In this document: positions 1-41,941 of the stretch, piece by piece
How the letters are laid out: the number at the start of each line of letters is the position of its first letter
How positions within the stretch are numbered: the first letter of the stretch is position 1
From: a virus
Virus record (IMG/VR): IMGVR_UViG_3300032331_002706
Coordinates: 1 to 41,941 of that record
Direction: 5' to 3' (one strand)
DNA: 41,941 bases
The notes under the pieces: model-generated
What the model was told of the DNA's origin: nothing
Seen by the model: the letters and a program-made list of their open reading frames with translations, nothing else
Databases searched by the model: none
Made by a program: the position numbers and the translations under genes

Positions 1-957
1 AGATCAGCATCAACACTTGCTTCTTTATCTGGTACTGGAGGTCCACTAGCAACAGTATCTCAGTTTCAATATATAAATGCTGATAATATTAATAGCACAC
101 AGGGATTAACAGTAACAGGTTCACTAACAATATCTGGTTCATCTACATTTACAAATATAGGACCGGCAGTTTTTAGCGGTAGTGTAATATCAACTCAAGG
201 TATAACAGGATCATTACAAGGAACAGCTGATAATGCAACAAATGCAGTAAATGCTGCAAATGCATCAAATGCCGCAACAGCGTCTTTTGTTAATACATTA
301 AACCAAATAGTAACAATTTCAGGTTCATTAAATACATCTGGGAGTATAACAACCATAGGTACAGGTTCTATAAATTTAACTGGAAGTATAAATGTAACAG
401 GCTCATTAATAGCATCAGGTAATAGTAGTGTAGGTATTGGAACAACAACACCTGCAGTTAAATTACATGTTAGTGGAGCAGCAGCAGAGGCAATGAGGAT
501 TAATGGTACCTCCGGAACTGGTATTGTAGTACAAGCAGGAAGTTTATCTAGTGGTACCGGTACAGCTGAGTTATTTGCAGGTAATAATAGTAATAGTTAT
601 TTAAGATTAGCTAGTGAATATATAAGAGAAGGTGCAAGTGGTGGTTTAGGGGTTAATGTAGTTAGAGCAAGTATAATTTCTAAATTTCAAGTACGTGGAG
701 CAGGAGCAACATCATCTACAAAAACTTTTGTATTACAGAATAGTACACCTGTTGATATACTTACAGTATCGGATGATAAATCTGTACAAATATCTGGAAG
801 CGTATCAATAACAGGTTCATTATTAATGTTACCATCTAGCTCATTTACATTACCTACAACACAAAGTGCCTCACCATCTGCCGGAACCGCATATTTTAGT
901 AATAACTTTTTATATGTATACAACGGATCAGCATGGAGAAGTGCTAGTCTTTCTTAA
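1..957 (+). CDS. Tail-fibre-like repetitive structural protein, C-terminal part (5' end outside window)
   Basis: The frame is open from base 1 to TAA at 955-957, giving 318 residues with no start inside the window. Roughly the first 140 residues are built of short Ser/Thr/Gly-rich units (GSLTISGS, SGSLNTSGS, TGSINVTGSL), the pattern expected of a beta-helical fibre shaft. At residues 144-151 is VGIGTTTP followed by KLHVSG, a motif seen at the junction of shaft and C-terminal head in many Bacteroidota phage fibre-type proteins. The C-terminus (YVYNGSAWRSASLS) looks like a compact cap. It directly precedes the sheath gene block, so a virion role at the tail is likely; receptor binding is an inference. 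The total length is unknown. Confidence 0.7.
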   Translation, partial: RSASTLASLSGTGGPLATVSQFQYINADNINSTQGLTVTGSLTISGSSTFTNIGPAVFSGSVISTQGITGSLQGTADNATNAVNAANASNAATASFVNTLNQIVTISGSLNTSGSITTIGTGSINLTGSINVTGSLIASGNSSVGIGTTTPAVKLHVSGAAAEAMRINGTSGTGIVVQAGSLSSGTGTAELFAGNNSNSYLRLASEYIREGASGGLGVNVVRASIISKFQVRGAGATSSTKTFVLQNSTPVDILTVSDDKSVQISGSVSITGSLLMLPSSSFTLPTTQSASPSAGTAYFSNNFLYVYNGSAWRSASLS

Positions 958-976
958 TAACTAATATAACAAAAAA

Positions 977-1258
977 ATGGCAATACAAGTAACAGGATTA
1001 TTTATAAATCCACAATCAGATCTAATATACGATTCACCAACATTAACATTAGTACCACACTTAACAAACCCAGGTTTGATATTACTAGACGTAATGATTA
1101 ATGGCAGAGATTGTATAGGATATAGTAACATTGATAGAAATGTATTAGAATATGGAGATATGTCAGATCCATATGATAACTTAATAGAAGCTTTAAAAAA
1201 ATATGTTATAGAAGATCTACAAAATGTTGGAATAAACCAAAATGCAACATTTGAATAA
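977..1258 (+). CDS. Small hypothetical protein between fibre and sheath genes
   Basis: 93 residues, starting at an ATG 19 bases after the fibre stop. I recognise no family. It has no signal peptide or membrane segment. An N-terminal beta-type stretch (MAIQVTGLFINPQSD) is followed by a helical C-terminal half (NLIEALKKYVIEDLQN). Its position in the tail operon suggests a minor virion or assembly protein, but nothing in the sequence proves it. Confidence 0.6.
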   Translation: MAIQVTGLFINPQSDLIYDSPTLTLVPHLTNPGLILLDVMINGRDCIGYSNIDRNVLEYGDMSDPYDNLIEALKKYVIEDLQNVGINQNATFE

Positions 1259-1280
1259 TATGTTTTAATACAATTAACAA

Positions 1281-1290
1281 TATTTATAAT
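1281..1290 (+). promoter_or_regulatory. Late-type promoter motif TATTTATAAT
   Basis: An AATATTTATAATAAAA stretch lies 11 bases before the ATG at 1302. No TTTG box lies 20 bases upstream. The same core precedes most structural genes in this window, so I read it as a late-class element. Confidence 0.4.
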
Positions 1291-1301
1291 AAAAATACAA
1301 A

Positions 1302-1553
1302 ATGGAAACAAAAGTTTTAACACAAGAAGAGTTGCAACAAATCAAAGATATCAGACAAGAAAAATCAATTCTAGTTGAACAATTCGGTCTTATAGAATAC
1401 AGCATACAAGATCTAGAACAACAAAAACAATTACTCAATTCATCTTTATCTGATCTAAAACAAAAAGAAATTGAGTTAGGAAAAACACTACAAGAAAAAT
1501 ATGGTGATGGTACCATAAATGTAGAGAAAGGAGAATTTACAAGCTCTCTTTAG
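1302..1553 (+). CDS. Small coiled-coil protein
   Basis: 83 residues. Residues about 8-65 are almost entirely charged/Gln/Leu heptad-like sequence (EELQQIKDIRQEKS, QDLEQQKQLLNSSLSDLKQK), predicting one long coiled coil or helical hairpin, followed by a short tail ending FTSSL. It sits immediately upstream of the sheath gene under its own late-type motif. A structural or scaffold-like accessory role in the tail is possible; no family is recognised. Confidence 0.65.
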   Translation: METKVLTQEELQQIKDIRQEKSILVEQFGLIEYSIQDLEQQKQLLNSSLSDLKQKEIELGKTLQEKYGDGTINVEKGEFTSSL

Positions 1554-1573
1554 GTTTTTGATCATCTCCATAA

Positions 1574-1586
1574 TATTTATAATAAA
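1574..1586 (+). promoter_or_regulatory. Late-type promoter motif before sheath gene
   Basis: TATTTATAATAAAAC lies about 20 bases before the sheath ATG at 1604, preceded by CTCCATAA. The CATA/AATATTTATAA core recurs ahead of other virion genes. Confidence 0.45.
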
Positions 1587-1603
1587 ACATAAATTATAAA
1601 GAA

Positions 1604-3697
1604 ATGGCAGAAACTTTAATATCCCCTGGTGTACTCGCTCGAGAAAACGACCAATCATTTATTTCCCAAGGCCCAATCACAGTTGGAGCCGCGATCATTG
1701 GACCTACAGTAAAAGGTCCATATGAAATCCCTACTGTTGTAACATCATATAGTGATTATCAAGCAAAATTTGGTACTACTTTTAATAGTGGTGGACAAGC
1801 TTATACTTACTTTACTTCAATAGCAGCTTACAACTATTTTAACAATGGTGGTGAAACATTATTAGTAGCTAGAGTAGCAAGTGGTACTTTTACAGCAGCC
1901 TCAAGTTCAGCAATGCAAAGTAATACAGGTAGTGTTACAACCGCTTCTGTAACTATAAGTAGTGCTAGTTTAGCACCATTTATTACTCCAACTGGTTCGT
2001 TTATTGTAAACGGTATAACTATAGCTATTACTGGAAGTACACCACCTGCTAATAACGATACTACAATATTTGTAGCGTCAGGTTCAACATCAACTGCTAC
2101 AGTAACAGCAATTGTAACAGCTTTTAACTTTAGTTCTTCAGTAACCCAATATACTGCATCACTTCAACACATTACATCATCAGTATCTGGTTCTCCTGCA
2201 ACTGGATTATTTTTTAATGCTAAAAATACAATATCAGGATATGCTGGAAATTCATTCTATATAACATCAGGATCAACAACAACTTTCTTTTCCGGAGGTA
2301 CTAGTTTCCAAGCTTTATCTTTAGAAACATTATCTGAAGGAACAATAATGAATAATACTGGAACTGAAACATCAGGAGCTTTAATTAGTGGTTCAGTAAA
2401 TAATGTAAGATGGCAAGTAGTAAATAGAAATGAATCAACTGGTACATTTGATTTATTAGTTCGTCGAGGTGATGATAATGCTCTTCAACCTGTTGTTTTA
2501 GAAACATGGACTAACTTATCACTTGATCCTTTTGCTCCAAACTATGTAGCAGCTGTGCTTGGAGATTATGTTACAAATTATAATGTAGTTACTAATCAAA
2601 TTGAAATAACAGGTTCATATCCTAACAGAAGTGCCTATGTAAGAGTAAAAAGTGTAAACTTACCTACTCCTAATTACCTTGATAATAATGGAAACCCAGT
2701 TGCATCTTATACAGGATCAATTCCAGTAAATATTAGTGGTACATTTGGTGCAGCTACCGGAGATTTATTTTATGGTGGTGGTGCTAACTATTACAATAAT
2801 ATAATAAATGGCGCTAATAACACACAAGGTATTAACGCTAGTAATTATAACAACATGATTAGTTTATTAGCTAATCAAGATGACTATAGATTTAATGTAT
2901 TATTAACTCCTGGTTTAATATCTGATCAAGCTAATTTAGGAACATCTCAAATAACTACTGCTATAAACAATACTCAAAATAGAGGTGATAGTATATATGT
3001 TGTAGATTTAGTGCCTTATGGAACATCAGCAATATCAACTGTAACTGCAGCTGCCGCCGCAAGAAATACTTCATATGCTGCATCATATTGGCCTTGGGTT
3101 CAAACAATTGATCCTGATACAGGTAAAAACGTTTGGGTACCAGCTTCAACAATGGTAGGTGGAGTTTATGCTTACAATGATAGTGTATCTGAACCTTGGT
3201 TTGCACCAGCTGGTATAAACAGAGGTGGATTAAGTAATGTAATACGTGCTGAATGGAAATTAACTCAAGGTAATAGAGATACATTATACACTGGTAGAGT
3301 TAATCCAATCGCTACTTTCCCTGGACAAGGTGTAGTAGTATATGGTCAAAAGACATTACAAGCAAAAGCATCAGCTCTTGATCGTGTAAATGTTCGTCGT
3401 TTATTGATTGCTCTTAAATCATACATTTCTCAAGTTGCTCAAAACTTGGTGTTTGAACAAAACTCAATTGCAACAAGAAACCAATTCTTAAGTCAAGTAA
3501 ATCCATACTTAACATCAGTACAACAAAGACAAGGTTTATATGCATTTAGAGTAATAATGGACGATTCGAATAACACACCAGATGTAATCGATAGAAACCA
3601 ATTAGTAGGTCAAATATATATTCAACCAACTAAAACAGCTGAATTCATATACTTAGACTTCAACATATTACCTACAGGAGCTACATTCCCAGCGTAA
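1604..3697 (+). CDS. Contractile tail sheath protein
   Basis: 697 residues. The N-terminus (LISPGVLARENDQSF, then GPITVGAAIIGPTVKGP) is the classic start of phage tail sheath proteins, which polymerise around the tube and contract during injection. The region at about residues 240-560 is large and Ser/Thr/Asn-rich, probably surface-exposed insertions. The C-terminal domain (residues about 560-697) has the conserved sheath features: NVRRLLIALKSYISQVAQNL, then a QGLYAFRVIMDD strand and QIYIQPTKTAEFIYLDF at the end, which in the family supply the inter-subunit strand-swap mesh. Length is similar to T4 gp18. A strong hairpin terminator follows. Confidence 0.95.
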   Translation: MAETLISPGVLARENDQSFISQGPITVGAAIIGPTVKGPYEIPTVVTSYSDYQAKFGTTFNSGGQAYTYFTSIAAYNYFNNGGETLLVARVASGTFTAASSSAMQSNTGSVTTASVTISSASLAPFITPTGSFIVNGITIAITGSTPPANNDTTIFVASGSTSTATVTAIVTAFNFSSSVTQYTASLQHITSSVSGSPATGLFFNAKNTISGYAGNSFYITSGSTTTFFSGGTSFQALSLETLSEGTIMNNTGTETSGALISGSVNNVRWQVVNRNESTGTFDLLVRRGDDNALQPVVLETWTNLSLDPFAPNYVAAVLGDYVTNYNVVTNQIEITGSYPNRSAYVRVKSVNLPTPNYLDNNGNPVASYTGSIPVNISGTFGAATGDLFYGGGANYYNNIINGANNTQGINASNYNNMISLLANQDDYRFNVLLTPGLISDQANLGTSQITTAINNTQNRGDSIYVVDLVPYGTSAISTVTAAAAARNTSYAASYWPWVQTIDPDTGKNVWVPASTMVGGVYAYNDSVSEPWFAPAGINRGGLSNVIRAEWKLTQGNRDTLYTGRVNPIATFPGQGVVVYGQKTLQAKASALDRVNVRRLLIALKSYISQVAQNLVFEQNSIATRNQFLSQVNPYLTSVQQRQGLYAFRVIMDDSNNTPDVIDRNQLVGQIYIQPTKTAEFIYLDFNILPTGATFPA

Positions 3698-3718
3698 TAA
3701 AACAACTTAAAATAAGAT

Positions 3719-3747
3719 AAGGTACCTTTGGGTACCTTACTTTTTTT
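3719..3747 (+). terminator. Rho-independent terminator after sheath gene
   Basis: AAGGTACC (3719-3726), loop TTTG, GGTACCTT (3731-3738), then a run of seven T at 3741-3747. An 8-bp perfect stem with a U-tract separates sheath from tube transcripts. Confidence 0.9.
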
Positions 3748-3750
3748 CCA

Positions 3751-3761
3751 CATATGTATAA
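3751..3761 (+). promoter_or_regulatory. Late-type promoter motif before tube gene
   Basis: CATATGTATAA, followed by CAAAACATAATAAAATGG, lies directly after the terminator and 15 bases before the tube ATG at 3776. It is a one-base variant of the CATATTTATAA late-type core. Confidence 0.4.
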
Positions 3762-3775
3762 CAAAACATAATAAA

Positions 3776-4264
3776 ATGGCAGTACTAGATCCAAACGAAA
3801 TATTCTTCACGGCATTTGAACCGAAACAGCAAAACCGCTTTATAATGTATATTGATGGTATACCTTCATATATTGTTAAAGGAGTAGGTGCAGTAACTTT
3901 AACCCAAGATACAATAGCTCTTAACCACATAAACGTACAACGTTTTGTAAAAGGAAAATCAAAATGGGGTACAATAGATTTTACATTATTTGATCCTATA
4001 ACTCCTTCTGGTGCTCAAGCAGTAATGGAATGGGTACGTTTACACCATGAATCTGTAACAGGTAGAGATGGTTATTCTGACTTTTACAAGAAAGATTTAA
4101 CACTTGATATCTTAGGACCTGTTGGTGATATTGTGAGTGAATGGGTATTGAAAGGATGTATTATAACTAGTGCTAATTTTGGTGAGTACAGCTGGGATAA
4201 TGAATCAGCAGCTCAAAACCTTACAATGACTGTTCAACCAGATTATTGTGTATTGAACTTCTAA
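3776..4264 (+). CDS. Tail tube protein (T4 gp19 type)
   Basis: 162 residues from the ATG at 3776. An in-frame ATG at 3728 lies inside the terminator hairpin and is not the start. The sequence (DPNEIFFTAFEPKQQNRF, then MYIDGIPSYIVKG and a KWGTIDFTLFDPI strand) matches the gp19-like tube fold: an N-terminal segment, a beta barrel, and a C-terminal part (GCIITSANFGEYSWDNE) ending in a strand. These subunits stack as hexamer rings forming the DNA channel inside the sheath. Its place right after the sheath gene is the standard myovirus order. Confidence 0.92.
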   Translation: MAVLDPNEIFFTAFEPKQQNRFIMYIDGIPSYIVKGVGAVTLTQDTIALNHINVQRFVKGKSKWGTIDFTLFDPITPSGAQAVMEWVRLHHESVTGRDGYSDFYKKDLTLDILGPVGDIVSEWVLKGCIITSANFGEYSWDNESAAQNLTMTVQPDYCVLNF

Positions 4265-4303
4265 AATTATATTTTATATAATAAACCAAACCAACCTATA
4301 AAG

Positions 4304-4333
4304 AATACCCACAGAGATGTGGGTATTTATATT
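4304..4333 (+). terminator. Terminator after tube gene
   Basis: AATACCCACA (4304-4313), GAGA tetraloop, TGTGGGTATT (4318-4327), followed by T-rich sequence. The 10-bp stem is almost identical to the hairpin at 4727-4750, so the gene between them is bracketed by twin terminators. Confidence 0.85.
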
Positions 4334-4341
4334 TCTTTTCG

Positions 4342-4353
4342 TATATTTATAAC
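4342..4353 (+). promoter_or_regulatory. Promoter motif TATATTTATAAC
   Basis: TATATTTA at 4342-4349 lies 19 bases before the ATG at 4369, immediately after the terminator. The -33 position reads TGTG, a weak match to TTTG and part of the terminator stem. Confidence 0.45.
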
Positions 4354-4368
4354 AAATAATAAAACAAA

Positions 4369-4713
4369 ATGGCAAAACAGATATTAAGCGAAGAGTTTCG
4401 CAAAATGCAAAAACTAGCTGGTATAAAATTGAATGAAAACTCTTCAAACTCAATAATTTATGAAGAAGATGATTATACTTTTGTAGATTTTAAATCATCA
4501 CCAGATAAATATCCATATAATGATGTGTTAAATATGATTAAATCATTAAATGATAAAGATATATTAGATGATTTTGAATTAACCTTCAAAATAGGTAATG
4601 AACCAGTCTATAAAGATGCTTATGAAGAATTTATTAATGATCGTACATGGTGGGATGATGAAATTAAAAAATCATATCTAAGTAAGTGGATTGAATTAGG
4701 AAAGGAAAAATAG
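4369..4713 (+). CDS. Small acidic protein with LAGI...LNE leader
   Basis: 114 residues, acidic after residue 25. The N-terminus (KQILSEEFRKMQKLAGIKLNE) is a short amphipathic helix ending in Leu-x-Glu. The same ending occurs in other small proteins of this genome, and it resembles a prohead-protease (T4 gp21-type) cleavage site. The gene has its own promoter motif and a terminator on each side, so it behaves as an independent cassette inserted between tube and gp26-type genes. The remaining sequence is Asp/Tyr/Trp-rich and unrecognised. An internal (capsid-packaged) protein is my inference. Confidence 0.65.
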   Translation: MAKQILSEEFRKMQKLAGIKLNENSSNSIIYEEDDYTFVDFKSSPDKYPYNDVLNMIKSLNDKDILDDFELTFKIGNEPVYKDAYEEFINDRTWWDDEIKKSYLSKWIELGKEK

Positions 4714-4726
4714 AATTAATATAAAG

Positions 4727-4757
4727 AATACCCACAGAAATGTGGGTATTTCCCTTT
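4727..4757 (+). terminator. Terminator after the LNE-leader gene
   Basis: AATACCCACA (4727-4736), GAAA loop, TGTGGGTATT (4741-4750), followed by TCCCTTT. The stem matches the hairpin at 4304-4327 with a changed loop, suggesting duplication or recombination between the two. Confidence 0.85.
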
Positions 4758-4762
4758 CCCTC

Positions 4763-4775
4763 ATATATTTATATA
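4763..4775 (+). promoter_or_regulatory. Late-type promoter motif
   Basis: ATATATTTATATAC follows TC directly after the terminator. The box TATATTTA is at 4764-4771, 34 bases before the ATG at 4806, and no -33 TTTG is present. Confidence 0.4.
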
Positions 4776-4805
4776 CAACAATAACGTTACATTAAAATAC
4801 AATTT

Positions 4806-5534
4806 ATGGAAGAAAACAAGTTCCCAACAGAAACAGTAGAATTACCCTCAAAAGGTGTAGTATACCCACCAGATCATCCTTTACGTAGTGGTAAAGTAGA
4901 AATGAAATACATGACCGCTAAAGAAGAAGACATTTTAACAAATCAAAACTACATTAAAAAAGGTATTGTGTTAGATAAACTTCTTGACTCATTAGTTATG
5001 GGTAAATTTGACATTAAAGAATTAGTAACGGGCGATAAAAACGCGTTACTTATATCTTCACGCATCTTGGGTTATGGTAAAGATTATACGTTTTCTTATG
5101 ATGGTACTGAGTATACTGTGGATTTAACTAAGCTAGAAAATAAACCATTTGACGAAACTAAAGTAACACCTAGAGGTACATTCACATTTACTTTACCAGC
5201 AACTGGTACTAAAGTAGAATTTAAACTCTTAAATGATAAGGATAATGAAATAATTGACCAGGAAAATGAGAGTATGAAAAAATTCAATAAAGACTCATCA
5301 TCAGAAGTAACAATTCGTTTAAAACATCAAATTGTATCAGTAGAAGGAGACAACGACAAAAATAGCATTCGTATGTTTGTAGAACAAATGCTAGCGCAAG
5401 ATTCAAGAGCATTACGTAAATATATCAAAGATATGTCTCCAGATGTTAATTTATCTACTAATATGAAAATAAATGATGTTGAGGAGAGCATAGACATTCC
5501 AATCAGTCTTAGCTTTTTTTGGCCTGACCTCTGA
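4806..5534 (+). CDS. T4 gp26-type baseplate/tail assembly protein
   Basis: 242 residues. The start (VELPSKGVVYPPDHPLRSG, then EMKYMTAKEEDILTN and IKKGIVLDKLLDSLV) matches the family of T4 baseplate hub-assembly protein gp26 and its homologues. In contractile phages, proteins of this kind sit between tube and tape measure and act as assembly chaperones rather than major virion parts. The frame ends SLSFFWPDL at TGA 5532-5534, just after a run of seven T (5514-5520). The alternative +1 frame is open across this point into the next gene, so a frameshifted longer product is possible. Confidence 0.75.
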   Translation: MEENKFPTETVELPSKGVVYPPDHPLRSGKVEMKYMTAKEEDILTNQNYIKKGIVLDKLLDSLVMGKFDIKELVTGDKNALLISSRILGYGKDYTFSYDGTEYTVDLTKLENKPFDETKVTPRGTFTFTLPATGTKVEFKLLNDKDNEIIDQENESMKKFNKDSSSEVTIRLKHQIVSVEGDNDKNSIRMFVEQMLAQDSRALRKYIKDMSPDVNLSTNMKINDVEESIDIPISLSFFWPDL

Positions 5535-5553
5535 TACAGCCCCACAACATAGA

Positions 5554-5802
5554 ATGAACATATTCACCCAAATCCATGAAATAACGTTTCATGGGAATGG
5601 TGGATATGATTATAATACAATATACAACATGCCTATATGGTTACGTAATTTTACGTTTAATAAAATTAAGGAATGGTATGAAAAATCTAAACCTAAAGAT
5701 GTAGATGACAGTTGGACAAACGGTGGAGCTAAAGCTGAAGCCGCTAAAAATAAAAAAGTAAAACCACCAGGGTATGTAACGAAGGCATCACGTAAAAAGT
5801 GA
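5554..5802 (+). CDS. Probable frameshift partner of the gp26-type protein
   Basis: 82 residues from ATG 5554. The sequence FTQIHEITFHGNGG, then NMPIWLRNFTFNKIKEWYE, is the kind of C-terminal domain found in second tail-chaperone products. The C-terminus is basic (PPGYVTKASRKK). Its frame is open upstream from 5494, so a ribosome or polymerase slip on the seven T at 5514-5520 would fuse residues AFFGLTSDTAPQHR and this domain onto the preceding protein. Independent translation from 5554 is also possible. Its position just before the tape measure gene is where G/GT-type frameshifts occur in many tailed phages. Confidence 0.6.
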   Translation: MNIFTQIHEITFHGNGGYDYNTIYNMPIWLRNFTFNKIKEWYEKSKPKDVDDSWTNGGAKAEAAKNKKVKPPGYVTKASRKK

Positions 5803-5819
5803 TGTCTTCTCATATTTAT
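5786..5819 (+). promoter_or_regulatory. Stop-codon hairpin followed by late-type promoter motif
   Basis: CATCAC (5786-5791), 7-base loop, GTGATG (5799-5804) spans the stop codon. CATATTTAT at 5811-5819 follows, 16 bases before the tape measure ATG. The stem may be a weak terminator, as only TCTTCT follows it. Confidence 0.35.
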
Positions 5820-5834
5820 CATATATAATATATT

Positions 5835-8249
5835 ATGGCAGCAACTAATAGACAAGATGTAGAAAAAGAAATTAAAGACTTAGCCTCCGTAGCGGAAGTA
5901 GCTTTTAAAAATATATCTACAAATATAAAAGATATATTCACTGATGCTCTTTCTTCAGGAGAAAAAGTTTTATCATCGTTGTCAAAAGATATGCAACGGA
6001 ATATTAATTCATTAGCTAAAGACTCAAATAATTTAATAGTAAATCAATCTAGAATTAATAAAGGTTTAATTACATCTAAAGATATAAATAAACAATTACT
6101 AGACAATGAAAATAAATTATATCTATTAGAACAACAAAGAGCTTCTACAATAAAAGCTATAAACGATGATATTCTTTTATCAGAAGAAGATAAATTAGCT
6201 CTTACTGAGGATATAAATAAAGAATATAGTCAATCAATAGACTATAATAAAATATTAGTAGATAAACTAAAAGAACAAGCTGAACAAACAAAACTTATCG
6301 AAAAAAGAACAGGACTTACTGCTAAAGCACTGATGGGTTTAAAGAAAATTCCATTCCTTGGAGATATTTTAAATATTGATAAAGGTTTAGAAAATATGAG
6401 AGCTAAAGCTCTTGAAACAGGTAATGTATTTACTTTATTAGGAACTGGTATTAAAGGAGCATTTGAAGGAATAGAAAGAGCATCCGTAATACTAGCATTA
6501 TTTTCAGCTGCTAAAAAATTATATGATTTTATTAAGGGAGCTATGCTTAATGCTAGTAAAGAAACAGCAGAATTTCGTAGAAATATGGGATTAACTGCTG
6601 AAGAAGCAGAAGCAGTTAGACAACGTACTTATGATATTTCTCGTAATTCTAAATTTTATGCTGATACTCAAGGATTAATAATAATTAATCAATCTCAAAT
6701 AGTTAAGTCATTAAATGAAGCAAATAATGCTTTAGAAACACAAATAGATTTTACTAAAGATTTAGGAGAAGAAGGTAAAGCAATGTTGGCTCAAGATGCT
6801 ATATTAAGAGATAATCTTCAATTAGATGAAGAAACTAGAGCAAATATATATAAATCAACATTAAGAACTGGAAAAACTCAAGAACAAATAACTAAAAGCT
6901 CTTTAGCGAATGTAGCAGCGGTTGGATTACAAAAAAACATAATGTTAGATAATAATAAAATATTATCAAAAGCTGCAAAAACAACAGGAGAATTAAGATC
7001 ATCATTTCATGGAAATATAGATGAAATAGCTAAAGGTATAGCTAAGTTAAAACTGATGGGTTTAACATTAGAAGACACTAAAAAAGTAGCAGGAGGTTTA
7101 CTCAATTTTGAAGAATCAATATCAGCTGAATTAGAAGCAGAATTACTTACTGGTAAAGATTTAAATCTTGAAAGAGCAAGAGCTTATGCCCTTAATAGAG
7201 ATTACGTTAATTTAGGTAAAGAGTTAATTAGACAAGGATTAACATCTAATGAACTTGCTAACATGAATTTTCTCCAACTTGAAGCTCAAGCAGCTGTATT
7301 TAGCATGAGTGGAGATGAGTTAACAGATATGGTTTATAAGCAAGAAGAATTCAATGCTTTAGTTAGTAGAGCAGCTAGTATGGGTAAAAGTATACAGAAT
7401 GCTGAAAAGAAAAGCTTACAAGAAATATATGATGATCTGAAAAAACAACAAGCTAGTGAGGAACAAATAAAAACTGCATTAGGAGATAGATTATATGCTC
7501 AAAAATTAGCGGAAGATGCTCAAACTAAGTTTAATAAAGCGTTAGATCAAGCTAAAGCATCTTTTGAAAGATTAGTAAGTAGTGGTGTTTTAGATAAATT
7601 GGTAGATGTAATGACTAAATTTGTTAATACTTTTACTGGAGGTCAATTAGCTGCAAATCAAGCCGCAAATTTTGAAAAAGAAAAACAAGAAGCTATAAAA
7701 CAAGGTGACACTAAACGCGCTGAAGAATTAAGTGAACTAGCTAATAAAGCAAATGAAGAAGCAGAAAAGGGAGGAAAAATATCAGGAGCTGTTACTGGTG
7801 CGGAAATGGGTTTTGCAACAGCAGTTGCCGGTCTTATTATAGGTTCTATTCTTGATATGACAGGTTTTGGAGCACCTATAGGTGTACCTATGCAAATAGC
7901 ATCGGTAGCAGCCTTAACTGGTTTAGGAGCAGCTGGAGGATATGCAACTTTAGGCGAGACTCCAACACCTGAACCAGGACCAAAATTTGCTAAAGGAGGA
8001 ATAACAGTTAAACCAATACATAATGCTACTATGGGAGAAGCTGGACCTGAAGCTATAATCCCATTACATAAATTACCAGAAATGCTTAATATAAATGGTA
8101 CTAATGATGAAGCTATGAATAAAATGATAGCATTATTATCACAACAAAACACTCTACTTGCTGGTATTAAAGATAAAAAAAGTTACATCGGAATAAACGG
8201 TACTATATTTGGTACAACACAAGAAAACAATTCATTCGTAGTCAGCTAA
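5835..8249 (+). CDS. Tape measure protein
   Basis: 804 residues, the second longest gene here and placed right after the chaperone pair. The first ~170 residues are coiled-coil (KDMQRNINSLAKDSNN, KEIKDLASVAEVAF). A helical body continues to about 640. Two hydrophobic segments follow at about 660-715 (GFATAVAGLIIGSILDMTG, IASVAALTGLGAAGG). The C-terminal motif FAKGGIT...MGEAGPEAIIPL is shared by many tape measure proteins. The protein sets tail length and leaves the tail with the DNA. The hydrophobic segments fit a role in crossing the host membrane. Function is inferred from motif, size and order together. Confidence 0.88.
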   Translation: MAATNRQDVEKEIKDLASVAEVAFKNISTNIKDIFTDALSSGEKVLSSLSKDMQRNINSLAKDSNNLIVNQSRINKGLITSKDINKQLLDNENKLYLLEQQRASTIKAINDDILLSEEDKLALTEDINKEYSQSIDYNKILVDKLKEQAEQTKLIEKRTGLTAKALMGLKKIPFLGDILNIDKGLENMRAKALETGNVFTLLGTGIKGAFEGIERASVILALFSAAKKLYDFIKGAMLNASKETAEFRRNMGLTAEEAEAVRQRTYDISRNSKFYADTQGLIIINQSQIVKSLNEANNALETQIDFTKDLGEEGKAMLAQDAILRDNLQLDEETRANIYKSTLRTGKTQEQITKSSLANVAAVGLQKNIMLDNNKILSKAAKTTGELRSSFHGNIDEIAKGIAKLKLMGLTLEDTKKVAGGLLNFEESISAELEAELLTGKDLNLERARAYALNRDYVNLGKELIRQGLTSNELANMNFLQLEAQAAVFSMSGDELTDMVYKQEEFNALVSRAASMGKSIQNAEKKSLQEIYDDLKKQQASEEQIKTALGDRLYAQKLAEDAQTKFNKALDQAKASFERLVSSGVLDKLVDVMTKFVNTFTGGQLAANQAANFEKEKQEAIKQGDTKRAEELSELANKANEEAEKGGKISGAVTGAEMGFATAVAGLIIGSILDMTGFGAPIGVPMQIASVAALTGLGAAGGYATLGETPTPEPGPKFAKGGITVKPIHNATMGEAGPEAIIPLHKLPEMLNINGTNDEAMNKMIALLSQQNTLLAGIKDKKSYIGINGTIFGTTQENNSFVVS

Positions 8250-8253
8250 TTCA

Positions 8254-8265
8254 CATATTTATAAT
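8254..8265 (+). promoter_or_regulatory. Late-type promoter motif CATATTTATAAT
   Basis: It lies 22 bases before the ATG at 8287 and just after the tape measure stop codon. There is no TTTG box at the 20-base distance. Confidence 0.4.
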
Positions 8266-8286
8266 AAACAATAAAAAACAAAAACT

Positions 8287-8559
8287 ATGGGACTATTAAA
8301 CATGTTAGCAAACACAGGAACATCATTAAGTAAAGATAATGGCGCAACACCATCTATTAACCCTGGAGCAACTAAACAATCTAAATTACATGCTGATGGA
8401 ATTTTACCATCATATTCAATGAATGGATCTAATGTCAGAGATGTAAGAGCAGCATATGTTGCTTACAATGATGGGTACAATAATGCTTTACCTCAACCAT
8501 CACAATTGGATTTAAACGGTGTAACTCCATCACAATATTTAAATAATCTTCCTCAATAG
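8287..8559 (+). CDS. Small hypothetical baseplate-region protein
   Basis: 90 residues, no family recognised. It starts MGLLNMLANTGTSLS, very like the start of the next protein (MGLVNLLTDLS), which suggests a shared N-terminal docking segment or partial duplication. It is rich in Asn, Pro and Ser with little predicted helix. The stop TAG overlaps the next start (TAGTG), so the two are probably translationally coupled. A virion or assembly role is inferred from position only. Confidence 0.6.
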   Translation: MGLLNMLANTGTSLSKDNGATPSINPGATKQSKLHADGILPSYSMNGSNVRDVRAAYVAYNDGYNNALPQPSQLDLNGVTPSQYLNNLPQ

Positions 8560-10382
8560 TGGGTCTAGTCAATCTACTTACAGATTTATCTCAATTTAGA
8601 TACTACACCAGTGAAGGATACACTGGTGATGGGAATTCTCCTGGAATGAAATCATTAAAATATGGTAATGATCAGTTAGGTGGAGGAAATAGTGGACAAC
8701 CATATATAAAAGCCTCAATACCTGACGGATTTAATGACCTTCAATTAGCTAATAATGATTTTATCTTAAGAGGAGGAGCATTAGCTGCTAGAGATTCAGC
8801 TACAGATGTTTTACGCTTAGGTAAAATGTTTAAGGATACTAAATCTCCTAATGGACTGTTATTTATAGCAAAACAAAATTTATTATCTCGTACAGCTGTA
8901 AAAACACAAACTAGTGGAACACCAAATGGAGGAGTTTACACTCCTTTATCTACATTAGCTGAAGCTGGGTTAGTAGCATTTGGTGGTCATGTGCTTAAAC
9001 AAGGTTTAAATCCATTTGCTGGTACTGGAGCTTATTCTAATAATTCTAACTTATATGAGGTTAGAATGAACAACTATAATGAAGAATTTTTTACTACTGG
9101 TTATTTTAAAAATAGGTTAATAGGTTTATATACATCTAAAATCAATGGTGTATATAATGATTTGGGAGTTGGTTTTGGTAAAGTAAATAGTATATCATCA
9201 TCTCCTTTAAATATATTATCATATGATGGTGGACCTGGCTCAATATTAGGTGTAGGTAAAACTGATATTAGATTTGCTTCTAACCTTACTGTTAGTAATC
9301 CTAGTAGTCCTAAATATAATAAAACTATATTTTTTCCTAATGGTTCTACTTTATATACTCAAAAAAATTTAAGCGGAAATGAGGGAGCTGATTTAAATAC
9401 AACCAGAGGTACAAATGGATTTACTCCAGAGATACAAGATTTTAGAAAACTACTTAGAGAAGAATTATTAAAAAATGGACCAAAAGATCCAACTGGTCTC
9501 CCTTTAACTACAACAATACCAAAAGCTCCAGACTATAAAACTAAAGATATTGAAGAGCGTGTTAATATAGGTGGTATATATGGTGCTGGCCCCGGAAGTA
9601 AAAGTAGAAAAAATTTAATTTCATACACAAGCGGATCTGGTATAGGTCCAGTAGATAGAATAAACGCCCTTCCAATATATCCTGATACTGGTGTAAGGAC
9701 ACAACGTGCAGTCCCAGTAAACGACTTAGTTAAATTTAGAATAGCTGTTATAGATAATAACATAGATAGTAATAAACCAACTACTAAAACCTTCATACAT
9801 TTTAGAGCATTTATTGACAATTTTTCTGATTCATATAATGCAACCTGGAATCCTGTAACATATTTAGGTCGTGGTGAAAATTTCTATACATACAGTAATT
9901 ACACTCGTACTATTAGTATGGGATGGACAGTAGCTGCTCAATCTAAACAAGAACTTATACCGATGTATAAGAAATTAAATTATTTAGCATCTAGTTTAAC
10001 ACCATATTACACTTCAAAAGGCTACATGGCTGGAAATTTAGTGCAATTAACTGTTGGTGGATACTTATATGAACAAGTTGGAATAATAAATTCTTTAACA
10101 TATGATATTCCTGAAGAATCACCTTGGGAAATAGGTATAGATGATAATGGAGGATATGATAGTTCTGTTAAAGAATTATCTCATATTATACGAGTTTCAA
10201 ACTTTAGTTTCACTCCAATACAAAACTTTATACCTTCTGTTCAACCTGTAGGAGATGGCAACGGTTCATCACGTTATATATCATTAAATGATGGAACTGG
10301 TAATACTAATTATAACGATCCATTTGAAATAGAAAATGAATTAAAACCATTACAAGCAGCACAATATAATAAAAGATCATAA
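8559..10382 (+). CDS. Baseplate / tail-tube initiator-like structural protein
   Basis: 607 residues starting at GTG 8559, which shares its G with the preceding TAG stop. The C-terminal third carries TRTISMGWTVAAQSKQELI, then MYKKLNYLASSLTPYYT, GGYLYEQVGIINSLTYDIPE and a final Pro/Trp segment. This resembles the tube-like domain of myovirus proteins that bridge hub and tube (T4 gp48/gp54 position), but I cannot assign an exact orthologue. The middle is Gly/Asn/Ser-rich loops. Order (tape measure, this, LysM-type protein, hub) fits a baseplate component. It abuts the next gene with no spacer. Confidence 0.6.
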   Translation: MGLVNLLTDLSQFRYYTSEGYTGDGNSPGMKSLKYGNDQLGGGNSGQPYIKASIPDGFNDLQLANNDFILRGGALAARDSATDVLRLGKMFKDTKSPNGLLFIAKQNLLSRTAVKTQTSGTPNGGVYTPLSTLAEAGLVAFGGHVLKQGLNPFAGTGAYSNNSNLYEVRMNNYNEEFFTTGYFKNRLIGLYTSKINGVYNDLGVGFGKVNSISSSPLNILSYDGGPGSILGVGKTDIRFASNLTVSNPSSPKYNKTIFFPNGSTLYTQKNLSGNEGADLNTTRGTNGFTPEIQDFRKLLREELLKNGPKDPTGLPLTTTIPKAPDYKTKDIEERVNIGGIYGAGPGSKSRKNLISYTSGSGIGPVDRINALPIYPDTGVRTQRAVPVNDLVKFRIAVIDNNIDSNKPTTKTFIHFRAFIDNFSDSYNATWNPVTYLGRGENFYTYSNYTRTISMGWTVAAQSKQELIPMYKKLNYLASSLTPYYTSKGYMAGNLVQLTVGGYLYEQVGIINSLTYDIPEESPWEIGIDDNGGYDSSVKELSHIIRVSNFSFTPIQNFIPSVQPVGDGNGSSRYISLNDGTGNTNYNDPFEIENELKPLQAAQYNKRS

Positions 10383-10706
10383 ATGAATCGTTACCAAAAC
10401 ATACCACAAACTATACTTAATACAAGACAAGCTTATGTAACTTCTCGTTATCCTGAGGTTCCTGTAAGTGCTGACGATATTTATGTGTACACAACACAAG
10501 GAGATAGATTTGATGTTTTAGCTCAACAGTATTACAATGATTCTTCATTATGGTGGGTTATATCAATTGCTAATACAGCTACAGCTGGAACATCATTACC
10601 TTCTGATTTACCTCAAAATTCATTGATGGTGCCTGAAGGTTTACAAATTAGAATACCAAATGATCCTCAAAGTGTAGTAAGTGCGTTTAAATTAATAAAT
10701 CAATAA
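10383..10706 (+). CDS. Baseplate wedge protein with LysM-like fold (T4 gp53-like)
   Basis: 107 residues. YVYTTQGDRFDVLAQQYYN, then SLWWVISIANTA and VPEGLQIRIPND, form the LysM-like pattern (large residue after the first helix, WW, final IRIP strand) found in gp53-type baseplate proteins and in LysM tail proteins of other contractile systems. Gene 53 joins wedge units around the hub in T4. The ATG at 10383 follows the preceding TAA directly, so translation is probably coupled. Confidence 0.75.
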   Translation: MNRYQNIPQTILNTRQAYVTSRYPEVPVSADDIYVYTTQGDRFDVLAQQYYNDSSLWWVISIANTATAGTSLPSDLPQNSLMVPEGLQIRIPNDPQSVVSAFKLINQ

Positions 10707-10710
10707 AGTT

Positions 10711-13700
10711 ATGAATATAGTTGGAGAAAATTTCCCAAGAGAGATAGTTAAACAAATTGAAGTTAGACAGAAAAAAAAAGGAGTTAAAACTAGAGATAAT
10801 CAAAACCTTATATGGCAAAATGCTAATACAGGATGGGTTAAAATGATTTCATCGGTTGATGTAAATTCAAATCAACGGAGATTTAATTCTGATACAACTA
10901 CAACTCTAAAAACTAATTCTTCTCTAGCACAACAATATGTTTTATTTGGAGGAACATATTATCAAAGTAAAGGTAAAAAGGGATTAAGATTTGGAACCTC
11001 TCCTCAATTTATTGTAAAAACGGATGAGGGTGGTAACACCTCTACACCAACATACGCTAATTCAGCATACGGTTTAGGGGGTTTAGACCTAGGTCTTAGA
11101 CCAATGCCTGGTGTAACATCATTTTCTATTAAATCTGAAAATAGAGGTTCACTTAAAACAGCTACTATAGGTATAAAATGTTACAATAAAAACCAATTTG
11201 ATGTTATAAATACATTATATCTAAGTCTAGGATACTCAGTTTTAATTGAGTGGGGAAATGTAATGTATTATAATAATGATGAAGTACTTAAAGATGATAT
11301 AGACAGATATAGTCTAGCAGATGAATTTCTAAGTGGAAAACTTAAATGGAGTAGTATATTAGATGATATACGAAAAAAAAGATTAGAATCTCATGGTAAC
11401 TATGATGCGGCATTAGGTAAAGTAGTAAATTTTAGTTGGACACTTAATAAAGATTTAAGCTATGACATAACCGTAATTGTAAGAACAGTAGGAGATGTTA
11501 TCGAATCTCTTAAAATGAATGCTTTGTCTGGTTATATACCTGTGGATTTAAAGTTTGCGAATCAATTTATACAACAAACAGCAACGAGTTATACACAAGC
11601 TGATTTAACCGCGTTTTATAATCTTGTAATATCAAAAAAACCATTGGTTCAACAGTTATATGATTATATAAAAACTATAGTATTAGATGATCTTAAAGCA
11701 AGAGCATTATTAGCAAATATGTTAAGAGAATCTAAAATTGAACCAGGCTCTGAAATTACAGATGTGAATGGGCTCCAATCAGGAGGATTATTTCATTGGA
11801 ATGGTCCACGATTCACAAATATGAAAAATGAGGTTGGATCTAATTGGAAAACTGAATGGAAAAAACAAATAGATTATGCTCTTAGAGAAGATTATGGCCC
11901 AACTTGGAAAGGTGCATCATTTACTACAGCAGAAGAAGCTGCTAATAGTTGGCTTGTTAACTGGGAAAGATCACAAAATCCTGCAGCAGATGGGGCGAAA
12001 AATAACGAACTTTTAAAATTATTCCCGGTAGATTTAAATTATTCTAGCGTTACTGGGCCCCCAACTGTAAGTCAAAATTCTGCAACACCTACCAATTCTT
12101 CTACCACACCTCAACCTAATGGATACACTACTTCAGCTCAAGTAATAAGTAAATACGCTTGTACCCATGATGTAGGATCATTATTCTATAATATAATGCT
12201 TGAATTAGAAAAAACTCCTATTCTTAATCCAACAGGAGCAAGCGTTGATGCTATAAAAATTTCATTTGACAATAATGCTAGTCAAAACCAATATTATATA
12301 AGACTTGGTCATTTTTTACAAATACTTGAAAAAAATGTTATATATCAATTAAAAAATAGCAACACCACAAATCCATCAAAAATAATAAAAATTGATTATG
12401 ATACAGACAGTAATGTAATATTATTATATACTTGTCAAGTGAGTGCTAATCCCGCATCTTGTATTTTAAAAAGAAAATTCAAACTTAGTGATGGATCAGT
12501 AATAACCTTATTTCCTGACATTAATGATTTTGTTTTAGAGGAAGGCGCTGGTACTGCTAATAGTAAATATTCATTAACATATGGTAAAATAATGAATGTG
12601 TACTTTAATATGAGGGATATTTTAGAACAAATGGAATCTTTAAAAAATTCTGAGACAGGTATATTAACTTTAATTGACTTATTAAAAATATTAACAAGAG
12701 GTTTTTGTAATTCAACAGGGAATTATAATAAAATAGAACCAACAATTGATGAAGAAACAAATACTATCAGATTTACAGATGAAGTACGTCTTCCAGAAAT
12801 TGATAAAATCTTTAAAAACCAGCCTAAAGACACAGCATTATTTAGGATGTATGGATATTGGCAAACACCTGGTGTGCCTAATTCATCTGAAGCAGGCATA
12901 GTAAGAGATTTAAGTTTAACAACTACTGTATCTCCAAAATTAGCAACTATGCTCACAATAGGGGCTCAAGCCAATGGTTATATAACTGGACAAGATTCAA
13001 CAGCCTTATCAGTAATGAATTATGGATTAACAGATAGAGTTAAAGAAGAATGGATTGAACCAGCGAGTACAATAACTTATCCTGGTCCTCCTCCTTCTTT
13101 TATAGCTCCTAATCTACCTCAATCTTCTCAATTTTTAAATTTTTCCAATTTTATTACTAACTTAGGATCAACTACCCAACAAACTCAACCAACCCAAACC
13201 ACTCCTTCTACCCCCAATAATCCACCAACACTTAAGGAAAAATATAATGATGTAATAGAGGCATTTAATAGATTTATACAAGAAATGGCTGCAAATTCAT
13301 GGAATCAAGGTGATATTAGTGCTTTTTCAAATTCAATACAATCATTTGCTGAGTATAGTCAAGCTGAAGCAACCTTAAAACAAAGACAATCTAATGCTGG
13401 GGCCTCATCTCCTAATATAGGATTTTTACCATTTGATCTTACTCTAACTATAGATGGATTATCTGGAATGAAAATATATCAAAAATTTGTAGCTGATACA
13501 GATTCCCTTCCTTCAAATTATCCTCAATCTTTGGAATTTCTTATTAAAGGTATAACTCATGAAATAAAAGATAATCAATGGATTACTAAACTTGAATCAT
13601 TAGCAGTACCTAGAGATCCATTTGGCTCAGATATTATTTTTACTGTTGGTGATAGAAAATACGGTAGAACACGTCCGTCTGGGTTTACAACAAACACAGC

Positions 13701-14775
13701 GCCACCAACTTCATTTACAGGCACATCTACAAACACAGCATGTGGAACAACAGTGCTAAAAGACATTCCAGCTCCACCAGCCCCTACTCAAGTACAAATA
13801 GATGCTATTAAAAAAGCATATGATACTGTTTTTTACAATGGTAGAGATGGAGCAACTAGAATGTGTGGAAGGTGGACATACAATATAGCTTATAATTATA
13901 AACAAATATTAAAAGGAGGAAGATTATCTAAAGGAGCAGATATAGCATCTGGTGATAACGCTGATACAGAAACATATAGAAAAGGATTAGAAAAATTAGG
14001 ATATACAAAAATACTTTGGGGCCAAAATGTCACTAAAGATCAGATGAAAGAACTTCTTAACAATCCTAGTAATTATGGAATTTTTTCACCTGGAGATGTT
14101 ATAAATTATTTTTCAAGTGACCATAAAGCTTATCACGCTCAGATATACACTGGAGGGTATACAACCCCCGGAGCTTATTTTGCAAGTAATAAACTACGTA
14201 ATTTTGATAAAGGTTTTGTATATGGTAAATGGTCCCAAAACTGCTACACACTTTACCTATTCAAAGCCCCAGGATCAACAGCCCCTTCACCACCACAACC
14301 AACTACCGCCGGAAAAAGTGTAACAATAGGAGATTCTATTTCAGTTGGTATTGGTAGCGCTTTTCCAAATATAAAAAGAATAGCATCCTTAAGTCAGAGT
14401 AGTAAAAATGCTGCTTGGTTATCAGGAGAATTAGAAAAAACAAATCCTTATCCTGATGTTAAAAATCTAGTCTTATCTATTGGATCAAATAATGGTTGGG
14501 ATGCAAGTAACAGTGATAATAAAATAATTAATGAAATTCAAAGAGTTTTTCCTAATGCAGATAATCTTTATATAATAAATGGTAACTACGGTTGGGGTAA
14601 TCTAAGTCTTGCTAAAAATATTGCTTCTGTTTGGGAATATAAAATCAAGGAATACATTAATGTATATGCAAAGGCTGGTTTTAAAGTTGCAGGAGATATA
14701 AGTTTTACAACAGTACACCCAACAAATGGCGATAATTTATTTAATTCCTTTAAGCAACAACTATCACGATTATAA
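10711..14775 (+). CDS. Giant baseplate hub protein with lysozyme, Cys-amidase-like and SGNH-hydrolase-like domains
   Basis: 1354 residues. Residues 1-300 look structural. Residues ~310-435 form a tail-lysozyme domain (LLANMLRESKIEPGSE with candidate catalytic Glu340, GGLFHWNGPRF). Residues ~440-1000 are structural hub sequence with Pro/Thr/Gln linkers. Residues ~1020-1195 resemble an NlpC/P60- or CHAP-type domain, with Cys1052 in MCGRWTYNIAYNY and His1142 in AYHAQIYTGG. Residues ~1200-1354 resemble an SGNH/GDSL hydrolase: Ser1209 in TIGDSISVG, GSNN as the Asn block, His1336 near the end. The usual Asp three residues before this His is Thr. Peptidoglycan and surface-polymer digestion during injection is the likely role; the third domain's substrate is unknown. 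Confidence 0.8.
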   Translation: MNIVGENFPREIVKQIEVRQKKKGVKTRDNQNLIWQNANTGWVKMISSVDVNSNQRRFNSDTTTTLKTNSSLAQQYVLFGGTYYQSKGKKGLRFGTSPQFIVKTDEGGNTSTPTYANSAYGLGGLDLGLRPMPGVTSFSIKSENRGSLKTATIGIKCYNKNQFDVINTLYLSLGYSVLIEWGNVMYYNNDEVLKDDIDRYSLADEFLSGKLKWSSILDDIRKKRLESHGNYDAALGKVVNFSWTLNKDLSYDITVIVRTVGDVIESLKMNALSGYIPVDLKFANQFIQQTATSYTQADLTAFYNLVISKKPLVQQLYDYIKTIVLDDLKARALLANMLRESKIEPGSEITDVNGLQSGGLFHWNGPRFTNMKNEVGSNWKTEWKKQIDYALREDYGPTWKGASFTTAEEAANSWLVNWERSQNPAADGAKNNELLKLFPVDLNYSSVTGPPTVSQNSATPTNSSTTPQPNGYTTSAQVISKYACTHDVGSLFYNIMLELEKTPILNPTGASVDAIKISFDNNASQNQYYIRLGHFLQILEKNVIYQLKNSNTTNPSKIIKIDYDTDSNVILLYTCQVSANPASCILKRKFKLSDGSVITLFPDINDFVLEEGAGTANSKYSLTYGKIMNVYFNMRDILEQMESLKNSETGILTLIDLLKILTRGFCNSTGNYNKIEPTIDEETNTIRFTDEVRLPEIDKIFKNQPKDTALFRMYGYWQTPGVPNSSEAGIVRDLSLTTTVSPKLATMLTIGAQANGYITGQDSTALSVMNYGLTDRVKEEWIEPASTITYPGPPPSFIAPNLPQSSQFLNFSNFITNLGSTTQQTQPTQTTPSTPNNPPTLKEKYNDVIEAFNRFIQEMAANSWNQGDISAFSNSIQSFAEYSQAEATLKQRQSNAGASSPNIGFLPFDLTLTIDGLSGMKIYQKFVADTDSLPSNYPQSLEFLIKGITHEIKDNQWITKLESLAVPRDPFGSDIIFTVGDRKYGRTRPSGFTTNTAPPTSFTGTSTNTACGTTVLKDIPAPPAPTQVQIDAIKKAYDTVFYNGRDGATRMCGRWTYNIAYNYKQILKGGRLSKGADIASGDNADTETYRKGLEKLGYTKILWGQNVTKDQMKELLNNPSNYGIFSPGDVINYFSSDHKAYHAQIYTGGYTTPGAYFASNKLRNFDKGFVYGKWSQNCYTLYLFKAPGSTAPSPPQPTTAGKSVTIGDSISVGIGSAFPNIKRIASLSQSSKNAAWLSGELEKTNPYPDVKNLVLSIGSNNGWDASNSDNKIINEIQRVFPNADNLYIINGNYGWGNLSLAKNIASVWEYKIKEYINVYAKAGFKVAGDISFTTVHPTNGDNLFNSFKQQLSRL

Positions 14776-14803
14776 TAATAAAACACCAGATAAATTCTTA
14801 ATT

Positions 14804-15442
14804 ATGTATTTCCCTAAATCACAGATAACTCCTAATTTATATACCAACGGTGGAGAATATGTACTCTTAACAACACAAGAAAATTACAAAGGATATTACT
14901 TCAAAACATCATCAGGGAAATATTACACTGGAAGAAATTCTAATGATTTACCTAATTTAGAAATAACATTACGGTCAAATAGTAAAACTTTAGACTCAAG
15001 TTTAACAACATTTAACAATTCATCTATAATAGTTACTGAATTAGACGGCCCAGATGGAACAGAAGATCTAAATGTAGAATCTTATTTAAGTATTAAAAAT
15101 ATTAATGCCGCTAGTCAAACCACACTTCTTCCACAATATGCCCCAACATATCCAACCGCCCAAGATTACCAAGTAGGAGAATTTAGACGTTTCTTTTGCA
15201 AGAAAACAAACGAAATACAATATATAGAACTAGACCCAAGACAATATAGTTTACTCGCTTTCAAAGATCCTCAAATACTATGGCAACTATACACTCCATT
15301 TAATATACCATGGGTCATATCAGGTCAAATAAGAGAAGCGGCTCGTGTTAATAAAAACATAGTTGGATTGACCATGAAACAACTTAAATTGCCTCGTTTC
15401 AATGATTACCTTAAAAACGATTATACAAAATACTTTATATAA
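14804..15442 (+). CDS. Conserved-looking structural protein after the hub
   Basis: 212 residues from ATG 14804. An earlier in-frame ATG at 14726 lies inside the hub gene and is less likely. The N-terminal half is a beta-type sequence (SQITPNLYTNGGEYVLL, YKGYYFKTSSGKYYTGR). The C-terminal half has RRFFCKKTNEIQYIELD, then QILWQLYTPFNIPWVISG and a basic end. I do not recognise the family. It is the last gene of the late block before the promoter at 15446, and a baseplate or fibre-attachment role is a guess from position. Confidence 0.6.
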   Translation: MYFPKSQITPNLYTNGGEYVLLTTQENYKGYYFKTSSGKYYTGRNSNDLPNLEITLRSNSKTLDSSLTTFNNSSIIVTELDGPDGTEDLNVESYLSIKNINAASQTTLLPQYAPTYPTAQDYQVGEFRRFFCKKTNEIQYIELDPRQYSLLAFKDPQILWQLYTPFNIPWVISGQIREAARVNKNIVGLTMKQLKLPRFNDYLKNDYTKYFI

Positions 15443-15445
15443 AAA

Positions 15446-15477
15446 TTTGGTATTCTACCTCTCCTTTCATATATTTA
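15446..15477 (+). promoter_or_regulatory. Bacteroidota-type promoter (TTTG-20-TATATTTA)
   Basis: TTTG at 15446-15449, a 20-base spacer, TATATTTA at 15470-15477. It lies 17 bases before the ATG at 15495. Its -7 half is part of an 85-base repeat shared with 17680-17764. Confidence 0.75.
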
Positions 15478-15554
15478 TATCAAATAACAAAACAATGAAC
15501 AAACACGAATTAAGACAAATCATTAAAGAAGAAATTAGCAAAGTATTAAATGAA
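15470..15554 (+). repeat. 85-base promoter-plus-leader repeat, copy 1
   Basis: From the TATATTTA box through codon 20 of the gene at 15495, the DNA closely matches 17680-17764 over the same length, covering the promoter box, untranslated leader and first 20 codons. Confidence 0.85.
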
Positions 15555-15893
15555 CCAACATCTACAGAAGTATACAAGAGTAATCCAGATGTTGAACTGT
15601 ATAAAGTAATTAATTTTCCTAATGGCGGATTACAAGATGAAAAAGTAAAAGATGTTCTAAACACTATATGCTTAGATGCTTACGGTCAAGGAATAGATGA
15701 TATACTTGATGATGATGATGAACAATATACTAAAGAATTAGAAGGCTATTTAAATAGACTCCAATCACGTAAACAAGTATATGTTTACCCTGATGGAGAA
15801 GGAAGTATATCAATGTATAATTCATTAGAAAACTACAGTGAAGGATATCAATCCGAAGAAGAGTGGGGAGTTAAAAGTTGGAATAAAATATAA
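15495..15893 (+). CDS. Small acidic protein with LRQIIKEEI...LNE leader
   Basis: 132 residues from ATG 15495. The leader MNKHELRQIIKEEISKVLNE is an amphipathic helix ending Leu-Asn-Glu. Near-identical leaders occur in the proteins at 17705 and 25247, and a looser one at 18070. Leu/Ile-x-Glu is the cleavage signal of T4-type prohead proteases, which remove short N-terminal capsid-targeting sequences from internal proteins. The body after residue 20 is acidic (DDILDDDDEQYTKELEG) and unrecognised. If cleaved, about 112 residues would be packaged. This role is inference; the alternative is a shared protein-binding helix. Confidence 0.65.
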   Translation: MNKHELRQIIKEEISKVLNEPTSTEVYKSNPDVELYKVINFPNGGLQDEKVKDVLNTICLDAYGQGIDDILDDDDEQYTKELEGYLNRLQSRKQVYVYPDGEGSISMYNSLENYSEGYQSEEEWGVKSWNKI

Positions 15894-15917
15894 AACAAAA
15901 AAACATATAAAAATAAA

Positions 15918-15949
15918 TTTGGCTCCTTAACGGAGCCATTTTATATTCT
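15918..15949 (+). promoter_or_regulatory. Composite promoter with hairpin in spacer
   Basis: TTTG (15918-15921), 20-base spacer, TATATTCT (15942-15949). The spacer holds the stem GGCTCC (15921-15926) / GGAGCC (15932-15937) with loop TTAAC. It is followed by ATTTTAT, so the hairpin may also end the upstream transcript. Confidence 0.65.
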
Positions 15950-15968
15950 AATAATATAAATAAAGGTT

Positions 15969-17234
15969 ATGGCATTTTACTTAGTTGAAACATTAGATCA
16001 ACTCAAAACATTCTACAACATGAGATATAAACAGGCGTTTGTAGAGGTAATACCATACAACGATAACCTCCACCCCATGCTAAATAAAACATCACTCGTT
16101 TACATTAAACCACTTGACGAAGAAGGAGAAAAAGGGTACATATTAAGTATAGACCACAGCGAAACATTACCTATAAACATAAAACATATAAACCAAGTAC
16201 TTAAAAGTTTTGAAAAAATATATGTTAGAGATTTAAAATCATTTTTATACTATTTTCAATTTAAACATGCCTTTAATACCAATCCAATACCCATCCATAC
16301 GTATATACAAACATCAACGTTAGTACATGAATATTTTTACCGTCAATACTCAACAAAACAAGATATAAACCGTATTATACCGGTGGTTAAACATTACGAA
16401 AAATGCGAAAATCTGTTCAAACACGTAAAAATACCATCTACACCGCAAGATAATACCATCGTTTATTCGTTGTTTTATATTGAGAAAAACGGCATAAAAA
16501 TTGACCCCGCATTATTTAAACAATATTTTAATCCATCATATGAAAACTTTAATATCAAAGATAATAAAATATATACCCAATATAATTTACATACAACTAC
16601 AGGACGACCATCTAATTCTTTTAACAATATTAACTTCGCGGCTTTAAACAAAGACAACGGATGTCGTGAAGCATTTATACCCGAGAACGATAAATTCGTA
16701 GAAATAGACATTTCAGCTTACCACCCAACACTAGCCGCCAAATTAGTAGGTTACAAACCATCAAAACCAATTTACGATGAATTTGCAGAGTACGCTGGAA
16801 TAGACCGAAGTGAAGCCAAACTACTTATGTTTAGACAACTGTATGGTGGTGTATATAAAGAATACAAGGACTGGGAGTTTTTTAGGTTAATACAAGAATA
16901 TGTAAATGAGGTATGGAAACAGTTTAACAATGATGGTAGCATACAAGTTCATGACAGAACATTCAATAAAGATGAATTAGGAGAAATGAACCCTCAAAAA
17001 CTATTTAACTACATACTCCAACTATTAGAGACGTTGAATAATGGTCGTATAATAAAGGATATAATAAAAATTTTGAAAGACAAAAATACAAAAATAGTCT
17101 TATATGTTTACGATTCTTTGCTAATCGATTTAGATACGGATGAAAATGAAGTATTAGAAGATATAGGAAATGTATTTAAAAAATATAAATTAGAAATTAA
17201 ACACAGTTATGGAACAAATTACGATTTTGAATAA
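15969..17234 (+). CDS. Short family A DNA polymerase-like protein
   Basis: 421 residues. The palm/fingers core is visible: TTTGRPSNSFNNINFAAL (as the TGRLSS...NLQNIP region), motif A with Asp247 in VEIDISAYHPTLAA, motif B with Arg280, Lys284, Phe288, Tyr292-Gly293 in the canonical R-xxx-K-xxx-F-xxx-YG spacing, and motif C with Asp382 in VLYVYDSLLIDL. The usual His-Asp-Glu of motif C is Tyr-Asp-Ser. Residues 1-200 are shorter than a 3'-5' exonuclease domain and show no DxE motif. So both metal-binding aspartates are kept, but proofreading is probably absent. A repair or specialised polymerase is plausible, since another polymerase seems to begin at 41813. It overlaps the next gene by 26 bases. 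Confidence 0.78.
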   Translation: MAFYLVETLDQLKTFYNMRYKQAFVEVIPYNDNLHPMLNKTSLVYIKPLDEEGEKGYILSIDHSETLPINIKHINQVLKSFEKIYVRDLKSFLYYFQFKHAFNTNPIPIHTYIQTSTLVHEYFYRQYSTKQDINRIIPVVKHYEKCENLFKHVKIPSTPQDNTIVYSLFYIEKNGIKIDPALFKQYFNPSYENFNIKDNKIYTQYNLHTTTGRPSNSFNNINFAALNKDNGCREAFIPENDKFVEIDISAYHPTLAAKLVGYKPSKPIYDEFAEYAGIDRSEAKLLMFRQLYGGVYKEYKDWEFFRLIQEYVNEVWKQFNNDGSIQVHDRTFNKDELGEMNPQKLFNYILQLLETLNNGRIIKDIIKILKDKNTKIVLYVYDSLLIDLDTDENEVLEDIGNVFKKYKLEIKHSYGTNYDFE

Positions 17235-17679
17235 TCTATACAATATGTATGATGTGGAAAACACATATAATTTTGACTTAAATACATATACATTGAACAA
17301 CCGATTATTCTGCACTTTTACCAATTTAGATGAGATCAACGACACAGTAGAAAATCTAAAAAACTTATACACAATCATGTATAATAAAGTATTTGTATTA
17401 TATATTAAGAGTACAGATGAATATACTATAACATACAACATTGAACAGGAAAATGTAAGTGCAATTCCAGAAAATACAATATTGGTACATCGTAAAAAAG
17501 AGTCAAACACTTTATACACAATAAATGCATTAAACGAGTTGATTAAGAAGTTAAATGGTGGGGCGGTTGATTCTAGATTTCCTATAAACTGGCAACATTA
17601 CCGCAATTCAATACTGTTAACTAATCAAGGGGATTTAAAACAACTTAATACTAAGATTTATAAAATAGTAGAACTATAG
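17209..17679 (+). CDS. Hypothetical protein overlapping the family A polymerase gene
   Basis: 156 residues. It starts inside the 3' end of the polymerase gene (26-base overlap), which points to coupled translation and a possible partner role. It is rich in Asn, Thr, Ile and Tyr. The C-terminal part NGGAVDSRFPINWQHYRNSI is the most distinctive stretch. I recognise no family and see no catalytic or membrane motif. Confidence 0.65.
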   Translation: MEQITILNNLYNMYDVENTYNFDLNTYTLNNRLFCTFTNLDEINDTVENLKNLYTIMYNKVFVLYIKSTDEYTITYNIEQENVSAIPENTILVHRKKESNTLYTINALNELIKKLNGGAVDSRFPINWQHYRNSILLTNQGDLKQLNTKIYKIVEL

Positions 17680-17764
17680 TATATTTATATCAAACAATCA
17701 AAACATGAACAAACAAGAATTAAGACAAATCATTAAAGAAGAAATTAGCAAAGCAGTTAATGAA
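17680..17764 (+). repeat. 85-base promoter-plus-leader repeat, copy 2
   Basis: TATATTTATATCAAA at its left end, through codon 20 of the gene at 17705. It matches 15470-15554 base for base at most positions. The TATATTTA box is kept, but the -33 TTTG lies outside the repeat and is not conserved (ATTT here). Confidence 0.85.
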
Positions 17765-18058
17765 ATAAACAATAAAGATTTATTATCAATGCTTCAGGAT
17801 TATATAAGTGCTGACTACACTGCAGATCAAGGTTATGATGATGGAGAGGTAGAAAAAGCTAAAAAAGATAAGAAAAGAATAGAAGCAGAGATTACAAAGC
17901 TTAAAGGTAAACAATACTTTGAAGATTTAGATTACTTTGCTAGTCAAACTACATATGATAATGAATATGCTGGACCAGAAGAGTCAGCTGAAATCCAACC
18001 ACAATTAGAAAAATATGCTAAAAAATTAGGATTTACCGTTGCCGATTTGCATAATTAA
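17705..18058 (+). CDS. Small acidic protein with LRQIIKEEI leader
   Basis: 117 residues. The leader MNKQELRQIIKEEISKAVNE differs from that of the 15495 protein at only four residues, while the bodies are unrelated. Such swapping suggests that the leader is a portable targeting signal. The body is Lys/Asp/Glu-rich with a helical stretch (KKDKKRIEAEITKLKGK) and an acidic C-terminal half. Function is unknown; an internal capsid protein is the working idea. It is followed after 11 bases by a second leader-bearing gene. Confidence 0.65.
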   Translation: MNKQELRQIIKEEISKAVNEINNKDLLSMLQDYISADYTADQGYDDGEVEKAKKDKKRIEAEITKLKGKQYFEDLDYFASQTTYDNEYAGPEESAEIQPQLEKYAKKLGFTVADLHN

Positions 18059-18069
18059 TATTAAAACAC

Positions 18070-18474
18070 ATGAGAAAATTACAATTAAGACAACTCATAA
18101 AAGAAGAATTAAACCGTTACATGTTCTTCCAGAACCTTGAATCTATCAAAACGATGGTAGATGAAATGCTTGAAATGGATAAAAAAATGGTTGATAGTAT
18201 TTTAGCTGATGGACATGACTGGGCTAATGATCATATTACTACATCAAAAGATGATATTGAAGAAGTACATAGCTTTTTAACAAGTAAACGAGCTTCAATG
18301 AGCGCTGATAATAATAATCCACCTAAATATGAAGAAGGTGATTTGTTTGGTTATGGAGGATCTCGTTATACCGTTTTATCTGATGATGGATATGTAGTAA
18401 AAGCTAAAAGAAATAAAGACGGATATGAAATAATGTTGAATTATGCACAACTGGATAATGCTATTAGATTATAA
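18070..18474 (+). CDS. Small protein with divergent LRQLIKEEL leader and SH3-like C-terminus
   Basis: 134 residues. It starts MRKLQLRQLIKEELNRYMFF, a looser version of the leader in neighbouring genes and lacking the Leu-x-Glu end. Residues 25-75 are helical and Met/Asp-rich. Residues ~88-134 (GDLFGYGGSRYTVLSDDG, YVVKAKRNKDGYEIML) look like a small beta barrel of SH3 type. No family is recognised. It is the last gene before a strong terminator and the replication promoter. Confidence 0.65.
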   Translation: MRKLQLRQLIKEELNRYMFFQNLESIKTMVDEMLEMDKKMVDSILADGHDWANDHITTSKDDIEEVHSFLTSKRASMSADNNNPPKYEEGDLFGYGGSRYTVLSDDGYVVKAKRNKDGYEIMLNYAQLDNAIRL

Positions 18475-18504
18475 CAATACAACAACATTTAAAATAAAAT
18501 TAAA

Positions 18505-18527
18505 AGCTCTCGAAAGAGAGTTTTTTT
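18505..18527 (+). terminator. Strong terminator before the replication operon
   Basis: CTCTC (18507-18511), GAAA tetraloop, GAGAG (18516-18520), then seven T at 18521-18527. Confidence 0.9.
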
Positions 18528-18544
18528 AACCCTCGTAGCAAAAA

Positions 18545-18576
18545 TTTGGCTACCCGAAAAACATATATTATATTTA
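18545..18576 (+). promoter_or_regulatory. Replication-operon promoter (TTTGGCTACC class)
   Basis: TTTG at 18545-18548, a 20-base spacer, TATATTTA at 18569-18576. It sits just downstream of a terminator and 30 bases before the SSB gene. It shares TTTGGCTACC with the promoters at 27014 and 30114. Confidence 0.8.
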
Positions 18577-18605
18577 GAGTACAAACATAAAAAAATATAT
18601 CAATT

Positions 18606-19460
18606 ATGGATTTATCAGAAATCAAAAACAGGCTGAGCGCTATGCAGTCAAAACAAGGAAACAATAGCGGAGAAAAGAAAAACATTTATTTTAAACCATC
18701 CGTAGGTAAAGAATCGGTTCGTGTTGTGCCTAGCAAATTTAACAAGGCTACACCATTTACTGAATTGTATATCCATTATGGTATTGGAAATAAAGTAATG
18801 ATTTCACCTACAAATTGGGGAGAAAAAGATCCAATTGTTGAATTTGCTAAACAGTTACGTAAAACTAATGATAAGGATAACTGGCGTTTAGCTAAAAAAT
18901 TAGACCCGAAATTACGTATTTTTGCTCCAGTAATAGTTCGTGGTAAAGAAAGTGAAGGAGTAAAATTATGGCAGTTTGGTAAAGAAACATACATGGATTT
19001 TCTTAACTTAGCTGATAATGAAGATGTAGGTGATTTTACAGACATTGTTGAAGGTCGTGATATTACACTTACAACAGTTGGACCTGAAGTTACTGGTACA
19101 GCATATAATAAAACAAACATTATGCCTCGTACTAAACAAACAACATTATCTGATGATAAAAATTTAGTTAAATCGTTGCTTGAAAATCAACCAAATCCTA
19201 TGGAAACATTTAAAAAGTATTCATATGATGAAATGAAACAAGCATTGCAAGATTGGCTTAATCCTGAAGAAGCAGAAGATGAAGAAATGCCATTACCTAC
19301 TAAATCAGCACCTGTTGAAGAACCAGCAAGTGATTTACCTTGGGATAATGAAGAACCTAAGAAAACATCTAAAAAATATGATATCAAAACACCTACCAAA
19401 CCAGTAAGTAAGGCAGATAAATTTGATGCACTATTTGATGATGAAGATGAAGACGCTTAA
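18606..19460 (+). CDS. Single-stranded DNA-binding protein (T4 gp32-like)
   Basis: 284 residues. The N-terminal segment MDLSEIKNRLSAMQS is followed by KKNIYFKPSVGKESVRVVPS and a core of alternating strands with aromatic and basic residues (TPFTELYIHYGIG, MISPTNWGEKDP). The last ~80 residues are acidic and Pro-rich, ending FDALFDDEDEDA, the exposed tail by which gp32-type proteins bind partner replication proteins. The zinc-binding Cys/His set of T4 gp32 is absent (no Cys), as in other distant homologues. It is the first gene of the replication operon, followed by UvsX, exonuclease and helicase, an order that strongly supports the call. Confidence 0.85.
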   Translation: MDLSEIKNRLSAMQSKQGNNSGEKKNIYFKPSVGKESVRVVPSKFNKATPFTELYIHYGIGNKVMISPTNWGEKDPIVEFAKQLRKTNDKDNWRLAKKLDPKLRIFAPVIVRGKESEGVKLWQFGKETYMDFLNLADNEDVGDFTDIVEGRDITLTTVGPEVTGTAYNKTNIMPRTKQTTLSDDKNLVKSLLENQPNPMETFKKYSYDEMKQALQDWLNPEEAEDEEMPLPTKSAPVEEPASDLPWDNEEPKKTSKKYDIKTPTKPVSKADKFDALFDDEDEDA

Positions 19461-19479
19461 TTAAAAATAAAAGTTACAT

Positions 19480-20580
19480 ATGGCTAAAAAAGAAAAAAAA
19501 GATGCATCCTCTCTTACAGCAGCGGTATCATCAGAACTTAAATCAAAATTTGATTTAAATAGATTTAAAGAGAAAAAAGGATTGGCTTCTAATGTAAAGT
19601 TTAAAGACCAACGTTGGATTCCATTTTCTCAAGCATTACAAGAAGCATTGTCTATTCCAGGAATACCAATGGGTCATATTGTTACAGTTCGTGGTAGAAG
19701 TAATACAGGAAAATCAACTACAGTAATTGAAGCAGCAGTAAATGCTCAAAAGATGGGTGTATTACCAGTACTTATTATTACTGAGATGAAACATGATTGG
19801 AATCACTGGAAAACAATGGGTTTTGAAATGAATGATATTCCAAATGAAGATGGAGAAGTTGTAGATCATGATGGTTTCTTTATTTATCGAGACCGTACAA
19901 CATTACATGCCATTGAAGACATAGCAGCATTTATCGTTGATTTACTAGATGAACAGAAGAAAGGTAATTTACCATATGATCTTTTATTTATATGGGATTC
20001 AATCGGTTCAATACCATGTCAATTAAGTTTAGACCACGGTAAAAATGATGCAATGTGGAATGCAGGTGCTATTGCAAATCAGTTTGGTAATTTTGTAAAC
20101 CAACAAATTGTAATGTCACGTAAAGAATCAGTACCATATACTAATACGTTACTGATTGTGAATAAAACAGGTAATACTCGTCCTAAAACACCAATGGAAC
20201 AAGTTCGTATGACTAATAAAGGTGGTGATACAATGTATTATGACGCTTCTTTATGTCTTACTTTTGGTAATATCACTAATGCTGGAACATCTAAGATTGA
20301 GGCTATGAAGGATAAGAAAAAAGTAGAATTTGCTTTACGTACTAGAGTAGCTTGTGATAAAAATCACGTTAATGGTATTACTACAAAAGGTACTATTGTA
20401 TCTACAATTCACGGTTTTATTAAAGATGATCCAAATGTTATCAAAAAGTACAAAGAACAACATTCTCATGAATGGGTAGATATTCTAGGAAAAGGGAATT
20501 ATGACATACAAGAAGATAATTCACAATGGAATGAAAGTTTAGATGTATTTGTTGGTTCATTTGACGAAGAAGAAGATTAA
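19480..20580 (+). CDS. uvsX: UvsX/RecA-type recombinase
   Basis: 366 residues. Walker A is GRSNTGKST at residues 72-80 with Lys78. Walker B is in LPYDLLFIWDSIGSIP. Between them MGVLPVLIITEMKHDW carries the Glu/Lys region typical of the RecA ATPase core. The C-terminus is acidic (DVFVGSFDEEED). UvsX forms filaments on ssDNA, displaces gp32-type SSB, and starts recombination-dependent replication. It lies 19 bases after SSB and 3 bases before the exonuclease gene, so the three are certainly co-expressed. No uvsY-type mediator was recognised nearby. Confidence 0.92.
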   Translation: MAKKEKKDASSLTAAVSSELKSKFDLNRFKEKKGLASNVKFKDQRWIPFSQALQEALSIPGIPMGHIVTVRGRSNTGKSTTVIEAAVNAQKMGVLPVLIITEMKHDWNHWKTMGFEMNDIPNEDGEVVDHDGFFIYRDRTTLHAIEDIAAFIVDLLDEQKKGNLPYDLLFIWDSIGSIPCQLSLDHGKNDAMWNAGAIANQFGNFVNQQIVMSRKESVPYTNTLLIVNKTGNTRPKTPMEQVRMTNKGGDTMYYDASLCLTFGNITNAGTSKIEAMKDKKKVEFALRTRVACDKNHVNGITTKGTIVSTIHGFIKDDPNVIKKYKEQHSHEWVDILGKGNYDIQEDNSQWNESLDVFVGSFDEEED

Positions 20581-20583
20581 TAT

Positions 20584-21618
20584 ATGAAAAGAGATTTACT
20601 TGATATGCTTAATAATTTATCTGAGCATGAAATAAATGAAGATAAAAAACATGACAGAGTTCTTTTAATAGATGGTTTAAATCTATTTTTTAGAAACTTT
20701 GCTATGGTGAACATGGTAAATGATTCTGGATCTCATGTTGGTGGGATGGGTGGATTTTTGAGGTCGTTAGGCACTCTTATAAACCAAATACATCCAACCT
20801 CTATGTATATTATATTTGACGGTATGGGTTCTTCCACAAACAGGAAGAACCTACACCCCGAATATAAGTCAGGAAGAAATTTCCGTATTACTAATTGGGA
20901 TATGTTTCAACATCTAGATGATGAAAATGAAGCTAAATCTGATCAAATAAGACGATTGATCCATTATTTAGAATGTTTACCTGTTAAAACTGTGGCTATC
21001 GATAAAGTAGAGGCAGATGATATTATAGCATATTATAGTAAACATCTTCCTAAAACCTACAATTCTAAAGTCTACATTGTATCTAATGATAAAGATTTTT
21101 TACAATTGATAAATGAAAATGTTGTAGTATATCGACCCACTGAAAAAGAATTCTATAATAAACAAACTATTAAAGATAAGTTTGGAGTATTAGCAGAAAA
21201 TTTTATATTATATAAAACGCTATTAGGAGATAATTCAGATAAAGTACCAGGTGTTAAAGGTTTGGGTGAAAAAGGTATATTTAAAAAATATCCTGAATTA
21301 CTAACCACACCAATGGTGTTAGAAGATATATTTGATATAAGCGCTAATAAATACAAAGATCATGAGGTGTATGCTAGGGTTATATTAGATCGATCTCGAT
21401 TAGAAAATAATTTTAAAGTGATGAATTTAGATAATCCTCTAATAAGTGATGTAGAAAAAGAATTTCTTAAAGATCTTATAAAAGAAGATATACCATCTTT
21501 AGATATTGTAGAATTTATGAAATATTATGAAGAAGATGGGTTAGGAAGAATGATCAAAAATACTGAATATTGGTTAACCAATACATTCAGCTTGTTAAAC
21601 AGTTTTAAAAATAAATAA
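20584..21618 (+). CDS. 5'-3' exonuclease / flap endonuclease (T4 RNase H type)
   Basis: 344 residues. FEN-family metal site residues are visible: VLLIDGLNLFFRNF near residue 27, YIIFDG, then VEADDIIAYYSKH, VYIVSNDKDFLQL and LLGDNSDKVPGVKGLGEK, the helix-hairpin-helix DNA-binding region. The protein would remove RNA primers and flaps during lagging-strand synthesis, with SSB and polymerase. Length matches the T4 Rnh/PolI 5' nuclease group. It starts three bases after the recombinase stop. Confidence 0.92.
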   Translation: MKRDLLDMLNNLSEHEINEDKKHDRVLLIDGLNLFFRNFAMVNMVNDSGSHVGGMGGFLRSLGTLINQIHPTSMYIIFDGMGSSTNRKNLHPEYKSGRNFRITNWDMFQHLDDENEAKSDQIRRLIHYLECLPVKTVAIDKVEADDIIAYYSKHLPKTYNSKVYIVSNDKDFLQLINENVVVYRPTEKEFYNKQTIKDKFGVLAENFILYKTLLGDNSDKVPGVKGLGEKGIFKKYPELLTTPMVLEDIFDISANKYKDHEVYARVILDRSRLENNFKVMNLDNPLISDVEKEFLKDLIKEDIPSLDIVEFMKYYEEDGLGRMIKNTEYWLTNTFSLLNSFKNK

Positions 21619-21627
21619 AAGTTATAT

Positions 21628-22995
21628 ATGTGTAGTTTACAATCACTCTCCCAATATGGGTCTGGTTTTCAAATCAAAGTTATATCATCATTGTTGACTT
21701 ATAAAGAGTTTTTACTCAATATACATGATGTGTTAAGTGACGAATACTTTGAAATCCAATCTCATAAATGGATTATAAAAGAAATCCTAAAATACTATGA
21801 TAAATACCATTGTCCACCAACAATGGAAGTATTAAAAGTAGAATTAAAGAAAATAGATAATGAAGTATTACAATTATCTATTAAAGAACAATTAAAAGAA
21901 GCATATAAAACATCTGATGAAGATCTAAAATATGTTCAAGGAGAATTTAGTAATTTTTGCAAAAATCAACAATTGAAGAAAGCACTACTTAACAGTGTAG
22001 ACTTATTAAATGCAGGCGATTACGATTCTATTAGACATTTAATTGACAATGCTTTAAAATCAGGACAAGACAAAAATATAGGACACGAATACAACAAAGA
22101 TACTGAATCTAGATATCGTGAAGAACATAGAATTCCTATAGCAACACCTTGGGAAATGTTTAATGATCTATTACAAGGTGGATTAGGAGGAGGTGACTTT
22201 GGCCTTATATTTGGTAATCCAGGAGGTGGTAAGTCATGGACTCTAGTAGCATTAGGAGGATGGGCTGTTAAAATGGGGTATAATGTATTACACTATACTT
22301 TAGAATTAGGCTCAGACTATGTTGGTAGAAGATATGATGCTTTCTTCACAGGTATAGATGTTGGTAAAATTAGTAAGTTTAAAGATGATGTAGAAAAAGA
22401 AGTAGATATGTTACCAGGTAACTTAATTATCAAAGAATACTCACCAGGTAAAGCTACTATATCTACACTTGAATCTCATATTAAAAAATGTATTGATTTA
22501 GATTTCAAACCAGATCTTATAATTATAGACTATGTTGATTTATTACGTTCAAAACGAACAAATAGAGAACGTAAGGACGAAATAGACGATATTTATATAA
22601 GCACTAAAGGTTTAGCTCGAGAATTAAATCTTCCAATATGGTCAGTTTCTCAAGTTAATAGAGCTGGAGCAAAAGATGATGTAATTGAAGGAGACAAAGC
22701 AGCAGGAAGCTATGACAAGATTATGATAACAGATGTAGCTATATCTTTATCTCGTAAACGTCAGGATAAAGTAAACAATACAGGTCGTTTTCATGTTATG
22801 AAAAACAGATATGGAGGTGATGGTATGACATATTCAGCTAATGTTAACACATCTAATGGTCATATTGAAGTATTAGGAGAATTTGATCAAGATGATGAAC
22901 CACAACAACCAACTAACAACAAAAATACGTTTACAAACTTTGATAGTTTTGATAAAAACCAACTAAAACAAAAATTCTTTGAATTACAAGCATAA
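21628..22995 (+). CDS. Replicative DNA helicase (DnaB / T4 gp41 family)
   Basis: 455 residues. The N-terminal ~130 residues are helical. Next are IPIATPWEMFNDLLQGGLGG and Walker A GNPGGGKS at about residues 196-203. LHYTLELGSDYVGRRYDA is the H1a/Glu motif, PDLIIIDYVDLLRS Walker B, and LPIWSVSQVNRAGAK with FHVMKNRYGGDG the H3/H4 motifs and Arg finger region. The hexameric 5'-3' helicase drives the fork. No separate primase or loader gene was recognised, so priming must come from elsewhere in the genome or the host. Confidence 0.92.
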   Translation: MCSLQSLSQYGSGFQIKVISSLLTYKEFLLNIHDVLSDEYFEIQSHKWIIKEILKYYDKYHCPPTMEVLKVELKKIDNEVLQLSIKEQLKEAYKTSDEDLKYVQGEFSNFCKNQQLKKALLNSVDLLNAGDYDSIRHLIDNALKSGQDKNIGHEYNKDTESRYREEHRIPIATPWEMFNDLLQGGLGGGDFGLIFGNPGGGKSWTLVALGGWAVKMGYNVLHYTLELGSDYVGRRYDAFFTGIDVGKISKFKDDVEKEVDMLPGNLIIKEYSPGKATISTLESHIKKCIDLDFKPDLIIIDYVDLLRSKRTNRERKDEIDDIYISTKGLARELNLPIWSVSQVNRAGAKDDVIEGDKAAGSYDKIMITDVAISLSRKRQDKVNNTGRFHVMKNRYGGDGMTYSANVNTSNGHIEVLGEFDQDDEPQQPTNNKNTFTNFDSFDKNQLKQKFFELQA

Positions 22996-22998
22996 AAT

Positions 22999-23259
22999 AT
23001 GATAAAACCACAATCCATTAGAAAAGGAGTTAATATATATCTTAATAGAGTATTAACTGACAAACAATCGATAATAGAGTTAAGCAAAGAATGGAGTCCA
23101 ACTCAAGAAGCATTGTTTAAACGTTTGTTAAAAGAAGGAGGGGAGATAAATATTAAAGGAGTTAATATAAAAATAACAGTACAAGAAAAAATATTAACAT
23201 CTCAAGGAGAAAAAGACGGGGGCATAATCGTTGCACCAGGCTCTGATACTAGATTCTAA
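22999..23259 (+). CDS. Small hypothetical protein in the replication operon
   Basis: 86 residues, starting three bases after the helicase stop. It is basic in the first 60 residues (IRKGVNIYLNRVLTDKQS, TQEALFKRLLKEGGE) and has a beta-type end. The close spacing implies a replication-linked role, for instance a helicase accessory or DNA-binding factor, but no motif proves this and I do not recognise the family. Confidence 0.6.
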   Translation: MIKPQSIRKGVNIYLNRVLTDKQSIIELSKEWSPTQEALFKRLLKEGGEINIKGVNIKITVQEKILTSQGEKDGGIIVAPGSDTRF

Positions 23260-23315
23260 ATTTAGTATACGTATAACTACACTATTAATGTTTAACAATA
23301 AAAATTTATAAAAAA

Positions 23316-25166
23316 ATGAATATCGAACAAGATATACTAAGTGAACTTACAGTTTACATGAAATACTCTAAGTATGTTCCTGAACTTAAACGCCGCGAAA
23401 CGTGGATTGAATTAGTCAATCGAAATAAAGAAATGCATCAGGAAAAATTTCCTCAACTTAAAGATGAAATTGAAAATGCATACAAATTGGTATACGATAA
23501 AAAAGTATTACCATCTATGAGAAGCCTACAATTCGCTGGACGCCCAATTGAATTAAACAATTCGCGCATATTTAACTGCTCTTTCTTGCCGATAGATGAC
23601 ATGCGTGCTTTTAGTGAAATTATGTTTTTATTACTTTCAGGATGTGGAGTTGGATATAGTGTGCAAACACATCACGTTGACAAATTACCTGAAATAACAA
23701 TACCAGTAAAAACTAAACGTTATTTAGTAGGTGATAGTATTGAAGGATGGGCTGATGCTGTAAGAATGTTATGCAAAGCTTACTTTACAGGAGGAGCATT
23801 ACCTATATTTGATTTTAGAGATATTCGTCCTAAAGGAGCTCAACTTATCACTGTAGGTGGTAAAGCACCTGGTCCAGAACCATTAAAAGAAGTTTTATTT
23901 CAACTTCAGAAAATTTTCGATAGAAAGAAAAACGGTGAAAAACTTACATCACTTGAAGCCCATGACATGGCTTGTCATATAGCTGATGCTGTATTAAGTG
24001 GTGGTATTAGACGTGCTGCTTTAATATCATTGTTTGATTTAGACGACGAAAATATGTTAACATGTAAATTCGGTGAATGGTGGGAACAAAACCCACAACG
24101 AGGTAGAGCTAACAACTCAGCTATGATTTTACGTCATAAAATTACAGAAGAAGAATTCTTCAAATTATGGAAAAAAATTGAATTAAGCAATTCAGGAGAA
24201 CCAGGAATATATCTTTCAAACGATAAAGAATGGGGTACTAACCCATGCTGTGAAATTGCATTACGTCCATTCCAATTCTGTAACTTATGTGAGGTAAATG
24301 TTTCAAATGTTGAATCTCAAGAAGACTTAAATGAAAGAGTACGTGTTGGAGCATTTATAGGTACATTACAAGCAGCATACACTGACTTTCATTACTTGCG
24401 CGATATTTGGCGCAAAACAACCGAAAAAGACGCGTTACTCGGTGTTGGTATGACAGGTATTGGATCTGGTGCTGTATTAAATTATGATTTGAAAAAAGCA
24501 GCTGATTTAGCTAAAGAAGAAAATGCTCGTGTAGCTGAAGTAATTGGTATAAATAAAGCCGCTCGCGTAACAACAGTTAAACCAAGTGGTACTAGCTCAT
24601 TAGTGTTAGGAACATCTAGTGGTATTCACGCTTGGCACAACGATTATTATGTAAGAACAATCAGAGTAGGTAAAAATGAAGCAATATACACACACCTAGC
24701 AATTAACCACCCAGAATTAGTTGAAGACGATTTCTTTAAACCAACAATTCAAGCTGTAATATCAGTACCACAAAGTGCACCTGAAGGTTCTATTATAAGA
24801 ACTGAAGATGTTATGGACATGTTAGAGCGTGTTAAGAAATTTAACATAGAATGGGTGAAAAAAGGCCACCGTAAAGGAGCAAATACAAACAATGTATCAG
24901 CTACTGTTTCTATCAAAGAAGACGAATGGGAAAAAGTAGGTCGTTGGATGTGGGAAAACAAAGAAACATTTAACGGATTGTCAGTATTGCCTTATTTTGG
25001 AGGAAGCTATACTCAAGCACCATTCCAAGATTGTACTAAAGAACAATTTGACGAAATGGTAAAACATTTACATGGTGTTGATTTATCTAAAGTCATAGAG
25101 TTTGATGATAACACAGCGTTGATGGACCAAGTAGCTTGCAGTTCAGGCCAGTGTGAAATAGTGTAA
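23316..25166 (+). CDS. nrdJ: Class II (adenosylcobalamin-dependent) ribonucleotide reductase, monomeric RTPR type
   Basis: 616 residues. The catalytic set matches Lactobacillus leichmannii RTPR by spacing: Cys88 in FNCSF and Cys322 (the reducible pair), Asn309-x-Cys311-x-Glu313 in NPCCEI (the thiyl radical site; Cys322 lies 11 residues on, as Cys419 does from Cys408), and the C-terminal shuttle pair Cys608/Cys613 in CSSGQCEIV. Other landmarks are MRSLQFAGRPIE, SGCGVGYSVQ and KPSGTSSLVLGTSSGIHAWH. It reduces ribonucleoside triphosphates to deoxy forms without an oxygen-requiring subunit. It is ~120 residues shorter than RTPR. It depends on B12 from the host or environment, and one of the thioredoxin-like proteins at 37606 or 39918 could be its reductant. 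Confidence 0.92.
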   Translation: MNIEQDILSELTVYMKYSKYVPELKRRETWIELVNRNKEMHQEKFPQLKDEIENAYKLVYDKKVLPSMRSLQFAGRPIELNNSRIFNCSFLPIDDMRAFSEIMFLLLSGCGVGYSVQTHHVDKLPEITIPVKTKRYLVGDSIEGWADAVRMLCKAYFTGGALPIFDFRDIRPKGAQLITVGGKAPGPEPLKEVLFQLQKIFDRKKNGEKLTSLEAHDMACHIADAVLSGGIRRAALISLFDLDDENMLTCKFGEWWEQNPQRGRANNSAMILRHKITEEEFFKLWKKIELSNSGEPGIYLSNDKEWGTNPCCEIALRPFQFCNLCEVNVSNVESQEDLNERVRVGAFIGTLQAAYTDFHYLRDIWRKTTEKDALLGVGMTGIGSGAVLNYDLKKAADLAKEENARVAEVIGINKAARVTTVKPSGTSSLVLGTSSGIHAWHNDYYVRTIRVGKNEAIYTHLAINHPELVEDDFFKPTIQAVISVPQSAPEGSIIRTEDVMDMLERVKKFNIEWVKKGHRKGANTNNVSATVSIKEDEWEKVGRWMWENKETFNGLSVLPYFGGSYTQAPFQDCTKEQFDEMVKHLHGVDLSKVIEFDDNTALMDQVACSSGQCEIV

Positions 25167-25170
25167 AACA

Positions 25171-25222
25171 TTAAAAATATCATAAAATAAGTTTGGCTCC
25201 GTTAAGGAGCCATCTTATATTA
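25171..25222 (+). repeat. Dispersed promoter/hairpin repeat, copy 1
   Basis: TTAAAAATATCATAAAATAA followed by the TTTGGCTCC hairpin block; also found at 25575-25628 and 34541-34590, and more loosely at 15904-15949. Confidence 0.8.
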
Positions 25223-25223
25223 A
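25192..25223 (+). promoter_or_regulatory. Composite promoter with hairpin in spacer
   Basis: TTTG (25192-25195), 20-base spacer, TATATTAA (25216-25223). The stem GGCTCC (25195-25200) / GGAGCC (25206-25211) fills the spacer. It drives the gene at 25247 and may terminate the nrdJ transcript. A second late-type box, AATATTTATAC, follows at 25222. Confidence 0.65.
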
Positions 25224-25246
25224 TATTTATACTAAACAAATAAACA

Positions 25247-25561
25247 ATGCAAAAACACGAATTAAGACAAATAATTAGAGAAGAAATTCAAAAGGCAATG
25301 GTTGGAGACACCAATTATAGAAAACTTGCGAATAAAATGTTAGAACTTGTAGAAGAAATCGTAGAAGATTATCTTCAAGATTTTGATATTGACCCAGATA
25401 AGAAAGCAGCAAAATCTGTTAATAGTGAAAATAGTTTAATTGAATTTTATAAGCAAGTACTTAAAAATCTTAAAACTGGTGAAGTAAGTAGTAATACAAT
25501 TGGTGATATTAAAAAAGAAGTAAAAAAACTATTTAATACAAATAATGTAATGATAAAATAA
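25247..25561 (+). CDS. Small helical protein with LRQIIREEI leader
   Basis: 104 residues. It starts MQKHELRQIIREEIQKAMVG, clearly the same leader as the proteins at 15495 and 17705 but without the Leu-x-Glu end. The rest is almost all helix (KLANKMLELVEEIVEDYL, LIEFYKQVLKNLKTGE), alternately acidic and basic. No known family. It is flanked on both sides by the same promoter/hairpin repeat, so it could have moved as a cassette. Confidence 0.65.
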   Translation: MQKHELRQIIREEIQKAMVGDTNYRKLANKMLELVEEIVEDYLQDFDIDPDKKAAKSVNSENSLIEFYKQVLKNLKTGEVSSNTIGDIKKEVKKLFNTNNVMIK

Positions 25562-25574
25562 AAATATTAATTAA

Positions 25575-25628
25575 TTTAAAAATATCATAAAATACATTTG
25601 GCTCCGTTAAGGAGCCATCGTATATTTA
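25575..25628 (+). repeat. Dispersed promoter/hairpin repeat, copy 2
   Basis: The TTTAAAAATATCATAAAATA arm plus the GGCTCCGTTAAGGAGCC hairpin, nearly identical to 25171-25222 and bracketing the gene between them. Confidence 0.8.
25597..25628 (+). promoter_or_regulatory. Composite promoter; mRNA probably leaderless
   Basis: TTTG (25597-25600), 20 bases, TATATTTA (25621-25628); stem 25600-25605 / 25611-25616. The ATG at 25634 is only six bases after the box, about where transcription should begin. Confidence 0.75.
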
Positions 25629-25633
25629 GATAT

Positions 25634-25930
25634 ATGGCAAGAGGTAGAAAAAAATTAATTGAAAATATAGTTGAAAAAGTAACTAAATTTGAACGTCATT
25701 ATGAAGATGATGAAACCACTCAAATATGGAAATACGATTTAGCTAAATCTAATGGTCCAGTTGAAATTAAAATCTCATACAAAAATAGTATTGACAAAAA
25801 CTGGGAAAAACGAGCTAAACAAGCCAAAGATGAAAGACGTACTGAACGTCAGATGAATAAAATTAATTTAAAAACAAAGACTAAAACTAAAACCAAAACT
25901 GGTAAAAGAGGTCGTCCATCTAAAAAATAA
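25634..25930 (+). CDS. Basic AT-hook protein
   Basis: 98 residues from ATG 25634; the longer in-frame start at 25598 lies within the promoter and is rejected. The C-terminus is a run of Lys-Thr repeats followed by GKRGRPSKK, an AT-hook core (Arg-Gly-Arg-Pro) that binds the minor groove of AT-rich DNA. The first half (IENIVEKVTKFERHYEDD, QIWKYDLAKSNGPVEIKISY) has mixed charge. In this AT-rich genome it could coat or mark DNA, or regulate transcription; the target is unknown. The next gene also carries a basic GKKRGRK cluster. Confidence 0.65.
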   Translation: MARGRKKLIENIVEKVTKFERHYEDDETTQIWKYDLAKSNGPVEIKISYKNSIDKNWEKRAKQAKDERRTERQMNKINLKTKTKTKTKTGKRGRPSKK

Positions 25931-25938
25931 ATATTTAT

Positions 25939-26124
25939 ATGAATACATTAGATAAAATATACCCAATCCACAGAGCACAATTGCTAAAGACTTTTAGTAA
26001 ACAAGCTTTAATATTAGAATTAGGACTTGAAGAAAACAGTTATACAGGTAAAAAACGTGGAAGAAAAGTAAGTAAAATAAACAAAAACATTGAATTAAAA
26101 CCAAATTACAAAACATACGCTTAG
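25939..26124 (+). CDS. Small basic protein
   Basis: 61 residues starting at an ATG 8 bases after the AT-hook gene, with a TATTTAT motif abutting the ATG. The centre carries YTGKKRGRKVSKINKN, a basic AT-hook-like cluster without the Gly-Arg-Pro core. It may act with the preceding protein or descend from it. No family is recognised and its reality rests on spacing and base composition. Confidence 0.5.
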   Translation: MNTLDKIYPIHRAQLLKTFSKQALILELGLEENSYTGKKRGRKVSKINKNIELKPNYKTYA

Positions 26125-26140
26125 TAATTAAATTCAAAAC

Positions 26141-26229
26141 GCCCTTTTGGTGGAATTGGTAACTATATGTTGGGTTTAAAAATAAAAAAAATTAATAGAC
26201 ACATCTATTTGACTTTAATGAGTGTCTAC
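26141..26229 (+). pseudogene. Broken tRNA-Leu-like sequence
   Basis: GCCCTTTTGGTGGAATTGGT (26141-26160) reads like the acceptor 5' strand and D-arm of a tRNA-Leu. GGGTTTAAAA (26172-26181) resembles a UAA anticodon loop. No pairing anticodon strand, variable arm or T-arm follows. A second piece, TAGACACATC...GAGTGTCTA (26196-26228), resembles the missing D-loop end and forms a 7-bp hairpin. Probably a decayed or rearranged tRNA gene upstream of the HNH gene. Confidence 0.4.
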
Positions 26230-26240
26230 CATATTTATAA
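26230..26240 (+). promoter_or_regulatory. Late-type promoter motif CATATTTATAA
   Basis: It lies ten bases before the ATG at 26251. A TTTG at 26208-26211 lies 18 bases upstream, close to but not at the 20-base spacing of the other promoters. Confidence 0.4.
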
Positions 26241-26250
26241 TAAAAATATT

Positions 26251-26748
26251 ATGGGATTTAAAAATTATGATACTTTAAAGTCTAACAGTTGGGAGAAATT
26301 TGGAAAAATAAAACAATTAAATGTAGAAGACTTTAAAAAAGCATGTGATAGTAGTAATTCTATGGCTGAGGCTTGTTCTATTTTAGGATTGAATTTTACA
26401 ACATTTAAAAAATATGCAACAAAATATGGGTATTACAAACCAAACCAAAGTTTAAAAGGAGGTAAGAAAGATACTTCATCTAGATTCCCTATTAAAGAAG
26501 TAATTTTTGAAGGAAAACACCCAGGATATTCAAGAAGTAGAATAAAAAAAAGATTATTTTTAGAAGGATATAAAAAGAAAGAATGTGAAAGGTGTCATAA
26601 CAGTAAATGGGAGGGAGAAGACATTCCATTAGAACTAGAACATATAGATGGTAATGGGAGAAATAATCTGTTGTCAAATTTAATGATATTATGTCCTAAT
26701 TGCCATGCTTTAACTTCTACTTATAGAGGAAAAAATAAAATAAAATAA
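26251..26748 (+). CDS. HNH homing-type endonuclease
   Basis: 165 residues from ATG 26251. The earlier in-frame ATG at 26167 lies in the tRNA-like remnant. Residues ~20-60 form a helix-turn-helix-like DNA-reading region (NSMAEACSILGLNFTTFKKY). The nuclease core is at ~105-160: zinc Cys pair CERCHNSKW, catalytic LELEHIDGNGRNN with the HID motif, then NLMILCPNCHAL. Proteins of this type nick or cut DNA and spread into phage genomes as free-standing homing genes. The neighbouring tRNA-like remnant is a typical insertion neighbourhood. Confidence 0.88.
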   Translation: MGFKNYDTLKSNSWEKFGKIKQLNVEDFKKACDSSNSMAEACSILGLNFTTFKKYATKYGYYKPNQSLKGGKKDTSSRFPIKEVIFEGKHPGYSRSRIKKRLFLEGYKKKECERCHNSKWEGEDIPLELEHIDGNGRNNLLSNLMILCPNCHALTSTYRGKNKIK

Positions 26749-26757
26749 ATAAAAATT

Positions 26758-27006
26758 ATGATCATAGTATTAACAATAACAACATTTGTATTAGCTCTAT
26801 TTTTAATGTCAGCTATAATGCACATCCTTAAGATACAAAAAGAATTAAAAACCATCTTCCAAATTGAACAAGAACAAGATGAGTTATTAGGTATGATTGT
26901 AGAGCATAACAAAAACATGGCATCAGCTGTTAAGGACCTTCAGGATTATGTGTTTGAACAACCAACCACAATATATCCTTTTGGAAGAATAATGGGTGAA
27001 GCATAA
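26758..27006 (+). CDS. Small single-span membrane protein
   Basis: 82 residues. Residues 1-24 (MIIVLTITTFVLALFLMSAI) form a membrane segment. The rest is a soluble helical tail with Glu/Gln-rich sequence (QIEQEQDELLGMIVEHNKN), probably cytoplasmic. It starts nine bases after the HNH gene. No family is recognised. Confidence 0.6.
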   Translation: MIIVLTITTFVLALFLMSAIMHILKIQKELKTIFQIEQEQDELLGMIVEHNKNMASAVKDLQDYVFEQPTTIYPFGRIMGEA

Positions 27007-27045
27007 AAATAAATTTGGCTACCTAAAATAAAGATCGTATATTTA
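27006..27045 (+). repeat. Dispersed TTTGGCTACC promoter repeat, copy 1
   Basis: The block AAAAATAAATTTGGCTACC through TATATTTA is nearly identical to 30106-30145; shorter matches lie at 18545 and 35062. Confidence 0.75.
27014..27045 (+). promoter_or_regulatory. TTTGGCTACC-class promoter; mRNA probably leaderless
   Basis: TTTG 27014-27017, 20 bases, TATATTTA 27038-27045. The ATG at 27051 follows six bases after the box. Confidence 0.75.
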
Positions 27046-27050
27046 TGAAG

Positions 27051-27263
27051 ATGAAAAAAATAGCAATAACATTTATATTACTTGCCACGGTAATGTTACA
27101 ATCGTGTGAAAAGGACAATACACAACCTGCACAACCAATAGAGTTATCAGGTTATAAAACTTATACATTAGATGGGTGTGAATACATAGTAGTGGGGGAA
27201 GTTCAATATCGATGGGGTTCACATAAAGGGAATTGTAAAAATCCAATTCATTACGCGAAATAA
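27051..27263 (+). CDS. Small lipoprotein with conserved Cys-rich tail
   Basis: 70 residues from ATG 27051; an ATG at 27045 overlaps the promoter box. The signal peptide MKKIAITFILLATVMLQSC ends in a lipobox (LQSC), so the mature protein should be lipidated at the Cys and anchored in the host envelope. The rest (YTLDGCEYIVVGEVQYRWG, then HKGNCKNPIHY) has two Cys and several aromatics, perhaps a disulfide-stabilised fold. A phage lipoprotein expressed from its own strong promoter could block superinfection; that role is inferred. Confidence 0.65.
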   Translation: MKKIAITFILLATVMLQSCEKDNTQPAQPIELSGYKTYTLDGCEYIVVGEVQYRWGSHKGNCKNPIHYAK

Positions 27264-27269
27264 TAAAAT

Positions 27270-27370
27270 AGTCAGGTGGTGTAGGTGGCAACACGGAGTT
27301 CGATTCTCTAATTAACGTAAAATCTTTAATATTGTAAGGAATGATACAGGTTCGAATCCTGTCCTGACTG
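27270..27370 (+). ncRNA. tRNA-like element A (extra internal T-arm)
   Basis: Acceptor AGTCAGG (27270-27276) / CCTGACT (27363-27369). D-arm GTGT/ACAC (27279-27282, 27291-27294). T-arm ACAGG-TTCGAAT-CCTGT (27346-27362). Where an anticodon arm should be, a second T-arm-like hairpin GGAG-TTCGATT-CTCT (27295-27309) is followed by 36 unstructured AT-rich bases. 101 bases; no believable anticodon. The frame reads as an opened or chimeric tRNA. Confidence 0.65.
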
Positions 27371-27371
27371 C

Positions 27372-27489
27372 TAAAAGTAAAAACAACATCTCCCCATTTT
27401 TTTGTTCTGTGCACGGGAAGGGTTTATAAGGAGGTTGAGATTGGATGACGTTTGTCTTTTGTAATCCAACAATAAACAGAAAAAGGCAT
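27372..27489. other. Non-coding spacer with one hairpin
   Basis: No gene. One stem is visible: TTGGAT (27441-27446) with ATCCAA (27464-27469), enclosing GAC-GTTT-GTC. The rest is AT-rich and shows nothing I can name. Confidence 0.4.
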
Positions 27490-27558
27490 AGTCAGGTGGT
27501 GTAGTGATTACATAATCGATTTATTTGATGGACACAGGTTTGATTCCTGTCCTGACTA
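27490..27558 (+). ncRNA. tRNA-like element B (closest to a normal tRNA)
   Basis: 69 bases. Acceptor AGTCAGG (27490-27496) / CCTGACT (27551-27557). D-arm GTGT/ACAT with loop AGTGATT lacking the Gly18-Gly19 pair. T-arm ACAGG-TTTGATT-CCTGT (27534-27550). The middle folds as a 4-bp stem ATCG/TGAT (27515-27518, 27526-27529) with loop ATTTATT (27519-27525). Read as an anticodon loop this gives UUA, which would read the stop codon UAA, but positions 32 (A) and 37 (U) are abnormal. It could be a real minor tRNA or a decayed one. Confidence 0.55.
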
Positions 27559-27692
27559 CAGCAGTTGCTTGATGTCAAATATGCACAGCAACAGACATTG
27601 GAGAAATTTGGCTTCTCATGAATGTTAAGTCCTATTGGGCAGAATAGGTGATGAGTACTTATGGTACATTTAAACCCACAACCTCATCAAAT
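27559..27692 (+). ncRNA. Structured spacer with tRNA-anticodon-like hairpin
   Basis: Three consecutive hairpins: GAGAA-ATTTGGC-TTCTC (27601-27617; 5-bp stem, 7-base loop, would-be anticodon UUG) extended by ACATT/AATGT; CCTATT-GGGCAG-AATAGG (27631-27648); and TGATGAG/CTCATCA (27649-27655, 27683-27689). The first resembles a tRNA-Gln anticodon arm. No acceptor or T-arm belongs to it. No coding sequence is visible. Confidence 0.4.
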
Positions 27693-27837
27693 AGTCAGGT
27701 GGCGGAAGGAAAAACGCATCGCAATTATACTTACGAGTAAATTACCACCATAATTCCAAAGTAGGTTGTACAGAAACGCTTTGGTTAGGGTAAGTTGATA
27801 AAAGGTTTACATACAGGTTCGAATCCTGTCCTGACTA
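27693..27837 (+). ncRNA. tRNA-like element C with long central arm
   Basis: 145 bases. Acceptor AGTCAGG (27693-27699) / CCTGACT (27830-27836). D-arm GCG/CGC (27702-27704, 27715-27717), Leu/Ser-like. T-arm ACAGG-TTCGAAT-CCTGT (27813-27829). The centre is one long arm: TTATACTTAC (27725-27734) pairs with GTAAGT + ATAA (27790-27801, two-base bulge), containing an inner stem CCAAAG/CTTTGG (27756-27761, 27779-27784). No anticodon loop of normal form is seen. Confidence 0.65.
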
Positions 27838-27854
27838 CAAAAAGATTAAATAAA

Positions 27855-28757
27855 ATGAATAGAATAAACATACTACCTAAAGGCAAACTAATTCCAATTG
27901 GAGGAGCTGAAGATAAAGGAACTGACTTAGAGACTGGATTTATTCAACGAAATAATTTAAATTTTTTTGAACAAAGCATATTGAGAAGAATTGTAGATGA
28001 AACAAAGCATGGTGTAAATAGCAGAATTGAAGTAATTACAACTGCATCTTTGATTCCTTTTGAAGTTGGGGAAAATTATTTAGATGCCTTTAATAAACTA
28101 AATTGTACAAATGTAGATCTTATTCATATTCGAAATCGAGAAGATGCTTCAAAATTAGAATATATACAAAGAATACTAGAAGCAGATTGTGTGATGATGA
28201 GTGGCGGAAATCAAATGCGTTTAACAGCGATTTTTGGAGGTACCGAAATTTATAAAATCTTACAAGATAGATATATCAATGAAGAAGGATTCATTTTAGC
28301 GGGAACCAGTGCAGGTGCAATGGCAATGAGCAATACCATGATTTATGAAGGTAACGCTGCAAAAGCACATTTAAAAGGCGCTGTGAAAGTAACTACAGGC
28401 TTGGCTTTTATGGGTGATGTAATTTTTGATTCTCACTTTGATAAACGAGGTCGTTTTGGAAGATTAGCGCAAGCTGTAGCTGCCAATCCTTCTTGCATTG
28501 GTATTGGCTTAGGTGAAGATACCGGTCTTTTAATAACCGATGGAAACTTTATGGAAGTAATTGGCTCTGGTATGATTATCATTATTGATGGTCATGATAT
28601 TCGATATTCAAATATCGCCGATTTAGCAGATGGATCCCCTATTTCAATCGAAAATTTGAAAGTTCACTTTTTAGCAAAAGGAAATAAATATATTTTAAAC
28701 GAACGTAAATACATTGAACAAGCAAGTTCTGAATACGAAAAAACAACAGTAGAATAA
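27855..28757 (+). CDS. cphB: Cyanophycinase (peptidase family S51)
   Basis: 300 residues from ATG 27855; the in-frame ATG at 27795 lies inside tRNA-like element C. Landmarks are IPIGGAEDKG near the N-terminus, VMMSGGNQMRL, the nucleophile Ser152 in AGTSAGAMAMS, DSHFDKRGRFGRL, and IGLGEDTGLLI. All are family motifs of enzymes that cleave the reserve polymer cyanophycin into beta-Asp-Arg dipeptides. The length is that of a complete enzyme. Codon use is visibly less AT-biased than its neighbours (more GGC, GCG, GCC), and tRNA-like elements flank it on both sides. It looks like a recently captured host gene. Its use to the phage (freeing nitrogen and amino acids, or another isopeptide substrate) is inference. 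Confidence 0.88.
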   Translation: MNRINILPKGKLIPIGGAEDKGTDLETGFIQRNNLNFFEQSILRRIVDETKHGVNSRIEVITTASLIPFEVGENYLDAFNKLNCTNVDLIHIRNREDASKLEYIQRILEADCVMMSGGNQMRLTAIFGGTEIYKILQDRYINEEGFILAGTSAGAMAMSNTMIYEGNAAKAHLKGAVKVTTGLAFMGDVIFDSHFDKRGRFGRLAQAVAANPSCIGIGLGEDTGLLITDGNFMEVIGSGMIIIIDGHDIRYSNIADLADGSPISIENLKVHFLAKGNKYILNERKYIEQASSEYEKTTVE

Positions 28758-28857
28758 TATTATGTTTTTTATTACTATCAATAATACTATTACTCTCTAT
28801 TGTTGAGATAATGAGTTAAATGAAAGATGAAATTGGGCGTTAACCGATAAAAATAAT
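28758..28857. other. Non-coding spacer after cyanophycinase
   Basis: 100 AT-rich bases with no gene or clear hairpin. TATTACTATCAATAATA near 28771-28787 is a weak inverted repeat, too poor to call a terminator. Confidence 0.3.
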
Positions 28858-28944
28858 AGTCAGGTGACGGAACTGGTTCGATTCCAGATAGACTGTGGAC
28901 AGCGCCGTTGTTGGACATCACAGGTTCGAGTCCTGTCCTGACTA
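28858..28944 (+). ncRNA. tRNA-like element D (extra internal T-arm)
   Basis: 87 bases. Acceptor AGTCAGG (28858-28864) / CCTGACT (28937-28943). T-arm ACAGG-TTCGAGT-CCTGT (28920-28936). A second T-arm-like hairpin CTGG-TTCGATT-CCAG (28873-28887) sits where the D-arm ends. ACGG (28867-28870) can pair with CCGT (28905-28908), enclosing that hairpin. No anticodon arm of normal form is visible. Confidence 0.6.
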
Positions 28945-28952
28945 CTGACAAT

Positions 28953-29014
28953 AACAACTCTGGGGTCAGGGTTTTGTTGCGCCGAAAGGTGGTGTTTTCA
29001 ACGGTTCGAGTCCG
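28953..29014 (+). ncRNA. Partial tRNA-like element E
   Basis: It contains a hairpin with GAAA tetraloop (CGCC-GAAA-GGTG, 28980-28991) inside GTTG/CAAC (28976-28979, 28999-29002), then a T-arm-like CGG-TTCGAGT-CCG (29002-29014). That T-arm runs directly into the AGTCAGG of element F instead of a CCTGACT, so E has no matching acceptor end. Confidence 0.4.
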
Positions 29015-29148
29015 AGTCAGGTGGCGAAAGGTACACGCAAAAAGCCAACTCGTAGATGGAAGCGAGTCTAAATAAGACGAATCCTAAGTTCGTGGTTTGC
29101 ATTAGCGGCTGGCACTTGGGCTTGCAGGTTCGAATCCTGTCCTGACTA
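29015..29148 (+). ncRNA. tRNA-like element F with branched centre
   Basis: 134 bases. Acceptor AGTCAGG (29015-29021) / CCTGACT (29141-29147). D-arm GCG/CGC (29024-29026, 29036-29038). T-arm GCAGG-TTCGAAT-CCTGT (29124-29140). Stem AGCC/GGCT (29043-29046, 29107-29110) closes a branched centre with hairpins ACTCG/CGAGT and ACGAA-TCCTAAG-TTCGT (29077-29093). The latter has anticodon-arm geometry (5 bp, 7-base loop) and would present CUA, matching the stop codon UAG, but position 33 is C instead of U. Confidence 0.6.
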
Positions 29149-29158
29149 CAAAATATAT

Positions 29159-29229
29159 TGCCTGATGGTGTAATGGTAGCACAGCAGTTTTTGGTACTGT
29201 TAGTCTTGGTTCGAATCCAGGTCGGGTAA
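29159..29229 (+). tRNA. tRNA-Gln (UUG)
   Basis: 71 bases with a full cloverleaf: acceptor TGCCTGA (29159-29165) / TCGGGTA (29222-29228), D-arm GTGT...GCAC with AATGGTA loop, anticodon arm GCAGT-TTTTGGT-ACTGT with U33 and anticodon UUG, and T-arm CTTGG-TTCGAAT-CCAGG. The 3' CCA is not encoded. It is the only ordinary tRNA I could find in this cluster. Confidence 0.92.
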
Positions 29230-29243
29230 CTAAATAAACAAAC

Positions 29244-29480
29244 ATGAAAAAACTAATATTAGTCTTGCTGACTATAACAGCATTGGCGAGTTGCAAAAAA
29301 GATTCGTTGAAAAATTGTAAATGTGGTATTATAACAGATGATGCTATAGAAAATGGAAATGATTTTACTTTAACAATCAAAAATGATTGTTCAGGAAATA
29401 CTAAAAAGTTTTATGTATATCTTAACACTTGGATGGATGGTGTAGTTGGTGAAAACTTTTGTATGACTGAAATATGGTAA
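29244..29480 (+). CDS. Small lipoprotein
   Basis: 78 residues. The signal peptide MKKLILVLLTITALASC ends in lipobox LASC, followed by KKD. The mature part has a CKCG pair and two more Cys (NDCSGN, GENFCMTE) with beta-type sequence (DFTLTIKN, KKFYVYLNTW), suggesting a small disulfide-bonded domain on the host envelope. It starts 14 bases after tRNA-Gln. Possible exclusion role, as for the lipoprotein at 27051; no family is recognised. Confidence 0.65.
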   Translation: MKKLILVLLTITALASCKKDSLKNCKCGIITDDAIENGNDFTLTIKNDCSGNTKKFYVYLNTWMDGVVGENFCMTEIW

Positions 29481-29497
29481 TTTAAAAACAAAATAAT

Positions 29498-30106
29498 ATG
29501 AAAATAGAAAGAAAAAATACACTTATTAATAAGTTTAAACGAGCGATATACATTGGAGAACAATATTGGGACACTATAAGATATGATATTCCTAGATTTT
29601 TAAAAAACTTATGGTTGTTTAGAAAGGACTTATATAATTATCGTTGGTACTCAGGACAACATGCAGTACTTCCATTTATGAAAACAGCATTAATGAATAT
29701 GGCTACAAATGTTGATGTGTATGGAATGGAAATAGAAATTTCTAAATCTAAAAAAGTTATGATGATGCAGCGTGCTGCAAAATTAATGGAACACTTCATT
29801 GAAGAAAACTTTGTTGAATTAGCTGAGAATGAGTTAGGTGAGATTGCACATCGTGATTTTGAATTTGAAAATGCTCCAGATCATCCAGGTTGCTATCAAT
29901 TAGTAAATAACAATACTCCAGAAGAAGATAAACACAATACTAAAGTATTTGCTCGAGCTAATGAAATTGAAGAATCAATGTGGTCCGAGTTATGGAGTAT
30001 ATTGAAAGGACAAAACCCAGCTGAAATAAAATCATCTCCAGAAACAACTGAAAAGGAATATGATGACTGGTATGATGGTTCTGGATTAAGAAATTGGTGG
30101 GACTAA
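29498..30106 (+). CDS. Hypothetical protein, phage-conserved type
   Basis: 202 residues, soluble, mostly helical. The region FLKNLWLFRKDLYNYRWYSG, then FMKTALMNMATNV, is aromatic-rich and of a kind I have seen in uncharacterised phage proteins. The C-terminal part is acidic and ends DDWYDGSGLRNWWD. No catalytic motif. It ends two bases before a copy of the TTTGGCTACC promoter repeat, so it is likely the last gene of its transcript. Confidence 0.6.
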   Translation: MKIERKNTLINKFKRAIYIGEQYWDTIRYDIPRFLKNLWLFRKDLYNYRWYSGQHAVLPFMKTALMNMATNVDVYGMEIEISKSKKVMMMQRAAKLMEHFIEENFVELAENELGEIAHRDFEFENAPDHPGCYQLVNNNTPEEDKHNTKVFARANEIEESMWSELWSILKGQNPAEIKSSPETTEKEYDDWYDGSGLRNWWD

Positions 30107-30145
30107 AAATAAATTTGGCTACCCAAAATGAAGATTGTATATTTA
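30106..30145 (+). repeat. Dispersed TTTGGCTACC promoter repeat, copy 2
   Basis: Near-identical to 27006-27045, starting at AAAAATAAATTTGGCTACC and ending at the TATATTTA box. Confidence 0.75.
30114..30145 (+). promoter_or_regulatory. TTTGGCTACC-class promoter
   Basis: TTTG 30114-30117, 20 bases, TATATTTA 30138-30145. The ATG at 30159 is 13 bases downstream. Confidence 0.75.
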
Positions 30146-30158
30146 CAAAAACAAAAAT

Positions 30159-30407
30159 ATGGCAAAAATAATTTTAGAATTTGACGGTGTAGAAGAATTT
30201 CAAGATGCTAGAACAGCATTAAATGGAATGAGCTGGAAAAATTCAATGTGGGATTTAGATCAAAAACTTAGAAATACTACAAAACGTGGTATGTCAATTT
30301 TAGCTACTAATAAAGAAGCTTCAGATATTGAGATTGAAGTAGCTGAAAAATATAGAGAAGTAATTAGAGAAATACTTGAAAGTTACTCGTTACATATAGA
30401 TATGTAA
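30159..30407 (+). CDS. Small conserved-type phage protein
   Basis: 82 residues from ATG 30159; an ATG at 30135 lies in the promoter. The pattern AKIILEFDGVEEFQDARTAL, then MWDLDQKLRNTTKRG and VAEKYREVIREILESY, resembles a small uncharacterised protein found in many phages: a strand, then two helices with a conserved Asp-Leu-Asp-Gln. No assigned function. It is monocistronic by context, with a promoter before it and another after it. Confidence 0.65.
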   Translation: MAKIILEFDGVEEFQDARTALNGMSWKNSMWDLDQKLRNTTKRGMSILATNKEASDIEIEVAEKYREVIREILESYSLHIDM

Positions 30408-30424
30408 TATTAATAAATAAACAG

Positions 30425-30456
30425 TTTGGATTTTTAAATAAACCTCCATATATTTA
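30425..30456 (+). promoter_or_regulatory. Promoter (TTTG-20-TATATTTA); mRNA probably leaderless
   Basis: TTTG 30425-30428, 20 bases, TATATTTA 30449-30456. The ATG at 30463 begins six bases after the box. Confidence 0.75.
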
Positions 30457-30462
30457 TAACAT

Positions 30463-30957
30463 ATGAAAAAACTTATTACGATACCATTAATTTTGTTTAG
30501 TTTATTAGGTTTTAGTCAAAAACAAATAGACTCAACTGCCGAAAAGACAATATTACCAAATTATATATCTGGTATATCAAATGATATTACTTCAAAATTA
30601 GATACATTTGTTAATAAATGGAAAGGTAAACCTTATGTTTATGGAGGTTTATCTTTAAAAGGAATTGATTGTTCTGGTTTTATACAAACACTATATAAAG
30701 ATGTTTTTGATATTTTAATTCCAAGAACTGCTCAATCCCAATATAAATCATCTACAAAAATAAGTAAAGATGAGATGAATGTTGGGGATTTGCTTTTCTT
30801 TATGAGTCGATCAAGTCCATCAGGTTGGCATGTTGCTGTTTATTTAGGTAACAATGTAATAATGCACGCTGCTAATAGAAAAAGAGGAGTAGTAATAGAT
30901 CAATTAACATCAATGATAAGAAAAAATATATACTCAGTAGGACATTTTATAAAATAA
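30463..30957 (+). CDS. Exported NlpC/P60 cell-wall hydrolase
   Basis: 164 residues. A signal peptide (MKKLITIPLILFSLLGFSQ) is followed by the NlpC/P60 domain at ~45-164: Cys70 in KGIDCSGF, His123 in GWHVAVYLG and His135 in MHAANRKRG, the Cys-His-His triad of this papain-like fold. These enzymes cut peptide stems of peptidoglycan. A Sec-type signal implies secretion independent of holin. It could act at lysis or remodel the host wall earlier. It is separate from the GH19 endolysin at 33713 and the enzyme domains of the hub. Confidence 0.88.
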   Translation: MKKLITIPLILFSLLGFSQKQIDSTAEKTILPNYISGISNDITSKLDTFVNKWKGKPYVYGGLSLKGIDCSGFIQTLYKDVFDILIPRTAQSQYKSSTKISKDEMNVGDLLFFMSRSSPSGWHVAVYLGNNVIMHAANRKRGVVIDQLTSMIRKNIYSVGHFIK

Positions 30958-30960
30958 AAT

Positions 30961-31098
30961 ATGAAAATAAACTTAGATACAGTATACTCTCAGATATACA
31001 TTACACCATATATTAAGATAACTCATAATAAAATATTGAATGGTGACTACGAATTAATAATTGGTTGGCTCAAATGGCAACTAGTAATAGGAATATGA
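30961..31098 (+). CDS. Small hypothetical protein (45 residues)
   Basis: ATG 30961 to TGA 31096-31098, starting three bases after the hydrolase stop and overlapping the next start in ATGA. The end (YELIIGWLKWQLVIGI) is hydrophobic and could touch a membrane. The close packing on both sides is the main evidence that it is real. Function unknown. Confidence 0.5.
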   Translation: MKINLDTVYSQIYITPYIKITHNKILNGDYELIIGWLKWQLVIGI

Positions 31099-31301
31099 AA
31101 AAATTAAAAATTAAAGGATATTGCACTAAAACATGGGATAAAGGTTGGTTTAAACAAATAGCACTACTACCATGTCCATACTTCACACATAACCCATTAG
31201 GTCATTTTATTGAGACAGGTGTTGTGAAAAGTCTTTGGACTATAAGCATAAACTTCTTAATATGGGATTTTGGTATTCGAATTTATGAAGATTTAAAATA
31301 A
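31095..31301 (+). CDS. Small hypothetical protein
   Basis: 68 residues from ATG 31095, which overlaps the preceding TGA (ATGA); an ATG at 31065 lies inside the previous gene. Basic N-terminus (MKKLKIKGYCTKTWDKGWFK), then a hydrophobic aromatic stretch (SLWTISINFLIWDFGIRIY). Possibly membrane-associated. No family recognised. Confidence 0.5.
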   Translation: MKKLKIKGYCTKTWDKGWFKQIALLPCPYFTHNPLGHFIETGVVKSLWTISINFLIWDFGIRIYEDLK

Positions 31302-31305
31302 AAAT

Positions 31306-31740
31306 ATGAAATACGCTATAACATCAATGTACGCTAATCCAATTCACCCAGGACATATTGAATGTCTTAGATTATCTAAAGAATTGTGTGATGAATTATG
31401 GGTTATTGTAAATAACGACAAACAAGCCGAATTAAAACGAGGTGTACCTTCTTTTCAGGATGAACAATATAGAAAAGAAGTAGTAGGAGCTATAAAATAT
31501 GTTGACCATGTTTTTATCTCAACAGATAGTGATGGAAGTGTTTGTAAAACACTTAACAATTTATTTTTAGCTATAAAAAACATAGACAGCGACGCAGAAG
31601 TCATTTTTACCAAAGGTGGTGATAGATTTGCTGATCATATTCTTGAAAAAGAAATATGTGATTCTTTAGGAATAAAAATCATAGATAGTTTAGGTGATAA
31701 AACTCACCATTCGAGTCAAATAATAAGTGTGTTTAAATAA
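31306..31740 (+). CDS. Cytidylyltransferase-like nucleotidyltransferase
   Basis: 144 residues. The HxGH motif is in ANPIHPGHIECLRLS near residue 17, FTKGGDRFAD supplies the second conserved region, and HHSSQIISVF replaces the ISSTxxR signature. This fold transfers a nucleotide to a small phosphorylated substrate (as in glycerol-3-phosphate cytidylyltransferase, phosphopantetheine or heptose-phosphate adenylyltransferases). The substrate cannot be read from sequence. Such enzymes in phages may alter surface sugars or cofactors. It follows small genes and precedes the lysis-type block. Confidence 0.8.
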   Translation: MKYAITSMYANPIHPGHIECLRLSKELCDELWVIVNNDKQAELKRGVPSFQDEQYRKEVVGAIKYVDHVFISTDSDGSVCKTLNNLFLAIKNIDSDAEVIFTKGGDRFADHILEKEICDSLGIKIIDSLGDKTHHSSQIISVFK

Positions 31741-31839
31741 ATTTTAGTAAAAAAATATAATTTTTTTGTATTTTATCCATATGTATTATAAATAGGTTGT
31801 TTAAAATGGTTTATATATAACAATATAAAACAAAACAAT
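31741..31839 (+). promoter_or_regulatory. Leader region before lysis-type genes
   Basis: 99 AT-rich bases. A T-run ending in TTTG (31765-31768) and TATAAATA (31787-31794) are present, but the spacing (18 bases) and box do not match the other promoters well. No hairpin was found. Probably contains a promoter whose exact position I cannot fix. Confidence 0.35.
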
Positions 31840-32088
31840 ATGAACTTTAAACAATGGATAATTGATTTATTCAAAGACGAAAGAGGATCAACCTCAGTTA
31901 AACCCGTAGTAGCATTTACTGGAACATTATTTTTATGTGTAACTATGACCTTAAACAGTTACTCACATGAATCTTTTAAACCAGCAGAATCATTAGTTAA
32001 TGCTGTTTTAGTTATCACTGCCATTGGTATGGGAGCAGATACTTTAGACAAGTTTACTAAAAAATCAAACAATACACCTGCAGAGTAA
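31840..32088 (+). CDS. Two-span membrane protein, holin/antiholin candidate
   Basis: 82 residues. A cytoplasmic-looking start (NFKQWIIDLFKDERGSTS) is followed by membrane segments at about 24-40 (VVAFTGTLFLCVTMTL) and 52-70 (LVNAVLVITAIGMGADTL), with a short charged end (KFTKKSNNTPAE). Size and two-span topology are those of small phage holins. Position next to another membrane protein and the endolysin two genes on supports a lysis role, but no named holin family was recognised. Confidence 0.55.
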   Translation: MNFKQWIIDLFKDERGSTSVKPVVAFTGTLFLCVTMTLNSYSHESFKPAESLVNAVLVITAIGMGADTLDKFTKKSNNTPAE

Positions 32089-32116
32089 GTTAATAAAAAC
32101 TTTAAATTAACTAACA

Positions 32117-32509
32117 ATGAATGATTTAGGTAAATTTATCCCACTTTTTTTAAGTGGAGGATGGATAGTATTACTTATTGGAGCAGCAGGAATGGTAGCT
32201 AGATTAGCTACTAGTAAAAATCCTGAAGACAAAACCCCAAAGCAAATTATTAGTAATATAATAGCGGCAATGATCGCTTCGCTAATTGCTTGGTTTATAC
32301 TAGAGCAATTCGAAGTTGCATCAATGTATAAGGCAATTGCTTATGGTCTAGTAGGGCTAAATTCACCAGAATTACTAACAGGCATAATTAAAATATCAAC
32401 CAACTTTGCTAATAACCCAACAGAGTTTTTAAAAAATATAAAAACAGGTGGTGAACCTCCATCTAAAAAAAAAGTAACTACTAAACCTAAACCACGAACT
32501 AAAAAATAA
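32117..32509 (+). CDS. Holin-like membrane protein with Lys-rich tail
   Basis: 130 residues. Membrane segments lie at about 8-28 (LFLSGGWIVLLIGAAGMVA) and 44-64 (IISNIIAAMIASLIAWFIL), with a possible third at 72-90. The tail GGEPPSKKKVTTKPKPRTKK is strongly basic, as in many holins. It lies between another membrane protein and the two-span protein at 32514. The holin would form the lesion letting the endolysin reach the wall. The exact partner roles of the three membrane proteins are uncertain. Confidence 0.65.
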   Translation: MNDLGKFIPLFLSGGWIVLLIGAAGMVARLATSKNPEDKTPKQIISNIIAAMIASLIAWFILEQFEVASMYKAIAYGLVGLNSPELLTGIIKISTNFANNPTEFLKNIKTGGEPPSKKKVTTKPKPRTKK

Positions 32510-32513
32510 TAAT

Positions 32514-33227
32514 ATGAAAAGTTCTACAATCATGATTATACTCACAGCAATTATTATAGCTGTAGCATCATTTGGAAAATATGTTGATGGTAAAATCCAC
32601 GCATCAGCAACCACAATTTTAGAAGACAGATTAAAACCAGGTCCACTTTTATCACATAGGTTTGATTATTATGGAACTTACATTGATGATGCCTTTTCAA
32701 CCAACATTATCAGTATAGATACATTATTAGCTCACAAGAGTGAAATAATGGATTCTAGAGAACAAACTGATAAAGAATGGAAAGCATATCTTAATACTTA
32801 CCTAGTACCAGAAGAAGATTCAGTTGCTCATTTAGCAGACAAGCAAATGATTGATGTAGATAATAAATTAGATGCAATATTTGATTTAGCTCAAACTGAC
32901 AAAGCAGGCGCTCAAAAATTGTTAGAGCAAAGTAAAATTAAAGAAGACATACCATCAATAACAGATAAAGTTAACTGGTTAACTGATTTACAAACTAGGG
33001 TTGGGCAAGAAGAAACAATTAAAATGTTAAATCTAATAGCAATATTCGATAATTTTATGATTGGTTCATTAGCATTAGCTATAATGTTAATAGGATCCAT
33101 AATATACGAGGCTATTAGAAACAGAAAAGAAAAACAACCAGTTAAAACATCAACTAAAATGTCAGCCGCAAAGAAAAAATCAACAACTAAAACTCCAACT
33201 AAAAAACCAGTTACAAAGAAAAAATGA
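32514..33227 (+). CDS. Two-span membrane protein with external helical domain
   Basis: 237 residues. An N-terminal membrane anchor (IMIILTAIIIAVASFG), a ~150-residue outside segment of acidic helices (DTLLAHKSEIMDSREQTDKE, LDAIFDLAQTDKAGAQKL), a second membrane span at about 180-198 (IGSLALAIMLIGSII), then a basic Lys/Thr tail. This topology and helix pattern resembles four-helix-bundle sensor modules rather than known spanins. Starting four bases after the holin-like gene, it may regulate lysis timing by sensing the periplasm, comparable in logic to antiholins; this is inference. Its last bases overlap the next gene (ATGA). Confidence 0.6.
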   Translation: MKSSTIMIILTAIIIAVASFGKYVDGKIHASATTILEDRLKPGPLLSHRFDYYGTYIDDAFSTNIISIDTLLAHKSEIMDSREQTDKEWKAYLNTYLVPEEDSVAHLADKQMIDVDNKLDAIFDLAQTDKAGAQKLLEQSKIKEDIPSITDKVNWLTDLQTRVGQEETIKMLNLIAIFDNFMIGSLALAIMLIGSIIYEAIRNRKEKQPVKTSTKMSAAKKKSTTKTPTKKPVTKKK

Positions 33228-33679
33228 GAAAAATACTATTAATATTAATGTTGCTGATAAGTTCAGTAGCGTATAGTCAAAAGAATTACATATGTGCTGG
33301 TACAGGAGTATTCTTTAATTCACCAATCGCTGATTGGAGAAACACAATGGGTGCTAGTGTTGAGTATGGTCGATATTTTAAATCAGGCATAGCAGTAGGT
33401 GTTAACTTTGGATATTGGTCTTTTTTAAAAGGAACTGAGTTTAATGGATTAAAAATATCATTTCCTGTTTTTAGTAATGATTATTATAGTTTTTCCTTTA
33501 GTGGAGGAGTAAATTATTTTTACAAACCTAAAGATATTTTATTAGAATATGACTTTAACAGCAATATTTATATAAGTAAAGATAAATCAGTTTCATTGGT
33601 GCTAAATTACTGTCGACAAAGTGGGTTAGGATATGATAAGGCTGAGAGTTTTAATATTGGAATTAACAAAGATTTTTAA
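33224..33679 (+). CDS. Exported outer-membrane beta-barrel-like protein
   Basis: 151 residues. Signal peptide MRKILLILMLLISSVAYSQ. The mature part alternates polar and hydrophobic residues in short strands (YICAGTGVFFNSPI, GIAVGVNFGYWSFLKG, YYSFSFSGGVNYFYK, SVSLVLNYCRQSGLG) and ends in Phe (INKDF), the usual C-terminal signal for outer-membrane barrel insertion. Translational overlap (ATGA) with the preceding membrane protein implies joint expression. An eight-strand barrel in the host outer membrane is plausible; roles could be exclusion of other phages or outer-membrane disruption at lysis. Confidence 0.65.
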   Translation: MRKILLILMLLISSVAYSQKNYICAGTGVFFNSPIADWRNTMGASVEYGRYFKSGIAVGVNFGYWSFLKGTEFNGLKISFPVFSNDYYSFSFSGGVNYFYKPKDILLEYDFNSNIYISKDKSVSLVLNYCRQSGLGYDKAESFNIGINKDF

Positions 33680-33712
33680 ATCAAATAAATAATAAACTAA
33701 AACAAAAAACCC

Positions 33713-34534
33713 ATGTTATTAAAAAATGGATCTTCTGGAGCAGATGTAAAACAACTCCAAGAAAAATTAGGTTTAGGTGCTGATGGTATTTTCGGTGCCG
33801 GTACAGAAGCAAAAGTAAAAGAATGGCAAGCAGCAAACGGTTTAACAGCTGATGGTATTGTTGGTGATGGTACTTGGTCTAAAATGTTTGGATCATCTAC
33901 ACCTGCAGCAGCTGCAGTTACAATTCCAGCATCAAGCTTTAAATTAGGAGCTTTAAAAGGTCATATTCCTGATGCAGTTATTGCTCAAATCCCTGACACA
34001 GCTGCTAAATTCAACATTACAACCCCATTACGTTTAGCTCATTTCTTGGCACAATGTGGTCATGAATCAGCTGGATTTAAAGCTGTATCTGAAAATTTAA
34101 ACTACTCTGCAGATGGATTAGTTAAAATATTTGGAAAATATTTCAATGCTACAACAGCAGCAGGTTATGCTCGTAACCCTGAAAAGATTGCAAACAAAGT
34201 ATACTCATCAAGAATGGGTAATGGAAATGAAGCATCTGGTGAAGGTTGGAAACATAGAGGTCGTGGGTACATCCAATTAACTGGTAAAGACAATTACAAA
34301 GCATTTGATGCAACTGTAGAAGACGATATCTTAGCAAATCCAGACTTAGTAGCTACTAAATATCCTTTAGCATCAGCTGCATTCTTCTTTAACAAAAACG
34401 GATTGTGGGCCATTTGTGATAAAGGAGCCGACGATGCTACTGTTACAGCAGTAACAAAACGTGTTAATGGAGGAACCATCGGATTAGCAGACAGATTAAA
34501 ACATTTTAAAGAATATTACGCTCTTTTAAAATAA
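33713..34534 (+). CDS. Endolysin: peptidoglycan-binding domain + GH19 glycosidase
   Basis: 273 residues. Residues 1-58 are a PG_binding_1 domain (LLKNGSSGADVKQLQEKLG, GIFGAGTEAKVKEWQAANG, DGIVGDGTWSKMF). Residues ~75-273 are a GH19 chitinase-like lysozyme: AHFLAQCGHESAGFKA with catalytic Glu118, SENLNYSADGLVKIF with Glu127, and GEGWKHRGRGYIQLTGKDNY. GH19 endolysins cut the glycan strands of peptidoglycan. No signal peptide is present, so release depends on a holin, matching the membrane genes just upstream. The promoter repeat immediately downstream may also end this transcript. Confidence 0.92.
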   Translation: MLLKNGSSGADVKQLQEKLGLGADGIFGAGTEAKVKEWQAANGLTADGIVGDGTWSKMFGSSTPAAAAVTIPASSFKLGALKGHIPDAVIAQIPDTAAKFNITTPLRLAHFLAQCGHESAGFKAVSENLNYSADGLVKIFGKYFNATTAAGYARNPEKIANKVYSSRMGNGNEASGEGWKHRGRGYIQLTGKDNYKAFDATVEDDILANPDLVATKYPLASAAFFFNKNGLWAICDKGADDATVTAVTKRVNGGTIGLADRLKHFKEYYALLK

Positions 34535-34540
34535 AATACT

Positions 34541-34590
34541 TAAATATTATAAAATAAGTTTGGCTCCGTTAAGGAGCCATCTTATATTTA
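34541..34590 (+). repeat. Dispersed promoter/hairpin repeat, copy 3
   Basis: TAAATATTATAAAATAAG followed by the TTTGGCTCC hairpin; matches 25171-25222 and 25575-25628. Confidence 0.8.
34559..34590 (+). promoter_or_regulatory. Composite promoter; mRNA probably leaderless
   Basis: TTTG 34559-34562, 20 bases, TATATTTA 34583-34590; stem GGCTCC (34562-34567) / GGAGCC (34573-34578). The ATG at 34595 is four bases after the box. Confidence 0.75.
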
Positions 34591-34594
34591 CAAC

Positions 34595-35098
34595 ATGAGT
34601 GAACATAATAATATTTTAAGTCATTACAAATTAGCATCACAAGATACTTTAAATAAAGAATTAAGTAAACTAACCCCACTTAAATACAATAAATTCTTTT
34701 GGTGGAGGAATTATACCAACCCAAATAAACCACTTAGCAAACACAGTTCATTAGTGGAAAAAATTCACAATGGTGATTATGATATTTCTCATTATTACTG
34801 GATGGCTCAACAAACCATAGTTGAAGCTAAGAAGAAAATAAACACAGATAGAGATACACGTACTATACAGAAAGAAAAAACAATGGTCGATCGTGAAAAA
34901 CACAGACGGTTAATGGCTGATTTTGAAAAAGACGATAATGAACGTTTAGAAAATATGTATAAAATATTTAGTTCTACATTTCGTTTAACAAAAGATGAAC
35001 TATATAATCTTATGTTGAACTTTGATGGAACATTAGAAGATTTCTACTATCACATGAGAAGCTTGGCTACCCAAAATAAAAATCATATATTTAAATAA
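34595..35098 (+). CDS. Hypothetical soluble helical protein
   Basis: 167 residues, charged and helical (QTIVEAKKKINTDRDTRTI, MADFEKDDNERLENMYK). Aromatic cluster FFWWRNYTNPNKP near residue 34. No family recognised. Its 3' end contains the promoter of the next gene (35062-35093), so the last residues are constrained by that overlap. It opens the 7-deazaguanine block, but no link can be shown. Confidence 0.6.
   Translation: MSEHNNILSHYKLASQDTLNKELSKLTPLKYNKFFWWRNYTNPNKPLSKHSSLVEKIHNGDYDISHYYWMAQQTIVEAKKKINTDRDTRTIQKEKTMVDREKHRRLMADFEKDDNERLENMYKIFSSTFRLTKDELYNLMLNFDGTLEDFYYHMRSLATQNKNHIFK
35062..35093 (+). promoter_or_regulatory. Promoter inside the 3' end of the preceding gene
   Basis: CTTG 35062-35065 (in CTTGGCTACCC), 20 bases, TATATTTA 35086-35093; ATG of the TGT-like gene at 35113. 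Confidence 0.65.
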
Positions 35099-35112
35099 AT
35101 AAAAATAGAAAA

Positions 35113-36147
35113 ATGAAAACAATTAAAATTTCTCATGAAGTTCCGTTATGTCTCTTAGAAGAAAGTCTTACATTTTGTGATTACCAGTATGCTCTACCTC
35201 ATCTGTTAGAATCAAATGAAACATACAGATTACATTTCCTTAGATGTAAAAATAAAGGAGTTGAAATATACATGGATAATAGTTTACATGAATTAGGACA
35301 TTCAATGGATGCAGATGTTCTTTTAAAATGGATAAATATTCTTGAACCATCAAATTTCTTTATTCCAGATGTATGGGAAGATTGTACAGCATCAATGGTT
35401 AATGCAAAGTATTGGTCTAAGATTCAATTACCTAAAAACACAACTAAAGTTGCAGTTGTACAGGCTAAGTCAATTAATGAGGCTGTTATATGTACTCAAA
35501 ACTATATAGATTTAGGATATGAGAAAATAGCATATTCTTATGGAGCATCATATTACAATGATATATACCCACATATTAATAAAGATTTAGGTAAAGCTTT
35601 AGGACGACTTAAAATGATATCAACTTTATATAGTAATGGAGTATTATTACCTACAAGTAGAGTTCATTTATTAGGTACAGCATGTCCTATTGAATTTTCT
35701 TTATATAAAGGAATAAAATGTATTGAATCTGTAGACACATCTAATCCAATCATGTCAGCTATAGATGGTATAAAATATAATAATTTAGGAACTCATAGTA
35801 AACCTAAATCTAATATGAACAGTTGTTCAAATATAGATTATAAAGATATAAACATGGAATTATTAAACCACAACGTTAAAACTTTTAAAAATATCATAAA
35901 AACAAATAATATGGACGATAACAAACAAAATGTTGAATTAATGTCATTATATGACTATTTAAAAAGACCAGCAGGAGCAGAATTAGGAAAAAAAGTATAT
36001 GAATATGCTCGAAAAACAAATCAAGCTAAACGTATACAAACTAGAGAAATTTCAAATTCTAAATATAAAGGAACAGTACTTTTATATCCTAAACATGTAT
36101 TAGACCAGTATTTTGCACCAGAAGAAGTTATAGATTTACCATTTTAA
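35113..36147 (+). CDS. TGT/DpdA-like 7-deazaguanine transglycosylase with fused C-terminal domain
   Basis: 344 residues. Residues 1-266 look like a tRNA-guanine transglycosylase-type barrel of the phage DpdA group: EIYMDNSLHELGHSMD, FFIPDVWEDCTASM, VAVVQAKSINEAV, KIAYSYGASYYNDI, TSRVHLLGTACPIEF and CIESVDTSNPIMSAIDG. DpdA proteins exchange guanine in DNA for preQ0-type bases. Its place beside queC, queD, queE and folE supports this over tRNA modification. From Met267 (35911) a second domain (MSLYDYLKRPAGAELGKKVY, TREISNSKYKGTVLLYPKHV) follows, of a type I associate with separate small phage proteins. A frame fusion, or internal translation from 35911, is possible. Confidence 0.62.
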   Translation: MKTIKISHEVPLCLLEESLTFCDYQYALPHLLESNETYRLHFLRCKNKGVEIYMDNSLHELGHSMDADVLLKWINILEPSNFFIPDVWEDCTASMVNAKYWSKIQLPKNTTKVAVVQAKSINEAVICTQNYIDLGYEKIAYSYGASYYNDIYPHINKDLGKALGRLKMISTLYSNGVLLPTSRVHLLGTACPIEFSLYKGIKCIESVDTSNPIMSAIDGIKYNNLGTHSKPKSNMNSCSNIDYKDINMELLNHNVKTFKNIIKTNNMDDNKQNVELMSLYDYLKRPAGAELGKKVYEYARKTNQAKRIQTREISNSKYKGTVLLYPKHVLDQYFAPEEVIDLPF

Positions 36148-36158
36148 AATAAAATTAT

Positions 36159-36413
36159 ATGCCAAGATTTTTTACAGAAGAATTAGATATAGACGTTGAT
36201 GATTTTTTATCAAGTTGCTCAACAAAAGAAATTAAAGAAATCATTGATCTTCTTCAAGAAGAAGGACATTTAGAATATGGTTATAACATAACCGGTCGTG
36301 AATCAATAAACGAACGTATATTCTTAGAATCTTTATTTAAAATAAAAGATAACTGGATGAATTTGTCTAAAGAAGAAGAAGATATTATATTAAACATATC
36401 AAAACGATTTTAA
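36159..36413 (+). CDS. Small acidic hypothetical protein
   Basis: 84 residues, acidic. PRFFTEELDIDVDDFLSSCS, then KEIKEIIDLLQEEGHLEYGY, has a helix-turn-helix look but no recognised family. It starts 11 bases after the transglycosylase-like gene and probably belongs to the same transcript. A similar small protein is common near modification or replication genes of Bacteroidota phages, but I know of no function. Confidence 0.55.
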   Translation: MPRFFTEELDIDVDDFLSSCSTKEIKEIIDLLQEEGHLEYGYNITGRESINERIFLESLFKIKDNWMNLSKEEEDIILNISKRF

Positions 36414-36419
36414 TGTTTA

Positions 36420-36451
36420 TTTGGAAAACTAAAAAATATTTATTATATTAC
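36420..36451 (+). promoter_or_regulatory. Promoter of queC; mRNA probably leaderless
   Basis: TTTG 36420-36423, 20 bases, TATATTAC 36444-36451; the ATG at 36456 is four bases downstream. Confidence 0.65.
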
Positions 36452-36455
36452 AATT

Positions 36456-37361
36456 ATGGAAAATAAAACAAAACAAGCTGTCCTTTCACTCAGCGGAGGA
36501 ATGGATTCAAGTACATTATTGCTTCATTTATTATCTAAAGGATATGAAGTAACTGCTTTATCATTTGATTACGGACAAAAACATAAAATCGAATTAGAGC
36601 GAGCATCTGAATTAGTTAACTATATTAATCATACTATTGATAATTTAGATTTTGATAAAAAAATTCAATGGGTAATGAGAAATAGAGATATAGAATTAGA
36701 AAATCTATATGTTACAGAAGCAGCTAATAATATGACTCAAATTAAACATCAAATTATTAAATTAGATGGTTTATCACAATTACTAAACTCATCATTAGTT
36801 GAAGGTGGAACTGAAGTGCCTGAAGGACATTATGTTGAAGAAAATATGAAAGACACAGTTGTTCCAAATCGTAATAAAATATTTAGTTCTATTATCCAAG
36901 CTGCAGCATTATCAGCAGCTGAAGTGAATGATACAGAATGTGCTATTGCAATGGGGATTCATGCAGGTGATCATTCAATTTATCCTGATTGTAGACAAGA
37001 ATTTAGAGATGCTGATTTTGAAGCATTTAAACTTGGTAATTGGGGTTCTGAAAAAGTAACATTATATACTCCATATCTTAAAGGAGACAAGTTTGATATT
37101 TTACAAGACGGAGAAAAATGTTGCAAACAATTAGATTTAGATTTTAATGAAATTTATAAACGTACTAATACATCATACAAACCTATGAAACATAATGGGG
37201 TATGGTATAGCGATTACAAATCAGCATCATCAGTAGAACGTATTGAAGCGTTTATCAAATTAGGCCTTCCAGACTCAGTAGAATATGCTGATGAAACAGG
37301 TCCAGTAACATGGGAAGTAGCTAAAAAACATGTTGAACAGATTTTGGATTCTCACAAATAA
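36456..37361 (+). CDS. queC: QueC, 7-cyano-7-deazaguanine (preQ0) synthase, variant
   Basis: 301 residues, longer than the usual ~220-240. The PP-loop ATPase signature SGGMDSS is at 13-19, followed by EVTALSFDYGQKHKIELERA. VVPNRNKIFSSIIQAAALSA and GIHAGDHSIYPDCRQEF are standard QueC blocks. QueC uses ATP and ammonia to turn carboxy-deazaguanine into preQ0 through an amide intermediate. The usual zinc site (TxSCY then C-x2-C-x2-C before ERxxAF) reads TNTSYKPMKHNG and DYKSASSVERIEAF, with all these cysteines absent; only GEKCCKQ remains upstream. About 60 extra residues lie between 60 and 120. Activity may be altered. Confidence 0.9.
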   Translation: MENKTKQAVLSLSGGMDSSTLLLHLLSKGYEVTALSFDYGQKHKIELERASELVNYINHTIDNLDFDKKIQWVMRNRDIELENLYVTEAANNMTQIKHQIIKLDGLSQLLNSSLVEGGTEVPEGHYVEENMKDTVVPNRNKIFSSIIQAAALSAAEVNDTECAIAMGIHAGDHSIYPDCRQEFRDADFEAFKLGNWGSEKVTLYTPYLKGDKFDILQDGEKCCKQLDLDFNEIYKRTNTSYKPMKHNGVWYSDYKSASSVERIEAFIKLGLPDSVEYADETGPVTWEVAKKHVEQILDSHK

Positions 37362-37374
37362 GGTATTATATTTA
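37343..37374 (+). promoter_or_regulatory. Promoter inside the 3' end of queC
   Basis: TTTG 37343-37346, 20 bases, TATATTTA 37367-37374; next ATG at 37384. Confidence 0.7.
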
Positions 37375-37383
37375 TAATACAAT

Positions 37384-37587
37384 ATGAAGCGTAAACAAAA
37401 ACTAGAAAAAGAAGAATTCATTGTTATGAATAGACATAATGAAGTATACTCAGGTATGAAGAATGGAGGTGAATTCCAATGGACATCTAATTGGTATGAC
37501 GCTAAACCATTAGAATATTCTAGTACAGCACTCATTAAACTGATGTATTCTAGTGTAGAATTAATCAGAATAGAAGATTTTTATTAA
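37384..37587 (+). CDS. Small hypothetical protein
   Basis: 67 residues. KRKQKLEKEEFIVMNRHNEV, then GGEFQWTSNWYDAKPLEYSS, suggests a small mixed beta/alpha domain. Own promoter. No family recognised and no link to the neighbouring pathway other than co-transcription. Confidence 0.55.
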   Translation: MKRKQKLEKEEFIVMNRHNEVYSGMKNGGEFQWTSNWYDAKPLEYSSTALIKLMYSSVELIRIEDFY

Positions 37588-37605
37588 AAACAAAAAACAA
37601 AATAT

Positions 37606-37872
37606 ATGAATAAAACAATTTGGTATTTCTCAGCACCGTGGTGCCAACCATGTAAAGCATTTGGTCCTACAATGGATAGAGTAAATGAAGTGGTTTCTGT
37701 AAAAAAAGTAAATATTGATTATGAACCTGATGCTCCTGGAAAATATGGTGTAACAAGTATCCCTACTATCATTTTAGTTGAAAACGAACAACCAGTAAAA
37801 CGATATACTGGAGTAATGTCTTATAAAGGTGTTTTAGAATGGGCAGGAATTAATAATACAGAAAATGCATAA
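37606..37872 (+). CDS. Thioredoxin-like protein
   Basis: 88 residues with the redox motif WCQPCK near residue 15 (FSAPWCQPCKAFGP), and the cis-Pro strand SIPTIILVENEQPV. Both Cys are kept, so it is likely an active thiol reductant. It is shorter than host thioredoxin (~105). It ends inside the start region of queD. Candidate clients are the class II reductase at 23316 (Cys608/Cys613 pair) or a pathway enzyme. Confidence 0.9.
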   Translation: MNKTIWYFSAPWCQPCKAFGPTMDRVNEVVSVKKVNIDYEPDAPGKYGVTSIPTIILVENEQPVKRYTGVMSYKGVLEWAGINNTENA

Positions 37873-37873
37873 T

Positions 37874-38341
37874 ATGAAAAAATTTCAATCAACAAAGTTA
37901 TTTGACGGTTATTCAACATGTTTTCGTCAATGGAGTGCAGATAATACTCACTGCAAATTTTTACACGGATATGCTGTATCATTTAGAGTATGGTTTGAAG
38001 GTGAATTAGATCATCGTAATTGGGTATTTGATTTTGGTGGTATGAAACGTGCTAAAACTAAAATACAGGGTATGTCTCCAAAAGATTACTTTGCATACTT
38101 ATTAGACCATACTACAGTAATTGCAGAAGATGATCCTTATTTAGAACACTTTAAAACAATGGATGCTGAAGGTATTATCCAGTTACGTATATTACCTGCT
38201 GTAGGGTGTGAAAAATTTGCAGAATATCTTTACACAACTATCAATGATTTTTTAATGGAAGAAACAGATGGTAGAGTAAAAGCTGCAAAAGTTGAAGTAT
38301 ACGAACATGAAAGAAATAGTGCAATTTACGAAGAAAAATAA
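37874..38341 (+). CDS. queD: QueD, 6-carboxytetrahydropterin synthase
   Basis: 155 residues from ATG 37874; a start at 37865 overlapping the thioredoxin gene is also possible. Family landmarks: STCFRQWSADNTHCKFLHGY, the zinc/active-site region with Cys27, where the usual HGH reads HGY; DHRNWVFDFGGMKRAKT; LLDHTTVIAEDDPY (catalytic Asp-His); and VEVYEHERNSAIY at the end. It turns 7,8-dihydroneopterin triphosphate (the FolE product) into 6-carboxy-tetrahydropterin. The HGY form resembles a large QueD subgroup, so loss of function need not follow. Confidence 0.88.
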   Translation: MKKFQSTKLFDGYSTCFRQWSADNTHCKFLHGYAVSFRVWFEGELDHRNWVFDFGGMKRAKTKIQGMSPKDYFAYLLDHTTVIAEDDPYLEHFKTMDAEGIIQLRILPAVGCEKFAEYLYTTINDFLMEETDGRVKAAKVEVYEHERNSAIYEEK

Positions 38342-38352
38342 AATAAAAATAT

Positions 38353-38592
38353 ATGAAAACAATTTTCAAAAATGGAACTTACGAAAGAGTAAGTAATGAA
38401 GTAGCTGATTATGAAGTCAGAACAGGTAGAGCCAAATACGCCTCTAAAATGGATTGGAAGAAAAATGCACGATCTGCCGTTAGTGTTAAATCTGAAACAG
38501 TAACAGAAGCAGAACAAAAAGGTGAGCATACTAAATCTAAAAAAGCAATGAAAGCAGCTAAATTTAAAGCTAAACAACGCCAGTATGAATAG
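38353..38592 (+). CDS. Small basic hypothetical protein
   Basis: 79 residues, strongly basic in the second half (KGEHTKSKKAMKAAKFKAKQ). The N-terminal part MKTIFKNGTYERVSNEVA is a type I associate with uncharacterised phage proteins. It may bind nucleic acid by charge. It overlaps the next gene by eight bases. Confidence 0.55.
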   Translation: MKTIFKNGTYERVSNEVADYEVRTGRAKYASKMDWKKNARSAVSVKSETVTEAEQKGEHTKSKKAMKAAKFKAKQRQYE

Positions 38593-38848
38593 TAAATTAA
38601 AAGAAGCAACTACATTATTTTTTATACAAATAATATTATATGGTATCCTTTGTATAAACTTTAGAGCAGTAGCTCAGGCTCAGTATCATGTAGCTGCGGC
38701 TGCTGATTTTATTGTAGCATCACTTAATTTTTTTGTAATTAGAAAAATTGCAAATACAAATGATGCTGTTCATCAATGGGCTGGTTATGTTTTAGGTAGT
38801 GTAGCAGGCTCATATTTAGGAATTTACATCTCAACATTAATACATTAA
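38585..38848 (+). CDS. Small three-span membrane protein
   Basis: 87 residues. Three membrane segments: ~8-25 (ATTLFFIQIILYGILCI), ~37-54 (AAAADFIVASLNFFVI), ~66-84 (WAGYVLGSVAGSYLGIYI). It overlaps the preceding gene by eight bases. The inner sequence FRAVAQAQYHVAAAADF is Ala-rich with a conserved-looking Arg and Asp. Function unknown; a precursor transporter or anchor for the pathway is conceivable but not shown. Confidence 0.6.
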   Translation: MNSKLKEATTLFFIQIILYGILCINFRAVAQAQYHVAAAADFIVASLNFFVIRKIANTNDAVHQWAGYVLGSVAGSYLGIYISTLIH

Positions 38849-38858
38849 AATAAATTTT

Positions 38859-39698
38859 ATGTCAAAAATAGACCCAAATAAATTATTAATATCAAGTGAC
38901 TTCTATAGCGTACAAGGAGAAGGAAAAAGTACAGGTGTACCATCATATTTTGTACGTTTAGGAGTTTGTAACTTAACTTGTGGTATGTCTCGTAAATTTG
39001 CTAATCAATTAATGAAAGAAAAATCATTAGAAGATGGTGAAATATTTAAAGGAGATTTAGAACTAGAAGGTAAAGCGACATGGACTTGTGATTCAACCAG
39101 TCAATGGTTATGGAGAGGTGAAGATAAAGAATTTCAATACTTAATTGATCAATGGAAAGAACAAGGCATCTATGAAGATATATTAGATGGTACTATCCAC
39201 ATCATTTGGACTGGTGGTGAACCTACAATTAAAGGACATCAAGAAGCAATTTCTAATTTCTTTAAGTACTGGATTGAAGAGCCTGGATTAATGGATACTA
39301 TCAATCCATTTAGTGAAATAGAAACTAATGGTACTGTAGTAATTGAAGATGATTTATTTAAAATACTAGACCAAATCAATTGCTCACCTAAACTAACTAA
39401 TTCAGGTTTAGAAGCTAAACAACGTATCAATCCAGACGCCATCAAGCGTGTTATGGAACATTCAAATTATCAATTTAAATTCGTTATCAGCACTGAAGAT
39501 GATATTAAGGAAGTATTCCGTGACTTTATAGAACCATTCAGTATACCGCTTAAAAACGTTGTTTGTATGCCAGGTTTAGATAGTCAAACAGACTTTCATG
39601 AACGTACTCAATTTGTATTAGAAATGGCTAAGAAGTATAAATTTGTAGGTATGACAAGATTACATATTTCAGCTTGGGATAAAACATTAAATGTATAA
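38859..39698 (+). CDS. queE: QueE, 7-carboxy-7-deazaguanine synthase (radical SAM)
   Basis: 279 residues. The signature SSDFYSVQGEGKSTGVPSYF is followed by the FeS cysteines Cys37 and Cys41 (GVCNLTC) and Cys77 (TWTCDS). The last two are separated by 35 residues instead of the short gap of standard radical SAM proteins, a layout met in phage-type QueE. IIWTGGEPTIKG is the SAM-binding GGEP motif, EIETNGT the next block. It turns 6-carboxy-tetrahydropterin into CDG, the substrate of QueC. All four pathway enzymes lie within 4.5 kb. Confidence 0.9.
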   Translation: MSKIDPNKLLISSDFYSVQGEGKSTGVPSYFVRLGVCNLTCGMSRKFANQLMKEKSLEDGEIFKGDLELEGKATWTCDSTSQWLWRGEDKEFQYLIDQWKEQGIYEDILDGTIHIIWTGGEPTIKGHQEAISNFFKYWIEEPGLMDTINPFSEIETNGTVVIEDDLFKILDQINCSPKLTNSGLEAKQRINPDAIKRVMEHSNYQFKFVISTEDDIKEVFRDFIEPFSIPLKNVVCMPGLDSQTDFHERTQFVLEMAKKYKFVGMTRLHISAWDKTLNV

Positions 39699-39726
39699 AT
39701 TAAAAAACAATTAAAATTAAAAAAAT

Positions 39727-39903
39727 ATGCCTTATATTATTCTAAAATACGTAAACAGTAATGATAATAAACTTCCTGTCATTATGTTAGATATAAATGA
39801 TGAAGTGTGGGAATTTAAAGATAAAGAAGAAGCAGAACATATTGCTAGTGTTTTATCTCAAAACTCCACTACTGGAAAAGAATATGAAGTTAAGAAAGTT
39901 TAA
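39727..39903 (+). CDS. Small hypothetical protein (58 residues)
   Basis: ATG 39727 to TAA 39901-39903. MPYIILKYVNSNDNKLPVIM, then WEFKDKEEAEHIASVLSQNS, looks like a beta-beta-alpha domain. Spacing (29 bases after queE, 14 before the thioredoxin gene) and coding-like composition support it. No family recognised. Confidence 0.55.
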   Translation: MPYIILKYVNSNDNKLPVIMLDINDEVWEFKDKEEAEHIASVLSQNSTTGKEYEVKKV

Positions 39904-39904
39904 A

Positions 39905-39917
39905 CATATTTATTAAC
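39905..39917 (+). promoter_or_regulatory. Late-type motif CATATTTATTAAC abutting ATG
   Basis: The motif touches the ATG at 39918, so any transcript from it would be leaderless. The -33 position has no TTTG. Confidence 0.35.
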
Positions 39918-40202
39918 ATGAATAAACAATTATTTAAAGAAGCTATTAAACGTAAAGAAAAATTAATACTATTTTTCAATGCTTCTTGGTGTCCAGCCTG
40001 TAAAGAAATATCTCATGTTGTTGAACAAATCAAAACATCTAAACCTGATTACAAATTTTACGATTTAAAAGCAGACATGGATGGTGTGGAAGAATTAGAA
40101 GAAATATTTGATGTAGATTATTTACCATCACTGGTAATCATATCGGAAACGGGATACAAAGAATATTCAGGTACTAGACAAATAAAAAAGCTATTGCGAT
40201 AA
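39918..40202 (+). CDS. Second thioredoxin-like protein
   Basis: 94 residues with NASWCPACKEIS (WCPAC redox motif) near residue 24 and the cis-Pro region DYLPSLVIISETGY. It is not closely similar to the protein at 37606, so the two are probably not recent duplicates. Thiol reductant; the likely partners are ribonucleotide reductase or the pathway enzymes. Its last codons precede the folE promoter. Confidence 0.88.
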   Translation: MNKQLFKEAIKRKEKLILFFNASWCPACKEISHVVEQIKTSKPDYKFYDLKADMDGVEELEEIFDVDYLPSLVIISETGYKEYSGTRQIKKLLR

Positions 40203-40204
40203 AG

Positions 40205-40236
40205 CTTGTTTAAGCAAAAAAAATATGTTATATTAC
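40205..40236 (+). promoter_or_regulatory. Promoter of folE
   Basis: CTTG 40205-40208, 20 bases, TATATTAC 40229-40236; ATG at 40255. A small inverted repeat GCTT/AAGC overlaps the -33 side. Confidence 0.6.
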
Positions 40237-40254
40237 AAATACAAGTTATAAAAT

Positions 40255-40890
40255 ATGAAATTATTAAAAAAATCAAACGGAAGTTTACCCCGTACAGAAC
40301 AAGAAGTAAACGAAATGATTGACAATGCATCTTATTTTTATGGTAAGTTCTTACAATCAGTAGGCTTTGACTATGAAGCTGATAAACAAACAAGTGATAC
40401 ACCACGTCGTGTTGCTAAAGCTTGGCTAAAAGACCTAATCGTAGGTTCAGTTACAGACGAACCTAACATTACAGTATTCCCAAATGACGAAGGATATGAT
40501 GGATTAGTAATTCAATCAGGTATTCCTATTGTTAGTATGTGTGCTCATCATAACTTAGCATTTACAGGTTATGCTACTGTAGCTTACATACCTAAAGAAA
40601 ATGTAATTGGATTAAGTAAACTTAATCGTATTGTAGAATGGTTTTCTCGTAGACCACAAATGCAAGAATCATTAACACAACAAATTCATGATTATATTGC
40701 TGCTAAAATGGATTGTGAATCAGTAGCAGTTAGTATTGCTTGTAAACATACATGTTGTTCACATAGAGGAATAAAACATGGTTCTACAATGTCTACAAAC
40801 AAATTCAGTGGAGTGTTTATGGAAAAAGATAATCTGATCAGAGAAGAATTACTTCATGCTATTGAGATGAATGGAACTCCTATGAAATAA
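40255..40890 (+). CDS. folE: GTP cyclohydrolase I (FolE)
   Basis: 211 residues. The zinc and active-site residues are all present: Cys96 and His99 in VSMCAHHNLAFTG, and Cys167 in ACKHTCCSHRG, the same 71-residue spacing as in E. coli FolE. SDTPRRVAKAWL and LSKLNRIVEWFSRRPQMQE are further family blocks. It opens GTP to dihydroneopterin triphosphate, the first step shared by folate and 7-deazaguanine synthesis. Here it heads the preQ0 route with queD, queE and queC, from its own promoter. Confidence 0.95.
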   Translation: MKLLKKSNGSLPRTEQEVNEMIDNASYFYGKFLQSVGFDYEADKQTSDTPRRVAKAWLKDLIVGSVTDEPNITVFPNDEGYDGLVIQSGIPIVSMCAHHNLAFTGYATVAYIPKENVIGLSKLNRIVEWFSRRPQMQESLTQQIHDYIAAKMDCESVAVSIACKHTCCSHRGIKHGSTMSTNKFSGVFMEKDNLIREELLHAIEMNGTPMK

Positions 40891-40896
40891 AATTAA

Positions 40897-41064
40897 ATGA
40901 ATATGCAAGAAAAAGAATCAAAAACAAAACACCACTTTTATATTAGTTTAGTTAAATCTTTTGTTCGAGCAGGAGCAGGAGCTGTACTTATAAGTGGAAA
41001 TTATATATTAGCTGGTATTTTATTTATATTAGCTGAAATATTAGGAGTAGTAGAAGAATTTTAA
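40897..41064 (+). CDS. Small membrane protein (55 residues)
   Basis: ATG 40897 (or 40903) to TAA 41062-41064. Polar, basic start (MNMQEKESKTKHHFYISLVK), then Ala/Gly/Leu-rich hydrophobic sequence FVRAGAGAVLISGNYILAGI and LFILAEILGVVEEF, probably two short spans or a hairpin. Packed between folE and dut. Unknown function. Confidence 0.5.
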   Translation: MNMQEKESKTKHHFYISLVKSFVRAGAGAVLISGNYILAGILFILAEILGVVEEF

Positions 41065-41079
41065 AATTAAAAAAATAAT

Positions 41080-41532
41080 ATGGTTACAATTTACGCACAC
41101 AAAACAGACCCTAAAGCTGTTATCCCTAAAGTACAATATGGTGATACATCAGCTTGTTTTGACATCACATGTACTCAAACAACAGTAATACCTGCAAAAG
41201 GTACAGCTGTAGTACCTAATGGATTAAATCTAACAATACATGAATCTGAAAGATATTGGATGCAAATTCAATTACGTTCTAGTAAAGGATTCAAATATGA
41301 TTTAATACCACACTATGGTACAGTAGATGCTGGTTATACAGGAAATTTAGGTGTTAAAATATACAATGTTGGAGATACAGACGTTACAATTGAAGAAGGT
41401 GAACGTTATGCTCAAATAGCAGTTATTAAAAAACCTAAATACGAAATCATTGAATTAAACGATGATGAATTCGAGGAATTAAAATTAAGTCAAATGCGCG
41501 GAGACAAAGGATTTGGATCTTCTGGAAAATAA
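41080..41532 (+). CDS. dut: dUTPase
   Basis: 150 residues with the five dUTPase motifs in order: DTSACFDI, QLRSSKGFK, GTVDAGYTGNLGVKIY (catalytic Asp), ERYAQIAVI, and the C-terminal RGDKGFGSSGK arm that closes over the phosphates. It is a trimeric enzyme converting dUTP to dUMP, keeping uracil out of phage DNA and feeding thymidylate synthesis. Confidence 0.95.
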   Translation: MVTIYAHKTDPKAVIPKVQYGDTSACFDITCTQTTVIPAKGTAVVPNGLNLTIHESERYWMQIQLRSSKGFKYDLIPHYGTVDAGYTGNLGVKIYNVGDTDVTIEEGERYAQIAVIKKPKYEIIELNDDEFEELKLSQMRGDKGFGSSGK

Positions 41533-41548
41533 ACAAAAATAATATATT

Positions 41549-41797
41549 ATGGAATCATTAAAAAACTCATTCGAACATTTAAAAAATACAATTATCTCAT
41601 CTAACCCCAATCCGTGGTATGCTATGATGATTGATGCTTTAGGTCATTTCGAAAACGAATTTAATCAGCATTTAGCAACTGTAAGTCCTACAATTGAGGT
41701 TGCAGAACCAGTAGTGATTGAAGAACCAATTGTTGAAGAATCAACAGTGGTTGAAGAACCAGTAGTGAAAAAAACAGTTAAAAAAACAACTAAATAA
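41549..41797 (+). CDS. Small protein with Glu/Pro/Val-rich repeats
   Basis: 82 residues. The first 45 are helical (MESLKNSFEHLKNTII, ALGHFENEFNQHLATV). The rest repeats VVEEP-type units (EPVVIEEPIVEES, VVEEPVVKK) and ends in KKTVKKTTK. A low-complexity acidic-then-basic tail suggests a flexible linker or partner-binding tail. Function unknown. Confidence 0.55.
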   Translation: MESLKNSFEHLKNTIISSNPNPWYAMMIDALGHFENEFNQHLATVSPTIEVAEPVVIEEPIVEESTVVEEPVVKKTVKKTTK

Positions 41798-41812
41798 AAA
41801 TAAATAAAGGTT

Positions 41813-41941
41813 ATGTATCAAGGTATTTACTACTCTCATTCTGGAGAGGATAAAGGAACATGTTATTTAAGGGATGATAAGAAAGGTTGGTCATCCTTTA
41901 AATACTACCCTACAGTCTATAAATTAGATCGTGATGGTGAA
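41813..41941 (+). CDS. Probable family B DNA polymerase, N-terminus only
   Basis: 43 residues from ATG 41813, cut by the window. MYQGIYYSHSGEDKGTCYLR, then GWSSFKYYPTVYKLDRDGE, resembles the first beta domain of T4 gp43-like replicative polymerases, which have a Tyr-rich stretch leading to a Tyr-x-Pro motif before the exonuclease domain. Too little is present for certainty. If correct, the phage has this as its main polymerase and the family A protein at 15969 is an extra. Confidence 0.45.
   Translation, partial: MYQGIYYSHSGEDKGTCYLRDDKKGWSSFKYYPTVYKLDRDGE

Follow-up and report, generated by a model that had tools for sequence, protein, structure and literature searches.

tRNA-like elements and their neighbourhood in the window

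The window, that is, the whole stretch of 41,941 nucleotides analysed here (IMG/VR virus record IMGVR_UViG_3300032331_002706), comes from a phage. Among cultured phages, its closest relative according to DnaB (56.5% identity) is immuto, a T4-like phage of Flavobacterium. Five tRNA-like elements that had been delineated in a preliminary description were all found, with lengths of 68–144 nt plus N73. They lie on the plus strand, begin with AGTCAGG and end with CCTGACT (3′ ends at 27369, 27557, 27836, 28943 and 29147). The acceptor stem was paired at seven of seven positions in all five, and a T-arm preceded the 3′ acceptor strand each time. Element 1 (27270..27370; 100 nt plus a G at N73) has the D-arm GGTGTAGGTGGCAACACG, a central T-loop hairpin and the T-arm. 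Element 2 (27490..27558; 68 nt plus A73) consists of acceptor, D-arm and T-arm, and fold prediction placed a hairpin of 5 bp with a 5-nt loop where the anticodon arm would be. A D-arm of the tRNA-Leu type (GGCGGAAGG..ACGC) is followed by a long middle and the T-arm in element 3 (27693..27837; 144 nt plus A73). Element 4 (28858..28944; 86 nt plus A73) carries a T-loop hairpin 3′ of GGTGACGGAA, followed by the T-arm, and element 5 (29015..29148; 133 nt plus A73) again has a Leu-type D-arm and a T-arm; its middle contains a hairpin with an ATTA loop and, by inspection, two crossing helices, CCAA/TTGG and CTCG/CGAG. Thus, the second T-loop hairpin that had been described for two of the elements is present in element 1 (GGAG-TTCGATT-CTC(T)) and element 4 (CTGG-TTCGATT-CCAG).

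There are 11 copies of the motif AGTCAGG on the two strands of the window, compared with 2.1 expected, and none of 100 shuffled sequences reached this number. ARAGORN called none of the five elements, its sole call in the window being the tRNA-Gln at 29159-29230. A covariance check with a tRNA model allowing inserts had been suggested earlier; the Rfam tRNA model accepted elements 1 (38.5 bits) and 3 (33.5 bits), and did so solely through long inserts. A near-identical copy of element 1 was identified in contig L086 and a relative of element 4 (76%) in L363, and the middle of element 5 recurs in L019, L289, L290 and L291.

Several other features are located around the elements. An ordinary tRNA-Gln gene (UUG; 29159..29230, plus strand; Rfam 56.3 bits) lies just downstream of element 5 and has the acceptor TGCCTGA and the same A73-C74 as the elements. 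The gene of a peptidase S51-family (cyanophycinase-like) protein (27873..28757, plus strand; Pfam PF03575, E=5e-22) is located between elements 3 and 4 and is part of a stretch missing from L086. In addition, the intergenic segment that separates elements 2 and 3 (27559..27692, plus strand) is conserved, and sequence comparison with folding showed that a hairpin stem within it, GTTGCT/AGCAAC in the window, is replaced by GTTACT/AGTAAC in L289.

Occurrence and size of the family

In viral contigs, an exact pattern of 23 bases covering the T-arm and acceptor gave at least 120 matches, as did a pattern for the 5′ end. Among the matches listed, at least 373 distinct elements could be extracted from uncultivated phage contigs, and their middles formed 273 similarity groups. 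Well over 200 phage contigs carry elements, with up to 15 per phage according to the short 5′ pattern; recovery of full elements by structure gave 11 in phage G040 and 12 in G031. Nearly all of them are on one strand, the same as that of the genes; they often sit between short genes, and are often intermingled with at least 20 ordinary tRNA genes, whose acceptors differ. The preliminary description had dealt with the copies of one genome. The copies are indeed there, but the family is not limited to one phage and also uses other acceptors.

Elements of the AGTCAGG type were found in only 3 contigs among 84,980 bacterial and archaeal species genomes, and a wide pattern matched 4 of 396 Bacteroidota and none of 399 Pseudomonadota genomes. 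On the basis of these counts, the elements appear to be restricted to phages. A search for elements with the AGTCAGG acceptor in cultured phages found none; members with other sequences could be identified, including an unannotated one with acceptor GGTATCG in Bacteroides phage BS-TP2 (19550-19656), which recurs in several contigs (L360, L371, L404 and L405), and another unannotated one in Flavobacterium phage FL-1 (about 19625-19797). The ‘tRNA-Cys’ annotated at 20246-20331 in phage immuto is probably a mis-annotated element. A contig with a relationship to phages of Paenibacillus and a huge phage of 735 kb each carry a member. A search of the literature, mainly of openly accessible papers, found no description of such an RNA family.

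Compensatory evolution of the tRNA frame

The relationship between the two ends of the elements was analyzed by an acceptor-blind survey, in which a Leu-type D-arm and a T-loop 55–85 nt apart were required and the acceptor was left unconstrained. Among the matches listed, 91 of 112 elements paired at all seven acceptor positions. When variants other than AGTCAGG/CCTGACT were considered, 53 of 74 were fully paired, whereas 5.0 would be expected with shuffled 3′ strands. At least 49 different fully paired acceptor stems were observed, with several Watson–Crick pair types at each position; the idea that the AGTCAGG sequence itself is what matters was dropped on this result. The same middles were found with different acceptors. 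The element-5 middle also occurs with GATTGAG/CTCAATC (L290), in which five of seven pairs differ on both strands, and a middle present in at least 48 contigs (cluster 0) is combined with AGTCAGG/CCTGACT, AGTGAGG/CCTCACT and others.

The D-arm, the T-arm and the elbow of tRNA (U8-A14 and 15-48) are also present. D-stem pairs covary (G-C, A-U and G-U types); at 15-48, 293 elements have A-U and 15 have G-C. It should be noted that the D-stems were located by pairing, so that their count is biased towards pairs, whereas 15-48 was not selected in this way. The D-arm is mostly of the tRNA-Leu type (GGCGGAATTGGTAGACGC), and some elements have non-Leu D-arms (GTG/CAC types). In some elements, a hairpin is inserted in the D-loop. 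N73 is A in 89% of elements and G or T in about 10%. The variable acceptor, together with an N73 that is not always A, argues against recognition by one specific synthetase or acceptor-reading enzyme. C74 is present in 99% of elements (94 of 96 true tRNAs of the same contigs) and U-1 in 83% (67 of 96); these features common to elements and true tRNAs suggest the same end maturation.

Our data show that an un-permuted tRNA frame (7-bp acceptor, U8, D-arm, 15-48, T-arm and A73-C74) is kept by compensatory evolution and is under selection at the RNA level. The preliminary description had attributed the constancy of the acceptor/T-arm frame, around a centre that is replaced, to selection, and had named random decay of the acceptor pairs among related phages as evidence against this. 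No such decay was seen in the related phages, and compensatory changes occurred at every acceptor pair. The structure of the elements is well supported, and they very probably have a function as RNA.

Replacement of the anticodon arm by diverse modules

The anticodon arm is absent from the elements. A canonical arm (5 bp, 7-nt loop) after the D-stem was identified in 6 of 213 middle groups, compared with 4.2 in shuffled sequences, whereas the same analysis detected it in 77 of the 96 ARAGORN tRNAs of the same contigs. An extended anticodon arm closing at the D-stem was also considered and rejected, as the number of closing helices (27) showed no excess over expectation (26.7). The earlier statement that the middles do not match group I or other known tRNA introns agrees with the Rfam scans, in which no intron family appeared.

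T-loop hairpins occurred seven times within the middles, compared with 0.2 expected. Nested folding was slightly better than in shuffled sequences (mean z -0.7), and a good share of the middles may be weakly structured. When the last strand was required to end within 4 nt of the T-stem, 10.9% of 175 middles had crossing helices at p<=0.01 (1% expected) and 4.6% had nested ones. Two crossing helices were replaced in a compensatory manner: GAGCTTT/AAAGCTC in BS-TP2 corresponds to GTTGTAAT/ATTACAGC in L335, and GCGCAC/GTGCGC in L046 to GGGTG/CACCC in L149 or L410. Part of the modules are therefore predicted to be H-type pseudoknots, with some 2 nt left between their last strand and the T-stem. 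Many of the 273 middle groups are common to distant phages, and one conserved middle showed 89% identity between phages while its flanks were at the background level (0.51). A possible role of the middles as antisense guides was rejected, since their complementarity to the own genome was not in excess in G031, G040 and the window.

Exchange of middles between phages

Contig L086 is 95–98% identical to the window around the locus. However, 1.57 kb that separate the T-arm/acceptor regions of elements 2 and 5 in the window, with the cyanophycinase-like gene among them, are missing from L086, where the 3′ end of element 2 continues into the sequence that follows element 5 in the window. This difference is most readily read as recombination in the constant end, or its reverse. 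At the site of element 3, L289 carries a middle of the element-5 type, and at the site of element 2, L290 carries such a middle with another acceptor. Thus, the replacement of the centre within a constant frame, which had been suggested by comparing copies within one genome, could be observed at single genomic sites (window, L289 and L290). The comparisons show that recombination in the constant ends transfers middles, and also complete elements, from phage to phage. The earlier guess that the elements might be recombination sites holds to the extent that the constant ends recombine (L086 and the window), but does not account for the covariation.

Comparison with known RNAs

A search of the window and six element-rich loci against Rfam revealed RF00005 as the only known RNA family for the elements. 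Phage-encoded tRNAs share with them the same operons, strand, U-1, C74, and D- and T-arms, but the elements have no anticodon arm and a single acceptor sequence is common to many copies. The earlier remark that separate tRNAs normally differ in their acceptor stems is true of the real tRNAs of related phages.

The closest known RNA is T4 RNA C, which has gone unexplained since the 1970s. This RNA (also named species 1 RNA or rnaC) is 139 nt long, has no known function (PMC3014915, PMC9697503, PMC12685909) and is stable in T4-infected cells, as verified by northern blots (PMC9697503, PMC3014915). Similar to the elements, it is encoded in a phage tRNA cluster and has acceptor-like ends (CGAUUCG/CGUUUCG) and a T-arm. 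Compensatory changes were also found in its relatives: Moon, ZX14, VPA32 and NM4.3 have G-C in place of A-U at the third pair of the acceptor, and the T-stem CCGGG/CCCGG is changed on both strands to CCTGG/CCAGG or CCAGG/CCTGG in three of these phages (Moon, VPA32 and NM4.3). In VPA32 and NM4.3, another sequence replaces the 5′ part of the middle. On the other hand, T4 RNA C is present in single copy, has two U-U mismatches in the acceptor and shows no recognisable Leu-type D-arm, and the sequence similarity seen between rnaC and the elements lies in the T-arm. Because it lacks this D-arm, we regard T4 RNA C as an analogue of the elements and a possible member of their class, rather than a proven homologue.

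YrlA RNAs (90–150 nt) have D-, T- and acceptor-like arms and a protein-binding stem, and thus resemble the elements as a tRNA mimic joined to a separate effector module (PMC8394870). The 5′ and 3′ ends of YrlA themselves form the Ro-binding stem, whereas the ends of the elements form a normal acceptor and it is the anticodon arm that is replaced. No match to the Rfam YrlA model was found in the window (gathering threshold) or in the six element-rich loci (E<=0.1). tmRNA is similar in its tRNA-like end structure, long middle and pseudoknots, but the elements have a D-stem and are 68–190 nt long compared with about 350 nt for tmRNA. Neither ARAGORN nor Rfam reported a tmRNA in the scanned loci, and an unsystematic search identified no tag frame. 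The GOLLD RNA is another phage RNA near tRNA genes and also occurs in phage G040, but it is unrelated and large (about 400 nt).

Possible function and alternative explanations

Overall, the elements are best explained as genes of small non-decoding tRNA-like RNAs with interchangeable modules; to this explanation as a whole, including the steps described below, we assign a probability of about 0.45. The elements would be transcribed together with the tRNA operons. RNase P and the enzymes of 3′ tRNA processing would then trim the transcripts, and CCA addition would follow, yielding stable RNAs similar to T4 RNA C; judging from their conserved ends, such a tRNA-type maturation is quite likely. 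As a less certain step, the RNAs may then serve as tRNA mimics that act in trans in the infected cell. Their frame would engage tRNA-binding proteins, such as processing or modifying enzymes, EF-Tu, or the nucleases and modifiers of host defence that attack tRNAs, and the module would supply a second, partner-specific contact. Since the frame could be recognised by any tRNA-binding protein, tRNA mimicry in host–phage conflict is favoured; similarly, the fast turnover of modules, the presence of several modules per phage and the restriction to phages fit best with an arms race involving a decoy or antagonist. From this pattern, a defence-directed mimic or decoy is a tentative suggestion, to which we give clearly less than an even chance. 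No common partner gene was shared across the element-bearing phages, and the strongest neighbour families each belonged to one lineage. A broader reading, still short of an even chance, is that the elements may be modular effector RNAs in phages of several host phyla, in which the frame would feed into host tRNA maturation, hundreds of structured modules would replace the anticodon arm with one module per target and several modules in each phage, and T4 RNA C would be the first member.

The elements seem to form a class of viral RNA that is large and has gone unrecognised. If so, this would be a new class of noncoding RNA that is common in phages and has escaped annotation, as pipelines skip the elements or label them as tRNA. 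The tRNA would then serve as a carrier of exchangeable RNA modules, in the same way as RNA engineers use tRNA scaffolds. What T4 RNA C does could then be tested both comparatively and in phage T4, and the elements would provide numerous candidates for RNAs directed against host defences.

Several other explanations should be weighed against small RNAs with interchangeable modules. The elements might be tethers similar to Y RNAs, in which the tRNA elbow anchors a general RNA enzyme and the module holds a second protein, thereby redirecting host RNA processing or decay. YrlA, which anchors on PNPase, offers a precedent with the same design principle of tRNA mimic plus effector module (PMC8394870); however, only 4 of 45 element-bearing phages had Ro/TROVE matches, all weak, none of the 45 had RtcB, the YrlA model of Rfam gave no match and the two ends form a genuine acceptor stem instead of a Ro-binding one, which makes a tether unlikely. 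The location on the gene strand, often between short genes, and a frame much better conserved than the set of middles would also suit processing punctuation, that is, a frame that marks RNase P and 3′ cuts in phage operons around a neutral filler. A filler would hardly be 89% identical in phages with unrelated flanks, undergo compensatory changes or be common to distant phages in so many groups, and we consider this rather improbable. Leucyl-tRNA synthetase is not known to read the anticodon, and tmRNA is charged with alanine and binds EF-Tu. It is therefore conceivable, albeit with a low probability, that LeuRS charges the Leu-type frame and that the charged RNA binds EF-Tu and influences translation. 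The D-arm GGCGGAATTGGTAGACGC, A73 in 89% and A15-U48 in most elements are consistent with charging, whereas G or T at N73 in about 10%, the non-Leu D-arms and the lack of a clear D-arm in T4 RNA C speak against it.

The 1.57 kb missing from L086 and the different middles at one site in the window, L289 and L290 are what would be expected of cassettes acting at the DNA level, in which the constant ends provide short homologies for swap or deletion and the RNA is inactive. Homology, however, needs neither at least 49 perfectly paired acceptors nor covariation of the D-stem and 15-48, and we regard a purely DNA-level role as quite improbable. Phages are known to imitate type III antitoxins, and the predicted pseudoknot modules could in principle mimic these RNAs and thereby inactivate ToxN-like nucleases, the frame serving to carry them in a stable form; sizes and shapes of the modules differ widely, and we regard this as very improbable. 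The elements are scarcely credible as degenerate or intron-bearing ordinary tRNAs, given the perfect acceptor covariation, the conserved T-loops, an anticodon arm not above chance and no known intron family. In favour of ordinary tRNAs, RF00005 accepts many elements at 30–45 bits, and a few loci that share the acceptor encode normal tRNAs (L021, anticodon TTT).

Gene and RNA neighbourhood of the elements

The peptidase S51 (cyanophycinase-like) gene of the window (27873-28757) is flanked by two of the tRNA-like elements and is missing from the close relative L086; it thus moves as cargo between the repeats.

Elements 2 and 3 are separated by an intergenic segment (27559-27692) that is also present in related phages (L289, about 1268-1400; L290, from about 1990). 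It contains a hairpin, GTTGCT/AGCAAC, which becomes GTTACT/AGTAAC in L289, and a second hairpin, GAGAA/TTCTC; this conserved stretch is possibly a separate structured RNA. Immediately 5' of element 5 (29015-29148), a T-loop hairpin (CGG-TTCGAGT-CCG, 28975-29014) was observed, perhaps a leftover of another element.

Related genes and other RNA families

An annotated tRNA-Cys of Flavobacterium phage immuto (NC_055915, 20246-20331; L331) has the acceptor AATCGGT/ACCGATT, a hairpin in its D-loop and no anticodon arm, and looks like a member of the tRNA-like class. In two Bacteroidota genomes (L401, L402), tRNA-Leu-like genes were found with a much elongated stem (GCATCTCC..GGGGATGC) at the anticodon position and a separate variable arm; these genes occur singly and are not obviously of phage origin.

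A strong match to GOLLD RNA (307.7 bits; L261:15550-15962) was identified in G040, the phage with the most tRNA-like elements. For one tRNA-like element of this phage (105040-105139), 37 nt of the middle were matched elsewhere in the genome, a partial copy. A match to freshwater-1 RNA (L020:4124-4186) scored 70.1 bits versus a gathering threshold of 72 and was located in a phage tRNA cluster that also contains elements. Finally, TROVE (Ro-like) proteins were detected in four element-bearing phages (G011, G013, G017 and G026), with weak matches above the cut-off in open frames of about 520-560 amino acids.
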